Below, one piece after another: positions 1 through 64,000 of a DNA stretch of 64,000 nucleotides; positions within the stretch are counted from its first letter, which is position 1; each line of letters starts with the position of its first letter. The stretch comes from Steroidobacter agaridevorans (GTDB taxonomy: Bacteria > Pseudomonadota > Gammaproteobacteria > Steroidobacterales > Steroidobacteraceae): assembly GCF_009932555.1 (NCBI RefSeq), contig NZ_BLJO01000004.1:529179-593178 (forward strand), read 5' to 3'. The notes beneath the pieces are model-generated. The model was not told the DNA's origin, did not search any database, and saw nothing but the letters and a program-made list of their open reading frames with translations. The translations under genes were made by a program, and so were the position numbers.

Positions 1-1
1 G

Positions 2-1057
2 GCGAATGCGCACCACGTCTGGATCGATCACAACGAGCTGTACACCCGGAACATGAAGTGCCCGGGCACGCCGGATGACGATACGACCTTCGATGGCCTG
101 CTCGATATCAAGAACTCGGCCAGCTTCATCACCGTCTCGTACAACTTCATTCATGATCATGCGAAGGTCGGCCTGATCGGCGCGAGCGACACGGACAGCG
201 CGGAGCGGCGCGTGACGTATGCTCACAATCGATACGAGAACGTCGGCTCGCGTCTGCCATTCCAGCGCTTCGGCTACACGCACGTCTACAACAACTACTA
301 CAACAACATCACGGGCAGCGGCATCAATCCGCGCATGGGCGGCCACGTCCTGATCGAGAACAACTTCTTCGAGAATGCGCTGAACCCGGTGTTCTCGCAG
401 TCGAGCATCCTCGGCCAATGGGACCTGCGCAACAACAACGCCCGCAGCTCCGCGGATAACGCGCGTTTCAACATCCGCTGGACGGCCTGTTCCGGCAGCA
501 CGCCGTGCCAGAAAGCAACCGACTGGACGACGACAGCGACGTTTCCGATCGCACTCCCGTACACGTACACCACGTACGCGCCTGAGGTTTCCCGTTGTAT
601 CGCGTTGAACGCGGCAGGCTCGGGCAAGGGCCTGAGAGAAGCCGCGAGCGTGCTGAATATGTGCGGGGGCAGTCCTACGAACGATGTCTATCAAACCGAG
701 AATGGGGCCATGGGCGGCGGCACTGTTTTCGAGAATAAGAATGCCGGATTCAATGGCGCCGGCTACGTGAACTCGTCCACCAACGGCGGCTTTGCACAGA
801 TCGACAACGTCGACGGCCGCGGCGGCGGTGCGAAGACCCTGCGCATCCGGTTCGCTCTCGGCGTTTCGACGGCGCGCGCGGGACGGCTGGTCGTGAATGG
901 AGTCGGTACAAACATCACATTCAACTCGACCGGAACATGGGCGACGTGGGTGCTGCAGAACGTCACCGTGACGCTGAACAACGGTGCCGCGAACACGATC
1001 CGATTCGAGTCGACCGGCCAGGACCTGGCGAACATCGACCAGGTGGAAGTCCTTTGA
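2..1057 (+). CDS. Pectate lyase (PL1 family) with C-terminal CBM35-like domain, 5' end missing
   Basis: Secreted pectate lyase cleaving polygalacturonate by beta-elimination. The reading frame is open from base 2, so the true start lies before the window. Visible PL1 hallmarks are the vWIDHNE strand at the very start, DGLLDIK followed by iTVSYN, HDHAKVGLIG, and the RLPFQR segment, which matches the RxPxxR motif that carries the catalytic arginine in this family. After about residue 220 a glycine-rich linker leads to a beta-rich module of about 120 residues (AMGGG, GFNGAGYVN, IDNVDGRGGG, NIDQVEV) typical of CBM35/CBM6 carbohydrate-binding domains. Family assignment rests on motifs. The signal peptide is presumably upstream of the window. 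The gene ends 80 bases before the 3' end of a convergent RidA-like gene. Confidence 0.9.
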   Translation, partial: ANAHHVWIDHNELYTRNMKCPGTPDDDTTFDGLLDIKNSASFITVSYNFIHDHAKVGLIGASDTDSAERRVTYAHNRYENVGSRLPFQRFGYTHVYNNYYNNITGSGINPRMGGHVLIENNFFENALNPVFSQSSILGQWDLRNNNARSSADNARFNIRWTACSGSTPCQKATDWTTTATFPIALPYTYTTYAPEVSRCIALNAAGSGKGLREAASVLNMCGGSPTNDVYQTENGAMGGGTVFENKNAGFNGAGYVNSSTNGGFAQIDNVDGRGGGAKTLRIRFALGVSTARAGRLVVNGVGTNITFNSTGTWATWVLQNVTVTLNNGAANTIRFESTGQDLANIDQVEVL

Positions 1058-1137
1058 GCGGTCCGCGAGCGTGCGATTCGCAAGCACCGAACGCGTGCCG
1101 CAAGGACCCGGAGACTCGCCGAGTCGGCAATCTGGCG

Positions 1138-1599
1138 TCACGGGCTGGTCGGCAGCAGGGCGGTAAAGCTGATCTCGATGAGCTGCTCCGGAAAGGCCAG
1201 CCGCGTTGTCCCCACAATCGTGCTCGCACAGCTGGGGCGATCGGTTCCGTACGCCGCCTTGCGCACCTTGCCAGCGACGGCGAACGCTGCATCCACGTCT
1301 AAGACGTAAAGCGTCTCCTCGACCACGTTGTCGAGCGCTGCGCCGAAGCGGTGCAGGAGTCGGGCGGCATTTGCGTATGCCGTTTGCATCTGCAGTTCCA
1401 TGTTCGTCGCATCGAGGATCTTGCCCGCCGCATCGATGGGCGCGGGCGCGACGAGCTTGCCGCTCTCATCGTGACTCAGCTGGCCCGATACGAAGATCAC
1501 ATTGCCGACTTGGACCGCCTGGCCGTAACCGTAGGCGCTCTCCCAGGGCAGACCGAAATTCTCGACTCGTTTGGCGATGGGTTTGGCTGCGAGTGACAT
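1138..1599 (-). CDS. RidA/YjgF-family protein
   Basis: 153 residues, the usual RidA (Rid/YER057c/UK114) size with a short N-terminal extension. Family members hydrolyse reactive enamine/imine intermediates, and some act within degradation pathways. The central VGNVIFVSGQL segment and the region around PSCASTIVGTTRLAFPEQLIEI fit the beta-alpha-beta fold. The catalytic arginine region of RidA (R-x-T/C before the last strands) appears as DRPSCAS. An in-frame start six codons upstream exists, but the ATG at 1599 has an AGGAGG ribosome site a few bases ahead of it, so I chose this start. It is transcribed divergently from the truncated isochorismatase-like gene, sharing a gap of about 70 bases. 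Substrate unknown; it belongs to a RidA subgroup rather than canonical RidA. Confidence 0.85.
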   Translation of the reverse strand: MSLAAKPIAKRVENFGLPWESAYGYGQAVQVGNVIFVSGQLSHDESGKLVAPAPIDAAGKILDATNMELQMQTAYANAARLLHRFGAALDNVVEETLYVLDVDAAFAVAGKVRKAAYGTDRPSCASTIVGTTRLAFPEQLIEISFTALLPTSP

Positions 1600-1669
1600 G
1601 ACGCCTCCTGAGAACAATTCCGCGAGCTCAGCATCCGGACTCGCAGGCTCTGCGTCTTGAAGGATTGCG

Positions 1670-2257
1670 ATGGGAATTGGCTCAGGGCGCGCTCGCCATC
1701 ATGTAGCAACGGCGTCCAAGAAAAGCCGGCAGCTCCCAGCGAAGATCGTGCGCACCGAAAACTCGAGGATTCCCGTCATCACCACGGCCTCGGAACCGAA
1801 CGGCCCGAATGGACCGCTGATGTCGGAGCTTGCGCATGCGGCGCCAAAGGCTCTGTATGTACCGCGCAAGGGTGAGGTGAACGCCTGGGACAATCCGGAT
1901 TTCGTCGCCGCCGTTCGCAAGACCGGCCGGAAGACTCTGATCATGGCCGGTGTCTGGACCAGTGTCTGCGTCATGTTCCCGGCGCTCGACGCCAAGGCGG
2001 CCGGCTACAAAGTCTATGCGGTCACGGACGCTTCGGGCGATCCGAGCCTGCTCGCGTCGAGCACGACGATTGCCAGATTCGTGCAGGCCGGCATCGTCCC
2101 GACTTCGACCAACGCGGTTGTGAGCGAGGTTCATCGGACCTGGAATCGACCGGACGCCCCGGAGATTGCAAAGCTCTACGGTCTCATCTCGCCGAACTAT
2201 GCCGCCGTAGCGGAGAGCTTCAACAAGGCGCAGGCAGCTGCGCGGCAGAGCGAGTGA
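1670..2257 (+). pseudogene. Isochorismatase-like (YcaC-type) hydrolase, apparently 5'-truncated
   Basis: From about residue 33 onward the protein follows the YcaC-type cysteine hydrolase pattern: IPVITTAS, NGPLMSEL, NAWDNPDFVAAV, TGRKTLIMAGVWTSVCVMFPAL (nucleophile Cys in TSVCV) and VTDASGDPS. The family's first 30 or so residues, which contain the catalytic Asp in the first beta strand (the D-x-Q region), are absent. In their place is a short basic stretch (GRARHHVATASKKSRQ) with no resemblance to the family. The Asp-Lys-Cys triad is therefore incomplete. I read this as a gene that lost its 5' end to deletion or rearrangement, though expression from the ATG at 1670 is possible. It is followed after 7 bases by the porin gene, so the pair may be co-transcribed. 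Confidence 0.6.
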
Positions 2258-2264
2258 TCGCGCG

Positions 2265-3578
2265 ATGATCGAGCGCTGCCAGCCGCTGTGGGGGAGCGCA
2301 GTTTGCAGCGCCCGCACGCTACTGGTAGCGCTCTGTATCGTCACTACGACGATCGAGCCCTCGCACGCGCAAGACCAAAACTGGTCGCTCGAGGTTAGTG
2401 GCGAGCTGCGGGAGCGCTTCGAGTCCGCCAACAATCCCGTGTTCGGGCTCTCGGCGCCTGCGCAAAACGACTATCTGCTGCACCGAGCGTCTGTCTCTGG
2501 AGAGCTTCGTCGCGGCGACGACTTTCGCGCCGTCGCGAAGATCGTGAGCGGCCTCACTTCGAGCTGGAGTGGATCGCCACCGCCCACGCAGGAGGATTCG
2601 CTCGATGCTTTGGAAGCTTACGTAGAGCAGTCGTTGTCACTCGCACGCGGGCAGCTCGCATTGCGCATCGGGCGGCAGGAAATGGCGCTCGGTGCTGCGC
2701 GCCTCGTGTCCGTGCGCGAGAGTCCCAATGTTCGGCGTGCGTTCGATGGCGTCAGTGCGTCGTGGACAGACGGGGAACAGCAACGTGCAACAGCGTTCTT
2801 CTTGCGTCCCGTGTGGCCCGAGGATGGCATCTTCGACGATCGCAGCTCGCAGGCGGAGCGATTCTGGGGTCTCTACGCCACCTGGCTGCCCAGTCCAGAA
2901 CGCCTCGGGATCGACACATATTATCTGGGGCTCGATCGGGCCAATGCAGTGTTTGCTCAAGGCTTGGCACGAGAGCTGCGTCATACCATCGGTGCGCGTG
3001 CGTTCGGCATGCGCGCCGGCTGGGACTGGAACATCGAAGCTGCCTGGCAGTGGGGATCGTTCGGCGCGGCCAACATTCGCGCATGGACTGTTTCAATCGA
3101 TGCTGGATTCGAATTCGCCGCTCTGCCTTTCACGCCGCGGGTCGGTCTCAAGGCGGATGCCATCAGTGGCGACCGAAATCCGCACGATCGCGAACTGGGT
3201 ACCTTCAATCCTCTGTTTCCCAAGCTTCCCTATTTCTCCGAGGCCAACCTGGCGACACCCGCCAATCTGCTGGACATTCAACCGAGCCTGAGTCTGTCGC
3301 TCACCGATCGCCTGAGCGCCACGCTGAGCTGGAACAGATTGTGGAAACATGAAAATGCCGATGCCTTCTACGCGCCCCTATTGACGCCGGTGACCGGTAC
3401 CTCGCGGAGTCGATCTCGGGACATCGGGTCGCAGACGAGCATGCTCGTCAGTTGGCAGGCCACTCGGCAGCTCGATCTCGGCGCTACCTACGTCGCATTC
3501 GAGCCACATAACGTCATCCGGCAAGCGGACGGTCGTGCAGGCAGCTTCCTTGCAGCATGGATACGATGGACCTTCTAG
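2265..3578 (+). CDS. Alginate-export-family outer-membrane porin
   Basis: 437 residues. An N-terminal hydrophobic segment ends in SHAQ, a plausible Sec signal with cleavage after the Ala. The mature part matches the Alginate_exp beta-barrel family: ELRERFES near the start, IGRQEMALGAARLVSVRESPNVRRAFDG in the middle, FNPLFPKLPYFSEA, and a C-terminal strand ending in WIRWTF with a terminal Phe, as outer-membrane barrels require. Members such as AlgE export alginate in Pseudomonas. In gene sets without alginate synthesis genes, as here, they more often act as substrate porins, so the transported solute is unknown. The start follows the truncated isochorismatase gene by 7 bases. The 3' end overlaps a short relic of a dctM gene on the other strand. 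Confidence 0.85.
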   Translation: MIERCQPLWGSAVCSARTLLVALCIVTTTIEPSHAQDQNWSLEVSGELRERFESANNPVFGLSAPAQNDYLLHRASVSGELRRGDDFRAVAKIVSGLTSSWSGSPPPTQEDSLDALEAYVEQSLSLARGQLALRIGRQEMALGAARLVSVRESPNVRRAFDGVSASWTDGEQQRATAFFLRPVWPEDGIFDDRSSQAERFWGLYATWLPSPERLGIDTYYLGLDRANAVFAQGLARELRHTIGARAFGMRAGWDWNIEAAWQWGSFGAANIRAWTVSIDAGFEFAALPFTPRVGLKADAISGDRNPHDRELGTFNPLFPKLPYFSEANLATPANLLDIQPSLSLSLTDRLSATLSWNRLWKHENADAFYAPLLTPVTGTSRSRSRDIGSQTSMLVSWQATRQLDLGATYVAFEPHNVIRQADGRAGSFLAAWIRWTF

Positions 3579-3631
3579 TGCGAGCCCGTCGCAGGAATCA
3601 ATAGCGCGATCGATGGCACGCCGATCAGGAC
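3575..3631 (-). pseudogene. Relic of a TRAP transporter large-subunit (dctM) 3' end
   Basis: Read on the minus strand this stretch encodes LIGVPSIALLIPATGSH followed by a stop. The intact DctM encoded at 13665-14954 ends LIGVPSIALLIPATT. The two DNA stretches (here and around 13670-13716) are nearly identical over about 45 bases, with mainly synonymous differences. Upstream on the minus strand the frame loses similarity within about five codons. This is a 3' fragment of a dctM paralogue left by a deletion or rearrangement, overlapping the stop codon of the porin gene. Confidence 0.6.
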
Positions 3632-3730
3632 CTGGAAGTCGCGAAGAAATGTCTCGCGGCGGTTGCCGAGCAGGATCGAGAGTGGATTTTTGCCGGAACT
3701 GCGCAGGTGTTGTATCCGGCGCTGGAGTGA
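3629..3730 (+). pseudogene. Tail fragment of an unrecognised gene
   Basis: An open + frame with protein-like composition reads DLEVAKKCLAAVAEQDREW..., continues to LYPALE and stops at 3728-3730. It has no start codon of its own that makes sense, and it abuts the dctM relic on the opposite strand. The arrangement looks like a rearrangement scar joining the 3' ends of two different genes. No family recognised. The remaining bases up to 3811 show no gene. Confidence 0.3.
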
Positions 3731-3811
3731 TATCCCCATTCAGGCTTTCCCCGCTATGCAGCTTTTGTGCGTGTTCATAACATCGCCGCGTGCCAAATAG
3801 GAGGGCCCCGA

Positions 3812-4150
3812 GTGATCACGCGCTTTCGATCTATCGTTGCAGTATCGCTGCTGATGGCATCATCTACCGCCGCGCACGCCTACACGGAATGCACTGGAAA
3901 CGTAACTCGGATCTGGAATGACGGCACTACCTGGGTTTGGTTCGATACAGGTCTCGTTTGGGGACTGTGGCCGGCCGATGACGAACAAAATCTCAACGGT
4001 AAGGACCGATCGAAGAACATCCTCGCGCTGGCGACGACAGCCATGGTCAGCGGGCGATCGGTAACGGTGCGGTTCATCAACGACGGAGTGTCGTGTTCCG
4101 GGCAGCAGACAGCGAATAAAGTTTGGGGTCTTTATCTCAACTCGATGTGA
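3812..4150 (+). CDS. Small secreted protein, RHS-island paralogue family, member 1
   Basis: 112 residues from a GTG start at 3812, preceded by a clear TAGGAGGG ribosome site. An ATG at 3767 would add 15 residues in front of the signal peptide and is less likely. The signal peptide runs to AHA|YTE. The mature part of about 90 residues starts with a Cys (YTECTGNV), has a Trp-rich middle (TWVWF, GLVWGLWP), and ends in an alternating pattern: small-residue helix, then SGRSVTVRF, then GVSCSG, then KVWGLYL. The same layout occurs in the proteins at 4197-4526, 4576-4932 and 11409-11765, so I group them as one divergent family. Two cysteines probably form a disulfide. Function unknown. A perfect hairpin follows the stop codon. 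Confidence 0.7.
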   Translation: MITRFRSIVAVSLLMASSTAAHAYTECTGNVTRIWNDGTTWVWFDTGLVWGLWPADDEQNLNGKDRSKNILALATTAMVSGRSVTVRFINDGVSCSGQQTANKVWGLYLNSM

Positions 4151-4158
4151 ACCGTGTT

Positions 4159-4182
4159 GCCTGGCTGCTCGCGCAGCCAGGC
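4159..4182. terminator. Bidirectional hairpin between convergent genes
   Basis: Perfect 10-bp stem (GCCTGGCTGC with its complement) and a 4-base loop TCGC, lying between two convergent small secreted genes. There is no T-tract on either side, so it may need Rho or act as an RNA-stabilising stem. Confidence 0.55.
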
Positions 4183-4196
4183 AGTGATCACACTGC

Positions 4197-4526
4197 TCAC
4201 TTCGAGATGAAGATGTCGTAGAGGCCGCACTCGCTAAAGATCCGAGTACCGGCGTCCTCCGCCCTGATGTAGACATTGAGCTCGCTCGAAAAAGCCATCA
4301 TCGCGGTTGCGTAAGCCGACCTGCCGCTGGGCGAGTTCATGTCGAGCCAGTAGCGCTTACCGCATGTGCCCGTTGTTTGCGCCATACCGACGAAGGCGTA
4401 CGTGCCTTCGACTCGCAAGTCGGTTATCGGACCGATGTTCGCGACCAGGCCTGCTTGCGCATTAGAGATGCCCAGCATGCATGCCATGGCAATCAAGAGA
4501 GTGAATCTGCCAGAGTTTTGTTTCAT
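4197..4526 (-). CDS. Small secreted protein, RHS-island paralogue family, member 2
   Basis: 109 residues. The ATG at 4526 has AAGGAG nine bases upstream and opens a classic signal peptide (basic MKQNSGR, hydrophobic core, ISNAQA cleavage). A much longer in-frame opening upstream lacks these signs and was ignored. The mature part shows the family layout: IGPITDLRVEGTYAFVG, a Cys/Trp middle (GTCGKRYWLDM), a small-residue helix (SAYATAMMAF), LNVYIRAED, and a final Cys strand (FSECGLYDIFIS). It lies 49 bases downstream of member 3 on the same strand, and the pair is probably co-transcribed. Function unknown. Confidence 0.7.
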   Translation of the reverse strand: MKQNSGRFTLLIAMACMLGISNAQAGLVANIGPITDLRVEGTYAFVGMAQTTGTCGKRYWLDMNSPSGRSAYATAMMAFSSELNVYIRAEDAGTRIFSECGLYDIFISK

Positions 4527-4575
4527 GTTGCACGACTCCTTGTCCGCTAGATCATCCTGAAAGCTCGACTGCAAC

Positions 4576-4932
4576 TCAGCCCAGATCCTCGACGAAATAC
4601 ACGCTGGCGGCATTCCAATCCGCGAGAGTGCAGGTTTGGGCGGGGTCCCGCATGTAAAGGCGTACTGTGGTTCCGGCCTTTTGAGCTGCGATGAAGAGGG
4701 CGTGCCAACTGCGGCAAGCGGCGGCTGTGGTTGCGACGCCTTGGTAAGTGCCGTCGACGCTGACACTGCACAGCAGCCAGTGTCCGTTGTTCCCCTGGCG
4801 AATGTAGAGTGACCCATCGTTCTGAACAGCGACGCTGGTGATGGGACCATCGCACATGGCGGCGCCGGCATTTGAGCAGAGCAGGGTCGTCAGCAGCACC
4901 GCAACGAACGCATTCTTGAACATACTTGGCAC
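4576..4932 (-). CDS. Small secreted protein, RHS-island paralogue family, member 3
   Basis: 118 residues with a signal peptide ending SNAGA|AMCDG. The mature part carries CDGPITSVAVQNDGSLYIRQG, HWLLCSV, AACRSWHALFIAAQKAGTTVRLYM, TCTLADW and a last strand ASVYFVEDL. Four cysteines in the mature region suggest two disulfides. Spacing and hydrophobic pattern match member 2 immediately downstream and member 1 on the opposite strand; pairwise identity is low by eye. Small periplasmic or secreted proteins of this kind often sit near secreted toxins, but no enzymatic motif is visible. Confidence 0.7.
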   Translation of the reverse strand: MPSMFKNAFVAVLLTTLLCSNAGAAMCDGPITSVAVQNDGSLYIRQGNNGHWLLCSVSVDGTYQGVATTAAACRSWHALFIAAQKAGTTVRLYMRDPAQTCTLADWNAASVYFVEDLG

Positions 4933-5307
4933 CCTTCCGTTGGGATTTTGTGATGGTTATCTCGTTGGCCGCGAGTAGTTTCGAGCTACGCCGTTACGCT
5001 GTCAACGAGGTCGGCTTCGAGTTCGGCAAATTCCTGAATCGCTTCTGCCTCTATTGACATAGACACAGGCCGGACTCGAAACTGGACTGAACACTAAACA
5101 GGAACAGAAGCTCACGTCAGGGAAGAGAAGCTCACGCTGATTCTTCGCGGCAGCCGTCGCTCTACATCAACCAATGCATTCGTCCGCGCCGATCCACGCA
5201 AGTCGGGATTGGCCGAGCGGTCGTGCGGCTGCGCAACGCCTTCCCTGATTTCAAGCTGACGCTCGTTGGTGTCCAGAGTTCGGTGGAATGGGCGGCACGA
5301 ATAAGTG
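4933..5307. other. Intergenic region, no gene recognised
   Basis: About 375 bases between a leftward small secreted gene and the rightward RHS/Ig-like gene, so it must hold divergent promoters. A TTGACA at 5054-5059 is a possible -35 box for rightward transcription, but the sequence 17 bases later is a poor -10. The 11-base word AGAAGCTCACG occurs twice, at 5107-5117 and 5126-5136. From about 5136 to 5300 the + strand is open in one frame but has no start, ribosome site or recognisable product. Confidence 0.4.
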
Positions 5308-5868
5308 ATGACAAGAGTCAATGCTCGCGGTGGCAGTTCAGCCACCGTACTCAAGCGGTGTGGTGGGGTCGCGGTTCTAGCAGCATGCGTCGGGCTTGTC
5401 AGCCCTGTGCGGGCTGAGGAGACCGTCACCTATTCGTACGACGCCCTCGGCCGGGTCATCTCGGTGCAAAGCGCCGGCGGACCCAACGATGGCATCCAGC
5501 ACAGCTATCGCTATGACGCGGCGGGCAATCGCACTCAGTTCGTGATCGGCGACGTTTTTGAGTTCAGCCGGACGAACAACGTGGCGAACATCGTGTCCGG
5601 CGGTGCTGTCATCGAGGTGAACGTGAGCGGCAGCGGCGCTCTGACCGGCACCGTGACGTTTACCGAGAACGGCGTCTTCCTCGGCTCCACGCAGGTTTAC
5701 GATGGTCGGGCGAGCGTCTTTTTGCAGGGCCTGGCGCCCGGCGTGCATACGATCACTGTCAGCTATTCCGGCGATGCCATCAACGCGCCTTACTCGCGCA
5801 CGTTCACGATCCGAGTTCAGAACCTGAGCTGGCTGCCTGCCGTGCTGGACTTGCTTCTGGCGGACTAG
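5308..5868 (+). CDS. Short secreted RHS-repeat plus Ig-like domain protein
   Basis: 186 residues from the ATG at 5308 (a GTG directly before it is equally possible). A signal-like segment (VAVLAACVGLVSPVRAEE) precedes two RHS/YD units: TYSYDALGRVISVQSAGG and HSYRYDAAGNRTQFVIGD. The rest is an immunoglobulin-like beta domain of bacterial type: GSGALTGTVTFTENGVFLGSTQV, then GLAPGVHTITVSYSGDAINAPYSRTFTIRV, with a hydrophobic tail. Full RHS proteins have dozens of YD units, so this is either a stand-alone adaptor/adhesin or a displaced end of an RHS gene with a new C-terminus. It lies 60 bases upstream of the large RHS gene on the same strand. Confidence 0.75.
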   Translation: MTRVNARGGSSATVLKRCGGVAVLAACVGLVSPVRAEETVTYSYDALGRVISVQSAGGPNDGIQHSYRYDAAGNRTQFVIGDVFEFSRTNNVANIVSGGAVIEVNVSGSGALTGTVTFTENGVFLGSTQVYDGRASVFLQGLAPGVHTITVSYSGDAINAPYSRTFTIRVQNLSWLPAVLDLLLAD

Positions 5869-5928
5869 CGTCGCGCCGCTTGCAGTCGATTTGATTTGAG
5901 GACGAGGAAGAGGGAGAGGGTGAGGCGG

Positions 5929-8900
5929 ATGTTCAGTGTTCTCCGGCCGATGGTTGGCGCGGTTCTGTTGTTCGTGGGGTGCATAACGCCGGCATTGGCG
6001 CAATTGTCCTCGGACGCGCCGCCGCCGAAAGTTCAGGCGATCGACCAAGTCAATGTCGATCTGCGCTCCGGTCAGTTCGTGTGGGCCGCTGGCACGCTCA
6101 GTATCGGTCTGGCCGACAAACCGGCGCTCACCTACACCTATCTCGCCTCCAGTGGCGGCGCCGATCAGAGCACGCCGCGCGAGGGCAGTGTGTACTGGCT
6201 GTGCTACGACGATGGCTCGGGCTATTGTTCGTACAACAACTACTACTTCAAAATGGACTGGCGCGTTGAAGCTGCCGAGTACGGCGCGATCGAGACGGCT
6301 GAGAACTCGCGTATGTCCGAGACACTCACGGAGTATTTGCTCACGCAGCGTGATGGCACCGTATTGGCCTTCGCCAAGTCGCTGGCGCGACCCAACTACT
6401 ATATGGACAGCCAACCCGGCGGTCCGACCGAAGTCGCGCGACTCACGTCGGTGACTTACCCCAATGGCGAGAAGCTGCTCTACAGCTACTCAGGCAACCA
6501 AGGCGCGCGCTCCATCACGAGCACGACGGGTTACCAGCTACGACTGGTCGATGACAAGATCAGGCTGATCAACCTGGCGGTCGACTATTGCGATCCAAGC
6601 GCGTCCGGTTGCACGCTGACTCGGCAATGGCCAGAGGTTGCGACGTCGCAGTTCCATGCAACCGACACGATGGGTCGCACAACTCGGATGAGTACGGTGA
6701 CCCAGCCGGGGCCGAATCTTTCTGCGTTTACGATTACCAGCCCGACTGGACGAACGACGACTGTTACCAGGCAATCTTCGCCTTACCCAAATACGTGCTT
6801 TGCGCCGCCGACGGTCTCGCAGATCACCACCGCGGCGGGCACATGGACTTACAACCCTACATACAATTCCAGGGGCTGCATTCTGTCCAGGTCGGCGACG
6901 AATCCAGCGAACGCCACGACGCAAATACCGAATACCGCAAATGCTTCGGGTTTCATGATCATCGATCCGCTCGGCAGAGCAACCTCATACGAGCATGATT
7001 TGGTCACGGGGACCATGAAAACGGTGGTTCTCCCCGAAGGCAACAAGGTCGTCTCCACGTTCGATCAGCGTCACAACCAAATCGAAACTGGGGTCACGCC
7101 CAAACAGGGCTCCAACCAAAGCCCAACGAGCTCCTCGGCGAATTATCCGCCCTCGTGTGTGGCGGGCACCGAGAAGACTTGCAACCAACCGACATACACT
7201 GTCGACAGTCGCGGCGGGCGTACTGACTACTACTACGATCCGCAGCATGGCGGTGTCTTGAGAAAGACTTTGCCCGCGGGCGCGAATGGAGTGCGTCCGC
7301 AGACCCGCTTCAGCTACGAGCAGCGCTCGGCCTATTACAAGAACGCATCGGGGCAGCTCGTCGCCGGTCCGCCGATCTGGAAACTCGTTCGCACATCGGC
7401 TTGCCGCACGCAGGCTGGAGCCCCGATCACGGGACCTGGCAACGCAGCGTGCGAGAACACCGCGGATGAGGTCGTCACTGAGTACGGTTACGACGGCAAC
7501 CTGTTGCCGGCTACGGTGACGGTGCGGGCTGGAGATGGGTCGGTCAGCGCGACCACGACCACCACCTATGATCCAGTGGGCAATGTCGTCTATGTCGATG
7601 GGCCGCTGCCGGGCTCAGCGGACACGACTCGCTATGTTTACAACGCCAATCGCGAACTGGTTGCGACGATCGGTCCCGACCCGGACGGCAGCGGCAGCCT
7701 GCTGCATAGGGTAAAGCGAACCAGCTACAACGATGACGGCCAGCCGATGTTGATCGAGCAAGGCACCGCCACGAGCCAGTCCGATGCCGCGCTTGCCGGG
7801 ATGGCTGTTCTCCAGCAGATCGCAATGGACTACGACGCCGCGGGTCGCAAGATCAAGGAGCGCGTGATTGCCGCTGGCGCGGTCCAAGCCGTGACCCAGT
7901 ACAGCTACGACATTGCGGGTCGGCTGGAATGTATGGCGGTGCGCATGAACCCGAGCGTCTTCTCATCATTGCCGAACTCCGCCTGTCAGCTGGGGCCGCA
8001 AGGTACTTTCGGCCCAGACAGAATTACCCGCACTGTTTACGACGCGGCCAATCAGATCCGGGTGGTGCAGCGGGCGTATGGCACGGCGGTGCAGGCGAAT
8101 CAGTCGACGACGTATACGCCGAATGGCCTTGCCGAGACCGTCGCCGATGCCAACGGCAACCTCACCACCTACGCCTATGACGGCTTCGACCGGCGGATGC
8201 GCATTTACTATCCCGACAAAAACAACGGCGCGGTGAGCTCGAGCAGCGACTATGAAGCGTTCGACCATGACGCGGCCGGGAATGTCAGGAGTCATCGGTT
8301 ACGCGACGGGCAGACGCTCTCCCACACTTACGATGCGCTCAATCGCCGTACTTACGACACGAACCCCAAGACGAACGTTGCCGAGGTGGACGTCAGTTAC
8401 AGTTACGACAATTTCGGCCAGCTCATATCAACGAGCGATGGAAATGGCTGGGCGGCTGGGTTCGGCTATGACCCGTTCGGGCGCGTTGTGCAGCAGTCGA
8501 GCAATCTGTCGTACAACACTTTCCAATACGATTCCGCCGGTCGCTTGATCCGGCAGACGTGGGCGGACGGATTCTTCACCACGTTCGACTATCTTGTCAC
8601 CGGTGAGGTGTCGGCCATCTGTGAGAACGGCAGCTGTGCGAGCGGCAGCTTCAAGCTCGCATCTTTTGGTTACGACAACGTTGGGCGTCGCACGTCGCTT
8701 ACGCGCGGCAATGGAACGAGCTCGAGCTATGGTTACGATGCTGTCTCACGGCTCGAGGCGCTTAGCCACAACCTTGCGGGCACGAGCGCCGATTTCGCGC
8801 TTACGTTCAGCCGCAATCCTGCCGGCCAGATCACAACGCGCACATCGACCAATGACTCGTATGCGTGGACCTCGCCGTCCAGCGACTCGCGCGGCTATGC

Positions 8901-10074
8901 GGTGAATGGACTCAACCAGTACACGCAGGCGGGCAGTGTCGCGCCAACTTACGATACACGCGGCAACCTGACTTCTATCGGAGGCAAGGTCTGGCAGTAC
9001 AACTCACGCAATCGGCTCTTTCAGGACAATGCCGGCAACTCCTTTTATCATGGCCCGCTCGGGATGCTGAGCCAGGCCGACGGCCTGAGCTTCGACTACG
9101 TCGGCAACAAACTAGCCACCGAGTTCAGCGGCGGTCAGGTCGCGCGGCGCTACGTGTACGGTCCAGGCGTCGATGAGCCGCTGGTGTGGTACGAAGGCGC
9201 CGACACCGGTGCGCGCCGATGGCTGCACGCGGACGAGCGCGGTTCGATCGTGTCGGTCAGCGACAGCGCCGGGAGTGCGACTGCCATCAACACTTACGAC
9301 ACCTACGGCCTGCCAGGCTCCTCAAACCAAGGCCGCTTTCAGTACACGGGCCAGAAATGGATCGCCGCGCTCGGCATGTACGACTACAAGGTCCGCGTGT
9401 ATTCGCCGACCCTCGGACGCTTCCTGCAAACCGATCCGATCGGATCCGCAGATGACCTCAATCTTTATGCGTACGTCGGCAACGATCCCATGAACAAGAC
9501 CGATCCCACCGGTCAGTACGGTCGGGGCAACGGCTACTCCGAAGAGGAGTGGCGGAAGTTCGAGAGGATTCAGAGGCAAGCGGCCAACGATATGGAACGT
9601 AGGGCGCAGCGGTTGGATAAGCAGGCGAATAAATTGGACGCAAAGGGCAAGCCGGGCGGCGACGATCTGCGTATAGCCGCTACGAACTTGCGAAACGGAG
9701 CCAAGGATCTGCGCAGTGACGGCTCGGATGGAAAGTTGGCCCACGCCGTGGACGGTGAGACCTATGTAAAGATGGGCGGAACGACGGGGGGCGCGGCGAG
9801 AGCCGAAGTCGGTGGCAACGAGATGTGGATAAACAAGGACAACAAGAACGCCTGGCAGGCCCGCAACAATGAAGGCATGCTCAAGTGGGTCGTCGGCCAC
9901 GAATCCTTGCATTCGGGCGCCAGGCTGATCGACCTGGCACTCGATATGGTTTCTTCGTACGCATTCGGAAGCCCGGAACAGCGCCGTGCTTTCGAGATGT
10001 CGCGAGGAAACAGGGAGGGTTACTACAAGCCCGACAACCTGATGGATCTCGTCTATCCCAAGTTCGCGCACTGA
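5929..10074 (+). CDS. RHS-repeat polymorphic-toxin-like protein with C-terminal HExxH metallopeptidase-like domain
   Basis: 1381 residues from the ATG at 5929, preceded by a purine-rich GAGGGTGAGG site; an in-frame TTG 33 bases earlier would put Arg/Lys residues ahead of the signal. A Sec signal (VGAVLLFVGCITPALAQ) comes first, then many YD repeats (YSYDIAGRLE, YGYDAVSRLE and others) that build an RHS shell. The conserved RHS core end, LGRFLQTDPIGS then NLYAYVGNDPMNKTDPTG, lies at about residues 1162-1195. Beyond it the sequence changes character: a charged helical stretch (ANDMERRAQRLDKQANKLDAKG), then VVGHESLHSG with HESLH at residues 1324-1328, a zinc-protease HExxH motif, and a conserved-looking tail with PDNLMDLVYP. 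In polymorphic toxins this variable tail is the effector. There is no PAAR, VgrG or TcB-like N-terminus, so export is probably Sec-dependent to the periplasm or surface. The gene just downstream is a candidate immunity or partner lipoprotein. Confidence 0.85.
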   Translation: MFSVLRPMVGAVLLFVGCITPALAQLSSDAPPPKVQAIDQVNVDLRSGQFVWAAGTLSIGLADKPALTYTYLASSGGADQSTPREGSVYWLCYDDGSGYCSYNNYYFKMDWRVEAAEYGAIETAENSRMSETLTEYLLTQRDGTVLAFAKSLARPNYYMDSQPGGPTEVARLTSVTYPNGEKLLYSYSGNQGARSITSTTGYQLRLVDDKIRLINLAVDYCDPSASGCTLTRQWPEVATSQFHATDTMGRTTRMSTVTQPGPNLSAFTITSPTGRTTTVTRQSSPYPNTCFAPPTVSQITTAAGTWTYNPTYNSRGCILSRSATNPANATTQIPNTANASGFMIIDPLGRATSYEHDLVTGTMKTVVLPEGNKVVSTFDQRHNQIETGVTPKQGSNQSPTSSSANYPPSCVAGTEKTCNQPTYTVDSRGGRTDYYYDPQHGGVLRKTLPAGANGVRPQTRFSYEQRSAYYKNASGQLVAGPPIWKLVRTSACRTQAGAPITGPGNAACENTADEVVTEYGYDGNLLPATVTVRAGDGSVSATTTTTYDPVGNVVYVDGPLPGSADTTRYVYNANRELVATIGPDPDGSGSLLHRVKRTSYNDDGQPMLIEQGTATSQSDAALAGMAVLQQIAMDYDAAGRKIKERVIAAGAVQAVTQYSYDIAGRLECMAVRMNPSVFSSLPNSACQLGPQGTFGPDRITRTVYDAANQIRVVQRAYGTAVQANQSTTYTPNGLAETVADANGNLTTYAYDGFDRRMRIYYPDKNNGAVSSSSDYEAFDHDAAGNVRSHRLRDGQTLSHTYDALNRRTYDTNPKTNVAEVDVSYSYDNFGQLISTSDGNGWAAGFGYDPFGRVVQQSSNLSYNTFQYDSAGRLIRQTWADGFFTTFDYLVTGEVSAICENGSCASGSFKLASFGYDNVGRRTSLTRGNGTSSSYGYDAVSRLEALSHNLAGTSADFALTFSRNPAGQITTRTSTNDSYAWTSPSSDSRGYAVNGLNQYTQAGSVAPTYDTRGNLTSIGGKVWQYNSRNRLFQDNAGNSFYHGPLGMLSQADGLSFDYVGNKLATEFSGGQVARRYVYGPGVDEPLVWYEGADTGARRWLHADERGSIVSVSDSAGSATAINTYDTYGLPGSSNQGRFQYTGQKWIAALGMYDYKVRVYSPTLGRFLQTDPIGSADDLNLYAYVGNDPMNKTDPTGQYGRGNGYSEEEWRKFERIQRQAANDMERRAQRLDKQANKLDAKGKPGGDDLRIAATNLRNGAKDLRSDGSDGKLAHAVDGETYVKMGGTTGGAARAEVGGNEMWINKDNKNAWQARNNEGMLKWVVGHESLHSGARLIDLALDMVSSYAFGSPEQRRAFEMSRGNREGYYKPDNLMDLVYPKFAH

Positions 10075-10085
10075 CCGAGAACAGC

Positions 10086-10583
10086 ATGTCTCTTGCACAT
10101 CCAACCATGAGATTGTTCGGGCTGATCGCAGCGCTGAGCCTGCTCGTTGGTGCGTGTTCAGGTCCGCCGACGAGCAAGGACGGTGATGCCGGCCCGCTTG
10201 CTGAGCGGGATTACACGTTCACGGCGGTCGATGTGCCGTCCGAGGAACGATTCAAGCTTGTGCTGGAGTCGAAGAGCCGGCGACCGATATGCACCGGAAG
10301 CTCAGAGTGGCCGAACGCCGCGGGCTTCATGGAGAATGCCTCGACGCGGGCCTCCGTGGTCGCCGGTCAGGAAACATTCCGATACAAGGATTTTTCCATG
10401 GACGTATGTCCCTGGAAGTCTTGCGGCAATCCGATGAAGCAAGGCGCGCGCATCGAGTCGAGCTTGTTCTACAGGCACTTCGAATTGCCCGAGAGGCTAT
10501 ACGATGCGCCGAAAGAACTGGTGTACCGACCGCACCCGTTCTGGTGCGACACCGGTCATTGGATAGACGAGCGGAAGCGCTGA
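10086..10583 (+). CDS. Lipoprotein behind the RHS gene, candidate immunity/partner protein
   Basis: 165 residues from the ATG at 10086 (another ATG at 10107 gives MRLFGLIAAL and is equally good). The lipobox LVGAC is followed by a short SG-rich linker, so the protein is a membrane-anchored lipoprotein. The mature domain has four cysteines (RRPICTGS, DVCPWKSC, FWCDTGH), an aromatic RYKDF segment and no motif I recognise. It starts 11 bases after the RHS stop codon in the same direction, the position where immunity genes of polymorphic toxins normally sit. A lipoprotein location would suit protection against a toxin acting in the envelope. Role is inference from position. Confidence 0.65.
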   Translation: MSLAHPTMRLFGLIAALSLLVGACSGPPTSKDGDAGPLAERDYTFTAVDVPSEERFKLVLESKSRRPICTGSSEWPNAAGFMENASTRASVVAGQETFRYKDFSMDVCPWKSCGNPMKQGARIESSLFYRHFELPERLYDAPKELVYRPHPFWCDTGHWIDERKR

Positions 10584-10695
10584 TTTCCAGCACGGGTTTA
10601 GCTGGCGTGGTGTCACCGTCGTCAACCCATGCACGGATGAGGTTCACCCGCTGATCAAGGCGTTGTCCGATAGTGCGAGGCTCGATGAAAGGACC
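10566..10695 (+). other. Possible relic reading frame between two accessory genes
   Basis: One + frame here reads FQHGFSWRGVTVVNPC, then TDEVHPLIKALSDSARLDERTGHR and a stop at about 10693-10695. Composition is protein-like, but it has no start codon and an upstream stop in the same frame. It may be the tail of a lost gene between the lipoprotein and the next unknown gene, whose start it overlaps. Confidence 0.25.
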
Positions 10696-11347
10696 GGACA
10701 TCGCTAAGGGCTCCGAGGGCTTGGCGATAGCCTCGAGCGCTGAGAAGCGCTGCGTATTCGTCACGCCGATCGTGGATGTCCTTCTGGGGTTCAGCATCGA
10801 CAGAACCTCGAGCGCGTCTGACAATGTGCTGAGGCCGTTCGCGTTTCCGCTCGCATTTGGCAACACGCTCGTGATCCTCGACTCGACGTTTCCCATGCAA
10901 CACACCCGGTTCAACCCGCAGGAAAAGGATTGCGTTGAACGCGCGCGGGGGCTGCTCCAGCAGTGCGTCGAGCCCTGGCTGAGCGTGCGGCGAACGCTCG
11001 AAGGGCTTATCGCCAACACGCCACCGCCCGAGAAGGGATACAGCTACAGCCTGAGCACTCACATTTACTCACGAGGCCATGGGCCGTCGGTGGTTCGCTT
11101 CGTCAAATTGTTGTGTCTGGTCGACAGAACTGGCGAAGCGCGTGAACTGATAGACGATGCGACTCAGGAATTCGAGAAGCATGGGGGCGAGACGATCGCG
11201 GAAAACGACTATCGAAAGCTCCTCACGCTGCGCTCGGAAATAGTGGACGCGAGCGAAGCTGCCAGAGCCAAGTACTGGAGCGAAGCGCGGCAGGCGATGC
11301 TGAGTGCGCTGAAGATCGATCCCGTGTATTTACACGGTGCGGCCTAA
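10685..11347 (+). CDS. Unrecognised cytoplasmic protein of the RHS island
   Basis: 220 residues from the ATG at 10685. No signal peptide, membrane segment or known motif. The first half is mixed alpha/beta (RCVFVTPIVDVLLGFSID, LAFGNTLVILDSTFPMQ). The second half looks helical and repeat-like (LVDRTGEARELIDDATQEFEKHGG, YRKLLTLRSEIVDASEAARAKYWSEARQAML), similar in feel to TPR-type helical hairpins. Base composition looks less GC-rich than the core genes of the window, consistent with acquired DNA. Position after the RHS toxin and lipoprotein makes a second immunity or orphan gene possible; this is not shown by sequence. Confidence 0.55.
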   Translation: MKGPDIAKGSEGLAIASSAEKRCVFVTPIVDVLLGFSIDRTSSASDNVLRPFAFPLAFGNTLVILDSTFPMQHTRFNPQEKDCVERARGLLQQCVEPWLSVRRTLEGLIANTPPPEKGYSYSLSTHIYSRGHGPSVVRFVKLLCLVDRTGEARELIDDATQEFEKHGGETIAENDYRKLLTLRSEIVDASEAARAKYWSEARQAMLSALKIDPVYLHGAA

Positions 11348-11408
11348 GCTGTCCGGTGCACAATCCGGGGCTGATTTAATGGCGGACGTTGGATTGCAAG
11401 GAGAGCAA

Positions 11409-11765
11409 ATGAACAAGCTGACGAAGGCATTCATCGCGGCAGGGCTGCTGTGTTTTGGCAGCGCTCAGGCCACGGTCAGGTACACCGACGCGCAGATCAT
11501 CGAGATCGAAGTGAGCGATACTCAGATCTTCGTGTTTTTCCAAGTGATGAGCGGCGATGTTCCGCCCCTGGGAAATGGCGGCACGAATAGTCTTCCCAAC
11601 CGACCCTATCTGACGCTGGCGGGCACGGCCGCCGAGGTCGCGAGTCGCAAGCACATGCTGGCCACGGCGCTCGCTGCCAAGGCGTCGGGCGCACCCGTTC
11701 GCGTGCGGTGGGACGACACGAGTGCGACGCCGGACAGAGTGGAGTACCTGCTGGTTCGCAACTAG
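11409..11765 (+). CDS. Small secreted protein, RHS-island paralogue family, member 4
   Basis: 118 residues. The ATG at 11409 has AAGGAG six bases upstream and opens a signal peptide ending FGSAQA. The mature part follows the layout of the three small secreted proteins near 3.8-4.9 kb: an N-terminal strand pair (AQIIEIEVSDTQIFVFFQV), a loop, RPYLTLAG, a small-residue helix (HMLATALAAKASG), APVRVRWDD and a last strand VEYLLVRN. Unlike the others it has no cysteines in the mature region. It is separated from them by the RHS locus, which suggests that the family and the RHS genes travel together. Function unknown. Confidence 0.65.
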   Translation: MNKLTKAFIAAGLLCFGSAQATVRYTDAQIIEIEVSDTQIFVFFQVMSGDVPPLGNGGTNSLPNRPYLTLAGTAAEVASRKHMLATALAAKASGAPVRVRWDDTSATPDRVEYLLVRN

Positions 11766-11802
11766 GCGGCGCAGATAAGGGCTGGATTGGAGAGGGGCTC
11801 GC

Positions 11803-12228
11803 ATGCCGGTCTTACCTGAAGATGCTGTCGCGCATCTCCGCAAGCGGCGGGACATCCATCTGGGCGGGCAGGAGATGACGCCATCCTATATGGCGTCGCT
11901 ATTGATCCGGGACGCAATGGTCCTTGGCATCGACGATCTGCGCGTGCGCTTGTTGTCAGAGGGTTGGACTGTTGTCAGTGGCGCCCAGGATTGGACTCGC
12001 CTGGGTCCAGGCAGCGAACTGCCGCGCGCCGCGCTGTTTCGCCGCCTGATCAACTTCGGCCAGGCGGGGATCAACGAGATCCGGCACGAGGTGTACCTCG
12101 TTGCCTATTGCAGCGATGCTTTCGCGCACGATGCCGCGGGTCTGGAAACACTCGCTGGTGAATCCCCCAGCCCGGGGGTGCTGGCGACGCTGGAGCCAGG
12201 GCAGTTCCACATGGGATTCAGAGTCTAG
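11803..12228 (+). CDS. Hypothetical cytoplasmic protein
   Basis: 141 residues, start supported by GGAGAGGGG upstream of the ATG. The sequence is a mix of helices and strands (MTPSYMASLLIRDAMVLGIDDLRVRLLSEGWTVVSG, INEIRHEVYLVAYCSDAFAHDAAGLE) without signal peptide, membrane segment or recognised motif. It lies 37 bases downstream of the small secreted gene, same strand, and is the last rightward gene before a long palindrome that ends the island. An immunity or regulatory role is possible but not supported. Confidence 0.55.
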   Translation: MPVLPEDAVAHLRKRRDIHLGGQEMTPSYMASLLIRDAMVLGIDDLRVRLLSEGWTVVSGAQDWTRLGPGSELPRAALFRRLINFGQAGINEIRHEVYLVAYCSDAFAHDAAGLETLAGESPSPGVLATLEPGQFHMGFRV

Positions 12229-12243
12229 CTCGAGGCCGGCATA

Positions 12244-12269
12244 GCTCGAGAGGCAGCTGCCTCTCGAGC
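12244..12269. terminator. Perfect 26-bp palindrome between convergent genes
   Basis: A perfect inverted repeat with 13-base arms (GCTCGAGAGGCAG and its complement) and no loop bases. It lies between the rightward hypothetical gene and the leftward DUF2382 gene. Most likely a bidirectional terminator stem; there is no T-run. It also marks the end of the accessory island. Confidence 0.55.
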
Positions 12270-12289
12270 TCGTCGGTTAACTCCGCATA

Positions 12290-13123
12290 TCAGGTCGAAC
12301 GCTTGTTCCTCGTTGAGGGCCCGCGAGGTTTGGTGCGAGTGTCATCGACCTCCACTTCGGTGTGACGGACGGTGTCGTCGACGGTTTCGGTGCGCTCCTC
12401 GGCCGTTTTACGTACAACAACCTCGCCCGTGACTACCGCATCCTTCGCTACTACAGCCTCCTCGCCGCGTTCGGTTGCTTCGATGGTTTGTTCGCGAAAG
12501 ACGTCGGCACCCGCGGCGCCTTGGGCCGGCCGGCGCTCGATCTCGACCCGCTCTTCGCGCAGCGAGACATCCTCTCGCACCGGCTCCTCCACGACGTAGG
12601 ATCGAACTCGCACGCCACCGCGATCGACCTCGCGTTTGCCGACTCGCAGTCGTTCTTCCGCTACGGGAATAGAGCGTTCGTCGCCAGTCGCGCCGGCCAA
12701 TCTGGCGCTGGTGGCCGTGTCCTGTTCCATCCGATAGGCATCGCTATCGTCGGAAATTTCATCCGACCATCCTTCGGCTCGCCACTGCTCCGTGCGCTGG
12801 TCCAGATCTATGGCGTTCGTGGCTTCCAGCACGCCGATCGCCTCGTCGGTTCTTTCATCCGTGACACGAGCCGTCAGCAAGCAGCCGCCACGTCGAAGTC
12901 CTTCGGAGTAAGCCGGCCGATCGTCGTCGCCGACGAACAAATCCTTGATCGACTCCCACAGTCCCTTGTCGTCGCCAGGGTCGGTGCCGACACGCCTCGA
13001 GCTCAGCTGTTGGCTCACGATGCGTACATCGCCATCGTCCAATCCATGGCTCAGCAACTGCTGGCGGGCTGCTTGTGCCTCCGACTCGGAGTCGTAGATG
13101 GCAGTGATCGTTCGGGTAGTCAT
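12290..13123 (-). CDS. DUF2382 (YsnF/AvaK-type) stress-related protein
   Basis: 277 residues from the ATG at 13123, which has GTGGAG six bases upstream; the GTG four codons earlier is part of that site. The N-terminal 100 residues form a heat-induced YflT-like or similar alpha/beta domain (TITAIYDSESEAQAARQQLL, GGCLLTARV). After an acidic linker comes DUF2382: IPVAEERLRVGKREVDRGGVRVRSYVVEEPVREDVSLREERVEIERRP. The C-terminal part is repetitive and highly charged (VVRKTAEERTETVDDTV). Members are common in desiccation- or radiation-tolerant bacteria; biochemical role unknown. Second gene of a two-gene unit with the DUF2382 gene at 13143-13535, 19 bases apart. Confidence 0.85.
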   Translation of the reverse strand: MTTRTITAIYDSESEAQAARQQLLSHGLDDGDVRIVSQQLSSRRVGTDPGDDKGLWESIKDLFVGDDDRPAYSEGLRRGGCLLTARVTDERTDEAIGVLEATNAIDLDQRTEQWRAEGWSDEISDDSDAYRMEQDTATSARLAGATGDERSIPVAEERLRVGKREVDRGGVRVRSYVVEEPVREDVSLREERVEIERRPAQGAAGADVFREQTIEATERGEEAVVAKDAVVTGEVVVRKTAEERTETVDDTVRHTEVEVDDTRTKPRGPSTRNKRST

Positions 13124-13142
13124 GACATTCTCCACAAATAAC

Positions 13143-13535
13143 TCAGGTGTCCTCGCCGTTCGGTGAATTCTGCGGCTCCACGAAGACCTCGGTCGCGCGC
13201 AAGCTCACGGGAATCTGGACGGGCTCTTGCAGGACTTTGCGCTGTACGTGCAACTCCTCCACGAGCACCAGATGTTTCACCAGAACCGCGCGCTCTTCGA
13301 CGATCGGGATAATGACCACGCCGCCTTCCTCGCGGACGCTGGGAATCGCATCGACTTCCTGGTTCACAGGGACGCGACGGATATCCACCTGTTCGCGGCG
13401 CAGGGTCTCGGAAAGGACTTGCTGACTCTCCGTCATCGCAGTACGGATCGTGACGCGGTTGCGCTCTACTACGCGCTTTTCGATGCGCGCCCGCTCCTCG
13501 ACCAATGGGATCCGGCGCTCTGGCTCGTCACTCAC
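13143..13535 (-). CDS. Small stand-alone DUF2382 protein
   Basis: 130 residues from a GTG start with GGAGAAT ahead of it. The whole protein is one DUF2382 domain: RIPLVEERARIEKRVVERNRVTIRTA, LRREQVDIRRVPVNQEVD, IIPIVEERAVLVKHLVLVEELHVQRKV. The two halves repeat the same charged beta pattern. No signal peptide. It precedes the longer DUF2382 gene, so both are likely made together, probably as part of a general stress response. Confidence 0.85.
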   Translation of the reverse strand: MSDEPERRIPLVEERARIEKRVVERNRVTIRTAMTESQQVLSETLRREQVDIRRVPVNQEVDAIPSVREEGGVVIIPIVEERAVLVKHLVLVEELHVQRKVLQEPVQIPVSLRATEVFVEPQNSPNGEDT

Positions 13536-13664
13536 GATATTCTCCGCAGGGCTGTTGACTAACAGACCAGCCGCACAGGAGTTCCTGCATTCAGCGATGC
13601 GTCGCTGCGCCCGAGAGCGCCGACTAACAAATGATAGAAGCGCAAGCGTCAGGTGCGCGAAAAG

Positions 13665-14954
13665 CTACGTCGTCGCAGGAATCAGTAACGCAATCGACGG
13701 CACGCCGATCAGGAGCAGAATCCTCACGACATCGATCAGGACAAACGGCAGCACGCCGCGAAAGATCACACGCGTCGGCACCTCTGGCAGGACCGCCTTG
13801 AGCACGAAGACATTGAGGCCGACAGGTGGCGTGATCAGGCTGATTTCGACCGCGACGACGACAAAAATTCCGAACCAGATCGCGTCGAAGCCAAGCCCGG
13901 TGACGATCGGAAAGAAGATGGGCACCGTCAGCAACACCATGGAGATGCTCTCGAGCACCATGCCGAGCAGCAGATAGATCGCCAGTATCATGAGGATGAC
14001 CGGCACCGGATCAGCCCCGAACAGCGTGATCCAATGATTCAGGTCGGCGGGCAGGCCGGCGACGTTCACGAAATTCGCGAACAGGATGCCGCCGAACAGC
14101 ACGAAAAACAGCATCGCAGTCATGCGGCTGGTTTCGACCAGAATCTCATACAACGCTGCGCGATCCAGGCGCCGTCTCAGCAATGCCAGCACGAACGCGC
14201 CAAAGGCTCCGACGCCGGCTGCTTCGTTCGCGGTGAATGCTCCAAGGTAGATTCCGCCGATGACACCAACGAACAGAATCAGCACGCCGGCGATCCCGCG
14301 GGTTGCGCGCAAACGAGTGCTCCATGGTAGCGGCTCGGCTTCTTGTGCATGCTCGTCCGAGCGCAGCAGGGAGAGCCTGACAGCGACGAGATAACCAATG
14401 ATTCCGACTACGCCGGGCAGGATGCCTGCAAGGAACAGCTTGCCGATGTCGCTCTGAGTAATGACGCCGTAAATAACGAGCACAATCGACGGCGGAATGA
14501 GAATGCCGAGCGTGCCGCCCGCGGCGATCGTGCCTGTTGCGAGGCCGTCCGAATAACCGTAGCGGCGCATCGCAGGCATCGAGACTCGCGCCATGGTGGC
14601 AGCTGTGGCAAGCGATGAACCGCAGACGGACGAGAACCCTCCGCAGGCAACGATGGTTGCCATCGCCAGGCCGCCGCGGTAGTGCCTGAGCCACGCGTTC
14701 GCCGCCTCGTACAGATCGTCGGCGAGCCCGGCCTTGACGACGAAGTTGCCCATGAGCACGAACAACGGCATGACACTTAGCGTGTAGCTCATGGCGTTGT
14801 CGTAGAACACCTGCCCGAGCATTGCGAAGGTGGGATCGACGCCGAGCAGGACGGACATGCCCACCAAAGCGACGATCGTCATCGCGATTGCGATCGGAAC
14901 GCCCGCGACGAGCAGCGCGAGCAGCGCCAGAATGCCCAGGATCCAATCGATCAT
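13665..14954 (-). CDS. dctM: TRAP transporter large permease subunit DctM
   Basis: 429 residues, standard DctM length, with about a dozen membrane segments. Typical motifs: the N-terminal VAGVPIAIAM, VMPLFVLMGNFVVKAGL, GGFSSVCGSSLATAATMARVSMPAM, GTIAAGGTLGILIPPSIVLVIYGVITQ and a late ITPPVGLNVFVLK. DctM is the ion-coupled transport subunit that works with DctQ and the periplasmic binder DctP. Its ATG overlaps the dctQ stop codon (ATGA). It is the last gene of an operon starting with a feruloyl-CoA-synthetase-like gene, so the substrate is probably a hydroxycinnamate or related aromatic acid. A 3' relic of a sister copy lies at 3575-3631. Confidence 0.93.
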   Translation of the reverse strand: MIDWILGILALLALLVAGVPIAIAMTIVALVGMSVLLGVDPTFAMLGQVFYDNAMSYTLSVMPLFVLMGNFVVKAGLADDLYEAANAWLRHYRGGLAMATIVACGGFSSVCGSSLATAATMARVSMPAMRRYGYSDGLATGTIAAGGTLGILIPPSIVLVIYGVITQSDIGKLFLAGILPGVVGIIGYLVAVRLSLLRSDEHAQEAEPLPWSTRLRATRGIAGVLILFVGVIGGIYLGAFTANEAAGVGAFGAFVLALLRRRLDRAALYEILVETSRMTAMLFFVLFGGILFANFVNVAGLPADLNHWITLFGADPVPVILMILAIYLLLGMVLESISMVLLTVPIFFPIVTGLGFDAIWFGIFVVVAVEISLITPPVGLNVFVLKAVLPEVPTRVIFRGVLPFVLIDVVRILLLIGVPSIALLIPATT

Positions 14955-15460
14955 CGCGCCTCGCGTATCAGTTGGCGCGCGCTCTTGCAGCGCTCGTGTG
15001 CAACGAGCATGAGCGATAACGCGGCGAGCGCGGTGCACGCCGCCATGGCATAGCCGAGCGGCCCTTTGGGAATGCGCAGGAATAGCGTTACATCGCCGTA
15101 GGCAGCAAGGCGGCGCGCATGCTCGAATAGTTGCCACGCAACGATGCCAAAGATGAAACATCCCAGCGTCGCTGCAACTATCGCTTGGATCTCGCGAGCT
15201 CGCGCCGACAAGCGGTCCGTCAATAAGGTGACGGTGATGTGCTCTTCTCGCAGGCAAACCAACGGCGCCGAAATGAATACCGTCAATGCCAGCAGGATCT
15301 CGGTCAGCTCGAACGCGCCCGGCAGAGGCCGAGACAGAAAATAGCGTCCGATCACATCGACGACGGTGACGATCATCATCGCGAACAGCAGGACGGCCGC
15401 CGTCAGTCCAAGCAACAACTCCCCGATTCGTCCGGCTGGGCGAGGTCGAAGGGCGTTCAA
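14951..15460 (-). CDS. dctQ: TRAP transporter small permease subunit DctQ
   Basis: 169 residues with four membrane segments. The family signature is in the middle: DVIGRYFLSRPLPGAFELTEILLALTVFISAPLVCLREEHITVTLL. The reading frame is open far upstream but overlaps dctP there. The natural start is the TTG at 15460, which overlaps the dctP stop codon as TTGA, matching the overlaps seen elsewhere in this operon. The 3' end overlaps dctM by four bases. Confidence 0.88.
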   Translation of the reverse strand: MNALRPRPAGRIGELLLGLTAAVLLFAMMIVTVVDVIGRYFLSRPLPGAFELTEILLALTVFISAPLVCLREEHITVTLLTDRLSARAREIQAIVAATLGCFIFGIVAWQLFEHARRLAAYGDVTLFLRIPKGPLGYAMAACTALAALSLMLVAHERCKSARQLIREAR

Positions 15461-16491
15461 CTGCCGCCCCTGGCTTTCAGGGCCGCGATCTCTTTCTGCA
15501 ATTCTTGTTGAGCCGCGCGGGCGTCGATTCCCTTGGCTGAGATCTGCTGCAGCGTCTTTGTCACGTAGGGCTCGAGTGCTTTTCTGATCGTGGCCATCTG
15601 CTGCTCGCTCGGTGTCGCCAGCTCGATCTTCCCCGCCTTCCGCATGCTCGCGAGGGCGGCGGCGTCGGCGCGATCCCATGTCCGGCCGGCGGTGCGCGCC
15701 AGCTGTTCGCCGGAGACGGACATGATCGCGTCCTGGTCCTGCTTGGAGAGCTTGTTCCACCGACCGGCGTTGACAACCAGAAACATCGACACGTTGTACA
15801 GTCCGCCCGGCACGAGCAGGCCCCGGTCGAGCACGCCGGTGAGATTGAACGAGTCGATGGACTCGGCCGGGAACTCGACGCCATCGGCGATGCCGCCGGC
15901 TAGCACTTGGTAGACTTCCGTGACCGGCGCTTGTATCGGGATGACGCCGAGCGCCTTGGCGCCGTCCTGGGCGAAGCCTCCGGCCACACGGATTTTCGAG
16001 CCTCGCAGCGATTGCATCGAGCTCAAGTCGCGGTCGCGTGTCCACAATTGTCCGGGGCCGTGGGTGAAGATCGCCAGCAGCTTCGTGCCGCGATGTTCGT
16101 TCGCCTTCGCGAGATAGCGCTGGTGCACGCGCCAGTAAGCAACCGACAGGTACTCCGCGCTCTCGGTTTGAAATGGAAGCTCCGCAAGCAGCGTCGCTGT
16201 GAAGCGGCCGGGCGTGTAGCTATGAATGCCGAAAGTCACGTCGGCGACGCCGTTTGCAGCGAAGTCGAAGTGTGCCGCCGGCGGCCCCAGTGGCGCAGCG
16301 AGGAGCTGGATGACGACGCGCCCATCTGTTGCTTTCGTGACTTGCTCGGTCCATGGCTTGATGGTCTGTTCGAACAGCGGGTGCTGTGACGGCAACCAGT
16401 TGGACAGGCGCAGCACGGTTTGGGCGTGGAGCGGGGTTGCCGCGCTCAATAGCACGATGACGAACAATAGAACGGCGGTCACTCGTTTCAT
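15457..16491 (-). CDS. dctP: TRAP transporter periplasmic substrate-binding protein DctP
   Basis: 344 residues. The signal peptide ends TPLHAQ. The mature part follows the DctP family: VLRLSNWLPSQHPLFEQTIKPW at the start, FDFAANGVADVTFGIHSYTPGRF, LRGSKIRVAGGFAQDGAKALGVIPIQAPVTEVYQVLAGGIADGVEFP, and a helical C-terminus. The conserved Arg of the SKIRVAG segment normally pairs with the substrate carboxylate. The start ATG overlaps the stop of the upstream acyl-CoA synthetase (ATGA). Substrate inferred to be an aromatic carboxylate from the operon partner. Confidence 0.9.
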   Translation of the reverse strand: MKRVTAVLLFVIVLLSAATPLHAQTVLRLSNWLPSQHPLFEQTIKPWTEQVTKATDGRVVIQLLAAPLGPPAAHFDFAANGVADVTFGIHSYTPGRFTATLLAELPFQTESAEYLSVAYWRVHQRYLAKANEHRGTKLLAIFTHGPGQLWTRDRDLSSMQSLRGSKIRVAGGFAQDGAKALGVIPIQAPVTEVYQVLAGGIADGVEFPAESIDSFNLTGVLDRGLLVPGGLYNVSMFLVVNAGRWNKLSKQDQDAIMSVSGEQLARTAGRTWDRADAAALASMRKAGKIELATPSEQQMATIRKALEPYVTKTLQQISAKGIDARAAQQELQKEIAALKARGGS

Positions 16492-18335
16492 GCGCTGGGC
16501 TCGTCGATGTCGATGACGTCGCCACGACGAACAGAGGCATACAACGCGGCAACCAGCTGCGAGCGATTGCGCAGCACCGCTCGCTGATTGATCGAGCCCT
16601 TGTCGGTGACTTCGCCGTGATCGAGGGAAGGGGGAGAAGGCAGTAGATGCGCACGTCGGATGTGGCGTGTGCTCGATGCATTTCGCCGGGCATGCACGCG
16701 CAAGCAGGCCCGGAGCAGGCCCTTGATGACAGCATCGCCGGCGATCTCCTCGTGCGATGGTGTGTGCGAGAGTCGCAGCGCGCGGGCACACGCTGCGACG
16801 TCCGGAACGATCAACGCGGTGAGATAGTCTGCATCGGGGCAGGCGATGACTACGTCCTGTACGAACGGCGCGAGCTGAGCGATCAGCTCGGCGCGCAGTG
16901 GGCCGACGCTGACCCAGCTGCCGTTCGATAGTTTGAAGTCCTCGCCGATGCGACCGTCGAACACCAGGCCGCGAGTGGGATCGTTTTGATCGAGCAGGCG
17001 TACGGCATCGCCGAGGCGATAGAACCCTTCGTCGTCGAAAGCTTCCGCTGTGAGCAAGGGCTGGCGCCAGTAACCGGGTGTGACGCTTGGGCTGCGGACG
17101 CGAATCTCGAGTTTCTCGTTCACCGGAGCCAGCTTTACCAGCGAGCCACTGGCAGGCAGGCCAACCACGCCGGCACGACCCATCGCGGGAGTTGTGAAGG
17201 TCACCGCAGGCCCGGTTTCCGTCGCGCCGAGACCGGAAAGCATGGGCGTTGTCAGGCGACGTTCCTGCAGCGACATTGTGTCGAGCGCGTCCCAGGTGTG
17301 CTGCGCGAGAGAGGCGCCGGCGAAAAAATAAGCGCGCAGCCGCCAATAGAAACATCTGCGCAGCTCCCCATCGTCCCGCAGATGCTGCGCGATCATTTCA
17401 AACCCCTTGGGAACGTTGAAATACACCGTGGGCGAGATTTCGCGCAGGTTGCGAATGGTCTCTGCAATGCCGGCCGGCGTCGGTCTGCCGTCGTCGATGT
17501 AGAGCGTGCCGCCGTTGCTCAGCACCAAACCCACGATGTGGCTGCCGCCAAATGTGTGACTCCACGGCAGCCAGTCGACGACCACGGGCGGTTCGTCTAC
17601 AAGGAACGGCATGGATTGCCGCTGCATCATCGCGTTGCTGCAGACCATGCGGTTGGTCGTGATCACGACCTTCGGCTGGCCGGTCGAGCCGGACGTCAGC
17701 AAGAACTTCGTGATGGTGTCGCGGTCCGTGTTCCGATGACGGATGTCGAGCTCGCTCGTAACAGGCGCCTCGAGCTGGGCCAGCGTGGTTACTTCACGAT
17801 CGGCGAGCGGTGCATCGCCGACGATTTCAGTATCGGGCGATACGAGCTTCATCAGGGTGCTCGAGAAGGACGGTGTATCGAATGCGGCGACCATTCCAGG
17901 CGTGAGCAGCTCGATCACATAGCGCGCTTTGCCGAGGTCCGCCGACGCGAGCGAATACGCCGGTGACATCGGGCAGAACGGAATGCCCGCCCACATCGCC
18001 GCGAAACTGAGCACGAGATGCTCGATGCTGTTGCCCGACACGATCAGGATGGGCCGCTGGTCCGACAGATTGCGTGTGGCGAGGCCGGCTGCGACACGGC
18101 GTACGCACTCGAGCATTTCGCAATAGCTGACATTCTTCCAGCCACCGCCGTGAACGCGCCGAGCGACCAACGTTCGCGCGGGAGCAACGCCCGCCCAATG
18201 TTCCAGCCAATCCATGAGCCGTGCCGGGTACGCGGGCAACGTGCCCTGCGGCTGCAGCAGGACGGAGCCGCCGGCCCTCGGCTCGAATCGCGTGTGGAAC
18301 GGATCGGCAGTCCAATCGAGCTCGTCCTTAGCCAT
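16488..18335 (-). CDS. fcs: Feruloyl-CoA synthetase-like AMP-forming acyl-CoA ligase
   Basis: 615 residues from the ATG at 18335. ANL superfamily motifs: phosphate loop FLLTSGSTGQPKVV, SGLGATETGP, GYWRQPLLTAEAF, GRIGEDFKLSNGSWV, and the C-terminal GEVTDKGSINQRAVL containing the catalytic Lys. The N-terminal MDWLEHWAGVAPARTLVARR, the IVSGNSIEHLVL segment and the overall size fit feruloyl/p-coumaroyl-CoA synthases, which activate hydroxycinnamates with ATP and CoA. The stop overlaps dctP by four bases. A MarR gene is divergent and a perfect 19-bp palindrome lies just upstream of this start, so the operon is probably MarR-repressed and induced by the aromatic acid or its CoA ester. No enoyl-CoA hydratase/aldolase or vanillin dehydrogenase gene lies in the window. 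Confidence 0.8.
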   Translation of the reverse strand: MAKDELDWTADPFHTRFEPRAGGSVLLQPQGTLPAYPARLMDWLEHWAGVAPARTLVARRVHGGGWKNVSYCEMLECVRRVAAGLATRNLSDQRPILIVSGNSIEHLVLSFAAMWAGIPFCPMSPAYSLASADLGKARYVIELLTPGMVAAFDTPSFSSTLMKLVSPDTEIVGDAPLADREVTTLAQLEAPVTSELDIRHRNTDRDTITKFLLTSGSTGQPKVVITTNRMVCSNAMMQRQSMPFLVDEPPVVVDWLPWSHTFGGSHIVGLVLSNGGTLYIDDGRPTPAGIAETIRNLREISPTVYFNVPKGFEMIAQHLRDDGELRRCFYWRLRAYFFAGASLAQHTWDALDTMSLQERRLTTPMLSGLGATETGPAVTFTTPAMGRAGVVGLPASGSLVKLAPVNEKLEIRVRSPSVTPGYWRQPLLTAEAFDDEGFYRLGDAVRLLDQNDPTRGLVFDGRIGEDFKLSNGSWVSVGPLRAELIAQLAPFVQDVVIACPDADYLTALIVPDVAACARALRLSHTPSHEEIAGDAVIKGLLRACLRVHARRNASSTRHIRRAHLLPSPPSLDHGEVTDKGSINQRAVLRNRSQLVAALYASVRRGDVIDIDEPSA

Positions 18336-18350
18336 ATCGTCTCGTCCAAT

Positions 18351-18369
18351 TAGTATGTGACACATACTA
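18351..18369. promoter_or_regulatory. MarR-type operator palindrome
   Basis: TAGTATGTGACACATACTA is a perfect 19-bp inverted repeat centred on one A. It lies 16-34 bases upstream of the feruloyl-CoA-synthetase-like start codon and within the divergent region to marR. Position, length and perfect symmetry are those expected of a MarR dimer site controlling both directions. Confidence 0.75.
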
Positions 18370-18435
18370 TTCGTGTTGCGAATGAAATCGCAAGCCGCTA
18401 CATTGCAGCGGTCGCAGTTTGTTTCGGAAGAATCG

Positions 18436-18921
18436 ATGTCGCGCAGCTCGAAAGCGAAGGTGGATGACCTGGCGGAAGATCTGGACGAGTTGCCGCCGCT
18501 CACCGAGGAGCTCGAGGGATTTCTCGGCTATCGGTTGCGTCGCGCGAACGCGGCGATGCATCGGCACTTCATCGCCGCGGTGGCCGACCTGGGCATCACG
18601 CAAAAGCAGGCCGCCATGTTGTGGCTCATCAATAGCAATCCCGGCACTGCGCAGGTGTCGGCTGCCGATGCACTCGGCATGGATCGTGCGACCACGATGG
18701 CGATCGTCGATCGTCTCGATGAGCGTGGATTGCTGCTTCGGAAACAATCGAGCGCCGATCGGCGCCGCCAGGAGCTCTATCTCACGCCTGCGGGTCAAAA
18801 TTTATTGCGCAAGGCCAAGGCACGCGTTGCCAAGCACGAAGAACGCTTCACCTCGTTATTCACGGCCTCGGAGCTCAAGTTTTTGTTGGAGGCGTTACGG
18901 AAGCTGCGTGATGTCACCTAA
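18436..18921 (+). CDS. MarR-family transcriptional regulator
   Basis: 161 residues from the ATG at 18436, which has GGAAGA six bases upstream; in-frame ATG/GTG codons at 18382 and 18373 would add up to 21 residues. The winged-helix core is clear: FLGYRLRRANAAMHRHF, GITQKQAAMLWLINSNPGTAQVSAADALGMDRATTMAIVDRLDERGLLLRKQSSADRRRQELYLTPAGQNLL. The DRR wing motif and the preceding recognition helix are intact. It is divergent from the fcs-dctPQM operon and separated by the 19-bp palindrome, so it most likely represses that operon and itself. The next gene overlaps its 3' end by 11 bases. Confidence 0.9.
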   Translation: MSRSSKAKVDDLAEDLDELPPLTEELEGFLGYRLRRANAAMHRHFIAAVADLGITQKQAAMLWLINSNPGTAQVSAADALGMDRATTMAIVDRLDERGLLLRKQSSADRRRQELYLTPAGQNLLRKAKARVAKHEERFTSLFTASELKFLLEALRKLRDVT

Positions 18922-20254
18922 CAACGTCGCCCTCCTGGCGATTTTTCTCAGCGTGCTCTGCTGCTTGCCGGCTCGCGCGCAAGCGCCTCAGCAGCCACCG
19001 ATCACAGCCTTCGTCGCAGTCAACGTGCTGCCGATGGATTCGGATCGGGTGCTGCCTGGTCAAACCGTGCTGGTCGAGAACGGCAAGATCGTCGCGATCG
19101 GCGCTTCGGTCGACGTGCCGAAAGACGCGCAGATCATCGATGGCCAGGGAAGCAGGTTCCTGTCACCGGGCCTCGCCGACATGCATACGCATGCCGATAC
19201 GGCTGCAGACCTGGCGCTTTATCTGGCCAACGGCGTCACCACGGTACTCCACATGGGAGAGGCATCCTCGGCCTTCATGGGGCAGATCCGCCCGGCGGTC
19301 GACGGCGGCAAGATTCCGGGGCCGCAGGTCTACGCTGCGTTCGTCGTCGATGGCTCGCCTCGCTACGGGCATTTCGTGATTACCACGCCGGATGAAGCGC
19401 GCTGGATCGTTCGTCTCGCCAAGACCAACGGCTACGATTTCATCAAGGTCTATAACGATCTTTCAGCGGAATGCTTCGAGGCTCTCATCGAAGAGGGCAG
19501 GCGCCAGCAGATCGCCGTCGCCGGTCATGGTGTTTCTCAGGTCGGGCTCGAGCGTCAGCTCGCCGCGGGTCAGGTGCTGGTGGCTCATACGGAAGAGTTT
19601 CTGTACGCGATGTTTTCCAGTTCGAACGATCGCCCGCCCAGCCCGGAGCAGATTCCAGGCGTGATCGCATCGATCAAGCGTTACGGCGCCTTCGTGACTG
19701 CGGACCTGAATACATACGCAACCATTGCGCGCCAATGGGGGCGCCCGGCCGTCGTCGCGACCTTCATGCAAGCGCCCGAGATTCGTCATCTGTCTCCCCA
19801 GCGGCGCATCGAATGGACATCGGCCGGCTACGCGAAGCGGAGCGGCGACCTGACTGACAGACTGAGCTTCCTCTCGCGCTTCACCAAGGACATGAGCAAT
19901 GCGGGCGTGCCATTGGTTGTCGGCACCGATGCGCCCACCATTCCAGGCCTGATTCCGGGCTACTCGGTTCATGAGAATCTTTACGCACTCGAGCACGCAG
20001 GTCTGACTCGATACGAGGTGCTTGCGGCGGCTACCCGCGTGCCGGGCGAGTTCATTCGCCGCTCCGTGCGCTCGGCTGCTCCCTTCGGGACGATCGCACC
20101 TGGCAGCCGAGCCGACCTGATTTATTCAGCAAAGAATCCGCTCGAGGATCTTTCGACTCTTCGCGAGCCGCTCGGCGTCATGGCGAAGGGCAAGTGGTAT
20201 GCGCAATCCGATCTTCGGACGCTCCTGGATGAGGTCGCCAGGAAATACCGATAG
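18911..20254 (+). CDS. Secreted metal-dependent amidohydrolase
   Basis: 447 residues. The ATG at 18911 lies inside the end of marR, so translation is probably coupled; a GTG one codon earlier is possible. The signal peptide ends PARAQ. Amidohydrolase superfamily features: the small N-terminal beta-sandwich (LVENGKIVAIGASVDVPKDAQIIDGQG), metal-binding LADMHTHAD, FIKVYN (bridging Lys candidate), VAGHG and VAHTEE histidines, and GTDAP with the late Asp. This is the imidazolonepropionase-like branch of mostly periplasmic hydrolases. It sits under the MarR regulator, so it may release an aromatic acid from an amide or ester; the substrate is unknown. Confidence 0.85.
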   Translation: MSPNNVALLAIFLSVLCCLPARAQAPQQPPITAFVAVNVLPMDSDRVLPGQTVLVENGKIVAIGASVDVPKDAQIIDGQGSRFLSPGLADMHTHADTAADLALYLANGVTTVLHMGEASSAFMGQIRPAVDGGKIPGPQVYAAFVVDGSPRYGHFVITTPDEARWIVRLAKTNGYDFIKVYNDLSAECFEALIEEGRRQQIAVAGHGVSQVGLERQLAAGQVLVAHTEEFLYAMFSSSNDRPPSPEQIPGVIASIKRYGAFVTADLNTYATIARQWGRPAVVATFMQAPEIRHLSPQRRIEWTSAGYAKRSGDLTDRLSFLSRFTKDMSNAGVPLVVGTDAPTIPGLIPGYSVHENLYALEHAGLTRYEVLAAATRVPGEFIRRSVRSAAPFGTIAPGSRADLIYSAKNPLEDLSTLREPLGVMAKGKWYAQSDLRTLLDEVARKYR

Positions 20255-20294
20255 TCGGAGCGATGAAGAGAGCCATCAGACCAAGGAAACCGTC

Positions 20295-20702
20295 ATGAAA
20301 ATTACTGTCGAAACCACCGTTGCCGCGCCGATCGAGAACGTCTGGCGTGCCTATACGACGCCCGAGGACATCAAGAAATGGAATGCCGCGTCCGATGACT
20401 GGCACACAACTGCTGCCACGGTCGATTTGCGCGTCGGCGGCGCATTCTCCTCACGAATGGAAGCCAAAGACGGCAGCATGGGATTTGACTTCGCGGGCGT
20501 GTACACGAACATCGTGAAACACAAGCTGATCGAGTATTCGTTCGGCGACCGCGTTGCGCAGGTCGAGTTCAGCGAGAGCCCGAAAGGGGTCAAGGTGCGT
20601 GTGACGTTCGACGGCGAGTCGACTCATTCCGTCGAAGAACAACGCGGCGGCTGGCAGGCGATCCTGGACAACTTCACTCGCCACGTCGAAGCAAACCGCT
20701 AG
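20295..20702 (+). CDS. SRPBCC / AHSA1-domain protein
   Basis: 135 residues. The ATG at 20295 follows AAGGAAA; a longer in-frame opening begins inside the amidohydrolase gene and is not needed. The sequence MKITVETTVAAPIENVWRAYTTPEDIKKWNAAS with DLRVGGAFSSRMEAKDGS and GGWQAILDNFTRHVEA is a textbook activator-of-Hsp90-like START-type domain, a hydrophobic-pocket fold used by many unrelated proteins. It lies 40 bases after the amidohydrolase gene, probably in the same transcript. A strong hairpin follows. Confidence 0.85.
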   Translation: MKITVETTVAAPIENVWRAYTTPEDIKKWNAASDDWHTTAATVDLRVGGAFSSRMEAKDGSMGFDFAGVYTNIVKHKLIEYSFGDRVAQVEFSESPKGVKVRVTFDGESTHSVEEQRGGWQAILDNFTRHVEANR

Positions 20703-20712
20703 CGTCGCTCGG

Positions 20713-20743
20713 TCCGAGGGGCGCTCGCCGAGTGCCCCTCGGA
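20713..20743 (+). terminator. Terminator-like hairpin
   Basis: Ten-base perfect stem TCCGAGGGGC / GCCCCTCGGA with an 11-base loop, ten bases after the SRPBCC stop codon. No T-run follows. It separates the MarR-amidohydrolase unit from the next cluster. Confidence 0.55.
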
Positions 20744-20862
20744 TCCTAACTCCCTGTCCTACAATAGAAATCCACGCCCTGGCCGGGCCGACGCAATACT
20801 TATAACTCAGCACCCGCTTTGGATTAGCGCCAAGCTCGGCGCCGGGGGCATCGTGGCGGCCT

Positions 20863-21756
20863 ATGACCACTGCCCAATCGCTGAAGCTGCGAACCAACCT
20901 CGCCGATTACCCCGTGACCCTGGCCATGAAAGACGGCCGCGTCACGTCCCCTCTGGTGACTCTGGATTGCTGCGGCCCGAAGACGGCGCACGATGGCTTC
21001 AAAGCCATGCTGCGTGAGAACGCTTTCGACTGCGGCGAACTGGCCATCATCACTTATCTGCAAGCCAGGTCGTACGGCAAGCCGTGGGTGCTGTTGCCGA
21101 CGCCGATCTCGGGTCGCTTCCAGCATCACTGCATCGGATTCAACATCGAGCACGGCGAGTTGCAGCCAAAGGACATCGAAGGTCGAGTCGTCGGCGTGCG
21201 CACGTATGCGCAAACGACAGGTCTGTGGGTGCGCGGCATTCTTCAGCACGAGTACGGCGTCGATCTCGACAAGGTCACCTGGGTGACGGTCGATGAATCG
21301 CATCTGAGCGAATACAGCGATCCGCCGAACTGCCGCAAATTGCCCAAGGGAAGCAAGATCGACGAGATGATGTTGAAGGGAGAAGTCGCGGCCGCGATTC
21401 TAGGCGTCGACATGCCGAAGGACCCGCGCGTTCGCACGCTGGTGCCGGATCCGCACAAGGCCGCCGCTCAGTGGTACGAGCGCGAGGGCGTGATCCCCAT
21501 CAATCATTTGTTCGTCGTGCATGAGGACTTGACCAAGCAGCGTCCGGATGTGGTGCGTGAGATCGCGCGCATGATCAAACAGAGCCGCACGCACGCGCCG
21601 TCGTCAGTAGTGTCGGGGCTGCCGCCGCTGGGCCTGGAGGCGAACCGCAAGGGCCTGGAGATGGCGATCGACTGGTCGTACGAGCAGAAAATCATTCCGC
21701 GCCGTTTCAAGGTCGATGAGCTGTTCAATGACTTGACTGCCAGCCTGGATGTTTGA
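20863..21756 (+). CDS. 4,5-dihydroxyphthalate decarboxylase-like protein (periplasmic-binding-protein fold)
   Basis: 297 residues, no signal peptide. The sequence follows the 4,5-dihydroxyphthalate decarboxylase (Pht5) group: LKLRTNLADYPVTLAMKDGRV, FKAMLRENAFDCGELAIITYLQARSYGKPWVLLPTPISGRFQHHC, EGRVVGVRTYAQTTGLWVRGILQHEYGVDLDKVTW. These proteins share the fold of solute-binding proteins, so automatic labels vary between decarboxylase and ABC binding protein. The absence of a signal peptide favours a cytoplasmic enzyme acting on an aromatic acid. The ThDP enzyme gene follows three bases later, so the two are co-translated. Confidence 0.75.
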   Translation: MTTAQSLKLRTNLADYPVTLAMKDGRVTSPLVTLDCCGPKTAHDGFKAMLRENAFDCGELAIITYLQARSYGKPWVLLPTPISGRFQHHCIGFNIEHGELQPKDIEGRVVGVRTYAQTTGLWVRGILQHEYGVDLDKVTWVTVDESHLSEYSDPPNCRKLPKGSKIDEMMLKGEVAAAILGVDMPKDPRVRTLVPDPHKAAAQWYEREGVIPINHLFVVHEDLTKQRPDVVREIARMIKQSRTHAPSSVVSGLPPLGLEANRKGLEMAIDWSYEQKIIPRRFKVDELFNDLTASLDV

Positions 21757-21759
21757 CGA

Positions 21760-23409
21760 GTGGACAAGGCGACAGGTGGCCAGATTCTGGTAGAGGCGCT
21801 GCGCGCGCAGGGCGTCGATCGGGTGTATTGCGTGCCGGGCGAAAGTTATTTGCCCGTGCTGGATGCATTACACGATGCGTCCGAGATAGCGGTAGTGAGC
21901 GCCCGGCATGAGGGCGCCGCTGCCAACATGGCCGAGGCGGACGGCAAGCTCACTGGCCGTCCGGGCATTTGTTTCGTCACGCGCGGTCCGGGTGCGACGC
22001 ATGCGACGGTAGGTGTGCACACGGCATTTCAGGATTCCACGCCGATGATCCTGTTCATCGGTCAGGTCGCGCGACATGCACGCGATCGCGAGGGATTCCA
22101 GGAAGTCGACTTCCGCGCGATGTTTGCTCCGCTCGCCAAGTGGGCGGCGGAGATCGATAGCGCCGCTCGAATTCCAGAGTATATTGCGCGAGCCTATCGA
22201 GTTGCGATGTCGGGCAGGGCGGGGCCGGTTGTGCTCTCGCTGCCCGAAGACGTGTTGTCGGAAGTCATCACACCGCCGGCGTACGCAAAGCCCATCAGCG
22301 CTGCTAGTGCCGCTCCGCGGGCCACCGATCTCGATGTGTTCTCGACGATGATTGGCGCAGCATCGAAACCGCTGCTCGTGGTCGGCGGCACTGGCTGGAC
22401 TGCGAGCAGCTGTCGCAATCTCGTCGAGTTCGCGCGTCGGAATGAATTGCCGTTAGTCGCCAGCTTCCGTCGTCAGGATCTGGTCGACAATCGTCACGAC
22501 AACTACTGCGGCCACCTCGGTCTCGGGGCCGATGCGACCCTGACGGAACGGTTGAAGAGCGCAGACCTGGTTGTCTCTATCGGATCGCGTCTTGGCGAGA
22601 ACACGACGAATGGATATTCGCTGCTGACACCGACGGTGCCGCGCCAGGCGCTGATTCACGTGCATCCGGAGGCGAACGAGTTGGGGCGCGTGTATCAGCC
22701 TGAGCTGGCGATTGCCTGCGGCCTGGCTGATTTCGCCGATGCGTTGCCCGGCGTCGATGTGGCTGGCCGCGACAAACGCACGACGTGGTTGCGAGAAGCG
22801 CGCGAGGCGTATCTGAAATTCAGCACGCCGGCAGCTCCGACGGCGAAGTACGTCGATATGGCGGCTGTCGTGTCCTGGCTCAGCGAGCATCTCAAAGACG
22901 ACGCGCTCATTGCGAACGGCGCGGGCAACTACACGGTCTGGGTGCATCGCTACTTCCGCTATCGACAGCTTCGAACCGAATTGGCGCCGACCAGCGGCGC
23001 GATGGGTTACGGCGTGCCGGCGGCGATCGCGGGCAAGCTGCGTTATCCGGATCGGGAAGTGATCGCGTTCGCGGGCGATGGTTGTTTCCAGATGTATCCG
23101 CAAGAGTTGGGCACGGCGGTTCAGCATGGCGCCAACGTGATCGCACTCGTGGTCAACAACGGAACCTACGGCACGATTCGCATGCATCAGGAACGGCGTT
23201 ATCCCGGCCGGGTTGTTGCGACGGATATCGTGAACCCGGACTTCGTCGCGATGGCCCGGAGTTATGGTGCATTCGCGGAGCGGCTCGAAACCACGGAAGG
23301 CTTTCCGGCGGCGTATCGTCGGGCGGCAGCCAGCGGCAAGCCCGCCGTGCTGGAGTTGATCGTCGATCCGGTGCAGTTATCACCGGCGTTCCGGATCCCG
23401 GCCGCGTAA
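21760..23409 (+). CDS. Thiamine-diphosphate-dependent enzyme (acetolactate synthase / benzoylformate decarboxylase type)
   Basis: 549 residues from a GTG start three bases after the previous gene. Three-domain ThDP enzyme: N-terminal Pyr domain with the catalytic Glu in SARHEGAAANMAEA and the GICFVTRGPGATHATVGVHTAFQDSTPMILFIGQ stretch; a middle domain; and a C-terminal PP domain with the ThDP-binding GDGCFQMYPQELGTAVQHG...VVNN motif. Overall it resembles acetolactate-synthase-like decarboxylases/lyases of unknown substrate. The neighbours (Pht5-like decarboxylase, double-HTH LysR regulator, LigB dioxygenase) point to an aromatic or 2-oxo-acid intermediate rather than branched-chain amino acid synthesis. 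No small regulatory subunit gene is nearby. Confidence 0.85.
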   Translation: MDKATGGQILVEALRAQGVDRVYCVPGESYLPVLDALHDASEIAVVSARHEGAAANMAEADGKLTGRPGICFVTRGPGATHATVGVHTAFQDSTPMILFIGQVARHARDREGFQEVDFRAMFAPLAKWAAEIDSAARIPEYIARAYRVAMSGRAGPVVLSLPEDVLSEVITPPAYAKPISAASAAPRATDLDVFSTMIGAASKPLLVVGGTGWTASSCRNLVEFARRNELPLVASFRRQDLVDNRHDNYCGHLGLGADATLTERLKSADLVVSIGSRLGENTTNGYSLLTPTVPRQALIHVHPEANELGRVYQPELAIACGLADFADALPGVDVAGRDKRTTWLREAREAYLKFSTPAAPTAKYVDMAAVVSWLSEHLKDDALIANGAGNYTVWVHRYFRYRQLRTELAPTSGAMGYGVPAAIAGKLRYPDREVIAFAGDGCFQMYPQELGTAVQHGANVIALVVNNGTYGTIRMHQERRYPGRVVATDIVNPDFVAMARSYGAFAERLETTEGFPAAYRRAAASGKPAVLELIVDPVQLSPAFRIPAA

Positions 23410-23477
23410 CAATTGACTACAGCTGGTGGCGCCATCCTGGGCTAGACTGCGGCGTATAAGATTCGGTTGGGGGTGGC

Positions 23478-24794
23478 ATGAGCGAGTCGAGTGTGCAGCC
23501 GACGGAGTTTCCTACCAGCATCCGTCACCTCAAGGTGTTCGACAGCGTCGGTCAGCTGCACGGGGTGCGGCGGGCCTCGGACGAATGCCATTTGTCCCAA
23601 CCGGCGGTGACTCAGGCCATCGCCAAGCTCGAAGAGCAGATGGGCGTCACGCTGCTCGACCGGCGCGCCAGCGGCAGCTATCTCAACGAATTCGGCATCA
23701 TCTTCCATCGCCGCACGCAGCGCTTGTTCGCTCAGTTCGAGCAGGCGCTGATCGATCTCGGCGTGCCCAGCCGGCCCATTCCGGTCGCGCGCATCGCGGG
23801 TCGCATCTCGAAGACTCAGATCCGCAGTCTTATCGCCATCGTCGAGAACGGTTCGTTCGCGCAAGCGGCACGTTCGCTCGGTGTTTCACAAACATCGCTG
23901 CAGCGGGCCGCCCGCGATCTCGAGCGCAACCTGCGTACGCCGCTCTACACACAGACTGCATCAGGCATCGTCGCAACGCCGGCCGCCGCAGAGTTCGCTC
24001 GGAAGGTGAAGCTGGCGCTGCGTGAGATTCAGTGGGGCATCGAAGAGGTCGAAGCCGCTCGCGGCAACATCGGCGGTGAAATCGTCATCGGCGCGATGCT
24101 GCTCGCGGGCAGCGTGCTGCTCGCGTCGGTGATCAACGAGTTCGTCTCGATGTATCCGAATGCGAACGTGCGCATTCTGAACGGCAATGCCGACGACATG
24201 CTCCGCTATCTGCGCAGCGGCGATGTCGACGTCGTCATCGGCCTGTTGAGGGATCGCGTCGCTGCTGACTTGAAACATCAGGCGTTGGCCGCGACCCCGT
24301 ATGTCGTCGTCGCGCGCCACGGTCATCCGCTCAATCAGAAATCCCACGTCACGCTCGACGATCTCGCTGATCACGAGTGGATCATCGGCACGCCCGGCGC
24401 TGCCCGGCGCATTCGCTACGACAAGCTGTTCGAAGGCCGCCGGCCACCGTTGGCGCGCATCGCGACGTGTTCGCTGCCGACGGTGCGTTTGCTGCTGTCC
24501 CAGAGCGACCGGCTGACGCTGCTGACCTCCTATGAGTTGTTGTATGAGGAGGACGCGCTGGCGGCGGTGCCGTTCGGCCCGATCGAGCCGGTGCCCTACA
24601 TCGGGTTGATGACGCGCGAGAACTGGCTGCCGACGCAGCTGCAGGCCAACTTCATGGAGCTGATCCATCGCCAGGTCGTGGGCTCGCTGAAGCCGGAGAC
24701 GGTGCTCAAGCGCCTCACCGAGAACCGCAACAGCGGCAGTCAGAGCATTCAGTCGGCGCTGCGGCCGGCGTTGACGCCGGCGCAGATCAAGTAA
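23478..24794 (+). CDS. LysR-type regulator with two tandem HTH domains
   Basis: 438 residues, against about 300 for normal LysR regulators. The extra length is a second complete winged HTH. The first (residues 14-95) has IRHLKVFDSVGQLHGVRRASDECHLSQPAVTQAIAKLEEQMGVTLLDRR. The second (residues 110-190) has IRSLIAIVENGSFAQAARSLGVSQTSLQRAARDLERNLRTPLYTQTASG. A normal LysR effector-binding domain follows (GEIVIGAMLLAGSVLLASVINEFVSMYPNANVRIL, then DVVIGLL). It lies 68 bases downstream of the ThDP gene and convergent, three bases apart, with the LigB-type dioxygenase, so it probably controls these aromatic genes. Confidence 0.9.
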   Translation: MSESSVQPTEFPTSIRHLKVFDSVGQLHGVRRASDECHLSQPAVTQAIAKLEEQMGVTLLDRRASGSYLNEFGIIFHRRTQRLFAQFEQALIDLGVPSRPIPVARIAGRISKTQIRSLIAIVENGSFAQAARSLGVSQTSLQRAARDLERNLRTPLYTQTASGIVATPAAAEFARKVKLALREIQWGIEEVEAARGNIGGEIVIGAMLLAGSVLLASVINEFVSMYPNANVRILNGNADDMLRYLRSGDVDVVIGLLRDRVAADLKHQALAATPYVVVARHGHPLNQKSHVTLDDLADHEWIIGTPGAARRIRYDKLFEGRRPPLARIATCSLPTVRLLLSQSDRLTLLTSYELLYEEDALAAVPFGPIEPVPYIGLMTRENWLPTQLQANFMELIHRQVVGSLKPETVLKRLTENRNSGSQSIQSALRPALTPAQIK

Positions 24795-24797
24795 GGT

Positions 24798-25778
24798 TTA
24801 GTTCGCGGACCAGTAGAAGAAGCCGAAGCCTTCGCCGGTGCCGGCTTCGGTGCGAATCACGGGCACATAGTCGACCACGTTCATCTTGAAGCCGAGCTGT
24901 GAGGTGGCGACCATCACCGGCACATACAGCTTCACTTCCGACGTGCCGGACTGATACGAGTTGTTGTCGATCTGGGCCAGGCCCTCGAAGTCGTACTCGC
25001 GAAAGTACTTCATGAAGGTCTGGTCGAGCTGCTCGTCCCACACGAAGTGCGACAGCCCGCCCGAGGCGATCAGCGCCACTTTCTTGTCGCTGTCCCACGC
25101 CTTGATGGCTTCGAACAGCGTCTTGCCGAATTGAATGCTCCGGCGCATCGACGGCTGATTCGGCGGATAGAACGTGTTCATGACGATGGGCACGTTCGGC
25201 ACCACGTCGTCGCGCATGATCTGGTGATAGATGAATCCATACGCATGCGGCACGACCTGCCCCGGCGGCTTCATCCAGACGTTGTCCGGCCACTTCAGCA
25301 CTTCGGTCATGTCGAAGCCGGCGTCCTGGAATGACTCGATCAGATGCAGCGCCAGCTCCGGATGCGCCGGATACGTCACTGCTTTGTCGGGCGCATACAC
25401 GGCGCGTTGCGGCGGACCGTTGTGGATGGTGTCGCCCATGTAGATCGCCAGCGACGGCGACGTATCGATGAATATTTCCTTCTGGTCCTTGCCCAGGATG
25501 ATCGCGACGTCGGGCTGATGCTCGCGATACACACGTCGCAGTGTTTCCAGCGCCTGGCCGCAGCGAGCCATGCGAGCACGGCGTTCTTCGAGCGTCAGAA
25601 GCTTCTCGAGGCCTTCGTGGGCGCGAGCGGCGGCCAGCTCCGGAAAGGTCCAGCTGCGGTTACGGAACCACAACTGCGGATTCTTGCGATCGCGCTCGCC
25701 GTCTTCCAGCAGGCTTTCGGCGGCTTTGCCCAGCATGCCGCTGTGGGGCACCGCCATTCCAAGAACGATCCGGGCCAT
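24798..25778 (-). CDS. LigB-type (class III) extradiol dioxygenase catalytic subunit
   Basis: 326 residues, start MARIVLGMAVPHSGM. In LigB of protocatechuate 4,5-dioxygenase the Fe(II) ligands are His12, His61 and Glu242. Here His12 is present (AVPHS), the late Glu is in SGTSEVKLYVPV, and SGGLSHF, the loop before it, is intact. The position of the second His reads GKDQKEIF, with Gln at residue 99 where LigB has DH. Related LigB-branch sequences may share this change, but it should be checked. No LigA-like small subunit gene is adjacent, and the protein has extra residues at 20-75. Its likely job is ring cleavage of a catechol-type intermediate made by the neighbouring enzymes. Confidence 0.8.
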   Translation of the reverse strand: MARIVLGMAVPHSGMLGKAAESLLEDGERDRKNPQLWFRNRSWTFPELAAARAHEGLEKLLTLEERRARMARCGQALETLRRVYREHQPDVAIILGKDQKEIFIDTSPSLAIYMGDTIHNGPPQRAVYAPDKAVTYPAHPELALHLIESFQDAGFDMTEVLKWPDNVWMKPPGQVVPHAYGFIYHQIMRDDVVPNVPIVMNTFYPPNQPSMRRSIQFGKTLFEAIKAWDSDKKVALIASGGLSHFVWDEQLDQTFMKYFREYDFEGLAQIDNNSYQSGTSEVKLYVPVMVATSQLGFKMNVVDYVPVIRTEAGTGEGFGFFYWSAN

Positions 25779-25951
25779 GTCTTCTCCAGAAATCTCGAAG
25801 CGGGATCGTTACACATCTTCGGGCGCGCCGCTGCCGGATCGCGGGCCGAAGTTATATCCAATGACTCGAATCCAATCAGGGATGGGCGGAGGCGCGGTGT
25901 AAAGATCCCCGGCGTCGAGAACCGAAGGATCACACACGGGGGAAGGAAGCA

Positions 25952-27856
25952 ATGCACGTAAGCAAAATTCTGAGTGGAGTTGCCGTGACCCTGTTCGCCG
26001 CCCAGGCGTACGGCCCGGCCGCTCTGGCTGAAGACGCCGATACTTGGAATCTGGTCCCGGCGGCCGTCACGCAAGGCGGCGGCGTCCGGGGCAGCATCCT
26101 GTTGAATCGGATCGGTCCCACCAAGTCCGACCTGTACATCGCGAATGCGGATGGCACGGGCGAGACGCCGCTGTTCGCGACGTCGCAAATGGATTATCAC
26201 GCCTCGTACTCCAGGGACGGCCAGTGGGTCGTGTTCACGTCGGAGCGCGACGGTCGCGGCAATTCGAACATCTATCGCGCTAAAGTGGATGGCACGGGCG
26301 TGCAGCGGCTGACGAATCATTCGGCCGTGGACGACTCGGCGGTGTTCTCGCCGGACGGCAAGTTCATCGCGTTTGTTTCTTCGCGCAACACCGGTTGGGC
26401 GAATGTTTGGACGCTCAACCTTGCGACCGGCGCGTTGAAGAATCTCACCGGCTCGATTCCGTTCGATCCCAGCAGGCCGCACAGCTACATGAAGCCGGCG
26501 TGGTCGCCCGACGGCAAGTGGATTGCGTTCTCCTCGGATCGCAACAGCGAGTGGCGTGGTCACGACGCGCCCAATGGCTGGGAGCGCACGCAGGAAAACA
26601 GCATCTATGTCATCAAGCCCGACGGCTGGGGCTGGCGTCAGGTCGCGACGCGCGCCGGCTATTCGCAGGGCTCGCCGTCGTGGTCGCCGGACAGCAAGCG
26701 CATCGTGTTCTATGAGAGCACTACTGAAGAGACGTGGGGCGCCCGTCGGCCGGAGCGTATCGCGACGGTGTCGTCGCAGATCGTGTCTGTCGATGTAGCG
26801 ACAGGGACGCGCACCGAGCACACCACCGGCGGTGGCTATAAAGTGTTCCCGCAGTATCTGGATGCCACGACCATTGCGTATCACATCAAGGGCGGCCCGC
26901 TCGAAGGCATCTACACGACGGCAGGCACATCGGCCGCGATGAAGGGCTGGCGGTCGCCACGTTATTCGTCGAACGGCAAGGTGATCTACGAGAAGGTCTC
27001 GTTCCTGCCGGCGTATGCGCAGTACGCGCCGATGTACAGCTTCGATAGCGATTGGGAATACAAGTACACCGACGTGTTCCCGATGTTGTCGAAGGACCAG
27101 TCGACCCTGGCCATCACGGCGAAGCACATCAACTCGTCCATCGACGTGATGGATGCGCAGGACGGCGCGAATCGTCGTCGTGTGTACGACTCCACGATGA
27201 GCGGTCTGCCGCCGGATCAAGTGGCGCGCGGCCTGGCCGGTGCGTTCCAGCCGACGTGGTCGCCGGACGGCCAGTGGCTCGCGTTCGGCGTCGGCCAGTG
27301 GTTCCAGGAGCGTCGCACCGGTGTCGCCAGCATCCAGCGCATCCGCATCGACGGCACGGGCCTGGAAGTGCTGACCGACGGCTCGATTCACTCGGGCTTT
27401 CCGAGCTACTCGGCAGACGGCAACAGGATCGTGTATCGAGTGTGGAGCGAGACGGTGAAGGGCCTGCGCATTCTGAACCTCACGGATCGCACCACTCAGG
27501 TCCTGACCACCGAGGCCGACAATCTGCCGAGCTGGTCGCCCGATGGCACGAAGATCGTGTTCACGCGTCGAGTGGATGCAACCAACTTCGACGTGTACAC
27601 CATCAAGCCGGACGGCACGGGCCTCAAGCGGCTGACGACTTCGGGCGCGAACGACGGGCATGCGATCTGGCGCTACGACGGCAAGCTCCTGTGGAGCACC
27701 GGCATGTTCGGGTTCCGCGACGAAGTGGCTCTTTACGAGAACACGTTCCAGCCGGACGGGCAGAACTGGGTCATGAATGCCGACGGCAGCGGCAAGTACG
27801 CCATCACCGATACGCTTTGGGAAGACGCGATGCCGCTGTACATTCCCAAGCCGTGA
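25952..27856 (+). CDS. Secreted TolB-like PD40 beta-propeller protein
   Basis: 634 residues; start supported by GGAAGGAAG upstream. The signal peptide ends AALAED. The mature protein is built from PD40/WD40-like TolB repeats: YSRDGQWVVFTSERDGRGNSNIY, FSPDGKFIAFVSSRNTGWANVW, WSPDGKWIAFSSDRN, WSPDSKRIVFYES, WSPDGQWLAFGVGQW and WSPDGTKIVFTRR. Such propellers bind or hydrolyse peptides, sugars or lactones, and no catalytic site can be assigned. It is divergent from the LigB gene with a 173-base gap and precedes a lactonase-type propeller gene on the same strand. Confidence 0.85.
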   Translation: MHVSKILSGVAVTLFAAQAYGPAALAEDADTWNLVPAAVTQGGGVRGSILLNRIGPTKSDLYIANADGTGETPLFATSQMDYHASYSRDGQWVVFTSERDGRGNSNIYRAKVDGTGVQRLTNHSAVDDSAVFSPDGKFIAFVSSRNTGWANVWTLNLATGALKNLTGSIPFDPSRPHSYMKPAWSPDGKWIAFSSDRNSEWRGHDAPNGWERTQENSIYVIKPDGWGWRQVATRAGYSQGSPSWSPDSKRIVFYESTTEETWGARRPERIATVSSQIVSVDVATGTRTEHTTGGGYKVFPQYLDATTIAYHIKGGPLEGIYTTAGTSAAMKGWRSPRYSSNGKVIYEKVSFLPAYAQYAPMYSFDSDWEYKYTDVFPMLSKDQSTLAITAKHINSSIDVMDAQDGANRRRVYDSTMSGLPPDQVARGLAGAFQPTWSPDGQWLAFGVGQWFQERRTGVASIQRIRIDGTGLEVLTDGSIHSGFPSYSADGNRIVYRVWSETVKGLRILNLTDRTTQVLTTEADNLPSWSPDGTKIVFTRRVDATNFDVYTIKPDGTGLKRLTTSGANDGHAIWRYDGKLLWSTGMFGFRDEVALYENTFQPDGQNWVMNADGSGKYAITDTLWEDAMPLYIPKP

Positions 27857-27942
27857 GCTGACGGGTCGTCGCTACAGTGGCGCTGTGTCTGCACGGCGCC
27901 GCTGTTTGCGTATGTGAGTTCGATCGTTGAAAGGGGGAGTCG

Positions 27943-29076
27943 ATGACGATGTGGCGCGCTTTGCTGCTGTCGATGGTGTTCGCCGCTGCGCCGTCGCGCG
28001 CTGCGGAGCATTGGGTCTATTTTGGCAACCGATCCACCGAGCCAGGGCAGGGCATCGCGGCTGCGCGCTTCGATTCGAAGACCGGGCGGTTGACGCCGGC
28101 CGGCGTGGTGGCCGATGTCAACCGGCCGACGTGGCTGCTCGCGCACCCAACCCTTCCCGTGATCTACGCCGTTAGCGATCCGACCGGCGAGGCACAAAGC
28201 GAATCGAACGTGTTCGCCTTCAGTGCGGATAAGGCCACCGGCAAGCTGAGCACGCTAAACAGTGTGGCCTCTGGGGGAGGCGGCGCTACGCATCTCACGT
28301 TCGATACAGAATCGAAGTCGATCTTCGTTGCTCACTTCCGCACAGGGCATGTGAGCTGGTTCCCAGTCGCGAACGATGGGCGTCTCGGCGATCTATATGC
28401 GAAGCAAAGCAACTACGGCACCGGTCCGCATCGCCGGCAGACCTCTCCGCATGCGCATGGTGTAGTGGTCGACCCTTCGCATCGCTATGTACTGGCGGCC
28501 GATCTCGGCGCGGATCGAGTGTTCGTTTATCGCTTCGATACGGCGACACATCAGCTCACTCCGGGCACGCCACCGTTTGTTTCTTTGGCGCCCGGCTCGG
28601 GGCCGAGACACCTGGCATTTCATCCGAGTGGAAGATTCGTGTTCCTGGTGACGGAGTTGAGCGCCGACCTGGTTTCGTATCGCTGGGATGCCGAGAGCGG
28701 CGCCTTGCAGCAGGTGCAGATCGTGCCGATGGATGAGCCGTCGTTCGCGGGCGCCAGGAATGCCGCACACATTCAAGCGAGCAGCGATGGACGTTTTGTT
28801 TACGCGTCCAACCGTGGCGCAAATTCCATGCAGGTGTATGCAGTGGACGAGCAGACCGGCAAGCTGACGGAAGTCCAGCGCATTTCGGCGACAGGCAAGA
28901 CGCCGTGGGACTTCTCTCTGGATCCAACGGGTCGCTGGTTGCTCGTGGCGAACAATGCGTCCAATTCGATCAACGTATTCTCCGTCGATCCCGCGAGCGG
29001 CAAGCTGACGCCGGGCGAGGCGTGGCTACCGATCAATCAGCCGTCGAACGTTACGTTCCTGCCTGCTGCGAACTGA
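27943..29076 (+). CDS. Lactonase-family seven-bladed beta-propeller protein
   Basis: 377 residues with a signal peptide ending SRAAEH; the ATG at 27943 follows AAGGGGGAG. The protein matches the 6-phosphogluconolactonase/Lactonase propeller family (YbhE type): LTPAGVVADVNRPTWLLAHPTLPVIYAVSD, SPHAHGVVVDPSHRYVLAADLGADRVFVYRF, GPRHLAFHPSGRFVFLVTELSADLVSYRWD, HIQASSDGRFVYASNRGANSMQVYAVD, TPWDFSLDPTGRWLLVANNASNSINVFSVD. The signal peptide indicates a periplasmic role, so it is not the cytoplasmic pentose-phosphate enzyme. It may open lactones such as those from extradiol or 4-carboxymuconolactone routes; this is inference. Confidence 0.85.
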   Translation: MTMWRALLLSMVFAAAPSRAAEHWVYFGNRSTEPGQGIAAARFDSKTGRLTPAGVVADVNRPTWLLAHPTLPVIYAVSDPTGEAQSESNVFAFSADKATGKLSTLNSVASGGGGATHLTFDTESKSIFVAHFRTGHVSWFPVANDGRLGDLYAKQSNYGTGPHRRQTSPHAHGVVVDPSHRYVLAADLGADRVFVYRFDTATHQLTPGTPPFVSLAPGSGPRHLAFHPSGRFVFLVTELSADLVSYRWDAESGALQQVQIVPMDEPSFAGARNAAHIQASSDGRFVYASNRGANSMQVYAVDEQTGKLTEVQRISATGKTPWDFSLDPTGRWLLVANNASNSINVFSVDPASGKLTPGEAWLPINQPSNVTFLPAAN

Positions 29077-29217
29077 GGCTGTTCGGGCGCGCCCGTCGTT
29101 TTGTGCGCGGGCGCCGCTGTGGGCGCCGGTATGATCGAATAGTTGGGTGGCGATGTCGGCGGCGGCCGTGCTGGGCCGTCCTTGGCTCGAACCCCCAATT
29201 ATTCACAGGAGAGAGTC

Positions 29218-29658
29218 ATGCCAGGCACAGTCCGATTGCACCGCGTACTTCGTACCAAGCCGGAGCGCGTCTATCGCGCATTCCTCGAGCCCCAGGCGTT
29301 CGCGAAATGGCTGCCGCCGTATGGATTCACCTGCAAGGTGGACCAGCTGGATGCCAAGGTGGGCGGCAAGTACCGCGCGTCGTTCACCAACTTCAACACC
29401 GGGCAGGCGCATTCCTTCGGCGGCACGTACAAGGAACTGGTGCCGAACCAGAAGATCAGTTACGTCAGCACCTTCGACGACCCGAATCTGCCGGGCGAGA
29501 TGCCGACGACCATCGTCATCACGCCGGTGTCGTGCGGCGTGGCGATCAACATCGTGCAGGAAGGCATTCCCGAGGTGATCCCGGAGGACGGTTGCTATCT
29601 CGGCTGGCAGGAATCGCTCGAGCAGCTCGCCAAACTGGTCGAGCCGGAAATTCCTTAA
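29218..29658 (+). CDS. SRPBCC / AHSA1-domain protein
   Basis: 146 residues; start MPGTVRLHRVLRTKPERVYRAFLEPQAFAKWLPPYGF after an AGGAGAG site. Further family features are VDQLDAKVGGKYRASFTNFNTGQAHSFGGTYKEL and a C-terminal helix GCYLGWQESLEQLAKLVE. A lone protein of the Hsp90-activator-like START fold; ligand unknown. It is convergent with the BNR-repeat gene, with the two stop codons overlapping by four bases. Confidence 0.88.
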   Translation: MPGTVRLHRVLRTKPERVYRAFLEPQAFAKWLPPYGFTCKVDQLDAKVGGKYRASFTNFNTGQAHSFGGTYKELVPNQKISYVSTFDDPNLPGEMPTTIVITPVSCGVAINIVQEGIPEVIPEDGCYLGWQESLEQLAKLVEPEIP

Positions 29659-32120
29659 CCCACCGGCTGCGGCCGCCGCGCCGGGCGTGCGGCCAGCAGC
29701 AGCAACAAGGCGAGCAGCATCCATGGCGAGGTGCTGCCGCCGCCACCACCGCCACCACCACCGTTACTGCCGCCACCTTCCACGATAACTCCCCCAATTG
29801 GTTCGACGACCGTGATGTTAGTCGTCACGGTGTTGTTTGCCATCGCGGTGTCGGGTTGATCGCCTTCCATCGAGGCCTGCAGCGCGTAGTTGCCGACACT
29901 CGGTTGTGTCGAGTTGATGGTGATGTCGGCGTGCGAGTCGACGGCGAGTGCTGAAGCAACGCACGTCACGACGTTGGCTGCCACCGAGCACGTGCCATTC
30001 GTGCTCGTCGCGCTCACATTGGTTGCACCTGTTGGCAATTGCACCTGCGTGCGAACGTTAGTCGCAGCGAACGGCCCAGCATTGCTTGCGCGGAACGAAT
30101 AAGCGGCGCTGATTCCGGAACCGACGCGCGTCGACGCCGATGTCGCGGTGAGCTCGAGATCCGGCTCGATGCTGATTTGTTCCACGCCCTGTCCGGCAAT
30201 GGATGCGTACAGGTTGTGAGGTCGCTGTGCATCGACGACCAATGACCAGAAATAGCCGACCCGCGGCCCATCATCGAGCAAGGTCTCCCAGGACTGACCG
30301 CCATCGACCGAGCGATGGATGGACTCCGTGTCGCCGGAGTACACGATGCTCGGGTTCTGGGGATCGATGGCGATGGCGTAGATGGGTAGCGGGGACGGTG
30401 GCGGCACCGGCAGTCGTGCCCAGTGGTCGCCGCCATCGGTCGATTTGGAGAGACCGTTGAGAAGGGAGCTCAGGTAAACCGTCCGATCGTCGGTCGGGTC
30501 GACCGCCACCGCCACCAACTGTGGATCCGGGGTGACGAGTCTCGACCAGTTCGCGCCACCGTCCAAGGAACGCAGCAACACATTTTCGAACGTGGGCAGC
30601 TGGCCGCCAGCGAGCTCGACGCGAGCAATCAAATAGAGCGTCCGCGGATTGGAAGGCGCGCTGACGAGGGCATTCATCACCTCGTAACCGTTCAACGGGT
30701 TCAGCGGCGTCCAGTCGATCCCGCCGTCGACGCTTTCGAACAGGCCCCGCGTCAGCGTCATGGCCAGCAGCGTTCGATTGTCGTTGGAGGTGGAGACGAC
30801 TTCGGTGACGTACTCGTTGACGAAGTCGGGATCGTGGTGCGCGGTCCAGGAAATGCCGCCGTCGGCGGAGTGCGCCACGCCTCGAACGATCGGAGCCAAC
30901 AGTCGATCGGGCGAGCCCGGCACCACCAGCAGGCTGTAAGCGTCGATCGTGTCGGCGTCGATGCCGTCGAGCTGGCGCAACTGCGGATTGTTCAGTCCCA
31001 CGCTGCTGCCATCGGCGGCGGAGATCGCGAACAAACCTTCGTAGGGAGCCTGCACGTAGATGCGATCCGAGCCCGGCGCGCTGATGAGTTTGGCTTGTCC
31101 CAGTGCACGAATACCGCTGTGGCTCGCGTTCCAACTTGCACCGCCATCCGATGTCGCCGAGATGCCGGAGGAGCCCGCGATCAGCAGATGGTCTGGATCC
31201 GACGCGTCGACGGCGATCGCCCGCGTCGTTCCCGCGTCATCGCTGGTGCTGCCGGGCACGCTGCCGCGAATGTGGGTCCAGTGCGCGCCATCATCGGTCG
31301 AGCGCTGCAGGCCATGGAGCGTGCCCGAATAAACGATTTGCGGATCGTTGGGATCGACGGTCACTGCCATCGAAGTCCCTGCCAGCGCCGCGGTCCAGCT
31401 CGTGCCACGGTTGTCACTAAAGAAGGTGCCTTGATACGTCGCCGCCCAGATGCGCGACCCCACCATGGCGAAATCCTCCACGGTCGTGGCCGGCATGAGC
31501 CAGGGGGCCCAGGTCTGGCCTCCGTCGTTGCTCCGAAAGCCTTCGGTCGACGCTGTTACATACAACACCTGCGGATCGGCGCTGTCGATGAGCAGCGTAT
31601 GAGTCATGTTGATGGTCGGCGATATTTCGCCGCCCTGCTGCCAGGTAGCGCCATGGTCGGTGCTGCGAAAGATATGCCTGATGGATACCACGTACAGCAC
31701 GCTGCCGTCGGGGCTGTATTCGATGTCCCAGGCCGGTTCAGAGAAATTGTCGAGGGTGGTCCAGGTTGCGCCGGCATCGGTGCTGGCAAGCACGTGGGAA
31801 TTGAGCCCGGCGGCAAATACTCGATTCGGCTGCGAAGGATGAATGGCGAGCGCGCGCGGCGCTTCGTTTATCCGATCGTGCACCAGCTGCCAGTGCGCGC
31901 CGGCATCGGTCGAGCGATAGATGCCGCCGTTGGTCGCTGCATAGACGATGTTTGCATCGGCGGGGTGCCAGGCGAGGTCGTTCACGCCGCCGCCTTCCGG
32001 GCCGACGGGAGTGAACGTGTTGGTGCCGGCCGATGCTGGCCAGGTCAGTCCGATGCTGAACGCAAGTGCGAATGTGCGGAGGACAGTGGCGCGGGTCGGG
32101 AGCCATTCTGAATGAAACAT
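29655..32120 (-). CDS. BNR/VPS10-type propeller protein with DUF11-like domain and GlyGly-CTERM-like tail
   Basis: 821 residues. The signal peptide ends WPASAG. The body consists of many BNR/Asp-box-like units of the pattern S-x-D-x-G-x-x-W (STDAGAHWQLVHD, STDHGATWQQGG, SNDGGQTWAPW, STDGGDHWARL, SVDGGQSWETL). Then comes a DUF11-like beta domain (AAYSFRASNAGPFAATNVRTQVQLPTGATNVSA). The end is a run of glycines, a short hydrophobic helix (WMLLALLLLLAARPARR) and basic residues, which is the GlyGly-CTERM sorting-signal layout processed by rhombosortase. The protein is therefore probably exported, trimmed and released or surface-attached. Enzymatic function not evident; propellers of this class include sialidase-like and PSII-stability-like proteins. 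Confidence 0.85.
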   Translation of the reverse strand: MFHSEWLPTRATVLRTFALAFSIGLTWPASAGTNTFTPVGPEGGGVNDLAWHPADANIVYAATNGGIYRSTDAGAHWQLVHDRINEAPRALAIHPSQPNRVFAAGLNSHVLASTDAGATWTTLDNFSEPAWDIEYSPDGSVLYVVSIRHIFRSTDHGATWQQGGEISPTINMTHTLLIDSADPQVLYVTASTEGFRSNDGGQTWAPWLMPATTVEDFAMVGSRIWAATYQGTFFSDNRGTSWTAALAGTSMAVTVDPNDPQIVYSGTLHGLQRSTDDGAHWTHIRGSVPGSTSDDAGTTRAIAVDASDPDHLLIAGSSGISATSDGGASWNASHSGIRALGQAKLISAPGSDRIYVQAPYEGLFAISAADGSSVGLNNPQLRQLDGIDADTIDAYSLLVVPGSPDRLLAPIVRGVAHSADGGISWTAHHDPDFVNEYVTEVVSTSNDNRTLLAMTLTRGLFESVDGGIDWTPLNPLNGYEVMNALVSAPSNPRTLYLIARVELAGGQLPTFENVLLRSLDGGANWSRLVTPDPQLVAVAVDPTDDRTVYLSSLLNGLSKSTDGGDHWARLPVPPPSPLPIYAIAIDPQNPSIVYSGDTESIHRSVDGGQSWETLLDDGPRVGYFWSLVVDAQRPHNLYASIAGQGVEQISIEPDLELTATSASTRVGSGISAAYSFRASNAGPFAATNVRTQVQLPTGATNVSATSTNGTCSVAANVVTCVASALAVDSHADITINSTQPSVGNYALQASMEGDQPDTAMANNTVTTNITVVEPIGGVIVEGGGSNGGGGGGGGGSTSPWMLLALLLLLAARPARRPQPVG

Positions 32121-32211
32121 CCGTGCACCCTTGACGATGGCGGGTTATGTCACGCGCGGCGTCATGCCGGCGCTTGTGCCGAGGAGCGCATCATACGGCG
32201 AAGCGTCGGGC

Positions 32212-33015
32212 TTAGGCTCGGTTCTTGACCATCATCCCGGCAATTTCTTTCAGCATCTTGGCGGCGACCAGGGTCGTCTGGTTGGAGATGTCGCACCGTG
32301 GGTTGTACTCGACGATGTCGGCGGCGACGATGGGCTGCTTGATCGACTGGATCAAATCGAGCACCTGGCGCGGCGACGGACCGCCGGGCTCGCGATGTGA
32401 CACGCCGGGGGCGAAGGCGGGATCGAGGCCGTCGATATCGAGCGAGATATAGACCGGCGTCTCGAACTCCAGCCGCATGCAATCGCTCCAGCGCCCGGCT
32501 TCGATCACCTCGACGTTGAAACGTTTGAACTGCTGGCGGTGCTCATCGCAGATGGTCCGCAGCCCGACTTGGATCAACCGGTCCGTCAGCTTCTCTTCCA
32601 TGATTCGCGCGAACGGAGAGGCGTGCGAGCGAGGATTGTCCTGGTAGGCGTGATAGATATCGGCATGTGCGTCGATATGAAGAATCGTCAGGCTCGCATG
32701 GTGCTTTCGAACCCCGCGCATGATGGGATACGTCACCGCATGATCGCCGCCGAGACAGATCAGCGGGCCGCCCGATGCCAACGCCTTGTCAACGGACCGC
32801 TCGATGAGATCCCACGGGTCGGTGGCGCCATCGAACTGGATGTTTCCAAGATCCACGAGCCGGCCCGGCGCACTCAGATCGACGCCGGTTTCGCTCCACA
32901 GGCTGTAGGCATCGTTGTGCAACTCGCGACGGATCAGATCCGGCGCCTCGGCCGGGCCCCTGAGATAAGAGGAGTTCTCGTCGTGCGGGACGCCGAGTAG
33001 TGCGATCTGGGTCAT
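32212..33015 (-). CDS. Agmatinase/arginase (ureohydrolase) family protein
   Basis: 267 residues. Mn-binding motifs of the ureohydrolase family are intact: GGDHAVTYP, HIDAHADIYHAY and SLDIDGLDPAFAPGVSHREPGG. These hydrolyse guanidino compounds (agmatine, arginine, guanidinobutyrate and others) to urea plus amine. It is shorter than many SpeB proteins (about 300), lacking the N-terminal extension, so substrate cannot be decided. It is followed by the BNR gene on the same strand after 91 bases. No other polyamine genes are nearby. Confidence 0.88.
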   Translation of the reverse strand: MTQIALLGVPHDENSSYLRGPAEAPDLIRRELHNDAYSLWSETGVDLSAPGRLVDLGNIQFDGATDPWDLIERSVDKALASGGPLICLGGDHAVTYPIMRGVRKHHASLTILHIDAHADIYHAYQDNPRSHASPFARIMEEKLTDRLIQVGLRTICDEHRQQFKRFNVEVIEAGRWSDCMRLEFETPVYISLDIDGLDPAFAPGVSHREPGGPSPRQVLDLIQSIKQPIVAADIVEYNPRCDISNQTTLVAAKMLKEIAGMMVKNRA

Positions 33016-33132
33016 GGTCGACGCTCCGTGCCCTTGCTCAATTCAACAAGGGGCGATTGTGACATAGCTCACGTAGCAATCCCTGCCGCCCCGGTACTTT
33101 AGCGCCTTGGCCTCCCTCGAGGGCAGACTCAC

Positions 33133-33771
33133 ATGCGAACGGCAAAATACCAGTCGATGGCGCGTGCTGGTGCGGCAATGCTGCTGCTGGCTATCGGCGG
33201 TTGCGCGACCATGGATCGGGAGGAATGCCTGACCGTGGACTGGCGCACCGTCGGTTTCGAGGACGGCGCGCAGGGATATTCCGGCGATCGCATCGGCCAG
33301 CATCGCAAGGCATGCGCGAAGCACGGCGTGACTCCGGACCTCACCGCTTACCAGGAAGGCCGGGCGCAGGGATTGCGCGAGTATTGCGTGCCGGCGAATG
33401 GTTTCCGGCTGGGCTCGCAAGGCGGCAGCTACGCCGGCCTGTGTCCGTCCGATCTCGATCAGGCCTTTGCCGATGCCTATCACTCCGGTCGCCAGCTCTA
33501 TACGCTCGAATCGCGGCTCTCGAACGTTTCTCATCAACTCGACTCGCGGCGCAGTGACTTACGTGCCGCCGAGTCCGACATCGTCACCCGATCGGCGGTG
33601 GCGATCAGCAGCGAGGGCACGGCCGAGGAGCGTGCGCAGGCAGTGCTGGACGTGAAGAATCTCGGTGAGCGGGTCGGGCGATTGAAGACCCAGATCCGTC
33701 AGCTCGAAGAAGAACGCGTGCATTGTGAGCGCGATCTGCAGGACTATCGGGCGACGCTGAACCTTCCCTGA
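33133..33771 (+). CDS. DUF2799-family lipoprotein
   Basis: 212 residues. The lipobox LAIGGC follows a hydrophobic helix. The mature part matches DUF2799: CLTVDWRTVGFEDGAQGYSGDRIGQHRKACAKHGVTPDLTAYQEGRAQGLREYC and SDLDQAFADAYHSGRQLYTLESRL. The final 80 residues form a coiled coil (LSNVSHQLDSRRSDLRAAESD, VKNLGERVGRLKTQIRQLEEERVHCERDLQDY). Envelope protein of unknown role. It is divergent from the agmatinase gene, and the next gene starts 44 bases later. Confidence 0.85.
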   Translation: MRTAKYQSMARAGAAMLLLAIGGCATMDREECLTVDWRTVGFEDGAQGYSGDRIGQHRKACAKHGVTPDLTAYQEGRAQGLREYCVPANGFRLGSQGGSYAGLCPSDLDQAFADAYHSGRQLYTLESRLSNVSHQLDSRRSDLRAAESDIVTRSAVAISSEGTAEERAQAVLDVKNLGERVGRLKTQIRQLEEERVHCERDLQDYRATLNLP

Positions 33772-33781
33772 TCCCTGCGAA

Positions 33782-33812
33782 CAGCCTACGATCGCCAGCA
33801 GATCGCAGGCTG
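33782..33812 (+). other. Hairpin just before the PAP2 start codon
   Basis: An imperfect inverted repeat (arms CAGCCTACGATC and GATCGCAGGCTG, one mismatch, 7-base loop) ends three bases before the ATG at 33816. It may be the terminator stem of the DUF2799 gene or may sequester the translation start of the next gene, which has no obvious ribosome site. Confidence 0.4.
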
Positions 33813-33815
33813 ACA

Positions 33816-34706
33816 ATGACAACTGAAAAACTTGCAGAGCTGCTGGCCGTCAATCTTTGGGTCGTGCTGTTCGTCATCACGCTCGGCATGCTGCTGGGCG
33901 CGTGGCTGCTCTGGGCCGGGCTGCAGCGCCATGGCGCTCGAATCGTCGCGCTGCTGCAGAAGTTACTCGACCGCCTTCGTCCTCATGCCGACCGTCTGCC
34001 GATGCCCCGTGTCGTGCACGGTGCTGGGCAAATAGCGAAGCAGCTGGGAGTGCAGGTCCTGCTGAGCATGGCGATTGCGATTGCCGCATGCGTCGGCTTC
34101 GTGGAGATCGCGGACGAGATCGGCGTCGACGACGATCTCGGCCGGTTCGATGTCGCGCTGAGCGCCGCCTTGAGCCAGCATGCGAGCGATGAGCAGCTGC
34201 GCATCTTCGCGGCCGTTACCGATTTGGGCGACAAGAAATTTCTCATACCCCTGGCGGCGGCCATCGCCGTGCTCATGCTGTTCCGACGCCGCTGGATGCT
34301 GGCGGCCACATGGCTGGTCGCCACCGCCGGCGGCGGACTGCTGAACGTGGGGTTGAAAGCGATTTTCGAACGTTCTCGCCCCGAGCGTCTGCACGGTTTC
34401 GCAGCCGCGGATGGCTGGAGTTTTCCGAGCGGCCATTCGTCGGGCTCATTCATCGTCTATGGCCTGCTCGCCTATTTGATCGTGATCAACTCGAAGCCAC
34501 GCTGGCATTTGCCCGTCGCGGCGCTCGCCATGACGCTGATCGTCTGCGTGGGATTCAGTCGAGTGATTCTGCAGGTTCACTATTTCAGCGACGTGCTCGG
34601 CGGCTACGCGTTCGGCGCGGCCTGGGTCGCGGCGTGGATCGCAGGTCTCGAAGCATTTCGTCGCCGGCAGCAGGGCGCAGGTCTCGCGGGAACCGATATT
34701 TCATAA
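33816..34706 (+). CDS. PAP2-family membrane phosphatase
   Basis: 296 residues with about six membrane segments. The three PAP2 phosphatase motifs are present: KAIFERSRPERL (K-x6-RP), FPSGHSSGS (PSGH) and SRVILQVHYFSDVLGG (S-R-x5-H-x3-D). Such enzymes dephosphorylate lipid phosphates, including phosphatidic acid, phosphatidylglycerol phosphate or undecaprenyl pyrophosphate, at the periplasmic face. The lactate permease gene follows 12 bases later, so the two are co-transcribed. Confidence 0.9.
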   Translation: MTTEKLAELLAVNLWVVLFVITLGMLLGAWLLWAGLQRHGARIVALLQKLLDRLRPHADRLPMPRVVHGAGQIAKQLGVQVLLSMAIAIAACVGFVEIADEIGVDDDLGRFDVALSAALSQHASDEQLRIFAAVTDLGDKKFLIPLAAAIAVLMLFRRRWMLAATWLVATAGGGLLNVGLKAIFERSRPERLHGFAAADGWSFPSGHSSGSFIVYGLLAYLIVINSKPRWHLPVAALAMTLIVCVGFSRVILQVHYFSDVLGGYAFGAAWVAAWIAGLEAFRRRQQGAGLAGTDIS

Positions 34707-34718
34707 CCGGGAGCGGCT

Positions 34719-36365
34719 ATGTGGTCACAAGGTTACGATCCATTCGGCAACTCCATTGTGTCCACGTTCCTGGCGGCCGTACCGGTGGTCGTGCTGTTGG
34801 GCTGCATCGCCTTCCTGAAAATGAAAGCGCACGTCGCGGCGCTGCTCGGCATCGCCAGTTCGCTGGCCATTGCGATCCTCGCGTTCGGAATGCCGACGGG
34901 CATGGCGACGCGTGCCGCTGCATTCGGCGCGGCGTACGGCCTCATGCCGATCGGCTGGATCATCCTCAATGTGATTTTTCTGTATCGACTGACCGAGCAG
35001 CGCGGCCAGTTTCGCATTCTTCAGGACAGCATCGCCGGAGTCACACCCGATCGACGCCTGCAACTGCTGCTGATTGCCTTCGGGTTCGGCGCATTCTTCG
35101 AGGGCGCGGCGGGGTTCGGAACGCCCGTAGCGGTGACCGGCGCGATGCTGATCGGGCTGGGATTCTCGCCGCTCGCGGCCTCGGGGTTGTCGTTGATCGC
35201 GAATACTGCGCCAGTGGCGTTCGGCGCGTTAGGCACGCCGGTGATCGCACTCGCCAGTGTGACCGGCCTCGATCTGCATGAGCTGAGCGGCATGGTGGGG
35301 CGGCAGCTGCCGTTCTTCTCGATCATCGTGCCGTTCTGGCTCATCTGGGCGTTTGCCGGCTGGCGCGGCATGGTGCAGGTCTGGCCAGCCATCGTGGTCG
35401 CGGGTGTGGCGTTCGCCATTCCTCAATATCTCGTTTCCAACTTTCACGGACCGTGGCTGGTCGACATCATCGCGGCGCTGTGTTCCATGGGGGCGCTGAC
35501 GCTTTTTCTTCGGCTGTGGCGTCCGGCCAGCATCTGGCATTCAACGAACCGCGGCGAACCCGACGGCACCGTCGCGACCGAGTCGGCAGCGGCGACCCAT
35601 ACATCGGAGCAGGTGTTCAAGGCATGGCTGCCGTGGATCGTGCTCAGCGTGTGCGTCTTCATGTGGGGCATTCCACAAGTCAAAGCCTGGCTGGACTCGT
35701 TGTTCATCATCAAGTTGCCAGTGGGCGGGTTGCACGAGTTGGTGCAGAAAGTGCCGCCGGTCGTGGCCGCGCCCACCGCCGAAGCGGCCGTTTATAACTT
35801 CAACATCCTGTCGATGACGGGTACGGGGATTCTGGTCGCATCGATCCTCAGCAGCGTGCTGATGAAATTCTCGTTGCGCGAGTTCGTGCGTGAATATTTC
35901 CAGACGCTGGTGGTCGTTCGGTTGTCGCTGCTGACCATCGCGGCCATGCTCGCGCTCGGCTACGTCACGCGCTACTCGGGCGCCGACGCGACCATGGGCC
36001 TGGCTTTCGCCCAGACGGGTTGGCTGTATCCGCTGTTCGGCACCATGCTCGGCTGGCTCGGCGTCGCGCTCACGGGTTCGGATACTGCATCGAACGTGCT
36101 GTTCGGCGGCTTGCAGAGAATTACTTCCGAACAGCTCGGGCTGAATCCCGTGCTGATGGCCGCCGCCAACAGTTCCGGCGGCGTGATGGGAAAGATGATC
36201 GATGCCCAAAGCATCGTCGTCGCGTCGACCGCGACGCGTTGGTATGGCCACGAGAGCGAGATCTTGCGCTACGTCTTCTTCCACAGCATCGCACTGGCGC
36301 TGCTGGTGAGTTTGCTGGTGCTGGGTCAGGCGTATGTGTGGCCGTTAACTACTTTGGTGCATTAG
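34719..36365 (+). CDS. lldP: L-lactate permease family transporter
   Basis: 548 residues, about 12-14 membrane segments, standard size. Conserved stretches of the LctP/LldP family: FGFGAFFEGAAGFGTPVAVTGAMLIGLGF, SLIANTAPVAFGALGTPVIAL, GWLGVALTGSDTASNVLFGGLQ and AAANSSGGVMGKMIDAQSIVVAS. Family members take up lactate or glycolate with protons. No lactate dehydrogenase gene is adjacent, so the exact substrate is open. Its 3' end overlaps the convergent ATP-grasp gene by 17 bases. Confidence 0.92.
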   Translation: MWSQGYDPFGNSIVSTFLAAVPVVVLLGCIAFLKMKAHVAALLGIASSLAIAILAFGMPTGMATRAAAFGAAYGLMPIGWIILNVIFLYRLTEQRGQFRILQDSIAGVTPDRRLQLLLIAFGFGAFFEGAAGFGTPVAVTGAMLIGLGFSPLAASGLSLIANTAPVAFGALGTPVIALASVTGLDLHELSGMVGRQLPFFSIIVPFWLIWAFAGWRGMVQVWPAIVVAGVAFAIPQYLVSNFHGPWLVDIIAALCSMGALTLFLRLWRPASIWHSTNRGEPDGTVATESAAATHTSEQVFKAWLPWIVLSVCVFMWGIPQVKAWLDSLFIIKLPVGGLHELVQKVPPVVAAPTAEAAVYNFNILSMTGTGILVASILSSVLMKFSLREFVREYFQTLVVVRLSLLTIAAMLALGYVTRYSGADATMGLAFAQTGWLYPLFGTMLGWLGVALTGSDTASNVLFGGLQRITSEQLGLNPVLMAAANSSGGVMGKMIDAQSIVVASTATRWYGHESEILRYVFFHSIALALLVSLLVLGQAYVWPLTTLVH

Positions 36366-37215
36366 GCAGCCGACGTGCGATCGCCCGAGCGTAACGTTGT
36401 TGCGCGCCTGGCGCGAGCGACGTGAACAAGCAGGGCTCGACCAGCTCGACTTCCTGCAAGCGCACGACGCCGTCGTTGTTGGTTGCGAGATCGACACGCG
36501 CATACACCGGCGTCTCGCCGATCTTTGCGAGCACCTGACGCGAAAGCTGCAACTCGGCCTCGATCGGCGGCATTTCGTGAGATTGATCGAAGCCGCGCGG
36601 CGCGGATTTCAGCGTCGGTGGCCGGCGAACCGCATGACTGAAGACGCCGTCGAAAAAGATATACGAACGCTCGCCCTCGGTCTCGAACGCAAGCAGATAG
36701 GGCTGAATCATCAGGTCCAGTCGCGCAACCAGCCGATCCACCGTTACTTGCGCCGTCTCCATCTCGGCTAGACCGAAAACGTGCGTCTCGGTCGCACCAG
36801 CGGATACGACCGGCTTGATGACGAAACGAGTCCAGCCGCGCGCGGTCACTTCGTTACGCAGATCGACGGAGCTGCCAGCCGAGACCCACAGCGTCGGCGT
36901 GATCGGGATGCCTTGCTGCTCGAGCTCCAGCAAATAACGTTTGTTGAGATTCCATTCGAGCAGGTGGAGCGGATTGAACAATGCGGTCTGGGCGTGCACG
37001 CGACGCGCCCAGGTCACGAAGGCCTGCGGATCGAGATGACTGTCCCAGGTCGATTGCACGACGACGGCTGCGAACGGGTCGAGGCTGGCTTTCGCATCGG
37101 TCCAAATCAGCGGGGTGGCGCGAATGCCAAGCTCGGCGAGCTCTGCAATCACGCCGCGATCAAGGGGCCCCAGGTCAGGATGGTACGAGCAGGTGGCAAT
37201 CGCGATATCGATCAT
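36349..37215 (-). CDS. ATP-grasp domain protein (glutathione-synthetase / RimK-like)
   Basis: 288 residues. The N-terminal pre-ATP-grasp domain (IAIATCSYHPDLGPLDRGVIAELAELGI, VVVQSTWDSHLD) leads to the ATP-grasp core: NKRYLLELEQQGIPITPTLWV, RFVIKPVVSAGATETHVF, LMIQPYLLAFETEGERSYIFFDGVFSHAVRRPP, ARVDLATNNDGVVRLQEVELVEPCLFTSL. The last segment, with D, E and the following loop, supplies Mg/ATP ligands as in prokaryotic glutathione synthetase. Probably joins an amino group to a carboxylate; substrate unknown. It overlaps the lactate permease gene tail to tail. Confidence 0.85.
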   Translation of the reverse strand: MIDIAIATCSYHPDLGPLDRGVIAELAELGIRATPLIWTDAKASLDPFAAVVVQSTWDSHLDPQAFVTWARRVHAQTALFNPLHLLEWNLNKRYLLELEQQGIPITPTLWVSAGSSVDLRNEVTARGWTRFVIKPVVSAGATETHVFGLAEMETAQVTVDRLVARLDLMIQPYLLAFETEGERSYIFFDGVFSHAVRRPPTLKSAPRGFDQSHEMPPIEAELQLSRQVLAKIGETPVYARVDLATNNDGVVRLQEVELVEPCLFTSLAPGAQQRYARAIARRLPNAPK

Positions 37216-37277
37216 GCGGCGTCGGCGGGATTCTTTGACGGCCGCTACATTATCAAAGTCCGGCGGTGAATTGCCGG

Positions 37278-39512
37278 CTACGATTCGAATCGATAGCTGA
37301 GCTTGACCAGCAGCTGATCGTCATCGCGCAAGCTGAAGGTATCTCGCAGCAGGCGCCCGCGATCGTCGCTCTCCGCTCGCTGTTCGTAGCCGCCGCGCCC
37401 ATACACGATATACAAATAGGAAAGCGGGGCGATCTCGAAGCGATAGCGGAGCTGCACGCCGAGGTTGCGCACGCTGAAGTCTTCGACGACCTCATCGGTA
37501 GGCACGGCATTGCCCGCGGGATCGACGCGATAGCCCTGACGGATGTCGGCGTTCACTACGACGGCTTGCAGCTTCAGGCGCAGCTCGTGCCGGTTGGTCA
37601 TCACCCAGTTGAAGCCGGCGTTGAAGTTCGATTCCTCGCCGTCGAAACTGCCGATCAGATTGTCCCGCTGCCACACCAGCCAGTCGGGCGTGCGGCTCGT
37701 ATACAACCCGAGATACACATTCAAGGCGTCGCTGATGAAATAGGTCGGTTCGAGATTGATGCTGTAGCCCACCTTGTCGTTGCCCGACAGCCCGCCGCTG
37801 TTCGCTTCGAGCTCCACGTGATAGGCCCAATTGCCCTGGCGCGGTCGCTCGTACTCGAAATAGCTGTTGAAGTTGGGCGGGAGATTCACCACGCCATGGC
37901 CGCGCGTCAGCAGGTCATCGACGCCTGCGCTGTTGATATTGATCTGGCCGTACTCGTAGCTGCCATTTCGCAGCCGGCTTTCGCGGCTGATCCGAAACTG
38001 ATGATTCATCAGCTGGCCGGCATCGTTGTACGAGGTGCTGACTCGCCAGCGCCAGTCCTTCGATGCATAACGCGACTCGGCGGGCAACTGGGTGAAGCGA
38101 CGGTTGAGCTGCCAGTGCGCATAGTTGGTGCTGCTGCGCTCGAGATAACCGGCGTCGTTGATCTCCAGATCGTTGCTGAAGTGCATGCCGATCCATTGCT
38201 GGCGCCAGCCATGGTCCATTTCGTAGTCCGCCCAGACCGTGGCGCCGTCGCCGCTGATGCTCGTGCCAGCCTCGTCGATCTCACTGCCGATGAGCCGGGT
38301 GCGAACATTCCAACGCGCCGTCGGCCGCCAGTTGTGATCGATGCCCACCACGCTGGCGGTTCGATCGAGATAGGGCCGCTCGACCCGGGTTGCGAGTATT
38401 CCCAGATTCTGCTCTTGGAAGTCGCGCACCAGGCGCAGTGCGCCGAATGAGCGGCCGGCGGCGTCGGCTTCATCGGCGCCGAAGACGCCGTATTTGGTCG
38501 CGCCGATGCTGCCGTTCAATTTCAACGCGCCAATGATATCCGCGGCGCCTTGGCCGTCATCGGTCGGTCCGCCGATGCGTCGCGTGTACAGCAGCTGGCT
38601 GAAGTCGGACGGGGTGGTGAACTCGAAGATGCCCTGATTCTCGGTGAAGAACGGGCGCTTGTCGCTGATGAACGTTTCGGTGGCGTCGAAGTTGACGACC
38701 AGCTCGTCGGCTTCCACCTGGCCGAAATCGGGGTTCACCGTGGCGCTGAGCTGCAGCTGTCCATTCGGCTTCCAGAACAGATCGACGCCCGCATCGAGCT
38801 CGTTGTCCCTGTCGATGGCGTCATAAAGGCTGGAAACATACGGCGTGACCGCCAGCAGCGATTGTTTGTAGCTGGTGACTTCGAGCGGCGCGAAGTCGGA
38901 GAGGAATCGTGGCCGCTCGAAGCTGGCCAGCGGCCATGCGACCCGTTCGCCGGTCGAGCCGACGACCCGATCGAGATAGATGCCGATAGTGCGAACGTCG
39001 CCGGTGTTCTCGCGCATCGGCGCGATGTGCCAGGGGATCAGGACCTCGGCGGTCCACTCATTTGCGTCGCCGCCGACAGCGTGCCGCCAGTTGCCGTCCC
39101 AGTCCTTGTTGAATTCGGTTTCGTTGGTGAGGGTGGCGTCGTAGATGCCCGCGGTCGAGGTCACCCGGAAGTTATAGCCAGTGCGCCGGTCGCCGTCGAA
39201 ATCGATCATCACATTGATGCGATCGACCTGCTCTTCGGAATCGCGCTGGACGCGTTGCAGGTTTCTGGGCACGCTCGGCGGCTGGAAATTCCGGAACGCG
39301 ACCGCGAGGCCGTCCGGCGTCGCGAGGATCCAGGCCTCCGTCGCCAGCGAGCCGGGCTCGCCGTTCAACGGCTGGGTCTTGCGAAAGTCCGTAATGTGCC
39401 TGCCTTCCCGCCACTCATCGGCATCGATCCGGCCGTCGATGTCGACGCCGAAGGCTCGAGTGGCGAGCACGGCCAGCAGCAGCCCAACGCAACCGGCGCG
39501 GCTCGCGATCAT
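37278..39512 (-). CDS. DUF5916 outer-membrane protein with CBM9-like N-terminal domain
   Basis: 744 residues. The signal peptide ends RAFGVD. The N-terminal 200 residues resemble the family-9 carbohydrate-binding fold seen before DUF5916: IDGRIDADEWREGRHITDF, TEAWILATPDGLAVAFRN, DRINVMIDFDGDRRTGYNFRVTSTAGIYDATLTNETEFNKDWDGNW, EWTAEVLIPWH. The long C-terminal part has alternating beta strands (ATVNPDFGQVEADELVVNFDATETF, FFTENQGIFEF) and ends LLVKLSYRFES, consistent with an outer-membrane barrel. These proteins are widespread next to TonB systems; substrate and role unknown. Confidence 0.85.
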   Translation of the reverse strand: MIASRAGCVGLLLAVLATRAFGVDIDGRIDADEWREGRHITDFRKTQPLNGEPGSLATEAWILATPDGLAVAFRNFQPPSVPRNLQRVQRDSEEQVDRINVMIDFDGDRRTGYNFRVTSTAGIYDATLTNETEFNKDWDGNWRHAVGGDANEWTAEVLIPWHIAPMRENTGDVRTIGIYLDRVVGSTGERVAWPLASFERPRFLSDFAPLEVTSYKQSLLAVTPYVSSLYDAIDRDNELDAGVDLFWKPNGQLQLSATVNPDFGQVEADELVVNFDATETFISDKRPFFTENQGIFEFTTPSDFSQLLYTRRIGGPTDDGQGAADIIGALKLNGSIGATKYGVFGADEADAAGRSFGALRLVRDFQEQNLGILATRVERPYLDRTASVVGIDHNWRPTARWNVRTRLIGSEIDEAGTSISGDGATVWADYEMDHGWRQQWIGMHFSNDLEINDAGYLERSSTNYAHWQLNRRFTQLPAESRYASKDWRWRVSTSYNDAGQLMNHQFRISRESRLRNGSYEYGQININSAGVDDLLTRGHGVVNLPPNFNSYFEYERPRQGNWAYHVELEANSGGLSGNDKVGYSINLEPTYFISDALNVYLGLYTSRTPDWLVWQRDNLIGSFDGEESNFNAGFNWVMTNRHELRLKLQAVVVNADIRQGYRVDPAGNAVPTDEVVEDFSVRNLGVQLRYRFEIAPLSYLYIVYGRGGYEQRAESDDRGRLLRDTFSLRDDDQLLVKLSYRFES

Positions 39513-39611
39513 GGTTGGTTCCAGAAATGCCTTGGTTACGGGGTAGGACGCGGCAGCCCCGCAAAAGGTTTAAGGCGGGCGGCCGGCGTGTTTTTGCCCC
39601 GGATGCCGGCT

Positions 39612-40616
39612 TCAGATCTGGATCGTGACCTTGCCGAAGTGACGCTGCGCCTGGTAGTACTCGAATGCGGCCACGATCTGCTCCAGGCCGAAGCTTCGAT
39701 CGATCACCGGCTTCAGGCCGTTCACTTCGATCGCGCGGATCATGTCTTCCAGATCCGTTCTGCTGCCCACCGAAATGCCACTGACGCGGAGTTGCGCGGA
39801 GAACAGCGCTGGGATGAGCAACTCGCCCGCGAAGCCCGACAGCACGCCGATCAACGCAATGTGTCCGCCGAGCCTGCATGCCGCCATCGATTGCGCGAGC
39901 GTCGCGGGCCCGCCGACTTCGATGACATGATCCACGCCACGGCCGTCGGTGAGCGCTTTGGCTTGCTCGCCCCAGTTTTGGGTGGTCTTGTAGTTGATCA
40001 GCTCGTCGGCGCCCAGTTGTTTCAGCCTTTCGAGCTTCGCATCGGAGGAGGAGGTAGCGATCACTCTGGCTCCCGCTGCCTTGGCGAACTGGAGCGCAAA
40101 CAGCGATACCGCACCGCTGCCCATGATCAGCACGGTGTCGCCTGGCTTCACCTTTCCTTGTGTCACGAGCCCTCTCCAGGCTGTGACTCCCGCGCATGGC
40201 AACGTTGCCGACTCTGCGTGGCTGAAGCCCTTCGGTGCGCGAACAAACGCATGCGCCGGCATGCAGGCGTACTCACGTGCATAGCCATCGATGAGCTCGC
40301 CGGGAATATCACGTCGGTTTGCTACGTCGATCTCGCCCGACAGCCAGTGCGGCCAGAATGTGCTCACGACGGCATCGCCTGCCTGTAACGCCGTCACGCC
40401 CTGGCCGCACGCAACCACTTCGCCCGCGCCATCCGATAGGGGAATGCGGCCGGCTGCCGATGGAATGAGGCCGCGCACGACGAAATCATCGTGGGGATTG
40501 ATGGAGCTCGCTCGCAAGCGCACCAGCACTTCGCCGGCCTTGGGCTGCGGCGGAGTCTCCTCGATCAAGCACAGGTTGGCCACGCTCGCGGGTGCTTTCA
40601 GTCGAACGGCTTTCAT
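39612..40616 (-). CDS. MDR-family zinc-type alcohol dehydrogenase / quinone oxidoreductase-like protein
   Basis: 334 residues from the ATG at 40616 (MKAVRLKAP); 38 further upstream in-frame residues look non-coding. Medium-chain dehydrogenase features: GEVLVRLRASSINPHDDFVVRG, PLSDGAGEVVACGQGV, GDTVLIMGSGAVSLFALQFAKAAGARVIATSSSDAKLERLKQLGADELINY (nucleotide-binding Rossmann segment), and DHVIEVGGPATLAQSMAACRLGGHIALIG. The usual catalytic-zinc Cys and His are not present in the N-terminal part (SSINPHD instead of C-G-x-C-H-S-D), so it is closer to the non-zinc quinone-reductase branch. It lies 76 bases downstream of the DUF899 gene on the same strand. Confidence 0.85.
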   Translation of the reverse strand: MKAVRLKAPASVANLCLIEETPPQPKAGEVLVRLRASSINPHDDFVVRGLIPSAAGRIPLSDGAGEVVACGQGVTALQAGDAVVSTFWPHWLSGEIDVANRRDIPGELIDGYAREYACMPAHAFVRAPKGFSHAESATLPCAGVTAWRGLVTQGKVKPGDTVLIMGSGAVSLFALQFAKAAGARVIATSSSDAKLERLKQLGADELINYKTTQNWGEQAKALTDGRGVDHVIEVGGPATLAQSMAACRLGGHIALIGVLSGFAGELLIPALFSAQLRVSGISVGSRTDLEDMIRAIEVNGLKPVIDRSFGLEQIVAAFEYYQAQRHFGKVTIQI

Positions 40617-40692
40617 CCCATCCTCGGTGTCGAGCTCGCCAAGCGGGCAGGCGATTGTTCGGTTCGACCTGCCCACCGGTGCGGATTCATCG

Positions 40693-41472
40693 TTACGGTT
40701 GTTTATCCCGGAAGGCGGCCTCGCCGGCATCCGACACCTCGATCCACTTCGGATCGGGCGGAGCGCCCGGCACGTAGCTGTCGTGCCAGTTCCACCATTT
40801 GTATGTTTGGCTCTGCGGATAGCCCTGCGGGGAGTCTTCCCATGTTTCCTGACGGCCGAGTGCCGTCATGTCGAGAAAACTCCAGACCGTGCCGATCGCC
40901 TCATCGCCGCGAGTGTTGATGAAATAGGTGCGGAAGATGCGCTCGCCATCGCGGATGAACGCGTTGTGGCCGTGCCATTGATCGACACCGAAGTCCAGGT
41001 CGAAGCTGTCGGTGAGCGTGTACCAGGGCATGGTCCAGCCATTCTCTTTTTTCAGTCGCGCGATGTCGGCCTGCGGGGCACGGGAGACATAGGCCAGCGT
41101 CGTGTCGCGCGCGTGCAGATGTGCGAGGTGAGACACCTGGTCGGCCACCATCGAACAACCCACGCATGCATGCTTCGGCCAGCCATGCACGCCGGGCTCG
41201 AAGAACGCGCGATAGACGATCAGCTGACGACGGCCCTCGAACAAGTCGAGCAGGCTCACCTTGCCCTTCGGGCCCTCGAACCAATATTTCTTGTCGACGG
41301 CAAGCCAGGGCATGCGTCGTCGCTCGGCCATCAACGCGTCGCGCGCGTGGGTCAGCTCCTTTTCCTTGGCGAGCATGCGCTCGCGGGCGGCATCCCACTC
41401 CTGCGCCGACACGATGGGCGGTGTGTCCAGGCTTTGCAGTTCTTTGAGGCCTTTCTCAGGTGATGCGGTCAT
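40693..41472 (-). CDS. DUF899 thioredoxin-like family protein
   Basis: 259 residues. DUF899 features: the N-terminal charged helix (EWDAARERMLAKEKELTHARDALMAERRRMPW), KKYWFEGPKGKVSLLDLFEGRRQLIVYRAFFEPGVHGWPKHACVGCSMVADQV with a CxxC motif at the thioredoxin-like active site, FDLDFGVDQWHGHNAFIRDGERIFRTYF, and a late WNWHDSY. Likely a cytoplasmic redox protein of unknown substrate. The start follows GGAGGTTGCA, a good ribosome site. Confidence 0.88.
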   Translation of the reverse strand: MTASPEKGLKELQSLDTPPIVSAQEWDAARERMLAKEKELTHARDALMAERRRMPWLAVDKKYWFEGPKGKVSLLDLFEGRRQLIVYRAFFEPGVHGWPKHACVGCSMVADQVSHLAHLHARDTTLAYVSRAPQADIARLKKENGWTMPWYTLTDSFDLDFGVDQWHGHNAFIRDGERIFRTYFINTRGDEAIGTVWSFLDMTALGRQETWEDSPQGYPQSQTYKWWNWHDSYVPGAPPDPKWIEVSDAGEAAFRDKQP

Positions 41473-41607
41473 TGCAACCTCCGAATCGATGCTGCTCGAA
41501 TCTTCGCGGAGGAGTATGGCCCCGTGCGGCGGCGGGGCGGGAGTAACAAGTGTGGCGGGAAGTCGAGCGGCGAGAGGCCACTATCGCCAGCGCCCCCGGA
41601 GTCACGT

Positions 41608-41613
41608 TACAAT
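41608..41613 (+). promoter_or_regulatory. -10-like box of the tRNA-Arg gene
   Basis: TACAAT ends ten bases before the first tRNA base, the right distance for a sigma-70 -10 element. No good -35 box is seen 17-18 bases upstream, so support is partial. Confidence 0.35.
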
Positions 41614-41622
41614 GTCGGTTCC

Positions 41623-41699
41623 GCGCCCGTAGCTCAGTTGGATAGAGTACTGCGCTTCGAACGCAGTGGTCGGGAGTTCGAGTCTCTCCGGGCGCGCCA
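41623..41699 (+). tRNA. tRNA-Arg (anticodon TCG)
   Basis: A 77-base cloverleaf. The acceptor stem GCGCCCG pairs with CGGGCGC and is followed by G and an encoded CCA. The D arm starts at TAGCTCAGTTGG, the anticodon stem CTGCG/CGCAG holds the loop CTTCGAA with anticodon TCG at 41657-41659, and the T arm contains GGGAGTTCGAGTCTCTCC. It reads CGA arginine codons. No phage or integrase sequence follows its 3' end in this window. Confidence 0.97.
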
Positions 41700-41800
41700 C
41701 TTCTCCGTCGATTGCCGACGCATCTTCCGCAACGGCAGCAGCTGAACCTTTGCTCCAGCTGTGGGTTCTATGGGCCTGACCTCCCGATAGGACCGATGTC

Positions 41801-42775
41801 ATGTACTCAGAAGGTGCGACGACCAGCCGCTCCGCCCTCGCCATTGCAGCCGGAATCGCGCTGGGAGCGGGATTGATGTTCCTGTTGGATCCACGCTCCG
41901 GCCGGCGACGCAGAGCGCTGCTGACGGATCAGATGACTCGAGGCGTAAAATCCGGCCGCGAATTCACCAGGAAAGTGCGCACTGACGCCCGGAACCGCGC
42001 ATCGGGCCTCTACCGTCAAGCACGATCTGCCGTGCACCGCGAAGCGACTGAAGATGAGCGCCCGGCGGAAGGCCGGGCCGAGTCGCCCGGCGAGCGCGAG
42101 CCCGAATATCTCCAGGAAAATTGGTCGCCCGCGCCGCGCGTGTTCGCAGGTGCGATGGGACTGGGTTTATTGGCGAGCGGTTTCACGGGGCCTCGCTCGA
42201 GCATCGCGTCTGCGGCGCTCAGCGCGACAGGTACCGCCTTGCTCCTTCGTGCAGTCATCAATCGTCCACTGACTCGCCTGGTCAGCTTCGGCGCGGACGC
42301 CGAGCAGGGCTTCATGATCCAGAAAACGCTGGAGGTGTACGCCGAAGTGGACGAGGTCTATGCCGCCTGGCGCGCGCTCGAGAATTTCCCTCAGTTCATG
42401 ACTCACGTCCGCGAGGTCACGCCGACCGGCGACCGGCGCTACCAATGGGTGGTCGATGGCCCAGCGGGTGTTCCCGTGACTTGGGAAGCCGAGATCACCA
42501 ACGACATTCCCAACGAGCTCATCGCGTGGCGCACGGTGCCCGAAGCGTCCGTGCAGAGCTCCGGTGAGGTGCACTTCGAACCCACCAGCACCGGCGGCAC
42601 GCGAATTCAGGTGCGAATGTGGTATCGGCCGCCCGCGAACCTGGTGGGACACGCGGCGGCGTGGATGTTCGCCCGGGATCCAAAGCATCAAATCGACGAA
42701 GACTTGCTGCGATTCAAATCGTTCCTGGAAACCGGCGCCACGGGTCGCGCCGAAGACAGCGCGCTCAGGCATTGA
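41801..42775 (+). CDS. Membrane-associated SRPBCC (polyketide cyclase/dehydrase-like) protein
   Basis: 324 residues. It begins with a hydrophobic helix and basic stretch (SALAIAAGIALGAGLMFLLDPRSGRRRR, as in YtxH-like proteins), then a charged linker. A second hydrophobic pair follows (FAGAMGLGLLASGF, IASAALSATGTALLLRAVI). The C-terminal SRPBCC domain starts at about residue 170: IQKTLEVYAEVDEVYAAWRALENFPQFMTHVREVTPTGDRRYQWVVDGPAGVPVTWEAEITNDIPNELIAWRTVPEA and RIQVRMWYRPPANLVGHAAAWMF. This combination is common in bacteria as a stress-linked inner-membrane protein of unknown ligand. Confidence 0.85.
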   Translation: MYSEGATTSRSALAIAAGIALGAGLMFLLDPRSGRRRRALLTDQMTRGVKSGREFTRKVRTDARNRASGLYRQARSAVHREATEDERPAEGRAESPGEREPEYLQENWSPAPRVFAGAMGLGLLASGFTGPRSSIASAALSATGTALLLRAVINRPLTRLVSFGADAEQGFMIQKTLEVYAEVDEVYAAWRALENFPQFMTHVREVTPTGDRRYQWVVDGPAGVPVTWEAEITNDIPNELIAWRTVPEASVQSSGEVHFEPTSTGGTRIQVRMWYRPPANLVGHAAAWMFARDPKHQIDEDLLRFKSFLETGATGRAEDSALRH

Positions 42776-42792
42776 GCGCGCCATCGAGTCCC

Positions 42793-43344
42793 TTATTCCT
42801 TGACGTGGCTGTTCGCCGTGTAGCTCAAGCTCACTCGCCAGCCACGGTCCTTGGAGGGCTCGGCGACGGAGGCGTGGGCTTCGGAGGTAGGGCCGTCCCA
42901 GAAGGCGACCATCATGTCGACGCGAGACAGCGTCGCGCCGGCATCGCTCATTTTCTTGCGGTGGGCGGCTGATGCGAAATCGTAAGACGGCGTGCCGCGC
43001 TCGCGAGTAACGCGCTTTTTGATCGTGGCGTACAGAGCCGCGGCGTCGGCTTCATCTTTGACGTCGAAGATATAGCCGCCGCGAAACAGCTTGCCGCCAT
43101 CGCAGGAATAAACCGCCAGCGCATCTCGATCCAGCTCGCGAATGCGGAAAGCGAATTGATAGCCGGAAGGGAGCTTGCCATCGAACGGCCCGGAGCCGCG
43201 GGCTTCCTCCAGCGCCACGACCCGATCGCACGGCGCGCCGAAATCCAGGACACGAAAATCGGCGGCGACCGCCGGGCCGGCGAGCAGGGCCGCGCCGGTG
43301 ACCACGAAAGGAATCGAGAAACAGCTGAACCGCACGAAATACAC
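42793..43344 (-). CDS. Hypothetical secreted protein
   Basis: 183 residues from a GTG start. A signal peptide (FVVTGAALLAGPAVAAD) is followed by a mixed alpha/beta domain with two cysteines (APCDRVV, VYSCDGG), GYQFAFRIRELDRDALAVYSC, LFRGGYIFDVKDEADAAALYATIKKRVTRERGTPSYDFASA and a last strand pair RVDMMVAFWDG...WRVSLSYTANS. Reads like a conserved periplasmic protein measuring or binding a small ligand, but I do not recognise a family. It is divergent from the Ser/Thr kinase gene by 140 bases. Confidence 0.65.
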   Translation of the reverse strand: MYFVRFSCFSIPFVVTGAALLAGPAVAADFRVLDFGAPCDRVVALEEARGSGPFDGKLPSGYQFAFRIRELDRDALAVYSCDGGKLFRGGYIFDVKDEADAAALYATIKKRVTRERGTPSYDFASAAHRKKMSDAGATLSRVDMMVAFWDGPTSEAHASVAEPSKDRGWRVSLSYTANSHVKE

Positions 43345-43484
43345 TCGACTGACGACAGGTAAAGCGTGAATTTACCCAATTGCCGGGCCGCCCGCCCGAC
43401 GGAATGTGCACTCGATCACTCTCCGACCCTCCCTTAAGGGCGAGGCCGGGCACGGATCCAGCCGGCCGGGCATACAATCGGGCC

Positions 43485-45332
43485 ATGAACAAAGAAGCGG
43501 CGCTGGCAAGCCTGGGTCTGCAGGGAAACGAGGATCACGCCACCGTGGCGAGGGTCTACGGCGAGCGGTTGGCCGTCGTCCAGGAGCGGCTGCTGTCGGC
43601 GCAGTCCGATGCCGATCGCAACACGCAGGGCGCCGAGCTTGCCAAGCTGAGCGAGGCTTACGAATACATCACCGGCACCGGCCGCTACACCAATTCCAGC
43701 GACGCGAGCGCCACGGTCATGCGCTCCGCGACGACGCTGACACCTGCGCCGTCGGGCGACACGTTTGTTCGCATGGAGCCGGGCGCCGTGATCGCGGATC
43801 GGCTGGAGATCGGCAACCTGCTCGGCCAGGGCGGCATGGGCAATGTGTATGCGGCCCGCGATCGTTTGAAAGAAGAGGACGTCGCGATCAAGGTGCTGCG
43901 CCAGGACTTGCAGTTCAGCATCGCGGCCAAGGATCGTTTTCTCGCCGAGGCGAAAGTTTCCTGCAGCCTGTCTCATCCGAACATCGTACGCGTGCACGAT
44001 GTCGGCATCAGCGGCGGGCTTTATTACTTTTCCATGGAGCGGCTGAAAGGACACACGCTGCGTCAGCGCATGGAGCAGTACCGTCAGAACAATCGCGCGT
44101 TCACCACTGCCGAGGTCACAGACATCGCGCGACAGCTGATCGACGCGCTTCGCTATGCGCATCGTTACATCGTGCATCGTGACATCAAGCCGGAGAACAT
44201 CTGGCTGGCGGAAGACGGCACGGTCAAGCTGATGGATTTCGGCATCGCTCGCGCCTTCGCAAATTCACAGCTCACGCAGACCGGCATGGCGCTCGGCACC
44301 GCTTACTACATGTCGCCGGAGCAGCGCATCGGCTCGAAGGAAGTCGACTGGCGCACCGATCAATATGCGCTCGGCGTCGTGTTGTATGAATTGTTCGCGG
44401 GCACGCTGCCGACCGGAGCCGTGCAGCCCATCGAAACGCTCCGTCGCGATCTGCCGAAGCGGTACGCGGCCGCGTTGATGCGCGCCATGGCGGTGATGCC
44501 GGAAGACCGCTTCCAGTCGCTGAATGAGCTGCTCGCCGAGATCGAAGCGCCGCCGGCGAAGAAGTTTCGTTATGGCAGCATCGTGCTGATCGGCGCGGGC
44601 CTCGCGGCCGCAGCTGCCGGTGCATTCGTGATCGTGAGCAATCAAGGTCGCGCGCCGCAGCCGGAGGCGGCCGTCGCATCGGCGCCGGCCGCTAAAACAA
44701 CGTCCACGCCCGCATCGGGCTCGACGCAATCATCGGGCGCGGCAGGAACGGATGGAGCTGCGCCGACAGAGCCACCGCCGCCGGAAGAAACATCAACCGT
44801 TGCCGCTGCGCTGCCCGAGCCTGAACAGTCGACACCGGCGCCAGAACAATCGGCGGCCGATGCGATCAGCTCGACACCCTTGCCCGCTGCGCCGGCGCCG
44901 TCACCAGCGCCGCAGCGAGTGGCGAAAGCGACGCCATCCAACACTGCATCATCCGCATCCGCCGGTGGCGGCATCGATGCGCGACGTCAGCAATGTATCG
45001 CCCAGTGTGAGCGCGACGATGGCGAGTGTCGCAGCCTCGGCCGTCGTGGCAAGCAGGAGTGCATGCGGGCAGTGGCTTTCGGCGCGACCCCGGGACGCAT
45101 CACAACGACGAATCCCGCCGCAACCAGCTGCGCCTACTTCGGGCAGTCACGCTGCGACTCGTCCTTCAATCGCGAAGCCTGCCTGGCTCGCATGACCACA
45201 CGATACAAAGCCTGCATCGACGTGCTGGGCGGCACGGTGGCGCAACGCCGCCAGGATTGCGACGAGAATGCTCGCGAGTCCGACCAGCTGTGCCTGGACG
45301 AACTGCGAGATTGTCGCCAGTCGTGCGAGTGA
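43485..45332 (+). CDS. Membrane Ser/Thr protein kinase with cysteine-rich C-terminal domain
   Basis: 615 residues from the ATG at 43485. About 95 N-terminal residues (helical, MNKEAALASLGLQGNEDHATVARVYGERL) precede a Hanks-type kinase: glycine loop LGQGGMGNVYAARD at about residue 112, the catalytic Lys in VAIKVL, catalytic loop VHRDIKPEN at about 229, DFGIARAF at about 250, and GTAYYMSPEQ. A single membrane helix (IVLIGAGLAAAAAGAFVIV) lies at about 365. A long Ala/Pro/Ser linker leads to a C-terminal domain from about 500 with about ten cysteines (CIAQCERDDGECRS, SCAYFGQSRCDSS, CLDELRDCRQSCE), probably periplasmic. Likely senses an envelope signal and phosphorylates cytoplasmic targets; no matching phosphatase gene is nearby. 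Confidence 0.9.
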   Translation: MNKEAALASLGLQGNEDHATVARVYGERLAVVQERLLSAQSDADRNTQGAELAKLSEAYEYITGTGRYTNSSDASATVMRSATTLTPAPSGDTFVRMEPGAVIADRLEIGNLLGQGGMGNVYAARDRLKEEDVAIKVLRQDLQFSIAAKDRFLAEAKVSCSLSHPNIVRVHDVGISGGLYYFSMERLKGHTLRQRMEQYRQNNRAFTTAEVTDIARQLIDALRYAHRYIVHRDIKPENIWLAEDGTVKLMDFGIARAFANSQLTQTGMALGTAYYMSPEQRIGSKEVDWRTDQYALGVVLYELFAGTLPTGAVQPIETLRRDLPKRYAAALMRAMAVMPEDRFQSLNELLAEIEAPPAKKFRYGSIVLIGAGLAAAAAGAFVIVSNQGRAPQPEAAVASAPAAKTTSTPASGSTQSSGAAGTDGAAPTEPPPPEETSTVAAALPEPEQSTPAPEQSAADAISSTPLPAAPAPSPAPQRVAKATPSNTASSASAGGGIDARRQQCIAQCERDDGECRSLGRRGKQECMRAVAFGATPGRITTTNPAATSCAYFGQSRCDSSFNREACLARMTTRYKACIDVLGGTVAQRRQDCDENARESDQLCLDELRDCRQSCE

Positions 45333-45342
45333 CCCGGAGCGC

Positions 45343-45909
45343 TTATTTCACCGGCACCATCAAGTGCTGATACGGCGTTCCCGGCCACATGACGTACGGC
45401 ACGGACGTATCGGGGTCGGCGTCCTTGGGATACTGACCATAGAAGCCGGCGTCGGCGCCCACGATCATCACGTGCGGACCGGTCTTCACCCAATGATTGG
45501 CTGAGGTTGGCTGGGTCGCATACGGATCGGTGTTGCTGGCGTCGGTACCGCCAGCGAGCATGTACATGAAGCCGACTTTGCCGCCCATCGGCGTCTTGTG
45601 ACCGATCCAGGCATGCACCCATTCCATCGCATTCTTGTCCATGCACATCGGATCGGGCCCCGGCGTCTCCGGGTTGTCAGCCATGCAGGTGAAGCCGTTC
45701 GTCCCTTTACGCAGCGTGCGCATCTGGCCCTTGGCATCCATCGCCACGACCGAAGCGTTCTGCGAGACCTTGGCAGGAGCGGCGGCCATGGCGCTCTTGA
45801 TGATCTCCGCATCGCTTGCCGCCGGTTTGGTTTTCGCATCGTCGGCGATTGCACTCGTGCTCGCGGCGATAGCGAGCACGGTCGATAACTGCACGAGGAA
45901 TCTGTTCAT
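45343..45909 (-). CDS. Conserved secreted protein of unknown function
   Basis: 188 residues; the ATG at 45909 opens a signal peptide ending TSAIAD. The mature domain has distinctive motifs: EIIKSAMAAAPAKVSQNASVVAMDAKGQMRTLRKGTNGFTCMADNPETPGPDPMCMDKNAMEWVHAWIGHKTP, then GFMYMLAGGTDASNTDPYA, WVKTGPHVMIVG and VPYVMWPGTPYQHLMVPV. Two cysteines in the conserved block may form a disulfide, and the His/Met content (GPHVM, YQHLM) could bind a metal or cofactor. I have seen this pattern only in uncharacterised proteobacterial proteins. Convergent with the kinase gene, ten bases apart. Confidence 0.7.
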   Translation of the reverse strand: MNRFLVQLSTVLAIAASTSAIADDAKTKPAASDAEIIKSAMAAAPAKVSQNASVVAMDAKGQMRTLRKGTNGFTCMADNPETPGPDPMCMDKNAMEWVHAWIGHKTPMGGKVGFMYMLAGGTDASNTDPYATQPTSANHWVKTGPHVMIVGADAGFYGQYPKDADPDTSVPYVMWPGTPYQHLMVPVK

Positions 45910-46044
45910 GGCGCTCCCCTTGGATGTCAGCTGACTGGTAGTTCGGCGCGAGCGAGCATACGCCGTCGAGTCGGAGCGCAAATACGTAACGTGCGCCGTG
46001 GGGTGCGAGGCGCGCCGCGGCAATTTGCTGCGGCGTGGCGGTCC

Positions 46045-47286
46045 TCAGCCGACGACGCTTTTCAGATAACGAAACAACAAAGGATGTCCCGCCTGCAGCG
46101 CCTTGCGCTCGGCCAGCTCGTCATCTTTCTTCTGGGCGCGGCGGGCTTCGAGCCAGCGATGCACGCACCGATAGTGTCGTTCGCCGGCGGTGTCGGTCCG
46201 GGCAAGATCGACGGGCATTTGTCTCGCCAAACCGGGTTCGTGCAACAGCATCCACGCAGGGAAATCGCCGGGAGCGAGCGCCGCGTCAATCGCGTCGTCA
46301 TCGGCCAGATCGTCTTCCGCGGCCAGAAATTCCTGCCATGCTTTGCCGACGCCAGCATCGGGCTGCTGTGGCTTGCTCAATGCGTCCGCTGCGGCCGACG
46401 GTGCGTGCCAGCACAGCGCAAACCAACCCGTCAGCGACTCGATGCGACGATGTTGAAACGCGCCGCTCTGCGCGACGGCCAGGCAAAGGGCAGGGTGACG
46501 CCACCACTCTGGATCCTGCTGAACGCAGGCGTTCACGCCAGCCCAATCCTGCGCCTGACTCAGTGCATAGCTGCGATGAAGATGCGGTTCATCGACGGAG
46601 AACGGCTGATCAATCAATGCATCGGCGAGTTGTCGCCACAGCGGCGTCAGCAGTTCGCGCCACTGCGACCCCAGCAATCGCTTGGCTGTCGGCGCTGTTT
46701 CCTGCAGAAACTCCAGTTCCTGGCGCGCATCGTCGATTGGCTGGCCCAGACGCGCGAGCGTTCCGACCAATCGATCGTATCCGGCCAGGTCTGAGTGCGT
46801 CGGCGCGATTTCATACAAACGATCCAACTGACGCTGCGCGTCGGCGGCATTCATCGCGGCCAATGCGCGAGCGATGCCGTTGGTGAGCGTGGCGACGGGA
46901 TTGTCGAAGAACAAATCCATCTGCGGGGCGAGCTTTGCTGGAATGAATCGTCCCGCGATCAATCGATGCAGCTCGGTCTGCGTGCTGATGCGCAGCGGCT
47001 TGTTGGTAGCCGGCGCGTCTGTGTGCCAGGCCGTGAACTCCTGCGGCTGCTCGACCAATCCGATGCTGCGAGCGTAGTTCACCGATTGTTCGATCTGGGC
47101 GCGGATCTTTTCCGGGCTGCCCATCAGCACGCCGTCGAGGAATTCGATCTCCTGGCGGCGCCAGCTTTCGTAGTCGCTGTAGGCAAGGCGTCCGGTGGCG
47201 AGCAGCAGCTCCAGTACCGTGAACGCGCCTTGTTCCAACAATTGGTCGTCGACCTGCTTCTGCAGGCCAGGGTCGATTTTGATCAT
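46045..47286 (-). CDS. Conserved hypothetical partner of the SNF2 helicase
   Basis: 413 residues, soluble and mostly helical, no known motif. Notable segments: KIDPGLQKQVDDQLLEQGAFTVLELLLATGRLAYSDYESWRRQEIEFLDGVLMGSPEKIRAQIEQSVNYARSIGL at the start and a Trp-rich C-terminal half (WRHPALCLAVAQSGAF, LTGWFALCWHAP, HYRCVHRWLEARRAQ). Its ATG overlaps the stop codon of the SWIM-SNF2 helicase (ATGA), so the two proteins are made together and probably act in one complex. Function unknown; a role in DNA repair or chromatin-like remodelling is inference from the partner. Confidence 0.75.
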   Translation of the reverse strand: MIKIDPGLQKQVDDQLLEQGAFTVLELLLATGRLAYSDYESWRRQEIEFLDGVLMGSPEKIRAQIEQSVNYARSIGLVEQPQEFTAWHTDAPATNKPLRISTQTELHRLIAGRFIPAKLAPQMDLFFDNPVATLTNGIARALAAMNAADAQRQLDRLYEIAPTHSDLAGYDRLVGTLARLGQPIDDARQELEFLQETAPTAKRLLGSQWRELLTPLWRQLADALIDQPFSVDEPHLHRSYALSQAQDWAGVNACVQQDPEWWRHPALCLAVAQSGAFQHRRIESLTGWFALCWHAPSAAADALSKPQQPDAGVGKAWQEFLAAEDDLADDDAIDAALAPGDFPAWMLLHEPGLARQMPVDLARTDTAGERHYRCVHRWLEARRAQKKDDELAERKALQAGHPLLFRYLKSVVG

Positions 47287-50200
47287 GGAGCGAACAGCAT
47301 TTCGAGATCGGCCGCATCCAGCTGTAGCGGTGCAGCGTTCTTTTCGGTGTAGAGCTGGCTGGCCAGCTGATGTTTCTGTTCCTGCAGCCGCACGATGCGC
47401 TCTTCAACCGTGCCTTGCGCGATCAGCTTGTACACGAACACAGGCTTATGCTGGCCGATGCGATGCGCGCGATCCGTGGCCTGAGCTTCGACGGCAGGAT
47501 TCCACCAAGGGTCATAGTGAATGACGGTGTCCGCGGCGGTGAGATTCAATCCCGTGCCGCCGGCCTTCAGGCTGATGAGAAACAGCGGCACGGCGCCGCT
47601 CTGGAATTTCTCGATCAACGGCATGCGGTCCTTGGTATCGCCCGTCAGCAACAGATAAGGAATGCCCAGCTCCTGCATCTGCTCCTCGATCAGCTCCAGC
47701 ATGGACGTGAACTGCGAGAACAGCAGGATGCGCCGGCCTTCCTCGATCATTTCCGGCAAGGCGTTGCTGAGCCAATCCATCTTGGCCGAGGGAACGGCTT
47801 CTTCGGGCTGCTCCGCCGAAGCGACCAGGCGCGGGTCGCAACAGGCTTGGCGCAGCTTGAGCAAGGCGTCGAGCACGGTGATCTGACTGCGGGCGAGTCC
47901 GCGTTCCTCGATGGTTTCGCGGACCCGACGGTGCGACGCGAGGCGCACGCCGTCGTAGAAGTCGCGCTGCTTCTCGTCGAGTGCGATGGTTTCGAGGATC
48001 TGCGTCTTCGCCGGCAATTCGGGCGCGACGGCATCTTTCGTCCGTCGCAGCACGAATGGAGCGATGCGCCGGCTCAGCGAGAGCGCGCGATCGCGATCGT
48101 TGCTCTTTTCGATGGCCGTGCGGTACTGGCGCTGGAAGTCGCGTTCGTCGCCCAGCATGCCCGGCTGCAAAAAATCGATCAGCGACCACAGCTCGCCGAG
48201 ATGATTCTCCATGGGCGTGCCGGTGAGGCACAGTCGATGCTCAGAGTTGAGCGCGCGCGCCGCTTGAGAAACCTTGGCGCGAGGATTCTTGATCACCTGC
48301 GCTTCGTCCATCACGACCAAGTAGAACTCGTGCGCCGTCAGCACCTCACTGTCGAGTTGCAGCAGCGGATACGCGGTGATGACGATGTCGACGTTGCGAA
48401 TCGAGGGGAACAATTCCTTACGTCGCGCACCATGCAGCGTCAGTTGTTTCAAGTGCGGCGCGAACTGCTGGATCTCGCGCTGCCAATTGCCGATGACGCT
48501 GACCGGCGCAACGATGAGCGACGGCTTTGTCAGCCGGCCTTCTTCCTTCTCCAGCGCGAGATGCGCCAGTGTCTGCACCGTTTTGCCCAAGCCCATATCG
48601 TCCGCGAGGATGCCGCCGAGATGGCAGCGTCGCAGGAACTGCAGCCAGCCCAGACCTTCTTGCTGATACGGACGCAACGTCGCGTTGAACCGCGCCGGCG
48701 GTTGCAGCGGCGTGATCGCGGAGAAGTTCTTGAGCTCGGCAACGGACTCCAGCAGCGCCGCATTCTTCGAGCGCAGCACCGGTGCTTCCGGCTCCGACGT
48801 GAGCTGCGCAAGGCGGCTCGCCTGCGATGCCGGCAGCGACAGCGATTGCTGCTTGTTGAGCGCGTCGTGATCGAACAGCTCGACGAGCGTATCGGCGATG
48901 CGCCTGATCCGATCGATGGGAACGGGCAAATAGCGCTTGTCGGGCAGCTGCACGAACAGCTGATCGCCGATGCGATGCACGCCGGCTTCACCGGTGCCGA
49001 GCGCGCCTTGCAGATAGTCGACCAGCGCCGGCAGCAGATTCACTTGCACGCCATCGACGACGAGGCCGAGCTTCAAGTCGAACCATTCGCGATCGCGCCC
49101 GCTGTCCGCGTCCACATACCACTCGCCCGCATCGGCGAGGCGATAGGGGAAGTCGTCGTTGATGACGACGTCCCAACCTTCGGCGCGCAGTTTGGGAATG
49201 CCGTCGAGCACGAACGCCAGCCAGAAGTCGCGGCCGTGCGAGCTGTTTGCGAGCGCTGTATCGAAGCGCTGCTGGATCTTGCGCTCGGTCGCGCGGTCCC
49301 TCGGGATCTCGTGAAGCTTGTTGTCCGCAAGGATGCGGACGTGAGTCATGTCGTCCGGAAGGGAGCGGCTGTAAACGGGCAGGCCGTTGTAGACGAAGTA
49401 CAACGTCGCGATGGGATCTTCGGAAAGATACAGCTGTGCGCCGACGCTCTTGCGTGAGCGCCGGACAGCCTTCAATTCACGCAGCTTCGGCAAAGCGGCG
49501 CAGCTGCGCACGATTTCTTCATTCAGTTCCGCGACTTGTTCCGGCGCGACCGGCGGCGAGTTCCAGAAGCGACGGAAGTCCTCGATGGGGCAGGGCAGAG
49601 CCAGCGCACCGAGTTCCTTGCTCGCCGGATCGACGTAGGTCGCGACATCGAGATCGAAGAAGGTGGCGACCGCATCGTCGCCGCGCTCGGCGACTTCACA
49701 TTGCAAATACTGATCGCCGTTTTCCAGCTGCTGCCACGACAGCTTGGCCTGTCGCAGCTTGCCTGCTTTCAGCGAAGGAGTATCCAGCGTCTGCCAGCGG
49801 GCGCGGCCGGTCGCGATCGCCTGGTTCAGCACGGTCGTGCCTTCGGTGTCGCGCAGCAGCCAGGGACCGTCGGTTCGCTGCGAGAGTAACGATTGCAGGA
49901 TCTGCCGATCTTCCGAGTCGACGTAGCGAGGGAAGTCGTTGCCTCGTGGCACGAAGATGCTCGAGCTGCCGCGCGTAAGTTTGCTGGAGCCGGGCGATGT
50001 CTGGCCGACCCAGGTCGAGAGTTGCAACTCGCCGGCGGACGTTGCCTGCAACAGATAGTAGAGCCGCTGTTGTAACTGCGGCCCGGCAGGCGCTGAGGTC
50101 GCGCGTTGCAGTGATGACGTGGGCCGCTGAGGCGAGGCAACGCTCGGCGCGTTGCTCACCGCCGCGATGGATACAGCGGCAATGTGCACGCACGGGCTTG

Positions 50201-50429
50201 GCTTGCCGCAGCTGCATTCGGCTTCCGTGATCTGCGCGTCGTTCGGCTTCGCGTGTCGAATGTAAACACGCTGCCGTTTGGCCGCCGCGCTCTCATCGGC
50301 GACCACACCGGTCACGACCAGGCCAGATTGCAGGATCCGCAGCTCGCTGACAGCGCCGCCGCGGACCAGTTTCTCCGCGGCCTGATACAGGTCGTCGCCA
50401 AACGCGACCTGTAGCCGCGCCAAAGACAC
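47283..50429 (-). CDS. SWIM zinc-finger SNF2/RapA-type helicase
   Basis: 1048 residues from a GTG start. An N-terminal SWIM finger lies at residues 72-82 (CSCGKPSPCVH, the CxCx(n)CxH pattern). A middle region of unknown function follows. The C-terminal 500 residues form a Swi2/Snf2 ATPase: LGGILADDMGLGKTVQTLAHLA (motif I, around residue 610), LIVAPVSVIGNWQREI, VVMDEAQVIKNP (motif II DEAQ, around 700), LCLTGTPMENHLGELWSLIDFL, LRRTKDAVAPELPAKT, then the second lobe RILLFSQFTSMLELIEEQM, LLTGDTKDR, FLISLKAGGTGLNLTAADTVIHYDPWWNPAVEAQATDRAHRIGQ. All ATPase motifs look intact. Proteins with this layout translocate on DNA to remodel nucleoprotein complexes. Start overlaps nothing upstream; yebC precedes it on the same strand by 12 bases. 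Confidence 0.92.
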   Translation of the reverse strand: MSLARLQVAFGDDLYQAAEKLVRGGAVSELRILQSGLVVTGVVADESAAAKRQRVYIRHAKPNDAQITEAECSCGKPSPCVHIAAVSIAAVSNAPSVASPQRPTSSLQRATSAPAGPQLQQRLYYLLQATSAGELQLSTWVGQTSPGSSKLTRGSSSIFVPRGNDFPRYVDSEDRQILQSLLSQRTDGPWLLRDTEGTTVLNQAIATGRARWQTLDTPSLKAGKLRQAKLSWQQLENGDQYLQCEVAERGDDAVATFFDLDVATYVDPASKELGALALPCPIEDFRRFWNSPPVAPEQVAELNEEIVRSCAALPKLRELKAVRRSRKSVGAQLYLSEDPIATLYFVYNGLPVYSRSLPDDMTHVRILADNKLHEIPRDRATERKIQQRFDTALANSSHGRDFWLAFVLDGIPKLRAEGWDVVINDDFPYRLADAGEWYVDADSGRDREWFDLKLGLVVDGVQVNLLPALVDYLQGALGTGEAGVHRIGDQLFVQLPDKRYLPVPIDRIRRIADTLVELFDHDALNKQQSLSLPASQASRLAQLTSEPEAPVLRSKNAALLESVAELKNFSAITPLQPPARFNATLRPYQQEGLGWLQFLRRCHLGGILADDMGLGKTVQTLAHLALEKEEGRLTKPSLIVAPVSVIGNWQREIQQFAPHLKQLTLHGARRKELFPSIRNVDIVITAYPLLQLDSEVLTAHEFYLVVMDEAQVIKNPRAKVSQAARALNSEHRLCLTGTPMENHLGELWSLIDFLQPGMLGDERDFQRQYRTAIEKSNDRDRALSLSRRIAPFVLRRTKDAVAPELPAKTQILETIALDEKQRDFYDGVRLASHRRVRETIEERGLARSQITVLDALLKLRQACCDPRLVASAEQPEEAVPSAKMDWLSNALPEMIEEGRRILLFSQFTSMLELIEEQMQELGIPYLLLTGDTKDRMPLIEKFQSGAVPLFLISLKAGGTGLNLTAADTVIHYDPWWNPAVEAQATDRAHRIGQHKPVFVYKLIAQGTVEERIVRLQEQKHQLASQLYTEKNAAPLQLDAADLEMLFAP

Positions 50430-50441
50430 GTGGTTACTCCA

Positions 50442-51164
50442 TCAAGCCAGCGTGTGATACACCTTCTGCACGTCCTCGTCCTGTTCGAGCTTGTCGATCA
50501 TTTCCAGGACTTCGGTGGCCTGCGCTTCGGGCAGCTCGGTGGGCGTGAGACAGATGTATTCATGCTCGGCGGACAGCGGGGTGATGCCGCGATCTTCCAG
50601 TGCTTTTTGCATCTGGCCGAACTCGGGGAAGTTGCAGCGGGCCACGATCTGCGGCTCGCCCTTTTCGCCGGTGCTCTCGCCCATCTCCTCCAGGCCGTGG
50701 TCGATCAGGTACAGCTCCAGGTCGTCCTGATCGATGCCTTCGGGATTCAAGCGGAACACGCCCATTTTCTTGAACTGAAAGCTCACGCTGTTCGCCGTGC
50801 CGAGATTGCCTTCGTGCTTGGTGAAGATGCTGCGCACGTTGGCGACGGTGCGGGTCGGATTGTCGGTGGCGGTTTCCACCAGCACGGCGACGCCATGCGG
50901 TGCGTAGCCTTCGTACAGGATTTCGGTGAAGTTGGCCGCGTCCTTACCGGAGGCGCGCTTGATCGCCGCTTCGACCTTGTCCTTGGGCATGTTGACGGCG
51001 CGTGAGTTCTGGATCACGCGACGCAGGGCCGGGTTGGAGTGGGGGTCGGGGCCGCCGTTCTTCACGGCGATGGTGATGTCCTTGCCGATGCGGGCGAATT
51101 GCTTCGCCATGCGGTTCCAGCGCGCGAACATCGCGTGCTTTCTGACTTCGAAAATGCGGCCCAT
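50442..51164 (-). CDS. YebC/PmpR (TACO1) family regulator
   Basis: 240 residues, standard length. The N-terminus [73 protein letters not shown] matches the family block, followed by [55 protein letters not shown]. Instead of the more common 'MAGHSKWANIKHRK' start this is the MGRxFEVRK type found in a second YebC subgroup. Family members are DNA-binding regulators or ribosome-associated factors that help translation of proline-rich stretches. It lies 12 bases before the SNF2 helicase gene. Confidence 0.92.
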
Positions 51165-51248
51165 TGGATAGCTCTCCAGAACTCCAAGCGGGCCAGTTTA
51201 CCACCGAGCTTGGCGGCCGGTGGTCAATGACAGAAGGGGTGGGGCGGG

Positions 51249-51602
51249 TTATTTACCCTTGGCTTCCCAGACCAGTTCGGCCTGGGCGGCCGCGGCCCGC
51301 TTCAGGATGCTGAGCAACGGCACGGCCCGGGTCGCCAGGTCCACCGGCGGCTCGCGGTCTTCGTCGTCCTCGTCCTCATTCTTGGCATCTTCGTTGTCGG
51401 CCGGGCGGGCCGGGGTGACGTGCGTGCCGGCCTTGATCTGCTCGGTGGCGTGCTCCAGCTGGCGCAGGGCCAGGGGCACGTCGTCCGGGCCGAGCGCACC
51501 GGGGATGCGCCCGGTGGCGCCCATCAGCTTGAGCAACTGAACCGCAACGTCCTCGAACATGGTGATGGATTCAGTCGCGGTGGAGCGGAACGTGACCAAC
51601 AT
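51249..51602 (-). CDS. DUF1840-family protein
   Basis: 117 residues from the ATG at 51602. The start MLVTFRSTATESITMFEDVAVQLLKLMGATGRIPGALGPDDVPLALRQLEHATEQI is the DUF1840 signature; an acidic linker (NEDAKNEDEDDEDRE) and a helix (LLSILKRAAAAQAELVWE) follow. Small cytoplasmic protein of unknown function. Upstream in-frame codons were not used because the family begins at MLVTFRS. Confidence 0.88.
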   Translation of the reverse strand: MLVTFRSTATESITMFEDVAVQLLKLMGATGRIPGALGPDDVPLALRQLEHATEQIKAGTHVTPARPADNEDAKNEDEDDEDREPPVDLATRAVPLLSILKRAAAAQAELVWEAKGK

Positions 51603-51634
51603 GTGCGAGCTTGCTCCGAGTAGGAAAAGATGAG

Positions 51635-51799
51635 CTAGGTGCAGCCCCGAACCAGAAACAGCACGAACAGGATCGGAATCGGCACGCCCAGCAGCCACAG
51701 CAGGATCCAACCTACTTTACCCCGCTCGCGCCCGTAATTCAGCATTCGGTGCAGGCCGGGCGGCGGACGCTTGCGCATGTTTGCAGGCTCGTGAGCCAT
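51635..51799 (-). CDS. Small single-span membrane protein
   Basis: 54 residues from the ATG at 51799, preceded by GAGGGGAC. A basic Pro-rich N-terminus (MRKRPPPGLHRMLNYGRERGK) leads to one hydrophobic helix (VGWILLWLLGVPIPILFVLFLV) ending RGCT. The positive-inside rule puts the N-terminus in the cytoplasm. Such YqaE-like or orphan mini-proteins are common; no family assigned. Lies between the DUF1840 gene and the HDOD gene on the same strand. Confidence 0.65.
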   Translation of the reverse strand: MAHEPANMRKRPPPGLHRMLNYGRERGKVGWILLWLLGVPIPILFVLFLVRGCT

Positions 51800-51862
51800 G
51801 GCAGTCCCCTCATTCACTGCGATATGCAATGAACGGCTGCCGTCGCGGCACGGTTCCGGGCG

Positions 51863-52948
51863 CTATTCCTCGACGGCTTTGTTCGCCGCGGTCCAGATTT
51901 CCTGGACGATCCGCCGGGTCAGGCCTTGTTCCATCAGTAATGCCTGTGCGCCTTCTTCGGAATAAGTGCCGCGCCTGGTCAGCAATGTCAGCGCCCCGCA
52001 CAGCTCGCCGAAATAGATGGCCTGGCCGAGCGCGCTCATGTGTCCCGGGGGCACTTTGTCCGTCTGTTCCTGCAAGGCGCGAATGGAAGGATCGGAGAGC
52101 TCCCAGGTCGCCGCGATGAAGCCCGCGACATTCGGCGCCTCCATCTGCATGGCGCGAATGAACACTTCGGCGCGGGGCTGCAGGTCCTGGTGTTCCCGAT
52201 ATGTTTCCATCGTCAGTCGAAACAGCACGATGCGCGCCAGCGGGCCGAGCAGACCGATCAGCTGCGCGATGAAAGGATCGGCATTGCCGATCGCTCGCGC
52301 GCACACTTCGGACGCGGCCGCCGTCCGTTGCGCATGTTCCCAAGTCACCGAGGCGAAGTTGTCGAAGTGACCTCTGGGTTGCCGGAACACCGGCTGTAGC
52401 AGCGCCGTCGCCAGCAAGCTGCGGAGCCCATCGGTGCCGAGCACGACGACGGCGCGATCGAGGCTGTCCACCGGCTCGGGCGAATAACGATACGCGGCGC
52501 TGTTGGCTCGTTGCAGAGTGCTGCCGGCCAGTGCCGGGTCTTCGAGAATCAGCCGGACCAATTCCCGCCGCGTGCTTTCATCGTCGTTCAGCGCCTGCAT
52601 GAGCTTGGGCAGCAGCATCGGACGGCGCGGGAAATACTCTCGCTGATGAACGGCCGCCGCGGCGTGGTCGTTCACCTTCTCCAGGACGTCGGCGTGCTCA
52701 CCGGAGATCGCGTAGTCGAAACCGGGAACGCTGAAAGCGAGCTTGTAACATTCGGCATAGGCACTGGCGGTTGCTTCCGTTTCGAACGGCGGACCGTCGC
52801 CGCCGGGCGAGCTCGTGACGGCGCGCACAGCGTCGCGAGGCGCCGCGGTGACCGAGGAGCGATTCGATGAGCTCGTCGAGCCGCGCATGCCGAACATGAA
52901 CACAGCCAGCCCGACCATGACTGCGATCAGAATGATGGTGAGGGTCAC
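51863..52948 (-). CDS. Membrane-anchored HDOD-domain protein
   Basis: 361 residues from a GTG start. One N-terminal membrane helix (LTIILIAVMVGLAVFMFGM) is followed by a linker and a helical HDOD domain: RPMLLPKLMQALNDDESTRRELVRLILEDPALAGSTLQRANSAAYRYSPEPVDSLDRAVVVLGTDGLRSLLATALLQPVF and HAQRTAAASEVCARAIGNADPFIAQLIGLLGPLARIVLFRL. HDOD is a degenerate HD domain without the metal-binding HD pair, used as a signalling or regulatory module. No GGDEF/EAL domain is attached. Confidence 0.88.
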   Translation of the reverse strand: MTLTIILIAVMVGLAVFMFGMRGSTSSSNRSSVTAAPRDAVRAVTSSPGGDGPPFETEATASAYAECYKLAFSVPGFDYAISGEHADVLEKVNDHAAAAVHQREYFPRRPMLLPKLMQALNDDESTRRELVRLILEDPALAGSTLQRANSAAYRYSPEPVDSLDRAVVVLGTDGLRSLLATALLQPVFRQPRGHFDNFASVTWEHAQRTAAASEVCARAIGNADPFIAQLIGLLGPLARIVLFRLTMETYREHQDLQPRAEVFIRAMQMEAPNVAGFIAATWELSDPSIRALQEQTDKVPPGHMSALGQAIYFGELCGALTLLTRRGTYSEEGAQALLMEQGLTRRIVQEIWTAANKAVEE

Positions 52949-53029
52949 GCTCGACCTTGCTCCTATTCTGGAAGCTCTTTGCTGGCTCGATGATACCTTC
53001 GCTCGCTGCGCCGGTGCATCGCTCCGGTT

Positions 53030-53539
53030 TCAACCAGCGGCTCGCCCCCGGCGGCGGCGCGCATACGTCGGCGGCGTGGGCTCATGCACGGAGCCTGGCG
53101 TCGCAGGCGACAGATCGTACTCAGTTTGAACGAGCGGATTGATGATTTTGACGCCGGCGATGATCTGGCCCGCATTGAGGTCTTCGGTGTAGAGCTGCGA
53201 TGCTTCGGCCTGCTCGGCCGAGGCGACGATTAGCGCATCCCAGAAAGAGAGTCGTGCAGATTCGGAGAGATCACTGGCTCGCATGATGATTTCAGGCGTC
53301 GTCGGAGACTGAACCCACGGCGCGTAGGTTTGAACGACCTCACGTGCGTTGGCGCGAGGAGTCTTCAGCTTCTGTGTGGCCGTTACATAGAATTCCTGGA
53401 GCACCTGCACGGAAACGCGCCCAAGCTGTTCTTCCCACAGTCGTTCCAGTGCGCGAGTTGCGCGAATATGTTTCTCGCCGGCCGCTGGGTCGTACGCGTA
53501 GACCAGGATATTTGTATCAACGAAAACGATTGCGGTCAT
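53030..53539 (-). CDS. vapC: PIN-domain toxin, VapC type
   Basis: 169 residues. PIN-domain acidic residues are placed as in VapC: FVDTNILVYAYD at the start, a Glu in VQVLQEFYV, and LSFWDALIVASAEQAEASQLYTEDLNAGQ with the last acidic residues. VapC proteins are Mg-dependent RNases that cut tRNA or rRNA and are neutralised by the antitoxin. The C-terminal 25 residues (SVHEPTPPTYARRRRGRAAG) extend beyond the usual PIN domain. The gene overlaps its antitoxin by 23 bases. Confidence 0.88.
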   Translation of the reverse strand: MTAIVFVDTNILVYAYDPAAGEKHIRATRALERLWEEQLGRVSVQVLQEFYVTATQKLKTPRANAREVVQTYAPWVQSPTTPEIIMRASDLSESARLSFWDALIVASAEQAEASQLYTEDLNAGQIIAGVKIINPLVQTEYDLSPATPGSVHEPTPPTYARRRRGRAAG

Positions 53540-53768
53540 GAATCTCGTCCCGGCTTTCCATGCGACCGCTAGCCATACCGATCCCCGTTTTCATCAAGGC
53601 CAGGGCTTTCCGTCGTGCGGATTCGTAGCTGCGGTCGTCGGCGACCAGACGACGCAATTCATCGGCTAGTAGCGCGCTGATGCTCGTTCCGCGGCGCGCG
53701 GCAATGGCGCGGGCCTGCTTGAGCAGTGCAGGCTCGATTGCCACGGTGATGTTCTGTTTGTCGGCCAT
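53517..53768 (-). CDS. vapB: Ribbon-helix-helix-type antitoxin of the VapC toxin
   Basis: 83 residues. MADKQNITVAIEPALLKQARAIAARRGTSISALLADELRRLV is a ribbon-helix-helix DNA-binding domain (beta strand NITVAIEPALLKQAR, helix, GTS-turn, helix). The tail binds and inhibits the toxin in this class. It precedes and overlaps the toxin gene, the normal order for VapBC-like systems, and an inverted repeat lies 20-40 bases ahead of its start for autoregulation. Confidence 0.85.
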   Translation of the reverse strand: MADKQNITVAIEPALLKQARAIAARRGTSISALLADELRRLVADDRSYESARRKALALMKTGIGMASGRMESRDEIHDRNRFR

Positions 53769-53788
53769 TCTGACGTATCCAATCTTGT

Positions 53789-53807
53789 TTCACGCAAAAT
53801 ACGTGAA
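53789..53807. promoter_or_regulatory. Candidate antitoxin operator
   Basis: TTCACG and CGTGAA form a perfect inverted repeat separated by seven bases (CAAAATA), 21-39 bases upstream of the antitoxin start. The AT-rich centre also suits a -10 region, so binding here would block transcription of the pair. Confidence 0.5.
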
Positions 53808-53931
53808 CCTCGATGGGCGGTCAATCTTGCGGCGCGAGCGCGTCAATCGGTGCGTTGGTGTGTCGTTGACGCTGCAGCCACTGACGCCTCCCGGCGAGCA
53901 GGGCAGATAGCAGTGGTGATAACCTAGTGCG

Positions 53932-54792
53932 ATGCCGCTCAGCTCCGGACAATTCGACGAGATCGCGCCTGGCGTGCGCCGCCTGGTGGCGCGCAATCCC
54001 GGGTTCATGACGGGGCCGGGGACGAACACGTATCTGGTCGGCCATGAGCGTTATCTGGTGATCGATCCAGGGCCGGAGGATCCGGTGCATGTCGAGCGCA
54101 TCGTCAAGGAAACGGGCGGTCGTATCGACGCGGTGCTCGCGACTCACACGCATCCGGATCATTCGCCCGCCGCCAGGGCGCTGGCCGAGGCGACGGGTGC
54201 GAAAGTGATGGGCAAGGCGGCGCCCGTGCATGGGCGTCAGGACGCGGCATTCGCGCCGGGCAAACAGTTGCAGGATGACGATCGAGTGACGATCGATTCG
54301 CTCACGTTGCGGGTCGTGCATACGCCGGGGCATGCGTCGAACCATCTTTGTTATCTGCTCGAAGGCACGGGCTTGCTGTTCACTGGCGATCATTTGATGC
54401 AAGGCTCGACGGTGGTCATCGGTCCGCCGGATGGCAGCATGACGGAATACCTGCGCTCGCTGGAGCGCTTGCAGACCTTGCCGGTCACCCGTCTCGCGCC
54501 CGGCCACGGCCTGACCATCGAAGACGCGCAGGCCGAGATCGTTCGTATCATCGCGCATCGCCTGCAGCGCGAAGCAAAAGTGGTCGCGCGGCTTGGAGAC
54601 CTGGGTGTCTCGAACCTCGATACCTTGGTCGTCAGCGTCTACGACGACGTCGATCCCCGCTTGCATCCGGTGGCGAAAGGCTCGCTGCTGGCCCATCTGC
54701 TGAAACTGGAAGAAGACGGCCGGGTCGTGCGCGACTCGCCGGACATCAACGCCCCGTGGTCTCTGAAAAACACTCCAAGTCCGTCCCGCTGA
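53932..54792 (+). CDS. Metallo-beta-lactamase-fold hydrolase (LACTB2-like)
   Basis: 286 residues. Zinc-binding motifs of the MBL fold: THTHPDHSPAA (HxHxDH), TPGHASNH, FTGDH and LAPGHG. After residue 195 a small winged-helix-like C-terminal domain (RLQREAKVVARLGDLGVSNLDTLVVSVYDDVDPRLHPVAKGSLLAHLLKLEEDGRV) matches LACTB2/RNase-like members. Bacterial LACTB2-type proteins hydrolyse thioesters or cut single-stranded RNA; substrate not decided here. The ABC ATPase start lies 37 bases inside its 3' end, so the two are translationally coupled. Confidence 0.88.
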   Translation: MPLSSGQFDEIAPGVRRLVARNPGFMTGPGTNTYLVGHERYLVIDPGPEDPVHVERIVKETGGRIDAVLATHTHPDHSPAARALAEATGAKVMGKAAPVHGRQDAAFAPGKQLQDDDRVTIDSLTLRVVHTPGHASNHLCYLLEGTGLLFTGDHLMQGSTVVIGPPDGSMTEYLRSLERLQTLPVTRLAPGHGLTIEDAQAEIVRIIAHRLQREAKVVARLGDLGVSNLDTLVVSVYDDVDPRLHPVAKGSLLAHLLKLEEDGRVVRDSPDINAPWSLKNTPSPSR

Positions 54793-56225
54793 TCGAGCTC
54801 GTCGACTGTTCGCTGATCTTCGAAGCGCACCAGGCGCTCGATGAAGTCAGCTTCACGTTGCGCAAGGGCGAGCGCTGGGCGCTGATCGGCGCCAACGGTT
54901 CCGGCAAGACCCTGCTGCTGAAGATGCTTCGCGGCGAAGTCTGGCCGACGCCTACGGGACGTCAGCGTCGTACTGCATCGTTGGCGAAAGAGCAGATTGC
55001 CTATGTCGGACCGGAGCGGCAGGACAAGTACGTTCGCTACGACTGGAATCTCACGGTCACGCAGGTTGTAACGACGGGGTTGTTCGACGAGGACATTCCG
55101 CTGACGCAGCCGACGCATGCTCAGAAGGAGCGGGTCGCGCGGGTATTGAAGAGATTCGGTCTGTGGGGATTGAGGCAGCGGCGCATTCTCACGTTGTCTT
55201 ATGGCCAGCGCCGCCTGGCGCTGGTGGCGCGTTTGTTTGCTGGCAACGCGGCGGTGCTGTTGCTGGATGAGGTGTTCAATGGCCTGGACGTGCGAGCCAA
55301 GGAGAAGTTGAAGAAGGCGCTCGAGCAGCCCAGAGGCGGACACGATTGGGTGATCACCTCGCATCGGCCGAAAGAGTTGCCGAAGAATGTGACGCACGTG
55401 GCGCACATCGAGCACGGCCGGATCGTTTCGGCGGGCCCGGTGGGCCATGAACGGAAGGTTGCGCACGGCCGCAAAGAGCAGAAAGCAAAACACAGGGTGC
55501 TGGTAGCGGCGAAGCCGAGGAGGAAGCCCTCGTCCACGCCGCTGTTCGTCATCCGCAACGCCGACATCTATCGCGACTACCGACCGGTCATCCGCGATCT
55601 CAACTGGACGTTGGCGCGCGGTGAGAACTGGGCGATTCTGGGCGCCAACGGCTCGGGCAAGAGCTCGCTGCTCAATATGATCTACGGCGACCTGCATCCC
55701 GCGCTCGGCGGGACGATCGAGCGTGAGGGCGTGCCGCGCGGTACTCACATCGAGACTTGGAAACATCGGCTCGGTTGGGTGTCGCCGGAGCTGCAGGCGG
55801 ATCATTACCTGGCCACTTCGATCGAAGAGATCGTCATCTCGGGCCGCTATTCCAGTGTCGGCCTGAACGACGCACCGACGACTGCCGATCGCAAAGCCGC
55901 CGATCGCTGGCTGAAGTTCTTCAACATCGAACATCTGCGGGCTCGCGGCCCGCGACAGGTGTCCTATGGCCAGATGCGGATGGCGCTGTTCGCGCGGGCC
56001 ATGATGAACGATCCGGAATTGTTGCTGCTCGATGAGCCTTGCACCGGCCTCGACGGCGACGTGCGTGCGACCCTGCTCGGTTTCATCGAGCAGCTGGCGG
56101 AGAAGGGAACCCAAATCGTCATGGCCGTGCACGATCCGGAAGACATCGTACCCGCCGTGAAGCACGTGCTCCGCATCGGCCGCGGCGGCAAGGTGGAGTT
56201 GGTCGATGTCGACTTCAGCTGGTAA
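54756..56225 (+). CDS. Duplicated ABC ATPase, ModF-like
   Basis: 489 residues from a GTG at 54756 that lies inside the end of the MBL gene; a longer opening upstream is only the shadow of that gene. Two ABC domains: the first with ALIGANGSGKTLLLKML (Walker A), LSYGQRRLALVARLF (signature variant) and VLLLDEVFNGLD; the second with AILGANGSGKSSLLNMIYG, VSYGQMRMALFARAM and LLLLDEPCTGLDG. A basic linker (RKVAHGRKEQKAKHRVLVAAKPRRKPSS) separates them. No membrane domain and no permease gene nearby, as in ModF or energy-dependent translational-throttle-type ABC-F proteins, but the linker and signatures fit ModF better. Role unknown. A degenerate in-frame copy of its C-terminus follows the stop codon. 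Confidence 0.85.
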   Translation: MVSEKHSKSVPLIELVDCSLIFEAHQALDEVSFTLRKGERWALIGANGSGKTLLLKMLRGEVWPTPTGRQRRTASLAKEQIAYVGPERQDKYVRYDWNLTVTQVVTTGLFDEDIPLTQPTHAQKERVARVLKRFGLWGLRQRRILTLSYGQRRLALVARLFAGNAAVLLLDEVFNGLDVRAKEKLKKALEQPRGGHDWVITSHRPKELPKNVTHVAHIEHGRIVSAGPVGHERKVAHGRKEQKAKHRVLVAAKPRRKPSSTPLFVIRNADIYRDYRPVIRDLNWTLARGENWAILGANGSGKSSLLNMIYGDLHPALGGTIEREGVPRGTHIETWKHRLGWVSPELQADHYLATSIEEIVISGRYSSVGLNDAPTTADRKAADRWLKFFNIEHLRARGPRQVSYGQMRMALFARAMMNDPELLLLDEPCTGLDGDVRATLLGFIEQLAEKGTQIVMAVHDPEDIVPAVKHVLRIGRGGKVELVDVDFSW

Positions 56226-56300
56226 ACGGCAATTACCGCGCTGAAGCATGCGTTGCGAATCAGCCGGGTCGGCAAGGTGCCAGCAATCGACATAGACTAG
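56226..56300 (+). pseudogene. Degenerate duplicate of the ABC ATPase C-terminus
   Basis: Directly after the TAA of the ABC gene, in the same frame, the DNA encodes ITALKHALRISRVGKVPAIDID and a stop at 56298-56300. The last residues of the intact protein read IVPAVKHVLRIGRGGKVELVDVD. The match over 22 residues, with many changed third positions, shows an old tandem duplication of the gene's 3' end or the surviving tail of a second ModF-like copy. No start codon; not expected to be expressed. Confidence 0.65.
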
Positions 56301-56319
56301 GATCGACCGCCGCGATGAA

Positions 56320-57366
56320 ATGCCGAGGCTGCCGGTGTTCAAGTCGATCTCAACGTCCGTAATGCTGACGCTTTGTTTCGCGCTCGCGCACGCGGACGCG
56401 GCGCTCGAGCCCGCCAAGACCATCGCCGCTGAAGTGGCGAGCGGCGTTCATCCGGGGTTCGAATCGTTCATCATGCAGGTCGACGGCGTCATCGTCGGTC
56501 GCACGGTCGATCCGACGTTGGCGAAGCGGCCGCCGGATCTTCGCTCCGCGACCAAATCCATCACTGCGCTATTGATCGGCATCGCCATCGATCGAGGGGC
56601 GATTCCTTCGGTGCAGTCCAAAGTGATGGACCTGCTGCCCAGCCTGCGCACAGCGTTCGAAAACGATCCGCGTAAGGCGGCGATGACGCTCGAAGATCTG
56701 CTCACCATGCGCAGCGGGCTCGACTGCAACGATTGGGATCCGAAGTCGCCGGGCCAGGAAGACAAAATGTACCGGCAGCAGGACTGGGTCGCCTTCTGGA
56801 GCGAGCTGAAGATGCGCACCGAGCCGGGCAAGGAATTTTCCTATTGCACCGGAAACGTGGTGGCGCTGGGCGAAATCCTGGCGGACGCCGTGAGCATGTC
56901 AGCCGATGCTTTCGCGCTGAAATATTTATTCATCCCGCTCGAAGCGCGACGCGCCGAATGGCGTTACTATGATGGCAAGCGCGGCGTCGACACTGGCGGG
57001 CACTTGCGATTGGAGCCGGATGATCTGCTGAAGGTCGGCGAGTTGGTGCTCGCGCGCGGCGCATACAAAGGCAAGCGCATCGTTTCCGAAGCCTGGATCG
57101 ACGCGATGACTCAGGAGCGCACCGGCATTTCCGGAATGAACCAGCGCTATGGTTATCTGTGGTGGCTGGATCACACCAAGGATCCGAACCTGCCGCAAAC
57201 CAAGCTGTGGTGGGCGCAGGGCAACGGCGGCTCGCTGCTGATGGTCATGCCGGAGCTGCGCGCCGTGATGGTCACCACCGGCACGCGTTTCAACCGCCCG
57301 GACATGCTCGAGCCGATGTTCTGGCTGAGGGATCGATTGCTGCCGGCGATGCGGCCGGGCAAATAA
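56320..57366 (+). CDS. Secreted serine hydrolase of the class C beta-lactamase / penicillin-binding protein fold
   Basis: 348 residues; a signal-like segment MLTLCFALAHADA lies near the N-terminus. Nucleophile motif SATK (S-x-x-K) in DLRSATKSITALLIGIAIDRG, then SYCTGN as the Tyr motif (YxN-like, here Y-C-T-G-N) and a later GNGGSLL segment in place of KTG. EDLLTMRSGLDC is typical of the family. Members include esterases, D-aminopeptidases and beta-lactamase-like enzymes; true beta-lactamase activity is not implied. Its stop codon lies inside the A-rich flank of the fusA terminator. Confidence 0.88.
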   Translation: MPRLPVFKSISTSVMLTLCFALAHADAALEPAKTIAAEVASGVHPGFESFIMQVDGVIVGRTVDPTLAKRPPDLRSATKSITALLIGIAIDRGAIPSVQSKVMDLLPSLRTAFENDPRKAAMTLEDLLTMRSGLDCNDWDPKSPGQEDKMYRQQDWVAFWSELKMRTEPGKEFSYCTGNVVALGEILADAVSMSADAFALKYLFIPLEARRAEWRYYDGKRGVDTGGHLRLEPDDLLKVGELVLARGAYKGKRIVSEAWIDAMTQERTGISGMNQRYGYLWWLDHTKDPNLPQTKLWWAQGNGGSLLMVMPELRAVMVTTGTRFNRPDMLEPMFWLRDRLLPAMRPGK

Positions 57367-57369
57367 AAA

Positions 57370-57393
57370 GGGCGGTGTCTTTCGACACCGCCC
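57370..57393 (-). terminator. Intrinsic terminator of fusA
   Basis: Perfect 10-bp stem GGGCGGTGTC / GACACCGCCC with loop TTTC. On the minus strand it is followed by a T-rich run (complement of AAATAAAAAG at 57361-57370), as in Rho-independent terminators for the leftward fusA gene. The T-run overlaps the stop codon of the convergent serine hydrolase gene. Confidence 0.85.
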
Positions 57394-57418
57394 TGGCTCA
57401 TCCCGAGCTGCGGGAAGC

Positions 57419-59575
57419 TTAAGCCTTCGGCGCCGAACGCGCCTTGGCGGCTTCCTCGATGACCACGTCGGCGACGTTCTTCGGCACTGGATCGTAGTGC
57501 GAGAACTCCATCGTGTACGAGGCGCGACCCGAGGTCATGCCACGCAGATGGCCGATGTAGCCGAACATTTCCGACAGCGGCACGGTGGCCACGACGGCGA
57601 TGTTGGTGCCACGCTCCAACTGCTCCTGGATCATGCCGCGACGACGGTTCATGTCGCCGATCACGTCGCCCAGGTAGTCGGACGGGGTCACGGTCTCGAC
57701 CTTCATCACCGGCTCGAGCAGGATCGGACCGGCCTTGCGGATGGCTTCGCGGAAGCAGGCCTTCGCCGCGATTTCGAACGTCAGCGCGTTCGAGTCGACG
57801 TCGTGGTAGCTGCCGTCCGTGAGGCGGGCCCGGAAGTCCACCGTCGGGTACTGCGCGAGCACGCCCTGTTCCATCTGCATGCGCAGACCTTTTTCCACCG
57901 ACGGCACGTATTCACGCGGCACCGAGCCACCGACGGTTTCGTCGACGAACTCGAAGCCGGCGCCGCGCTCGAGCGGCTCGAACGTGATCCACACTTCGGC
58001 GAACTGACCGGAACCGCCGGTCTGTTTCTTGTGGACGTACTGCTCGGCGATCGTCTTGGTGAACGCTTCGCGGTAAGCCACCTGCGGCTGACCCATGATG
58101 CCTTCGACGTTGTACTCCGTGCGAATGCGGTCGAGCGTCACTTCGAGGTGCAACTCGCCCATGCCGCGCAGAATCGTCTGGCCCGTTTCGCGATCGGTTT
58201 CCAGCTTCAGCGAAGGATCGGCGCGGACCATCTTGCCCAGCGCGGTGCCGAACTTCTCCTGCTCCGCCTTGTTCTTCGGCTTCACCGAGACGCTGATGAC
58301 GGGGTCCGGGAAGCGCATGCGCTCCAGGATCACCGGGCTTTCGGAGGCGCACAGCGTGTCGCCGGTTTCCGTTTCGGCAAGCGAGACCAGCGCGATGATG
58401 TCGCCGGCGCGGGCTTCTTCGATCGGGTTCGCGTCCTTGGCGAACATTTCCACCATGCGGCCGATCTTCTCGCGCTTGCCGCGAGTCGAGTTCATCACCG
58501 ACATGCCCTTGGTGAGCACGCCCGAGTACACGCGCACGAAGGTGAGCGCGCCGTACGCGTCGTTGAGCACCTTGAACGCCAGGGCCGAGAACGGCTCGTC
58601 GTCCGAGCTCTTGCGCTCGCCGTTCGGGTTACCGTCCTGGTCCACGGTCTTGATGGCTTCGACGTCGGTCGGGGCCGGCAGATAGTCGACGACGGCGTCG
58701 AGCATCTGGGTCACGCCCTTGTTCTTGTACGACGAGCCGCACAGCACCGGGTTGAAGGAGGCGGTGATCGTGCCCTTGCGCAGGCACTTGCGCAGCACCT
58801 CGGGCGACGGCTCGACGCCGTCTTCCAGGTACTTTTCCATCGCCGCGTCGTCCTGCTCCAGGCAGGTGTCGACCAGGTCGGAACGGTACTTGGCGATGTC
58901 GGCGAGGATCTTGCGATCGCTCGGCACGCTGATGTCCAGCTTGTCGGCCAGGTCGGCGGTGATGGCGTGTTCGACCGGCACGGCGTCGCGATCGTCGGAT
59001 TCCCACACCAGGGCCTTCATCTCGACCAGGTCGATCATGCCCTTGAAGTTGTCTTCCGAGCCGATCGGCAGTTGCACGGGCAGCGGACGGGCGCCGAGGC
59101 GCTTCTTGATCATGTCCACGCAGCGCAGGAAGTTGGCGCCGCTGCGGTCCATCTTGTTGACGTAGCAAATACGCGGCACGCCGTAGTTGTCGGCGAGACG
59201 CCAGTTCGTTTCAGACTGCGGCTCCACGCCGGCGACGCCGTCGAACACGACGACCGCGCCGTCCAGCACGCGCAGCGAGCGGTTCACTTCGATGGTGAAG
59301 TCGACGTGGCCCGGGGTGTCGATGACGTTGATCTTCTTCTTGCGCCAGAACGTCGAGACGGCGGCCGACTGAATCGTGATGCCGCGCTTCTGCTCCTGCT
59401 CCATGTAGTCCGTCGTGGTCGAGGACTTCAGATCCTTGGTGTCGTGAACGTCGACGATCGTGTGCTTGCGGCCGGTGTAGTACAGGATGCGTTCGGTGGT
59501 CGTGGTCTTACCGGCGTCGACGTGGGCGATGATGCCGATGTTTCTAATATCGGCAAGGGCTGTAGTACGGGGCAT
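57419..59575 (-). CDS. fusA: Elongation factor G
   Basis: 718 residues, full-length EF-G. GTPase motifs: AHVDAGKT at residues 17-24, [21 protein letters not shown]. Domains II-V are recognisable, with MGELHLEV in domain III and the domain IV/V segments ([46 protein letters not shown]). It moves tRNA and mRNA through the ribosome. The switch I region is about five residues longer than in typical EF-G ([23 protein letters not shown]). It is a single gene, not next to rpsL, rpsG or tuf, so it may be a second EF-G copy. A strong terminator follows. Confidence 0.93.
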
Positions 59576-59836
59576 GTCAGATTTCCGTTACAAGGTCTGT
59601 GCGCAGCTAGGTTTGTGGGTCGTTTAGCGGGCGCGGATTCTATCGGAAAACCGCGCAAATGAGATTACCCAGGCGGCTCCCAACCGGGGCGCCCAGGCGA
59701 AGGGCGCGCATTCTACCTGAAAAATCGGCCGAAGTTATTGTAAGAGAAAGAAAATTTTCGAGCCGTGCCGGGAATTTGACGGCCGCCGGCTCAGCCGCGG
59801 CCTTACGGTAGGAATTTTCAGGGTTTTTTGGGCCGT
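59576..59836. other. Intergenic region upstream of fusA
   Basis: About 260 bases between the fusA start (leftward) and the stop of the leftward PhzF gene. It should hold the fusA promoter; AT-rich stretches at 59734-59757 are candidates, but no clear paired -35/-10 set was found. No gene seen. Confidence 0.4.
59781..59802 (-). terminator. Possible hairpin terminator of the PhzF gene
   Basis: GGCCGC and GCGGCC enclose a second pairing GGCT/AGCC to give a compact GC-rich stem, about 35 bases after the PhzF stop codon. No T-run follows directly. Confidence 0.3.
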
Positions 59837-60754
59837 TCAGGCCTGGATGTTGGCCTCGTACACGATCACGGCGTCGCCGACGATGCGGACCGACTGCGCG
59901 ACCTTGCCCGACGACTCGATCGCCACCTCGACCATGCCGGGACGGCGCATCCACATGCCCTGACGGCCCTGGAACACGACGCGCCCGTCCTTAGGCGTCA
60001 TCAGGCCGTGATTGACGAGATAGACACCGAGCATGCCGTGCGCATTGCCGCTGACCGCGTCTTCGCGGATGCCGAGCGCCGGAACAAACATCCGCGATTC
60101 GGTGCCGACGACGCCGTTGTTCTCGACCAGCGCGAACACGAAATATCCCTCCGCGCCCACGTGCGATGTGAGGCGGGCGAGCTCTTCGAAGTCCGGCTTG
60201 ATCGCGCCGAGCAGGTCGTTGGACTTCAAGCCCACCAGCAGGCGCGAGCCGCCCTTGGTCAGGACCTGCAACGGACAATCGACGTGCAGGCTCGGGCTGG
60301 AGATGCCGAGCGCATTCAACACCTGGCGGCGGTGATGCTCCGGAATGACAGGGCCGAGCGACGGCGGGTTCTGGGTGATGGCGATGCGCAGGTCGCCGTC
60401 GACATCGGTGACCTCGATTTCGACGATGCCGGCGCCCGTGCGCTGCCGCAGCCGGCCGCCGGGTTTGCCGTCTTTCTTCGCCCGCACGTATTGCGCGGCG
60501 ATGGTGGCGTGACCGACGAACGGCACTTCATGGCGCGGCGTGAAGAATCTCACCTGCATGTCGTGATCGCCGGATTCGGCTTCCAGCACGAACGCGGTCT
60601 CGCCGTTCACTTCGGTGGCGATGGTCTGCATCTGCTCATCGGTCAGATGGTCCGCGTCGAGCACCACGATGGCGGGATTGCCGGTATAGCGTTGGCGAGT
60701 GAACGCGTCGACGTGAAACAGCCGGCAATGTCGGTTGGGCATGGTTGCAGCCAT
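59837..60754 (-). CDS. PhzF-family isomerase/epimerase-like protein
   Basis: 305 residues from the ATG at 60754 (MAATMPNRHCRLFHVDAF); the ATG four codons later is equally possible. PhzF features: FHVDAFTRQRYTGNPAIVVLDADHLTDEQMQTIATEVNGETAFVLEAE with the conserved Glu of the N-E-T segment, FFTPRHEVPFVGHATIAAQYV, and the second-half mirror EDAVSGNAHGMLGVYLV and VVFQGRQGMWMRRPGMVEV. Family members share the diaminopimelate-epimerase fold; few have known substrates. No phenazine genes are nearby. It is divergent from the thiamine operon. Confidence 0.9.
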   Translation of the reverse strand: MAATMPNRHCRLFHVDAFTRQRYTGNPAIVVLDADHLTDEQMQTIATEVNGETAFVLEAESGDHDMQVRFFTPRHEVPFVGHATIAAQYVRAKKDGKPGGRLRQRTGAGIVEIEVTDVDGDLRIAITQNPPSLGPVIPEHHRRQVLNALGISSPSLHVDCPLQVLTKGGSRLLVGLKSNDLLGAIKPDFEELARLTSHVGAEGYFVFALVENNGVVGTESRMFVPALGIREDAVSGNAHGMLGVYLVNHGLMTPKDGRVVFQGRQGMWMRRPGMVEVAIESSGKVAQSVRIVGDAVIVYEANIQA

Positions 60755-60836
60755 AGAAAAAACGAAAGCGCTCTTATAGCGCCAGAAGCGATTGGTGCCC
60801 AGTGCCCAGCGTCCAACAAGAGCCAAAAGGGGCGCT

Positions 60837-60866
60837 TTGTGCCTTTCGCACGCTCTTTGTTACAAT
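60837..60866 (+). promoter_or_regulatory. Sigma-70-like promoter of the thiamine operon
   Basis: TTGTGC (60837-60842) and TACAAT (60861-60866) are separated by 18 bases, and transcription would start a few bases before the TPP riboswitch. Both boxes fit a sigma-70 promoter moderately well. Confidence 0.6.
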
Positions 60867-60872
60867 CGCGCC

Positions 60873-60981
60873 CGCCTTAGGGGTGGCCCTGACTGGGGCC
60901 CGAGATGCCAACCGCCGAACGCCGGCTCATTGGCAAACCCGTTGAACCTGATCCGGTTAGTACCGGCGTAGGGAGCAGGTA
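60873..60981 (+). promoter_or_regulatory. TPP riboswitch (THI element)
   Basis: The two TPP-riboswitch halves are present: TTAGGGGTG near the 5' side followed by a CCCTGACTGGGGCCCGAGAT stretch (the normal CTGAGA core appears as CCGAGAT), and the highly conserved 3' part AACCCGTTGAACCTGATCC then GGTTAGTACCGGCGTAGGGA. The variable P3 arm (CGCCGAACGCCGGC) lies between. It is in the 5' leader of a TonB receptor gene, about 90 bases before the start codon, so thiamine diphosphate should shut the operon off. No T-run terminator lies after it, which favours control of translation. Confidence 0.93.
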
Positions 60982-61067
60982 GTGACCGTTGCCGATCGTG
61001 ACCGGTCCGTTTATTTCCCCGCTCTTCGCCCGCTGTTGCCCGGATCTTCACTGAAGAGGATCTGGCC

Positions 61068-63239
61068 ATGTTCATCGACGAACAAATAATTTTCGGAAAA
61101 AGTCTCGGGAGATGCACCCGGGCATCGATTGTTTCCCTGGCGCTGACCGCCAGCCTGGCGACCGCCGCCGAGCAGGATGTGCTCGAAGAAGTGGTCGTCA
61201 CCGCGACACTCCGTCAGCAATCCTTGGTCGAAGCGCCGGTCAGCGTGACGGTGCTGGACGCGACGACGTTGCGCGACGGCGGTCGGCAGCATTTCGAAGA
61301 TGTGCTCTCGAACGTGCCGAACCTGTCTTATGCGAGCGGCACTTCACGTCCGCGCTTCTTCCAGATTCGCGGCATCGGTGAGCGCGAGGAATGGCAGGGC
61401 GCGCCGAATCCTTCGGTCGGCTTCCTGATCGACGATATCGATTTCAGCGGCATGGGCATGCCGGCCACGACATTCGATGTCGATCGCATCGAAGTGCTGC
61501 GCGGGCCGCAAGGCTTGCACTACGGCGCGAACGCGCTCGGCGGCCTCATCGTCCTGCGTGGCCGCGATCCCGAAGATCAATTTGGTTTCTCCACCGAAGC
61601 TTCGGTCGGCGAGTACAACAGCCAATCGATCGGCGCGGTCGCGACCGGTCCGGTCGAGTCGCTGAATTCAGCCTGGCGCGTGGCGGTTCAGAACTATCGC
61701 ACCGATGGTTTTCGCAAGGATGTTTATCTCGGCCGCGATGACACGATGGATCGCGACGAGCTGACGGCGCGCGCCAAATGGCGCTGGCGCCCGAGCGAAA
61801 GCACGACGGTCGATCTGACCTGGCTGCATGCCGATCTCGATAACGGCTACGACGCGTGGTCGATCGATAATTCACGCGTGTCGCTCGCCGATCGTCCGGG
61901 CAGGGATTCGCAGAAGTCCGATGGCGCGGCGCTGCGCGTCGATACATCGGCAGGCCAGCTGGGCCGTTTGACGCTGACGGCGACGCTGTCCGATAGCAAC
62001 ACCGACTACAGCTTCGACGCTGACTGGGGGAATGCGGAGAGCTGGGCGCCGTACACCTATGATTATTTCGATCGCCAGCAACGCGACCGTCGCGGCCGCA
62101 GTTTCGAGGCTCGTATCACTTCCGAAGAAGCAGCGTCGCCGCACGGGGTGACGTGGGTCGCGGGCGTTTATGGATTGGATGTGGATGAGCAGCTCTACTA
62201 CACGTCGCAAGGCGTCTACATCGATCCATTCTTCCCTGACTACTCCGGATCCACCGACAAGACACTGCGCAGCGATTACGACGCGCAGAATCTCGCGATG
62301 TATGCGCAGGTCGAAGCGCCGTTCAGCGAGCGCTGGGGCTGGTCGTTTGGATTGCGCGGCGAGCAGCGCGATGCCGATTACACCGATCGCCGCACCGGCG
62401 AAGATTTGACCGGCATCGATGCGTCCGCGAAGGACACCATGTGGGGCGGGCAGGCGACGATCTATTTCGATCCGCGCGATCACTTGCGTTGGTTCGCCAC
62501 GCTGTCGCGTGGCTACAAAGCCGGTGGGTTCAATCTCGGTGAAGCGGCGCAGGTGCAAGCGGACTTCCAGCCCGAGAGTCTGATCGGTCTCGACGTGGGC
62601 ATGAAAGGTCAGTGGCTCGAGGGCCGCCTGTATGCGGATGTCACGGCCTTTTATATGAAGCGCACCGATATGCAGGTGGCGATCAGCACGCAGCTCGATC
62701 CGGGCGATCCGAGCAGCTATCTGCTCTACACCGACAACGCCTCCGGCGGCCGCAACATGGGCGTCGAGAGCAGCGTGCGCTGGCGTGCGACCGATACGTT
62801 GGAGTTAGGCGGAGCGCTCGGACTCCTGCGCACCCGTTACTCCGGCTTCCGTCCCGACGGTGTCACCGACTTGAGCGATCGCGATCAGGCGTATGCGCCC
62901 GAGTACCAGGCATCGGTGAATGCAACGTGGCGTCACCCGCTGGGCTGGATGGCGCGCGTCGATGTGGCCGCGACCGACAATTATTACTTCGACGTGCCCG
63001 ACCTCGACGTCGACAAGAACAACTATCGATCCAACACCTACACGCTTGCACACCTGAAAGCCGGCTACGAAGCCGAAACCTGGGCCGTGTACGCCTGGGG
63101 CCGCAACGTGTTCGACGAGGATTACTATACGCGCGGCTTCTTCTTCGGCAACGAGCCGCCCGATTTTGCAAACAAGCGCTACACGCAGCTCGGCGAGCCG
63201 CGGCAGTTCGGTGTCACCTTCCGTTGGGAGTTCAAATAA
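61068..63239 (+). CDS. TonB-dependent outer-membrane receptor for thiamine or a thiamine derivative
   Basis: 723 residues. The N-terminal signal-like segment (ASIVSLALTASLATAAEQ) is followed by the TonB box region EEVVVTATLRQQ, the plug domain (VEAPVSVTVLDATTLRDGGRQHFEDVLSNVPNLSY, IEVLRGPQGLHYGANALGGLI) and a 22-strand barrel (LTARAKWRWRP, WFATLSRGYKAGGFN, YAPEYQASVNATWRHP) ending FGVTFRWEFK. The TPP riboswitch in its leader and the two following genes identify the likely ligand as thiamine; the protein corresponds to the thiamine-regulated receptors known from comparative genomics. The ATG of the next gene overlaps its stop codon (TAATG). Confidence 0.92.
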   Translation: MFIDEQIIFGKSLGRCTRASIVSLALTASLATAAEQDVLEEVVVTATLRQQSLVEAPVSVTVLDATTLRDGGRQHFEDVLSNVPNLSYASGTSRPRFFQIRGIGEREEWQGAPNPSVGFLIDDIDFSGMGMPATTFDVDRIEVLRGPQGLHYGANALGGLIVLRGRDPEDQFGFSTEASVGEYNSQSIGAVATGPVESLNSAWRVAVQNYRTDGFRKDVYLGRDDTMDRDELTARAKWRWRPSESTTVDLTWLHADLDNGYDAWSIDNSRVSLADRPGRDSQKSDGAALRVDTSAGQLGRLTLTATLSDSNTDYSFDADWGNAESWAPYTYDYFDRQQRDRRGRSFEARITSEEAASPHGVTWVAGVYGLDVDEQLYYTSQGVYIDPFFPDYSGSTDKTLRSDYDAQNLAMYAQVEAPFSERWGWSFGLRGEQRDADYTDRRTGEDLTGIDASAKDTMWGGQATIYFDPRDHLRWFATLSRGYKAGGFNLGEAAQVQADFQPESLIGLDVGMKGQWLEGRLYADVTAFYMKRTDMQVAISTQLDPGDPSSYLLYTDNASGGRNMGVESSVRWRATDTLELGGALGLLRTRYSGFRPDGVTDLSDRDQAYAPEYQASVNATWRHPLGWMARVDVAATDNYYFDVPDLDVDKNNYRSNTYTLAHLKAGYEAETWAVYAWGRNVFDEDYYTRGFFFGNEPPDFANKRYTQLGEPRQFGVTFRWEFK

Positions 63240-63490
63240 TGCGTACCGCCATCGAGATCAGTCTCTATCCGCTCGACGCTGACTACATTCCGCCGATCAA
63301 GGATTTCATCGATCGGCTGAACACGTATCCCGAGCTGCAGGTCACGACCAACGCCATGAGCACGCAGATCGCCGGCGAGCATGCGCGCTTGTTCGAGATT
63401 CTCGGCAAGGAGACTGCAATCAGCTTCGCCGGGCACGGTCGCAAAGTGTTCGTGATGAAGGTGCTCGGCGGCACCGTGCCGGACGCCTGA
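63239..63490 (+). CDS. Small thiamine-binding-like protein (YkoF/MTH1187 family)
   Basis: 83 residues; the ATG at 63239 overlaps the receptor stop codon. MRTAIEISLYPLDADYIPPIKDFIDRLNTYPELQVTTNAMSTQIAGEHARLFEIL, with GRKVFVMKVL near the end, matches the small ferredoxin-like fold of the thiamine/HMP-binding YkoF and MTH1187 proteins, in a single-domain form. Cytoplasmic. Between a thiamine receptor and a thiamine permease it probably buffers or delivers thiamine or its pyrimidine. Confidence 0.85.
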   Translation: MRTAIEISLYPLDADYIPPIKDFIDRLNTYPELQVTTNAMSTQIAGEHARLFEILGKETAISFAGHGRKVFVMKVLGGTVPDA

Positions 63491-63497
63491 GCCGTCC

Positions 63498-64000
63498 ATG
63501 GAAGAAGCCATCCTCAAGGCATCGCTGGCTCCGGCGCCGATGACGCAAATCATCGTCGAGCAATTCCTGGCAACCTCGCCGTGGGAAGCCGCGGCGTCGC
63601 TGATCGGTCTGGCCTACCTGCTGCTTGCAGTACGCCGCAACCTGCTGTGCTGGTTGTGCGCCTTCGTGAGCACCAGCATTTATCTGGTGCTGTTCGCGAA
63701 GGCGTCGCTGTACATGCAGTCGCTCTTGCAGGTGTTTTACCTGGTGATGGCGGTGTATGGCTTCATCGACTGGAAGCGCGGACGGACCGAGTCGGGCGAG
63801 GTGCGGATCGAGTCGTGGACTGTGAACCAACATGTGATGGTGGCCGCGCTTGTCATAATCGCGACCGCGCTGAACGGCTGGGCACTGTCGCGATGGACCG
63901 ACTCGCCCGCGCCCTATCTCGATTCTTTCGTCACTTGGGGCAGCATTGTTACCACTTGGATGGTCGCGCGACGCATAATCGAGAACTGGTTGTACTGGAT
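63498..64000 (+). CDS. pnuT: PnuC-family transporter, PnuT (thiamine) type, 3' end beyond window
   Basis: 167 residues visible from the ATG at 63498; the reading frame stays open to the end of the window. MTQIIVEQF at 63540 is an alternative start. Membrane segments: EAAASLIGLAYLLLAVRRNLLCWLCAFVSTSIYLVLFAKASLYMQSLLQVFYLVMAVYGFIDWKRG, VAALVIIATALNGWAL and SFVTWGSIVTTWMVARRIIENWLYW, the PnuC family pattern including the W-x-x-W/N-W-L-Y-W end. PnuC proteins take up vitamins by facilitated diffusion followed by phosphorylation. The TPP riboswitch and receptor in the same operon make thiamine the likely substrate, with a thiamine kinase expected downstream. Confidence 0.85.
   Translation, partial: MEEAILKASLAPAPMTQIIVEQFLATSPWEAAASLIGLAYLLLAVRRNLLCWLCAFVSTSIYLVLFAKASLYMQSLLQVFYLVMAVYGFIDWKRGRTESGEVRIESWTVNQHVMVAALVIIATALNGWALSRWTDSPAPYLDSFVTWGSIVTTWMVARRIIENWLYW

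Follow-up and report, generated by a model that had tools for sequence, protein, structure and literature searches.

An RHS gene whose product ends in an unrelated C-terminal tail, and which is followed at once by the gene of a small lipoprotein, raises the question of whether the two encode a toxin and its antidote and, if so, where the toxin acts and by which route it leaves the cell. Such a pair lies in the stretch of 64,000 nucleotides of Steroidobacter agaridevorans analysed here (the window; contig NZ_BLJO01000004.1, positions 529,179 to 593,178 of the forward strand). Sequence comparisons make it probable that the pair consists of a Sec-exported, perhaps type II-secreted, RHS toxin whose metallopeptidase-like tail acts in the cell envelope, and of an outer-membrane lipoprotein that confers immunity to it.

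The RHS protein and its C-terminal tail

The first gene (5929..10074, + strand) is an open frame running from an ATG at 5929 to a stop at 10074, and it encodes an RHS polymorphic-toxin-like protein of 1381 aa. RHS repeats (PF05593, E = 6.7e-27, 8 stretches) were the sole Pfam result for this protein, and an RHS-associated core domain occupies residues 1123–1196 (9295..9516, + strand; NCBIfam TIGR03696, E = 3e-21). In a sequence search of solved structures, solved Rhs proteins, for example 8h8a and 8cp6, resembled the RHS core. The RHS part closes with DPIG at residue 1169, NLYAYVGNDPMN at 1178 and DPTG at 1192–1195; that is, the YD/RHS repeats lead into an RHS-associated core bounded by DPxG, as is required of an RHS polymorphic toxin. 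Beyond this boundary extends a variable tail of 187 aa (9511..10071, + strand), which, in the alignment with five relatives described below, comprises a helical linker (about tail residues 11–68, in a poor model) and then a metallopeptidase-like part. The initial annotation had described an RHS core followed by an unrelated tail carrying HESLH at residues 1324–1328 (9898..9912, + strand), and the frame and the positions were confirmed.

Residues 1–25 (5929..6003, + strand) form a putative export signal. By eye, this stretch looks Sec-like, with a type I cleavage site at ALA-Q, which agrees with the Sec signal assigned previously; however, LFVGC at residues 14–18 also fits the lipobox pattern. 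The leader may therefore undergo either type I or type II signal cleavage, with lipid anchoring of the RHS protein as the alternative outcome.

Relatives of the tail and conservation of the HExxH motif

When the tail was shuffled, HExxH arose in 98 of 20000 sequences (about 0.5%), so the motif alone is weak evidence. The comparison with metallopeptidase profiles suggested by the initial annotation was negative, no family in Pfam or NCBIfam matching the window tail at E ≤ 1; the same was true of PHROGs. Matches of single members to Pfam or NCBIfam families, which began at E = 0.008, were counted as chance, as was a match of the helical linker of the window tail to PADLOC JetC1 (E = 0.0037).

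We then looked at relatives of the tail. The first two, L054 and L067, were obtained from genome_contigs with a degenerate pattern extending from HE-x-L-H to PD[NH]L; this pattern gave 32 matches, and the other 30 were rejected once their frames had been read, as the surrounding motif was absent. L054 belongs to a metagenome-assembled genome titled Proteobacteria bacterium (tail 43% identical to that of the window), and L067 to another titled Thermoanaerobaculia bacterium (40%), a group that we take to be part of the Acidobacteriota. A profile search of 109 genomes of the class of L067 added L090 (37%) beside L067. In 216 genomes of the order of L054, five genomes were matched; L054's own and that of L083 (28%, E = 8e-20, the sole strong match beside L054) were kept, and the other three, at E values of 0.001–0.009, were left aside, one of them (L085) giving E = 0.008 also with a later tail profile. 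The fifth relative, L087 (29%), is found in a viral_contigs record and holds the last 120 residues of the tail, starting from an ATG; stop codons in frame precede it and the contig ends there, so this tail may or may not belong to an RHS protein.

The tail is rare: beyond the genome of the window itself, no clear match to it was detected in 396 genomes of its order or in 369 of its class. The search of the order gave four weak matches besides the window (L002–L005, E = 3e-4 to 0.01) that were treated as chance; the one that was inspected, L002, runs antisense to an FtsK-like gene. Scans with exact peptides of the tail found nothing in viral_contigs or genome_contigs, the pattern scan of viral_contigs gave nothing new, and further tail scans of that collection returned L087 alone. 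The window tail matched plasmids and phages at E values of 3 or worse only; no plasmid matched the tails of L054, L087 or L083, and no phage matched that of L087. Within the family to which the genome of L090 belongs, 1 of 20 genomes was matched, L090's own.

All five relatives, with tails 28–43% identical to that of the window, keep the sequence HE-S-[LV]-H, and this conservation indicates that the motif is more than chance. The residues invariant in the six tails are Leu67, Asp70-Gly-Ser72, Ala77, Gly129-His-Glu-Ser132, His134, Tyr150, Gly153 and Pro174 (tail numbering). An Asp is located 11 or 12 places beyond the first His in 6/6 tails; in the window it is tail residue 141 (9931..9933, + strand), a candidate third metal ligand. 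L054, L067, L083 and L090 show HExxHxxGxxD, a spacing that we assume to be that of the snapalysin-type metzincins, and in the window (HESLHSGARLID) and L087 (HESVHAALRLKD) the Asp occurs one residue later. The Pro-Asp of PDNLMDLVY (tail residues 174–175; 10030..10035, + strand) would provide a second candidate ligand, given that an acidic residue comes right after the invariant Pro174 in every tail. The possibility that the window tail is truncated or frameshifted was rejected, since no stop interrupts its frame and L087 has the Asp at the same shifted place.

The same alignment bears on whether the tail is a peptidase at all. The candidate third ligand varies in position, with the window and L087 departing from HExxHxxGxxD; the profile search of solved structures, like Pfam and NCBIfam, retrieved no sequence linking the tail to any peptidase; and the AlphaFold models, obtained from a four-sequence input, are too poor to tell (pLDDT 49 for the window tail and 46 for the core part of L054). 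These observations would suit a tail that is a toxin, with the lipoprotein as its immunity protein, in which HExxH forms another metal site or has a structural role. We consider this unlikely, because His, Glu, Ser and His do not vary down to 28% identity and both acidic positions are present in all six tails. A metallopeptidase-like tail is thus the reading that we prefer. In the model of the window tail, the motif helix is preceded by long helices at the N terminus and by a hairpin, and further helices come after it; these elements fit a zincin, although they prove nothing.

The lipoprotein encoded next to the tail

Eleven bases separate the stop codon of the RHS gene from the second gene (10086..10583, + strand), which encodes a lipoprotein of 165 aa, the predicted immunity protein. 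Its lipobox, LVGAC (residues 20–24), places the predicted lipid anchor at Cys24 (10155..10157, + strand), Ser follows at position +2, and the mature part contains Cys 69, 108, 113 and 154, in line with the four-cysteine lipoprotein reported initially. No family in Pfam or NCBIfam matched it at E ≤ 1.

To establish how closely this gene accompanies the tail, we aligned the lipoprotein family and inspected the relatives. In 5/5 of them the next gene encodes a homologous lipoprotein; its overlap with the tail gene is 1 base in L054 (1757-2182) and L067 (6354-6761), and 4 bases in L083 (2082-2621), L087 (515-958) and L090 (930-1361). A lipoprotein profile applied to all the loci collected matched these five, the window and one lone copy (L016). 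The two genes therefore adjoin in distantly related bacteria, as the Proteobacteria- and Thermoanaerobaculia-titled records illustrate, and the lipoprotein gene has the position expected of a cognate gene, directly 3' of the tail and linked to that tail across five relatives. According to the initial annotation, its reading would be contradicted by tail homologues without a conserved HExxH or by a lipoprotein that does not co-occur with the tail; neither was observed, since HE-S-[LV]-H is kept and the lipoprotein adjoins the tail in all five.

The RHS cores of the genus provide a background for this linkage. Within the genus, 45 core matches (43 above the cut-off) were distributed over 12 of 14 genomes, seven of them in the genome of the window, and among 30 RHS loci the tails and the downstream genes differ. 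Two relatives show the same at closer range. At the place of L083 (as L088), the 3' end of an RHS gene lies just upstream, with a core that is 91% identical over 57 aa and a tail without similarity. In L067, three RHS cassettes in a row bear three different tails, and the cores of the second and third are 69% identical over 59 aa, with tails that do not match. Unrelated tails on similar cores are characteristic of RHS polymorphic toxins, and by sequence this locus appears to belong with them. By eye, the three tails of L067 each have an HExxH of their own (HEIQH, HESLH and HEMYH), and a lipoprotein-like gene comes after each of the first two cassettes.

As controls, we used the 29 loci among L017–L046 that remain when the locus of the window itself, L041, is set aside; they are part of the 45 core matches, and some of the stretches overlap. 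HExxH was found in 0/29 of these other tails, and the lipoprotein profile matched 0/29 of the loci at E ≤ 1. Past the RHS stop, 27 of these loci comprise 459–1407 bases of sequence, L024 comprises 132, and L027 has no sequence there. This result bears on a role of the lipoprotein as an accessory of the RHS toxin, such as a periplasmic chaperone, an anchor or an export partner. An accessory would explain why the gene accompanies that of the toxin each of the six times, and the lipoprotein would lie on the export path; furthermore, the activity of Bcn-A, the RHS bacteriocin of Xanthomonas perforans, requires ORF2 and ORF4 in addition to ORFA (PMC7259588). However, the lipoprotein tracks the tail and not the RHS core, so immunity suits it better than a general export partner does, and a copy without an RHS gene nearby (L016, the same as L007) would suit an orphan immunity gene. 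For these reasons, an accessory function seems quite improbable, and immunity is the function that we favour.

The lone copy emerged from the search of the order, in which the lipoprotein was clearly matched in the genome of the window and in one other, L007 (E = 6.7e-12); of the nine matches besides the window at E ≤ 0.01, the eight beyond L007 (E = 0.001–0.007) were left aside. The lipoprotein alignment matched only the window in the search of 369 genomes of the class, and it gave nothing new in viral_contigs. Plasmids matched the lipoprotein of the window at E values of 3 or worse only and those of L067 and L087 not at all. The genomes of L054 and L067 have one lipoprotein each, and in the family of L083's genome 1 of 32 genomes carries it, L083's own.

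Two features of the family point to the compartment in which the lipoprotein would work. The lipobox pattern fits 6/7 members, L016 having Asn before Gly-Cys, and in these six the residue after the lipobox Cys is Ser, Ala, Val, Gln, Ala and Ala. Since it is never Asp, the +2 rule for lipoprotein sorting, mentioned in PMC6899460, predicts an outer-membrane location. Likewise, four mature cysteines are present in 6/7 lipoproteins, and L083, which is strongly diverged, is without the inner pair and keeps the outer one. That exactly the inner pair was lost fits two disulfides, one for each pair, and an oxidising compartment.

A lipoprotein had been called an unusual candidate for immunity. The immunity part of this claim is supported by the results above, but lipoproteins in this role have been described, which makes the candidate less unusual. 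The metallopeptidase VgrG2b is toxic only in the periplasm and becomes harmless when the Glu is changed; its immunity protein is periplasmic, needs the disulfide system and, in Enterobacteriaceae, is predicted to be an outer-membrane lipoprotein (PMC6899460). The C-terminal domain of VgrG2b and its immunity protein PA0261 share with the pair in the window an HExxH motif and, as predicted for the window, a non-cytoplasmic immunity protein dependent on cysteines or disulfides. In contrast to the window, VgrG2b is delivered by the T6SS on a VgrG spike, and the window tail did not match it in the profile search of solved structures. Imm65, catalogued in 2012, is a lipobox-bearing immunity protein of Tox-JAB-1, an RHS-type toxin, and is listed for Bacteroidetes (PMC3482391); it resembles the lipoprotein proposed here in protecting against an RHS-type toxin, but that toxin has another fold and the lipoprotein of the window has no Pfam match.

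Export route and proposed mode of action

Solved RHS toxins of Gram-negative bacteria found in our searches are largely T6SS or Tc-toxin proteins. For the RHS protein of the window, the delivery route had been called unclear in view of its Sec signal and the lack of a T6SS adaptor domain; Pfam likewise showed no PAAR/VgrG-type domain in it. Moreover, the T6SS sheath protein VipB had no match in the genome, which is 97% complete, and the E. coli control was matched, which makes a T6SS unlikely. From its sequence, this protein is therefore unlikely to belong to the class of T6SS Rhs effectors.

To look for a type II secretion system, we sampled 1.6 Mb of the 8.0 Mb, taken as 80 stretches each 20 kb long, in addition to the window. 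One gene product in this sample was 37% identical to GspD over 627 aa (E = 1e-109); homologues of GspE (52%) and GspF (42%) come after it, and before it there is a weak match to GspC (20%, E = 2e-4). Around gspD, K-12 queries for GspG to GspM gave no match in two stretches of 19 and 14 kb that share 1 kb, and none of the frames after gspF looked pseudopilin-like by eye. Only part of the T2SS gene set, gspD-E-F and a weak gspC, was thus seen in the sample. In another stretch, L142, there was a weak match to GspG (66 aa, E = 4e-6) that may be a type IV pilin.

Bcn-A is the closest described parallel for the route. It is a protein of 1398 aa that is active in the culture supernatant, its activity is lost in a mutant of xpsD, which encodes the T2SS secretin XpsD, and its locus includes an immunity gene for 145 aa, ORF5 (PMC7259588). 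By description, then, the two systems are alike in the size of the RHS protein (1398 versus 1381 aa) and in having a small immunity gene, a predicted one in the window, in the locus; they differ in that ORF5 is not the next gene, whereas the lipoprotein gene of the window is, and the word HExxH is absent from the main text on Bcn-A. Given the loss of Bcn-A in the xpsD mutant and the presence of gspD-E-F, T2SS export is our leading guess for the RHS protein. By eye, the RHS protein at L083/L088 also starts with a signal-like stretch.

The mode of action that we propose joins these elements. Sec would carry the RHS protein to the periplasm, from which the folded protein would depart, perhaps through the T2SS. 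The repeats of Rhs proteins enclose the tail in a cage, and cleavage at the DPxG boundary frees it; the RHS repeats of this protein would cage its tail and release it in the same manner. The freed tail would then act as a zinc-metallopeptidase-like toxin in the periplasm of a competitor or on the inner face of its outer membrane, with envelope proteins or wall peptides as presumed targets. The lipoprotein, co-produced, braced by disulfides and anchored in the outer membrane, would bind and block the tail, shielding the producer against neighbouring cells as well as against the toxin that it exports itself.

Alternatively, the RHS protein could be aimed at eukaryotic competitors or predators, with the lipoprotein serving for self-protection; besides metallopeptidase toxins that act on bacteria, there are toxins and effectors of this type directed at eukaryotes (PMC3482391). 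We regard such a target as very improbable, since an envelope protein linked to the toxin implies that the envelope of the producer itself is at risk, which argues for a bacterial target.

No paper dealing with this pair was found by title and abstract in the open-licence literature, and for that reason we regard the pair, on sequence grounds, as a so far uncatalogued toxin-immunity family within a system of an already known kind. A bolder version, that this family spans phyla and couples a diffusible, T2SS-exported RHS zinc peptidase attacking the envelope from outside to an outer-membrane antidote that also guards the export path, is tentative, and we hold it to be rather doubtful at present. 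It raises the questions of whether folded RHS cages can pass through a T2SS and whether the lipoprotein protects the producer during export.

The closest catalogued tails are Tox-MPTase1-5, which carry HExxH on RHS repeats, as in the window, and several of which are listed with T2SS/Sec-type export; the 2012 table gives no entry for them under immunity (PMC3482391). No family model of Tox-MPTase1-5 matched the window tail in Pfam or NCBIfam at E ≤ 1, libraries that perhaps do not contain all five. Because those metallopeptidase tails are listed with no immunity partner, a tail with a consistently linked one would offer a way to find out which substrates tails of this type cleave.

Genes flanking the RHS gene and its lipoprotein partner

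Immediately upstream of the RHS gene, Pfam and NCBIfam matched both YD repeats and an Ig-like domain, Big_3_5, in a small protein (window 5305-5868); its gene lies 60 bases ahead of the RHS start and may have an accessory role or be an RHS remnant. On the other side, 3' of the lipoprotein gene, there is a 220-aa ORF of no family (10685-11347), which, among the loci compared (including tail relatives, a lone lipoprotein copy and RHS-core loci of the genus), was present in the window's own locus alone. Farther upstream, a pectate lyase with carbohydrate-binding matches (53-1057) and an alginate-export-type protein (2265-3578) are predicted to function in polysaccharide use.

Small secreted-looking ORFs

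Four small secreted-looking ORFs with no clear Pfam family surround the RHS locus (3767-4150; 4197-4871, minus strand; 4576-4932, minus strand; and 11337-11765). Such ORFs also follow the tail–lipoprotein pair of L083, a locus with a distant tail relative; blastp revealed no clear kinship between the two groups.

Settings of two distant tail relatives

L067, from a Thermoanaerobaculia bacterium MAG, holds three tandem RHS cassettes (2624-7938) whose tails all differ and, as read by eye, each have an HExxH motif of their own (HEIQH, HESLH and HEMYH); a lipoprotein-like gene comes after cassette 1 and another, different one after cassette 2. L087 is a 51-kb record from viral_contigs with the pair near one of its ends; in this region (1-3618) the pair is convergent with two genes, a small one and one of the Phage-tail_3 family.
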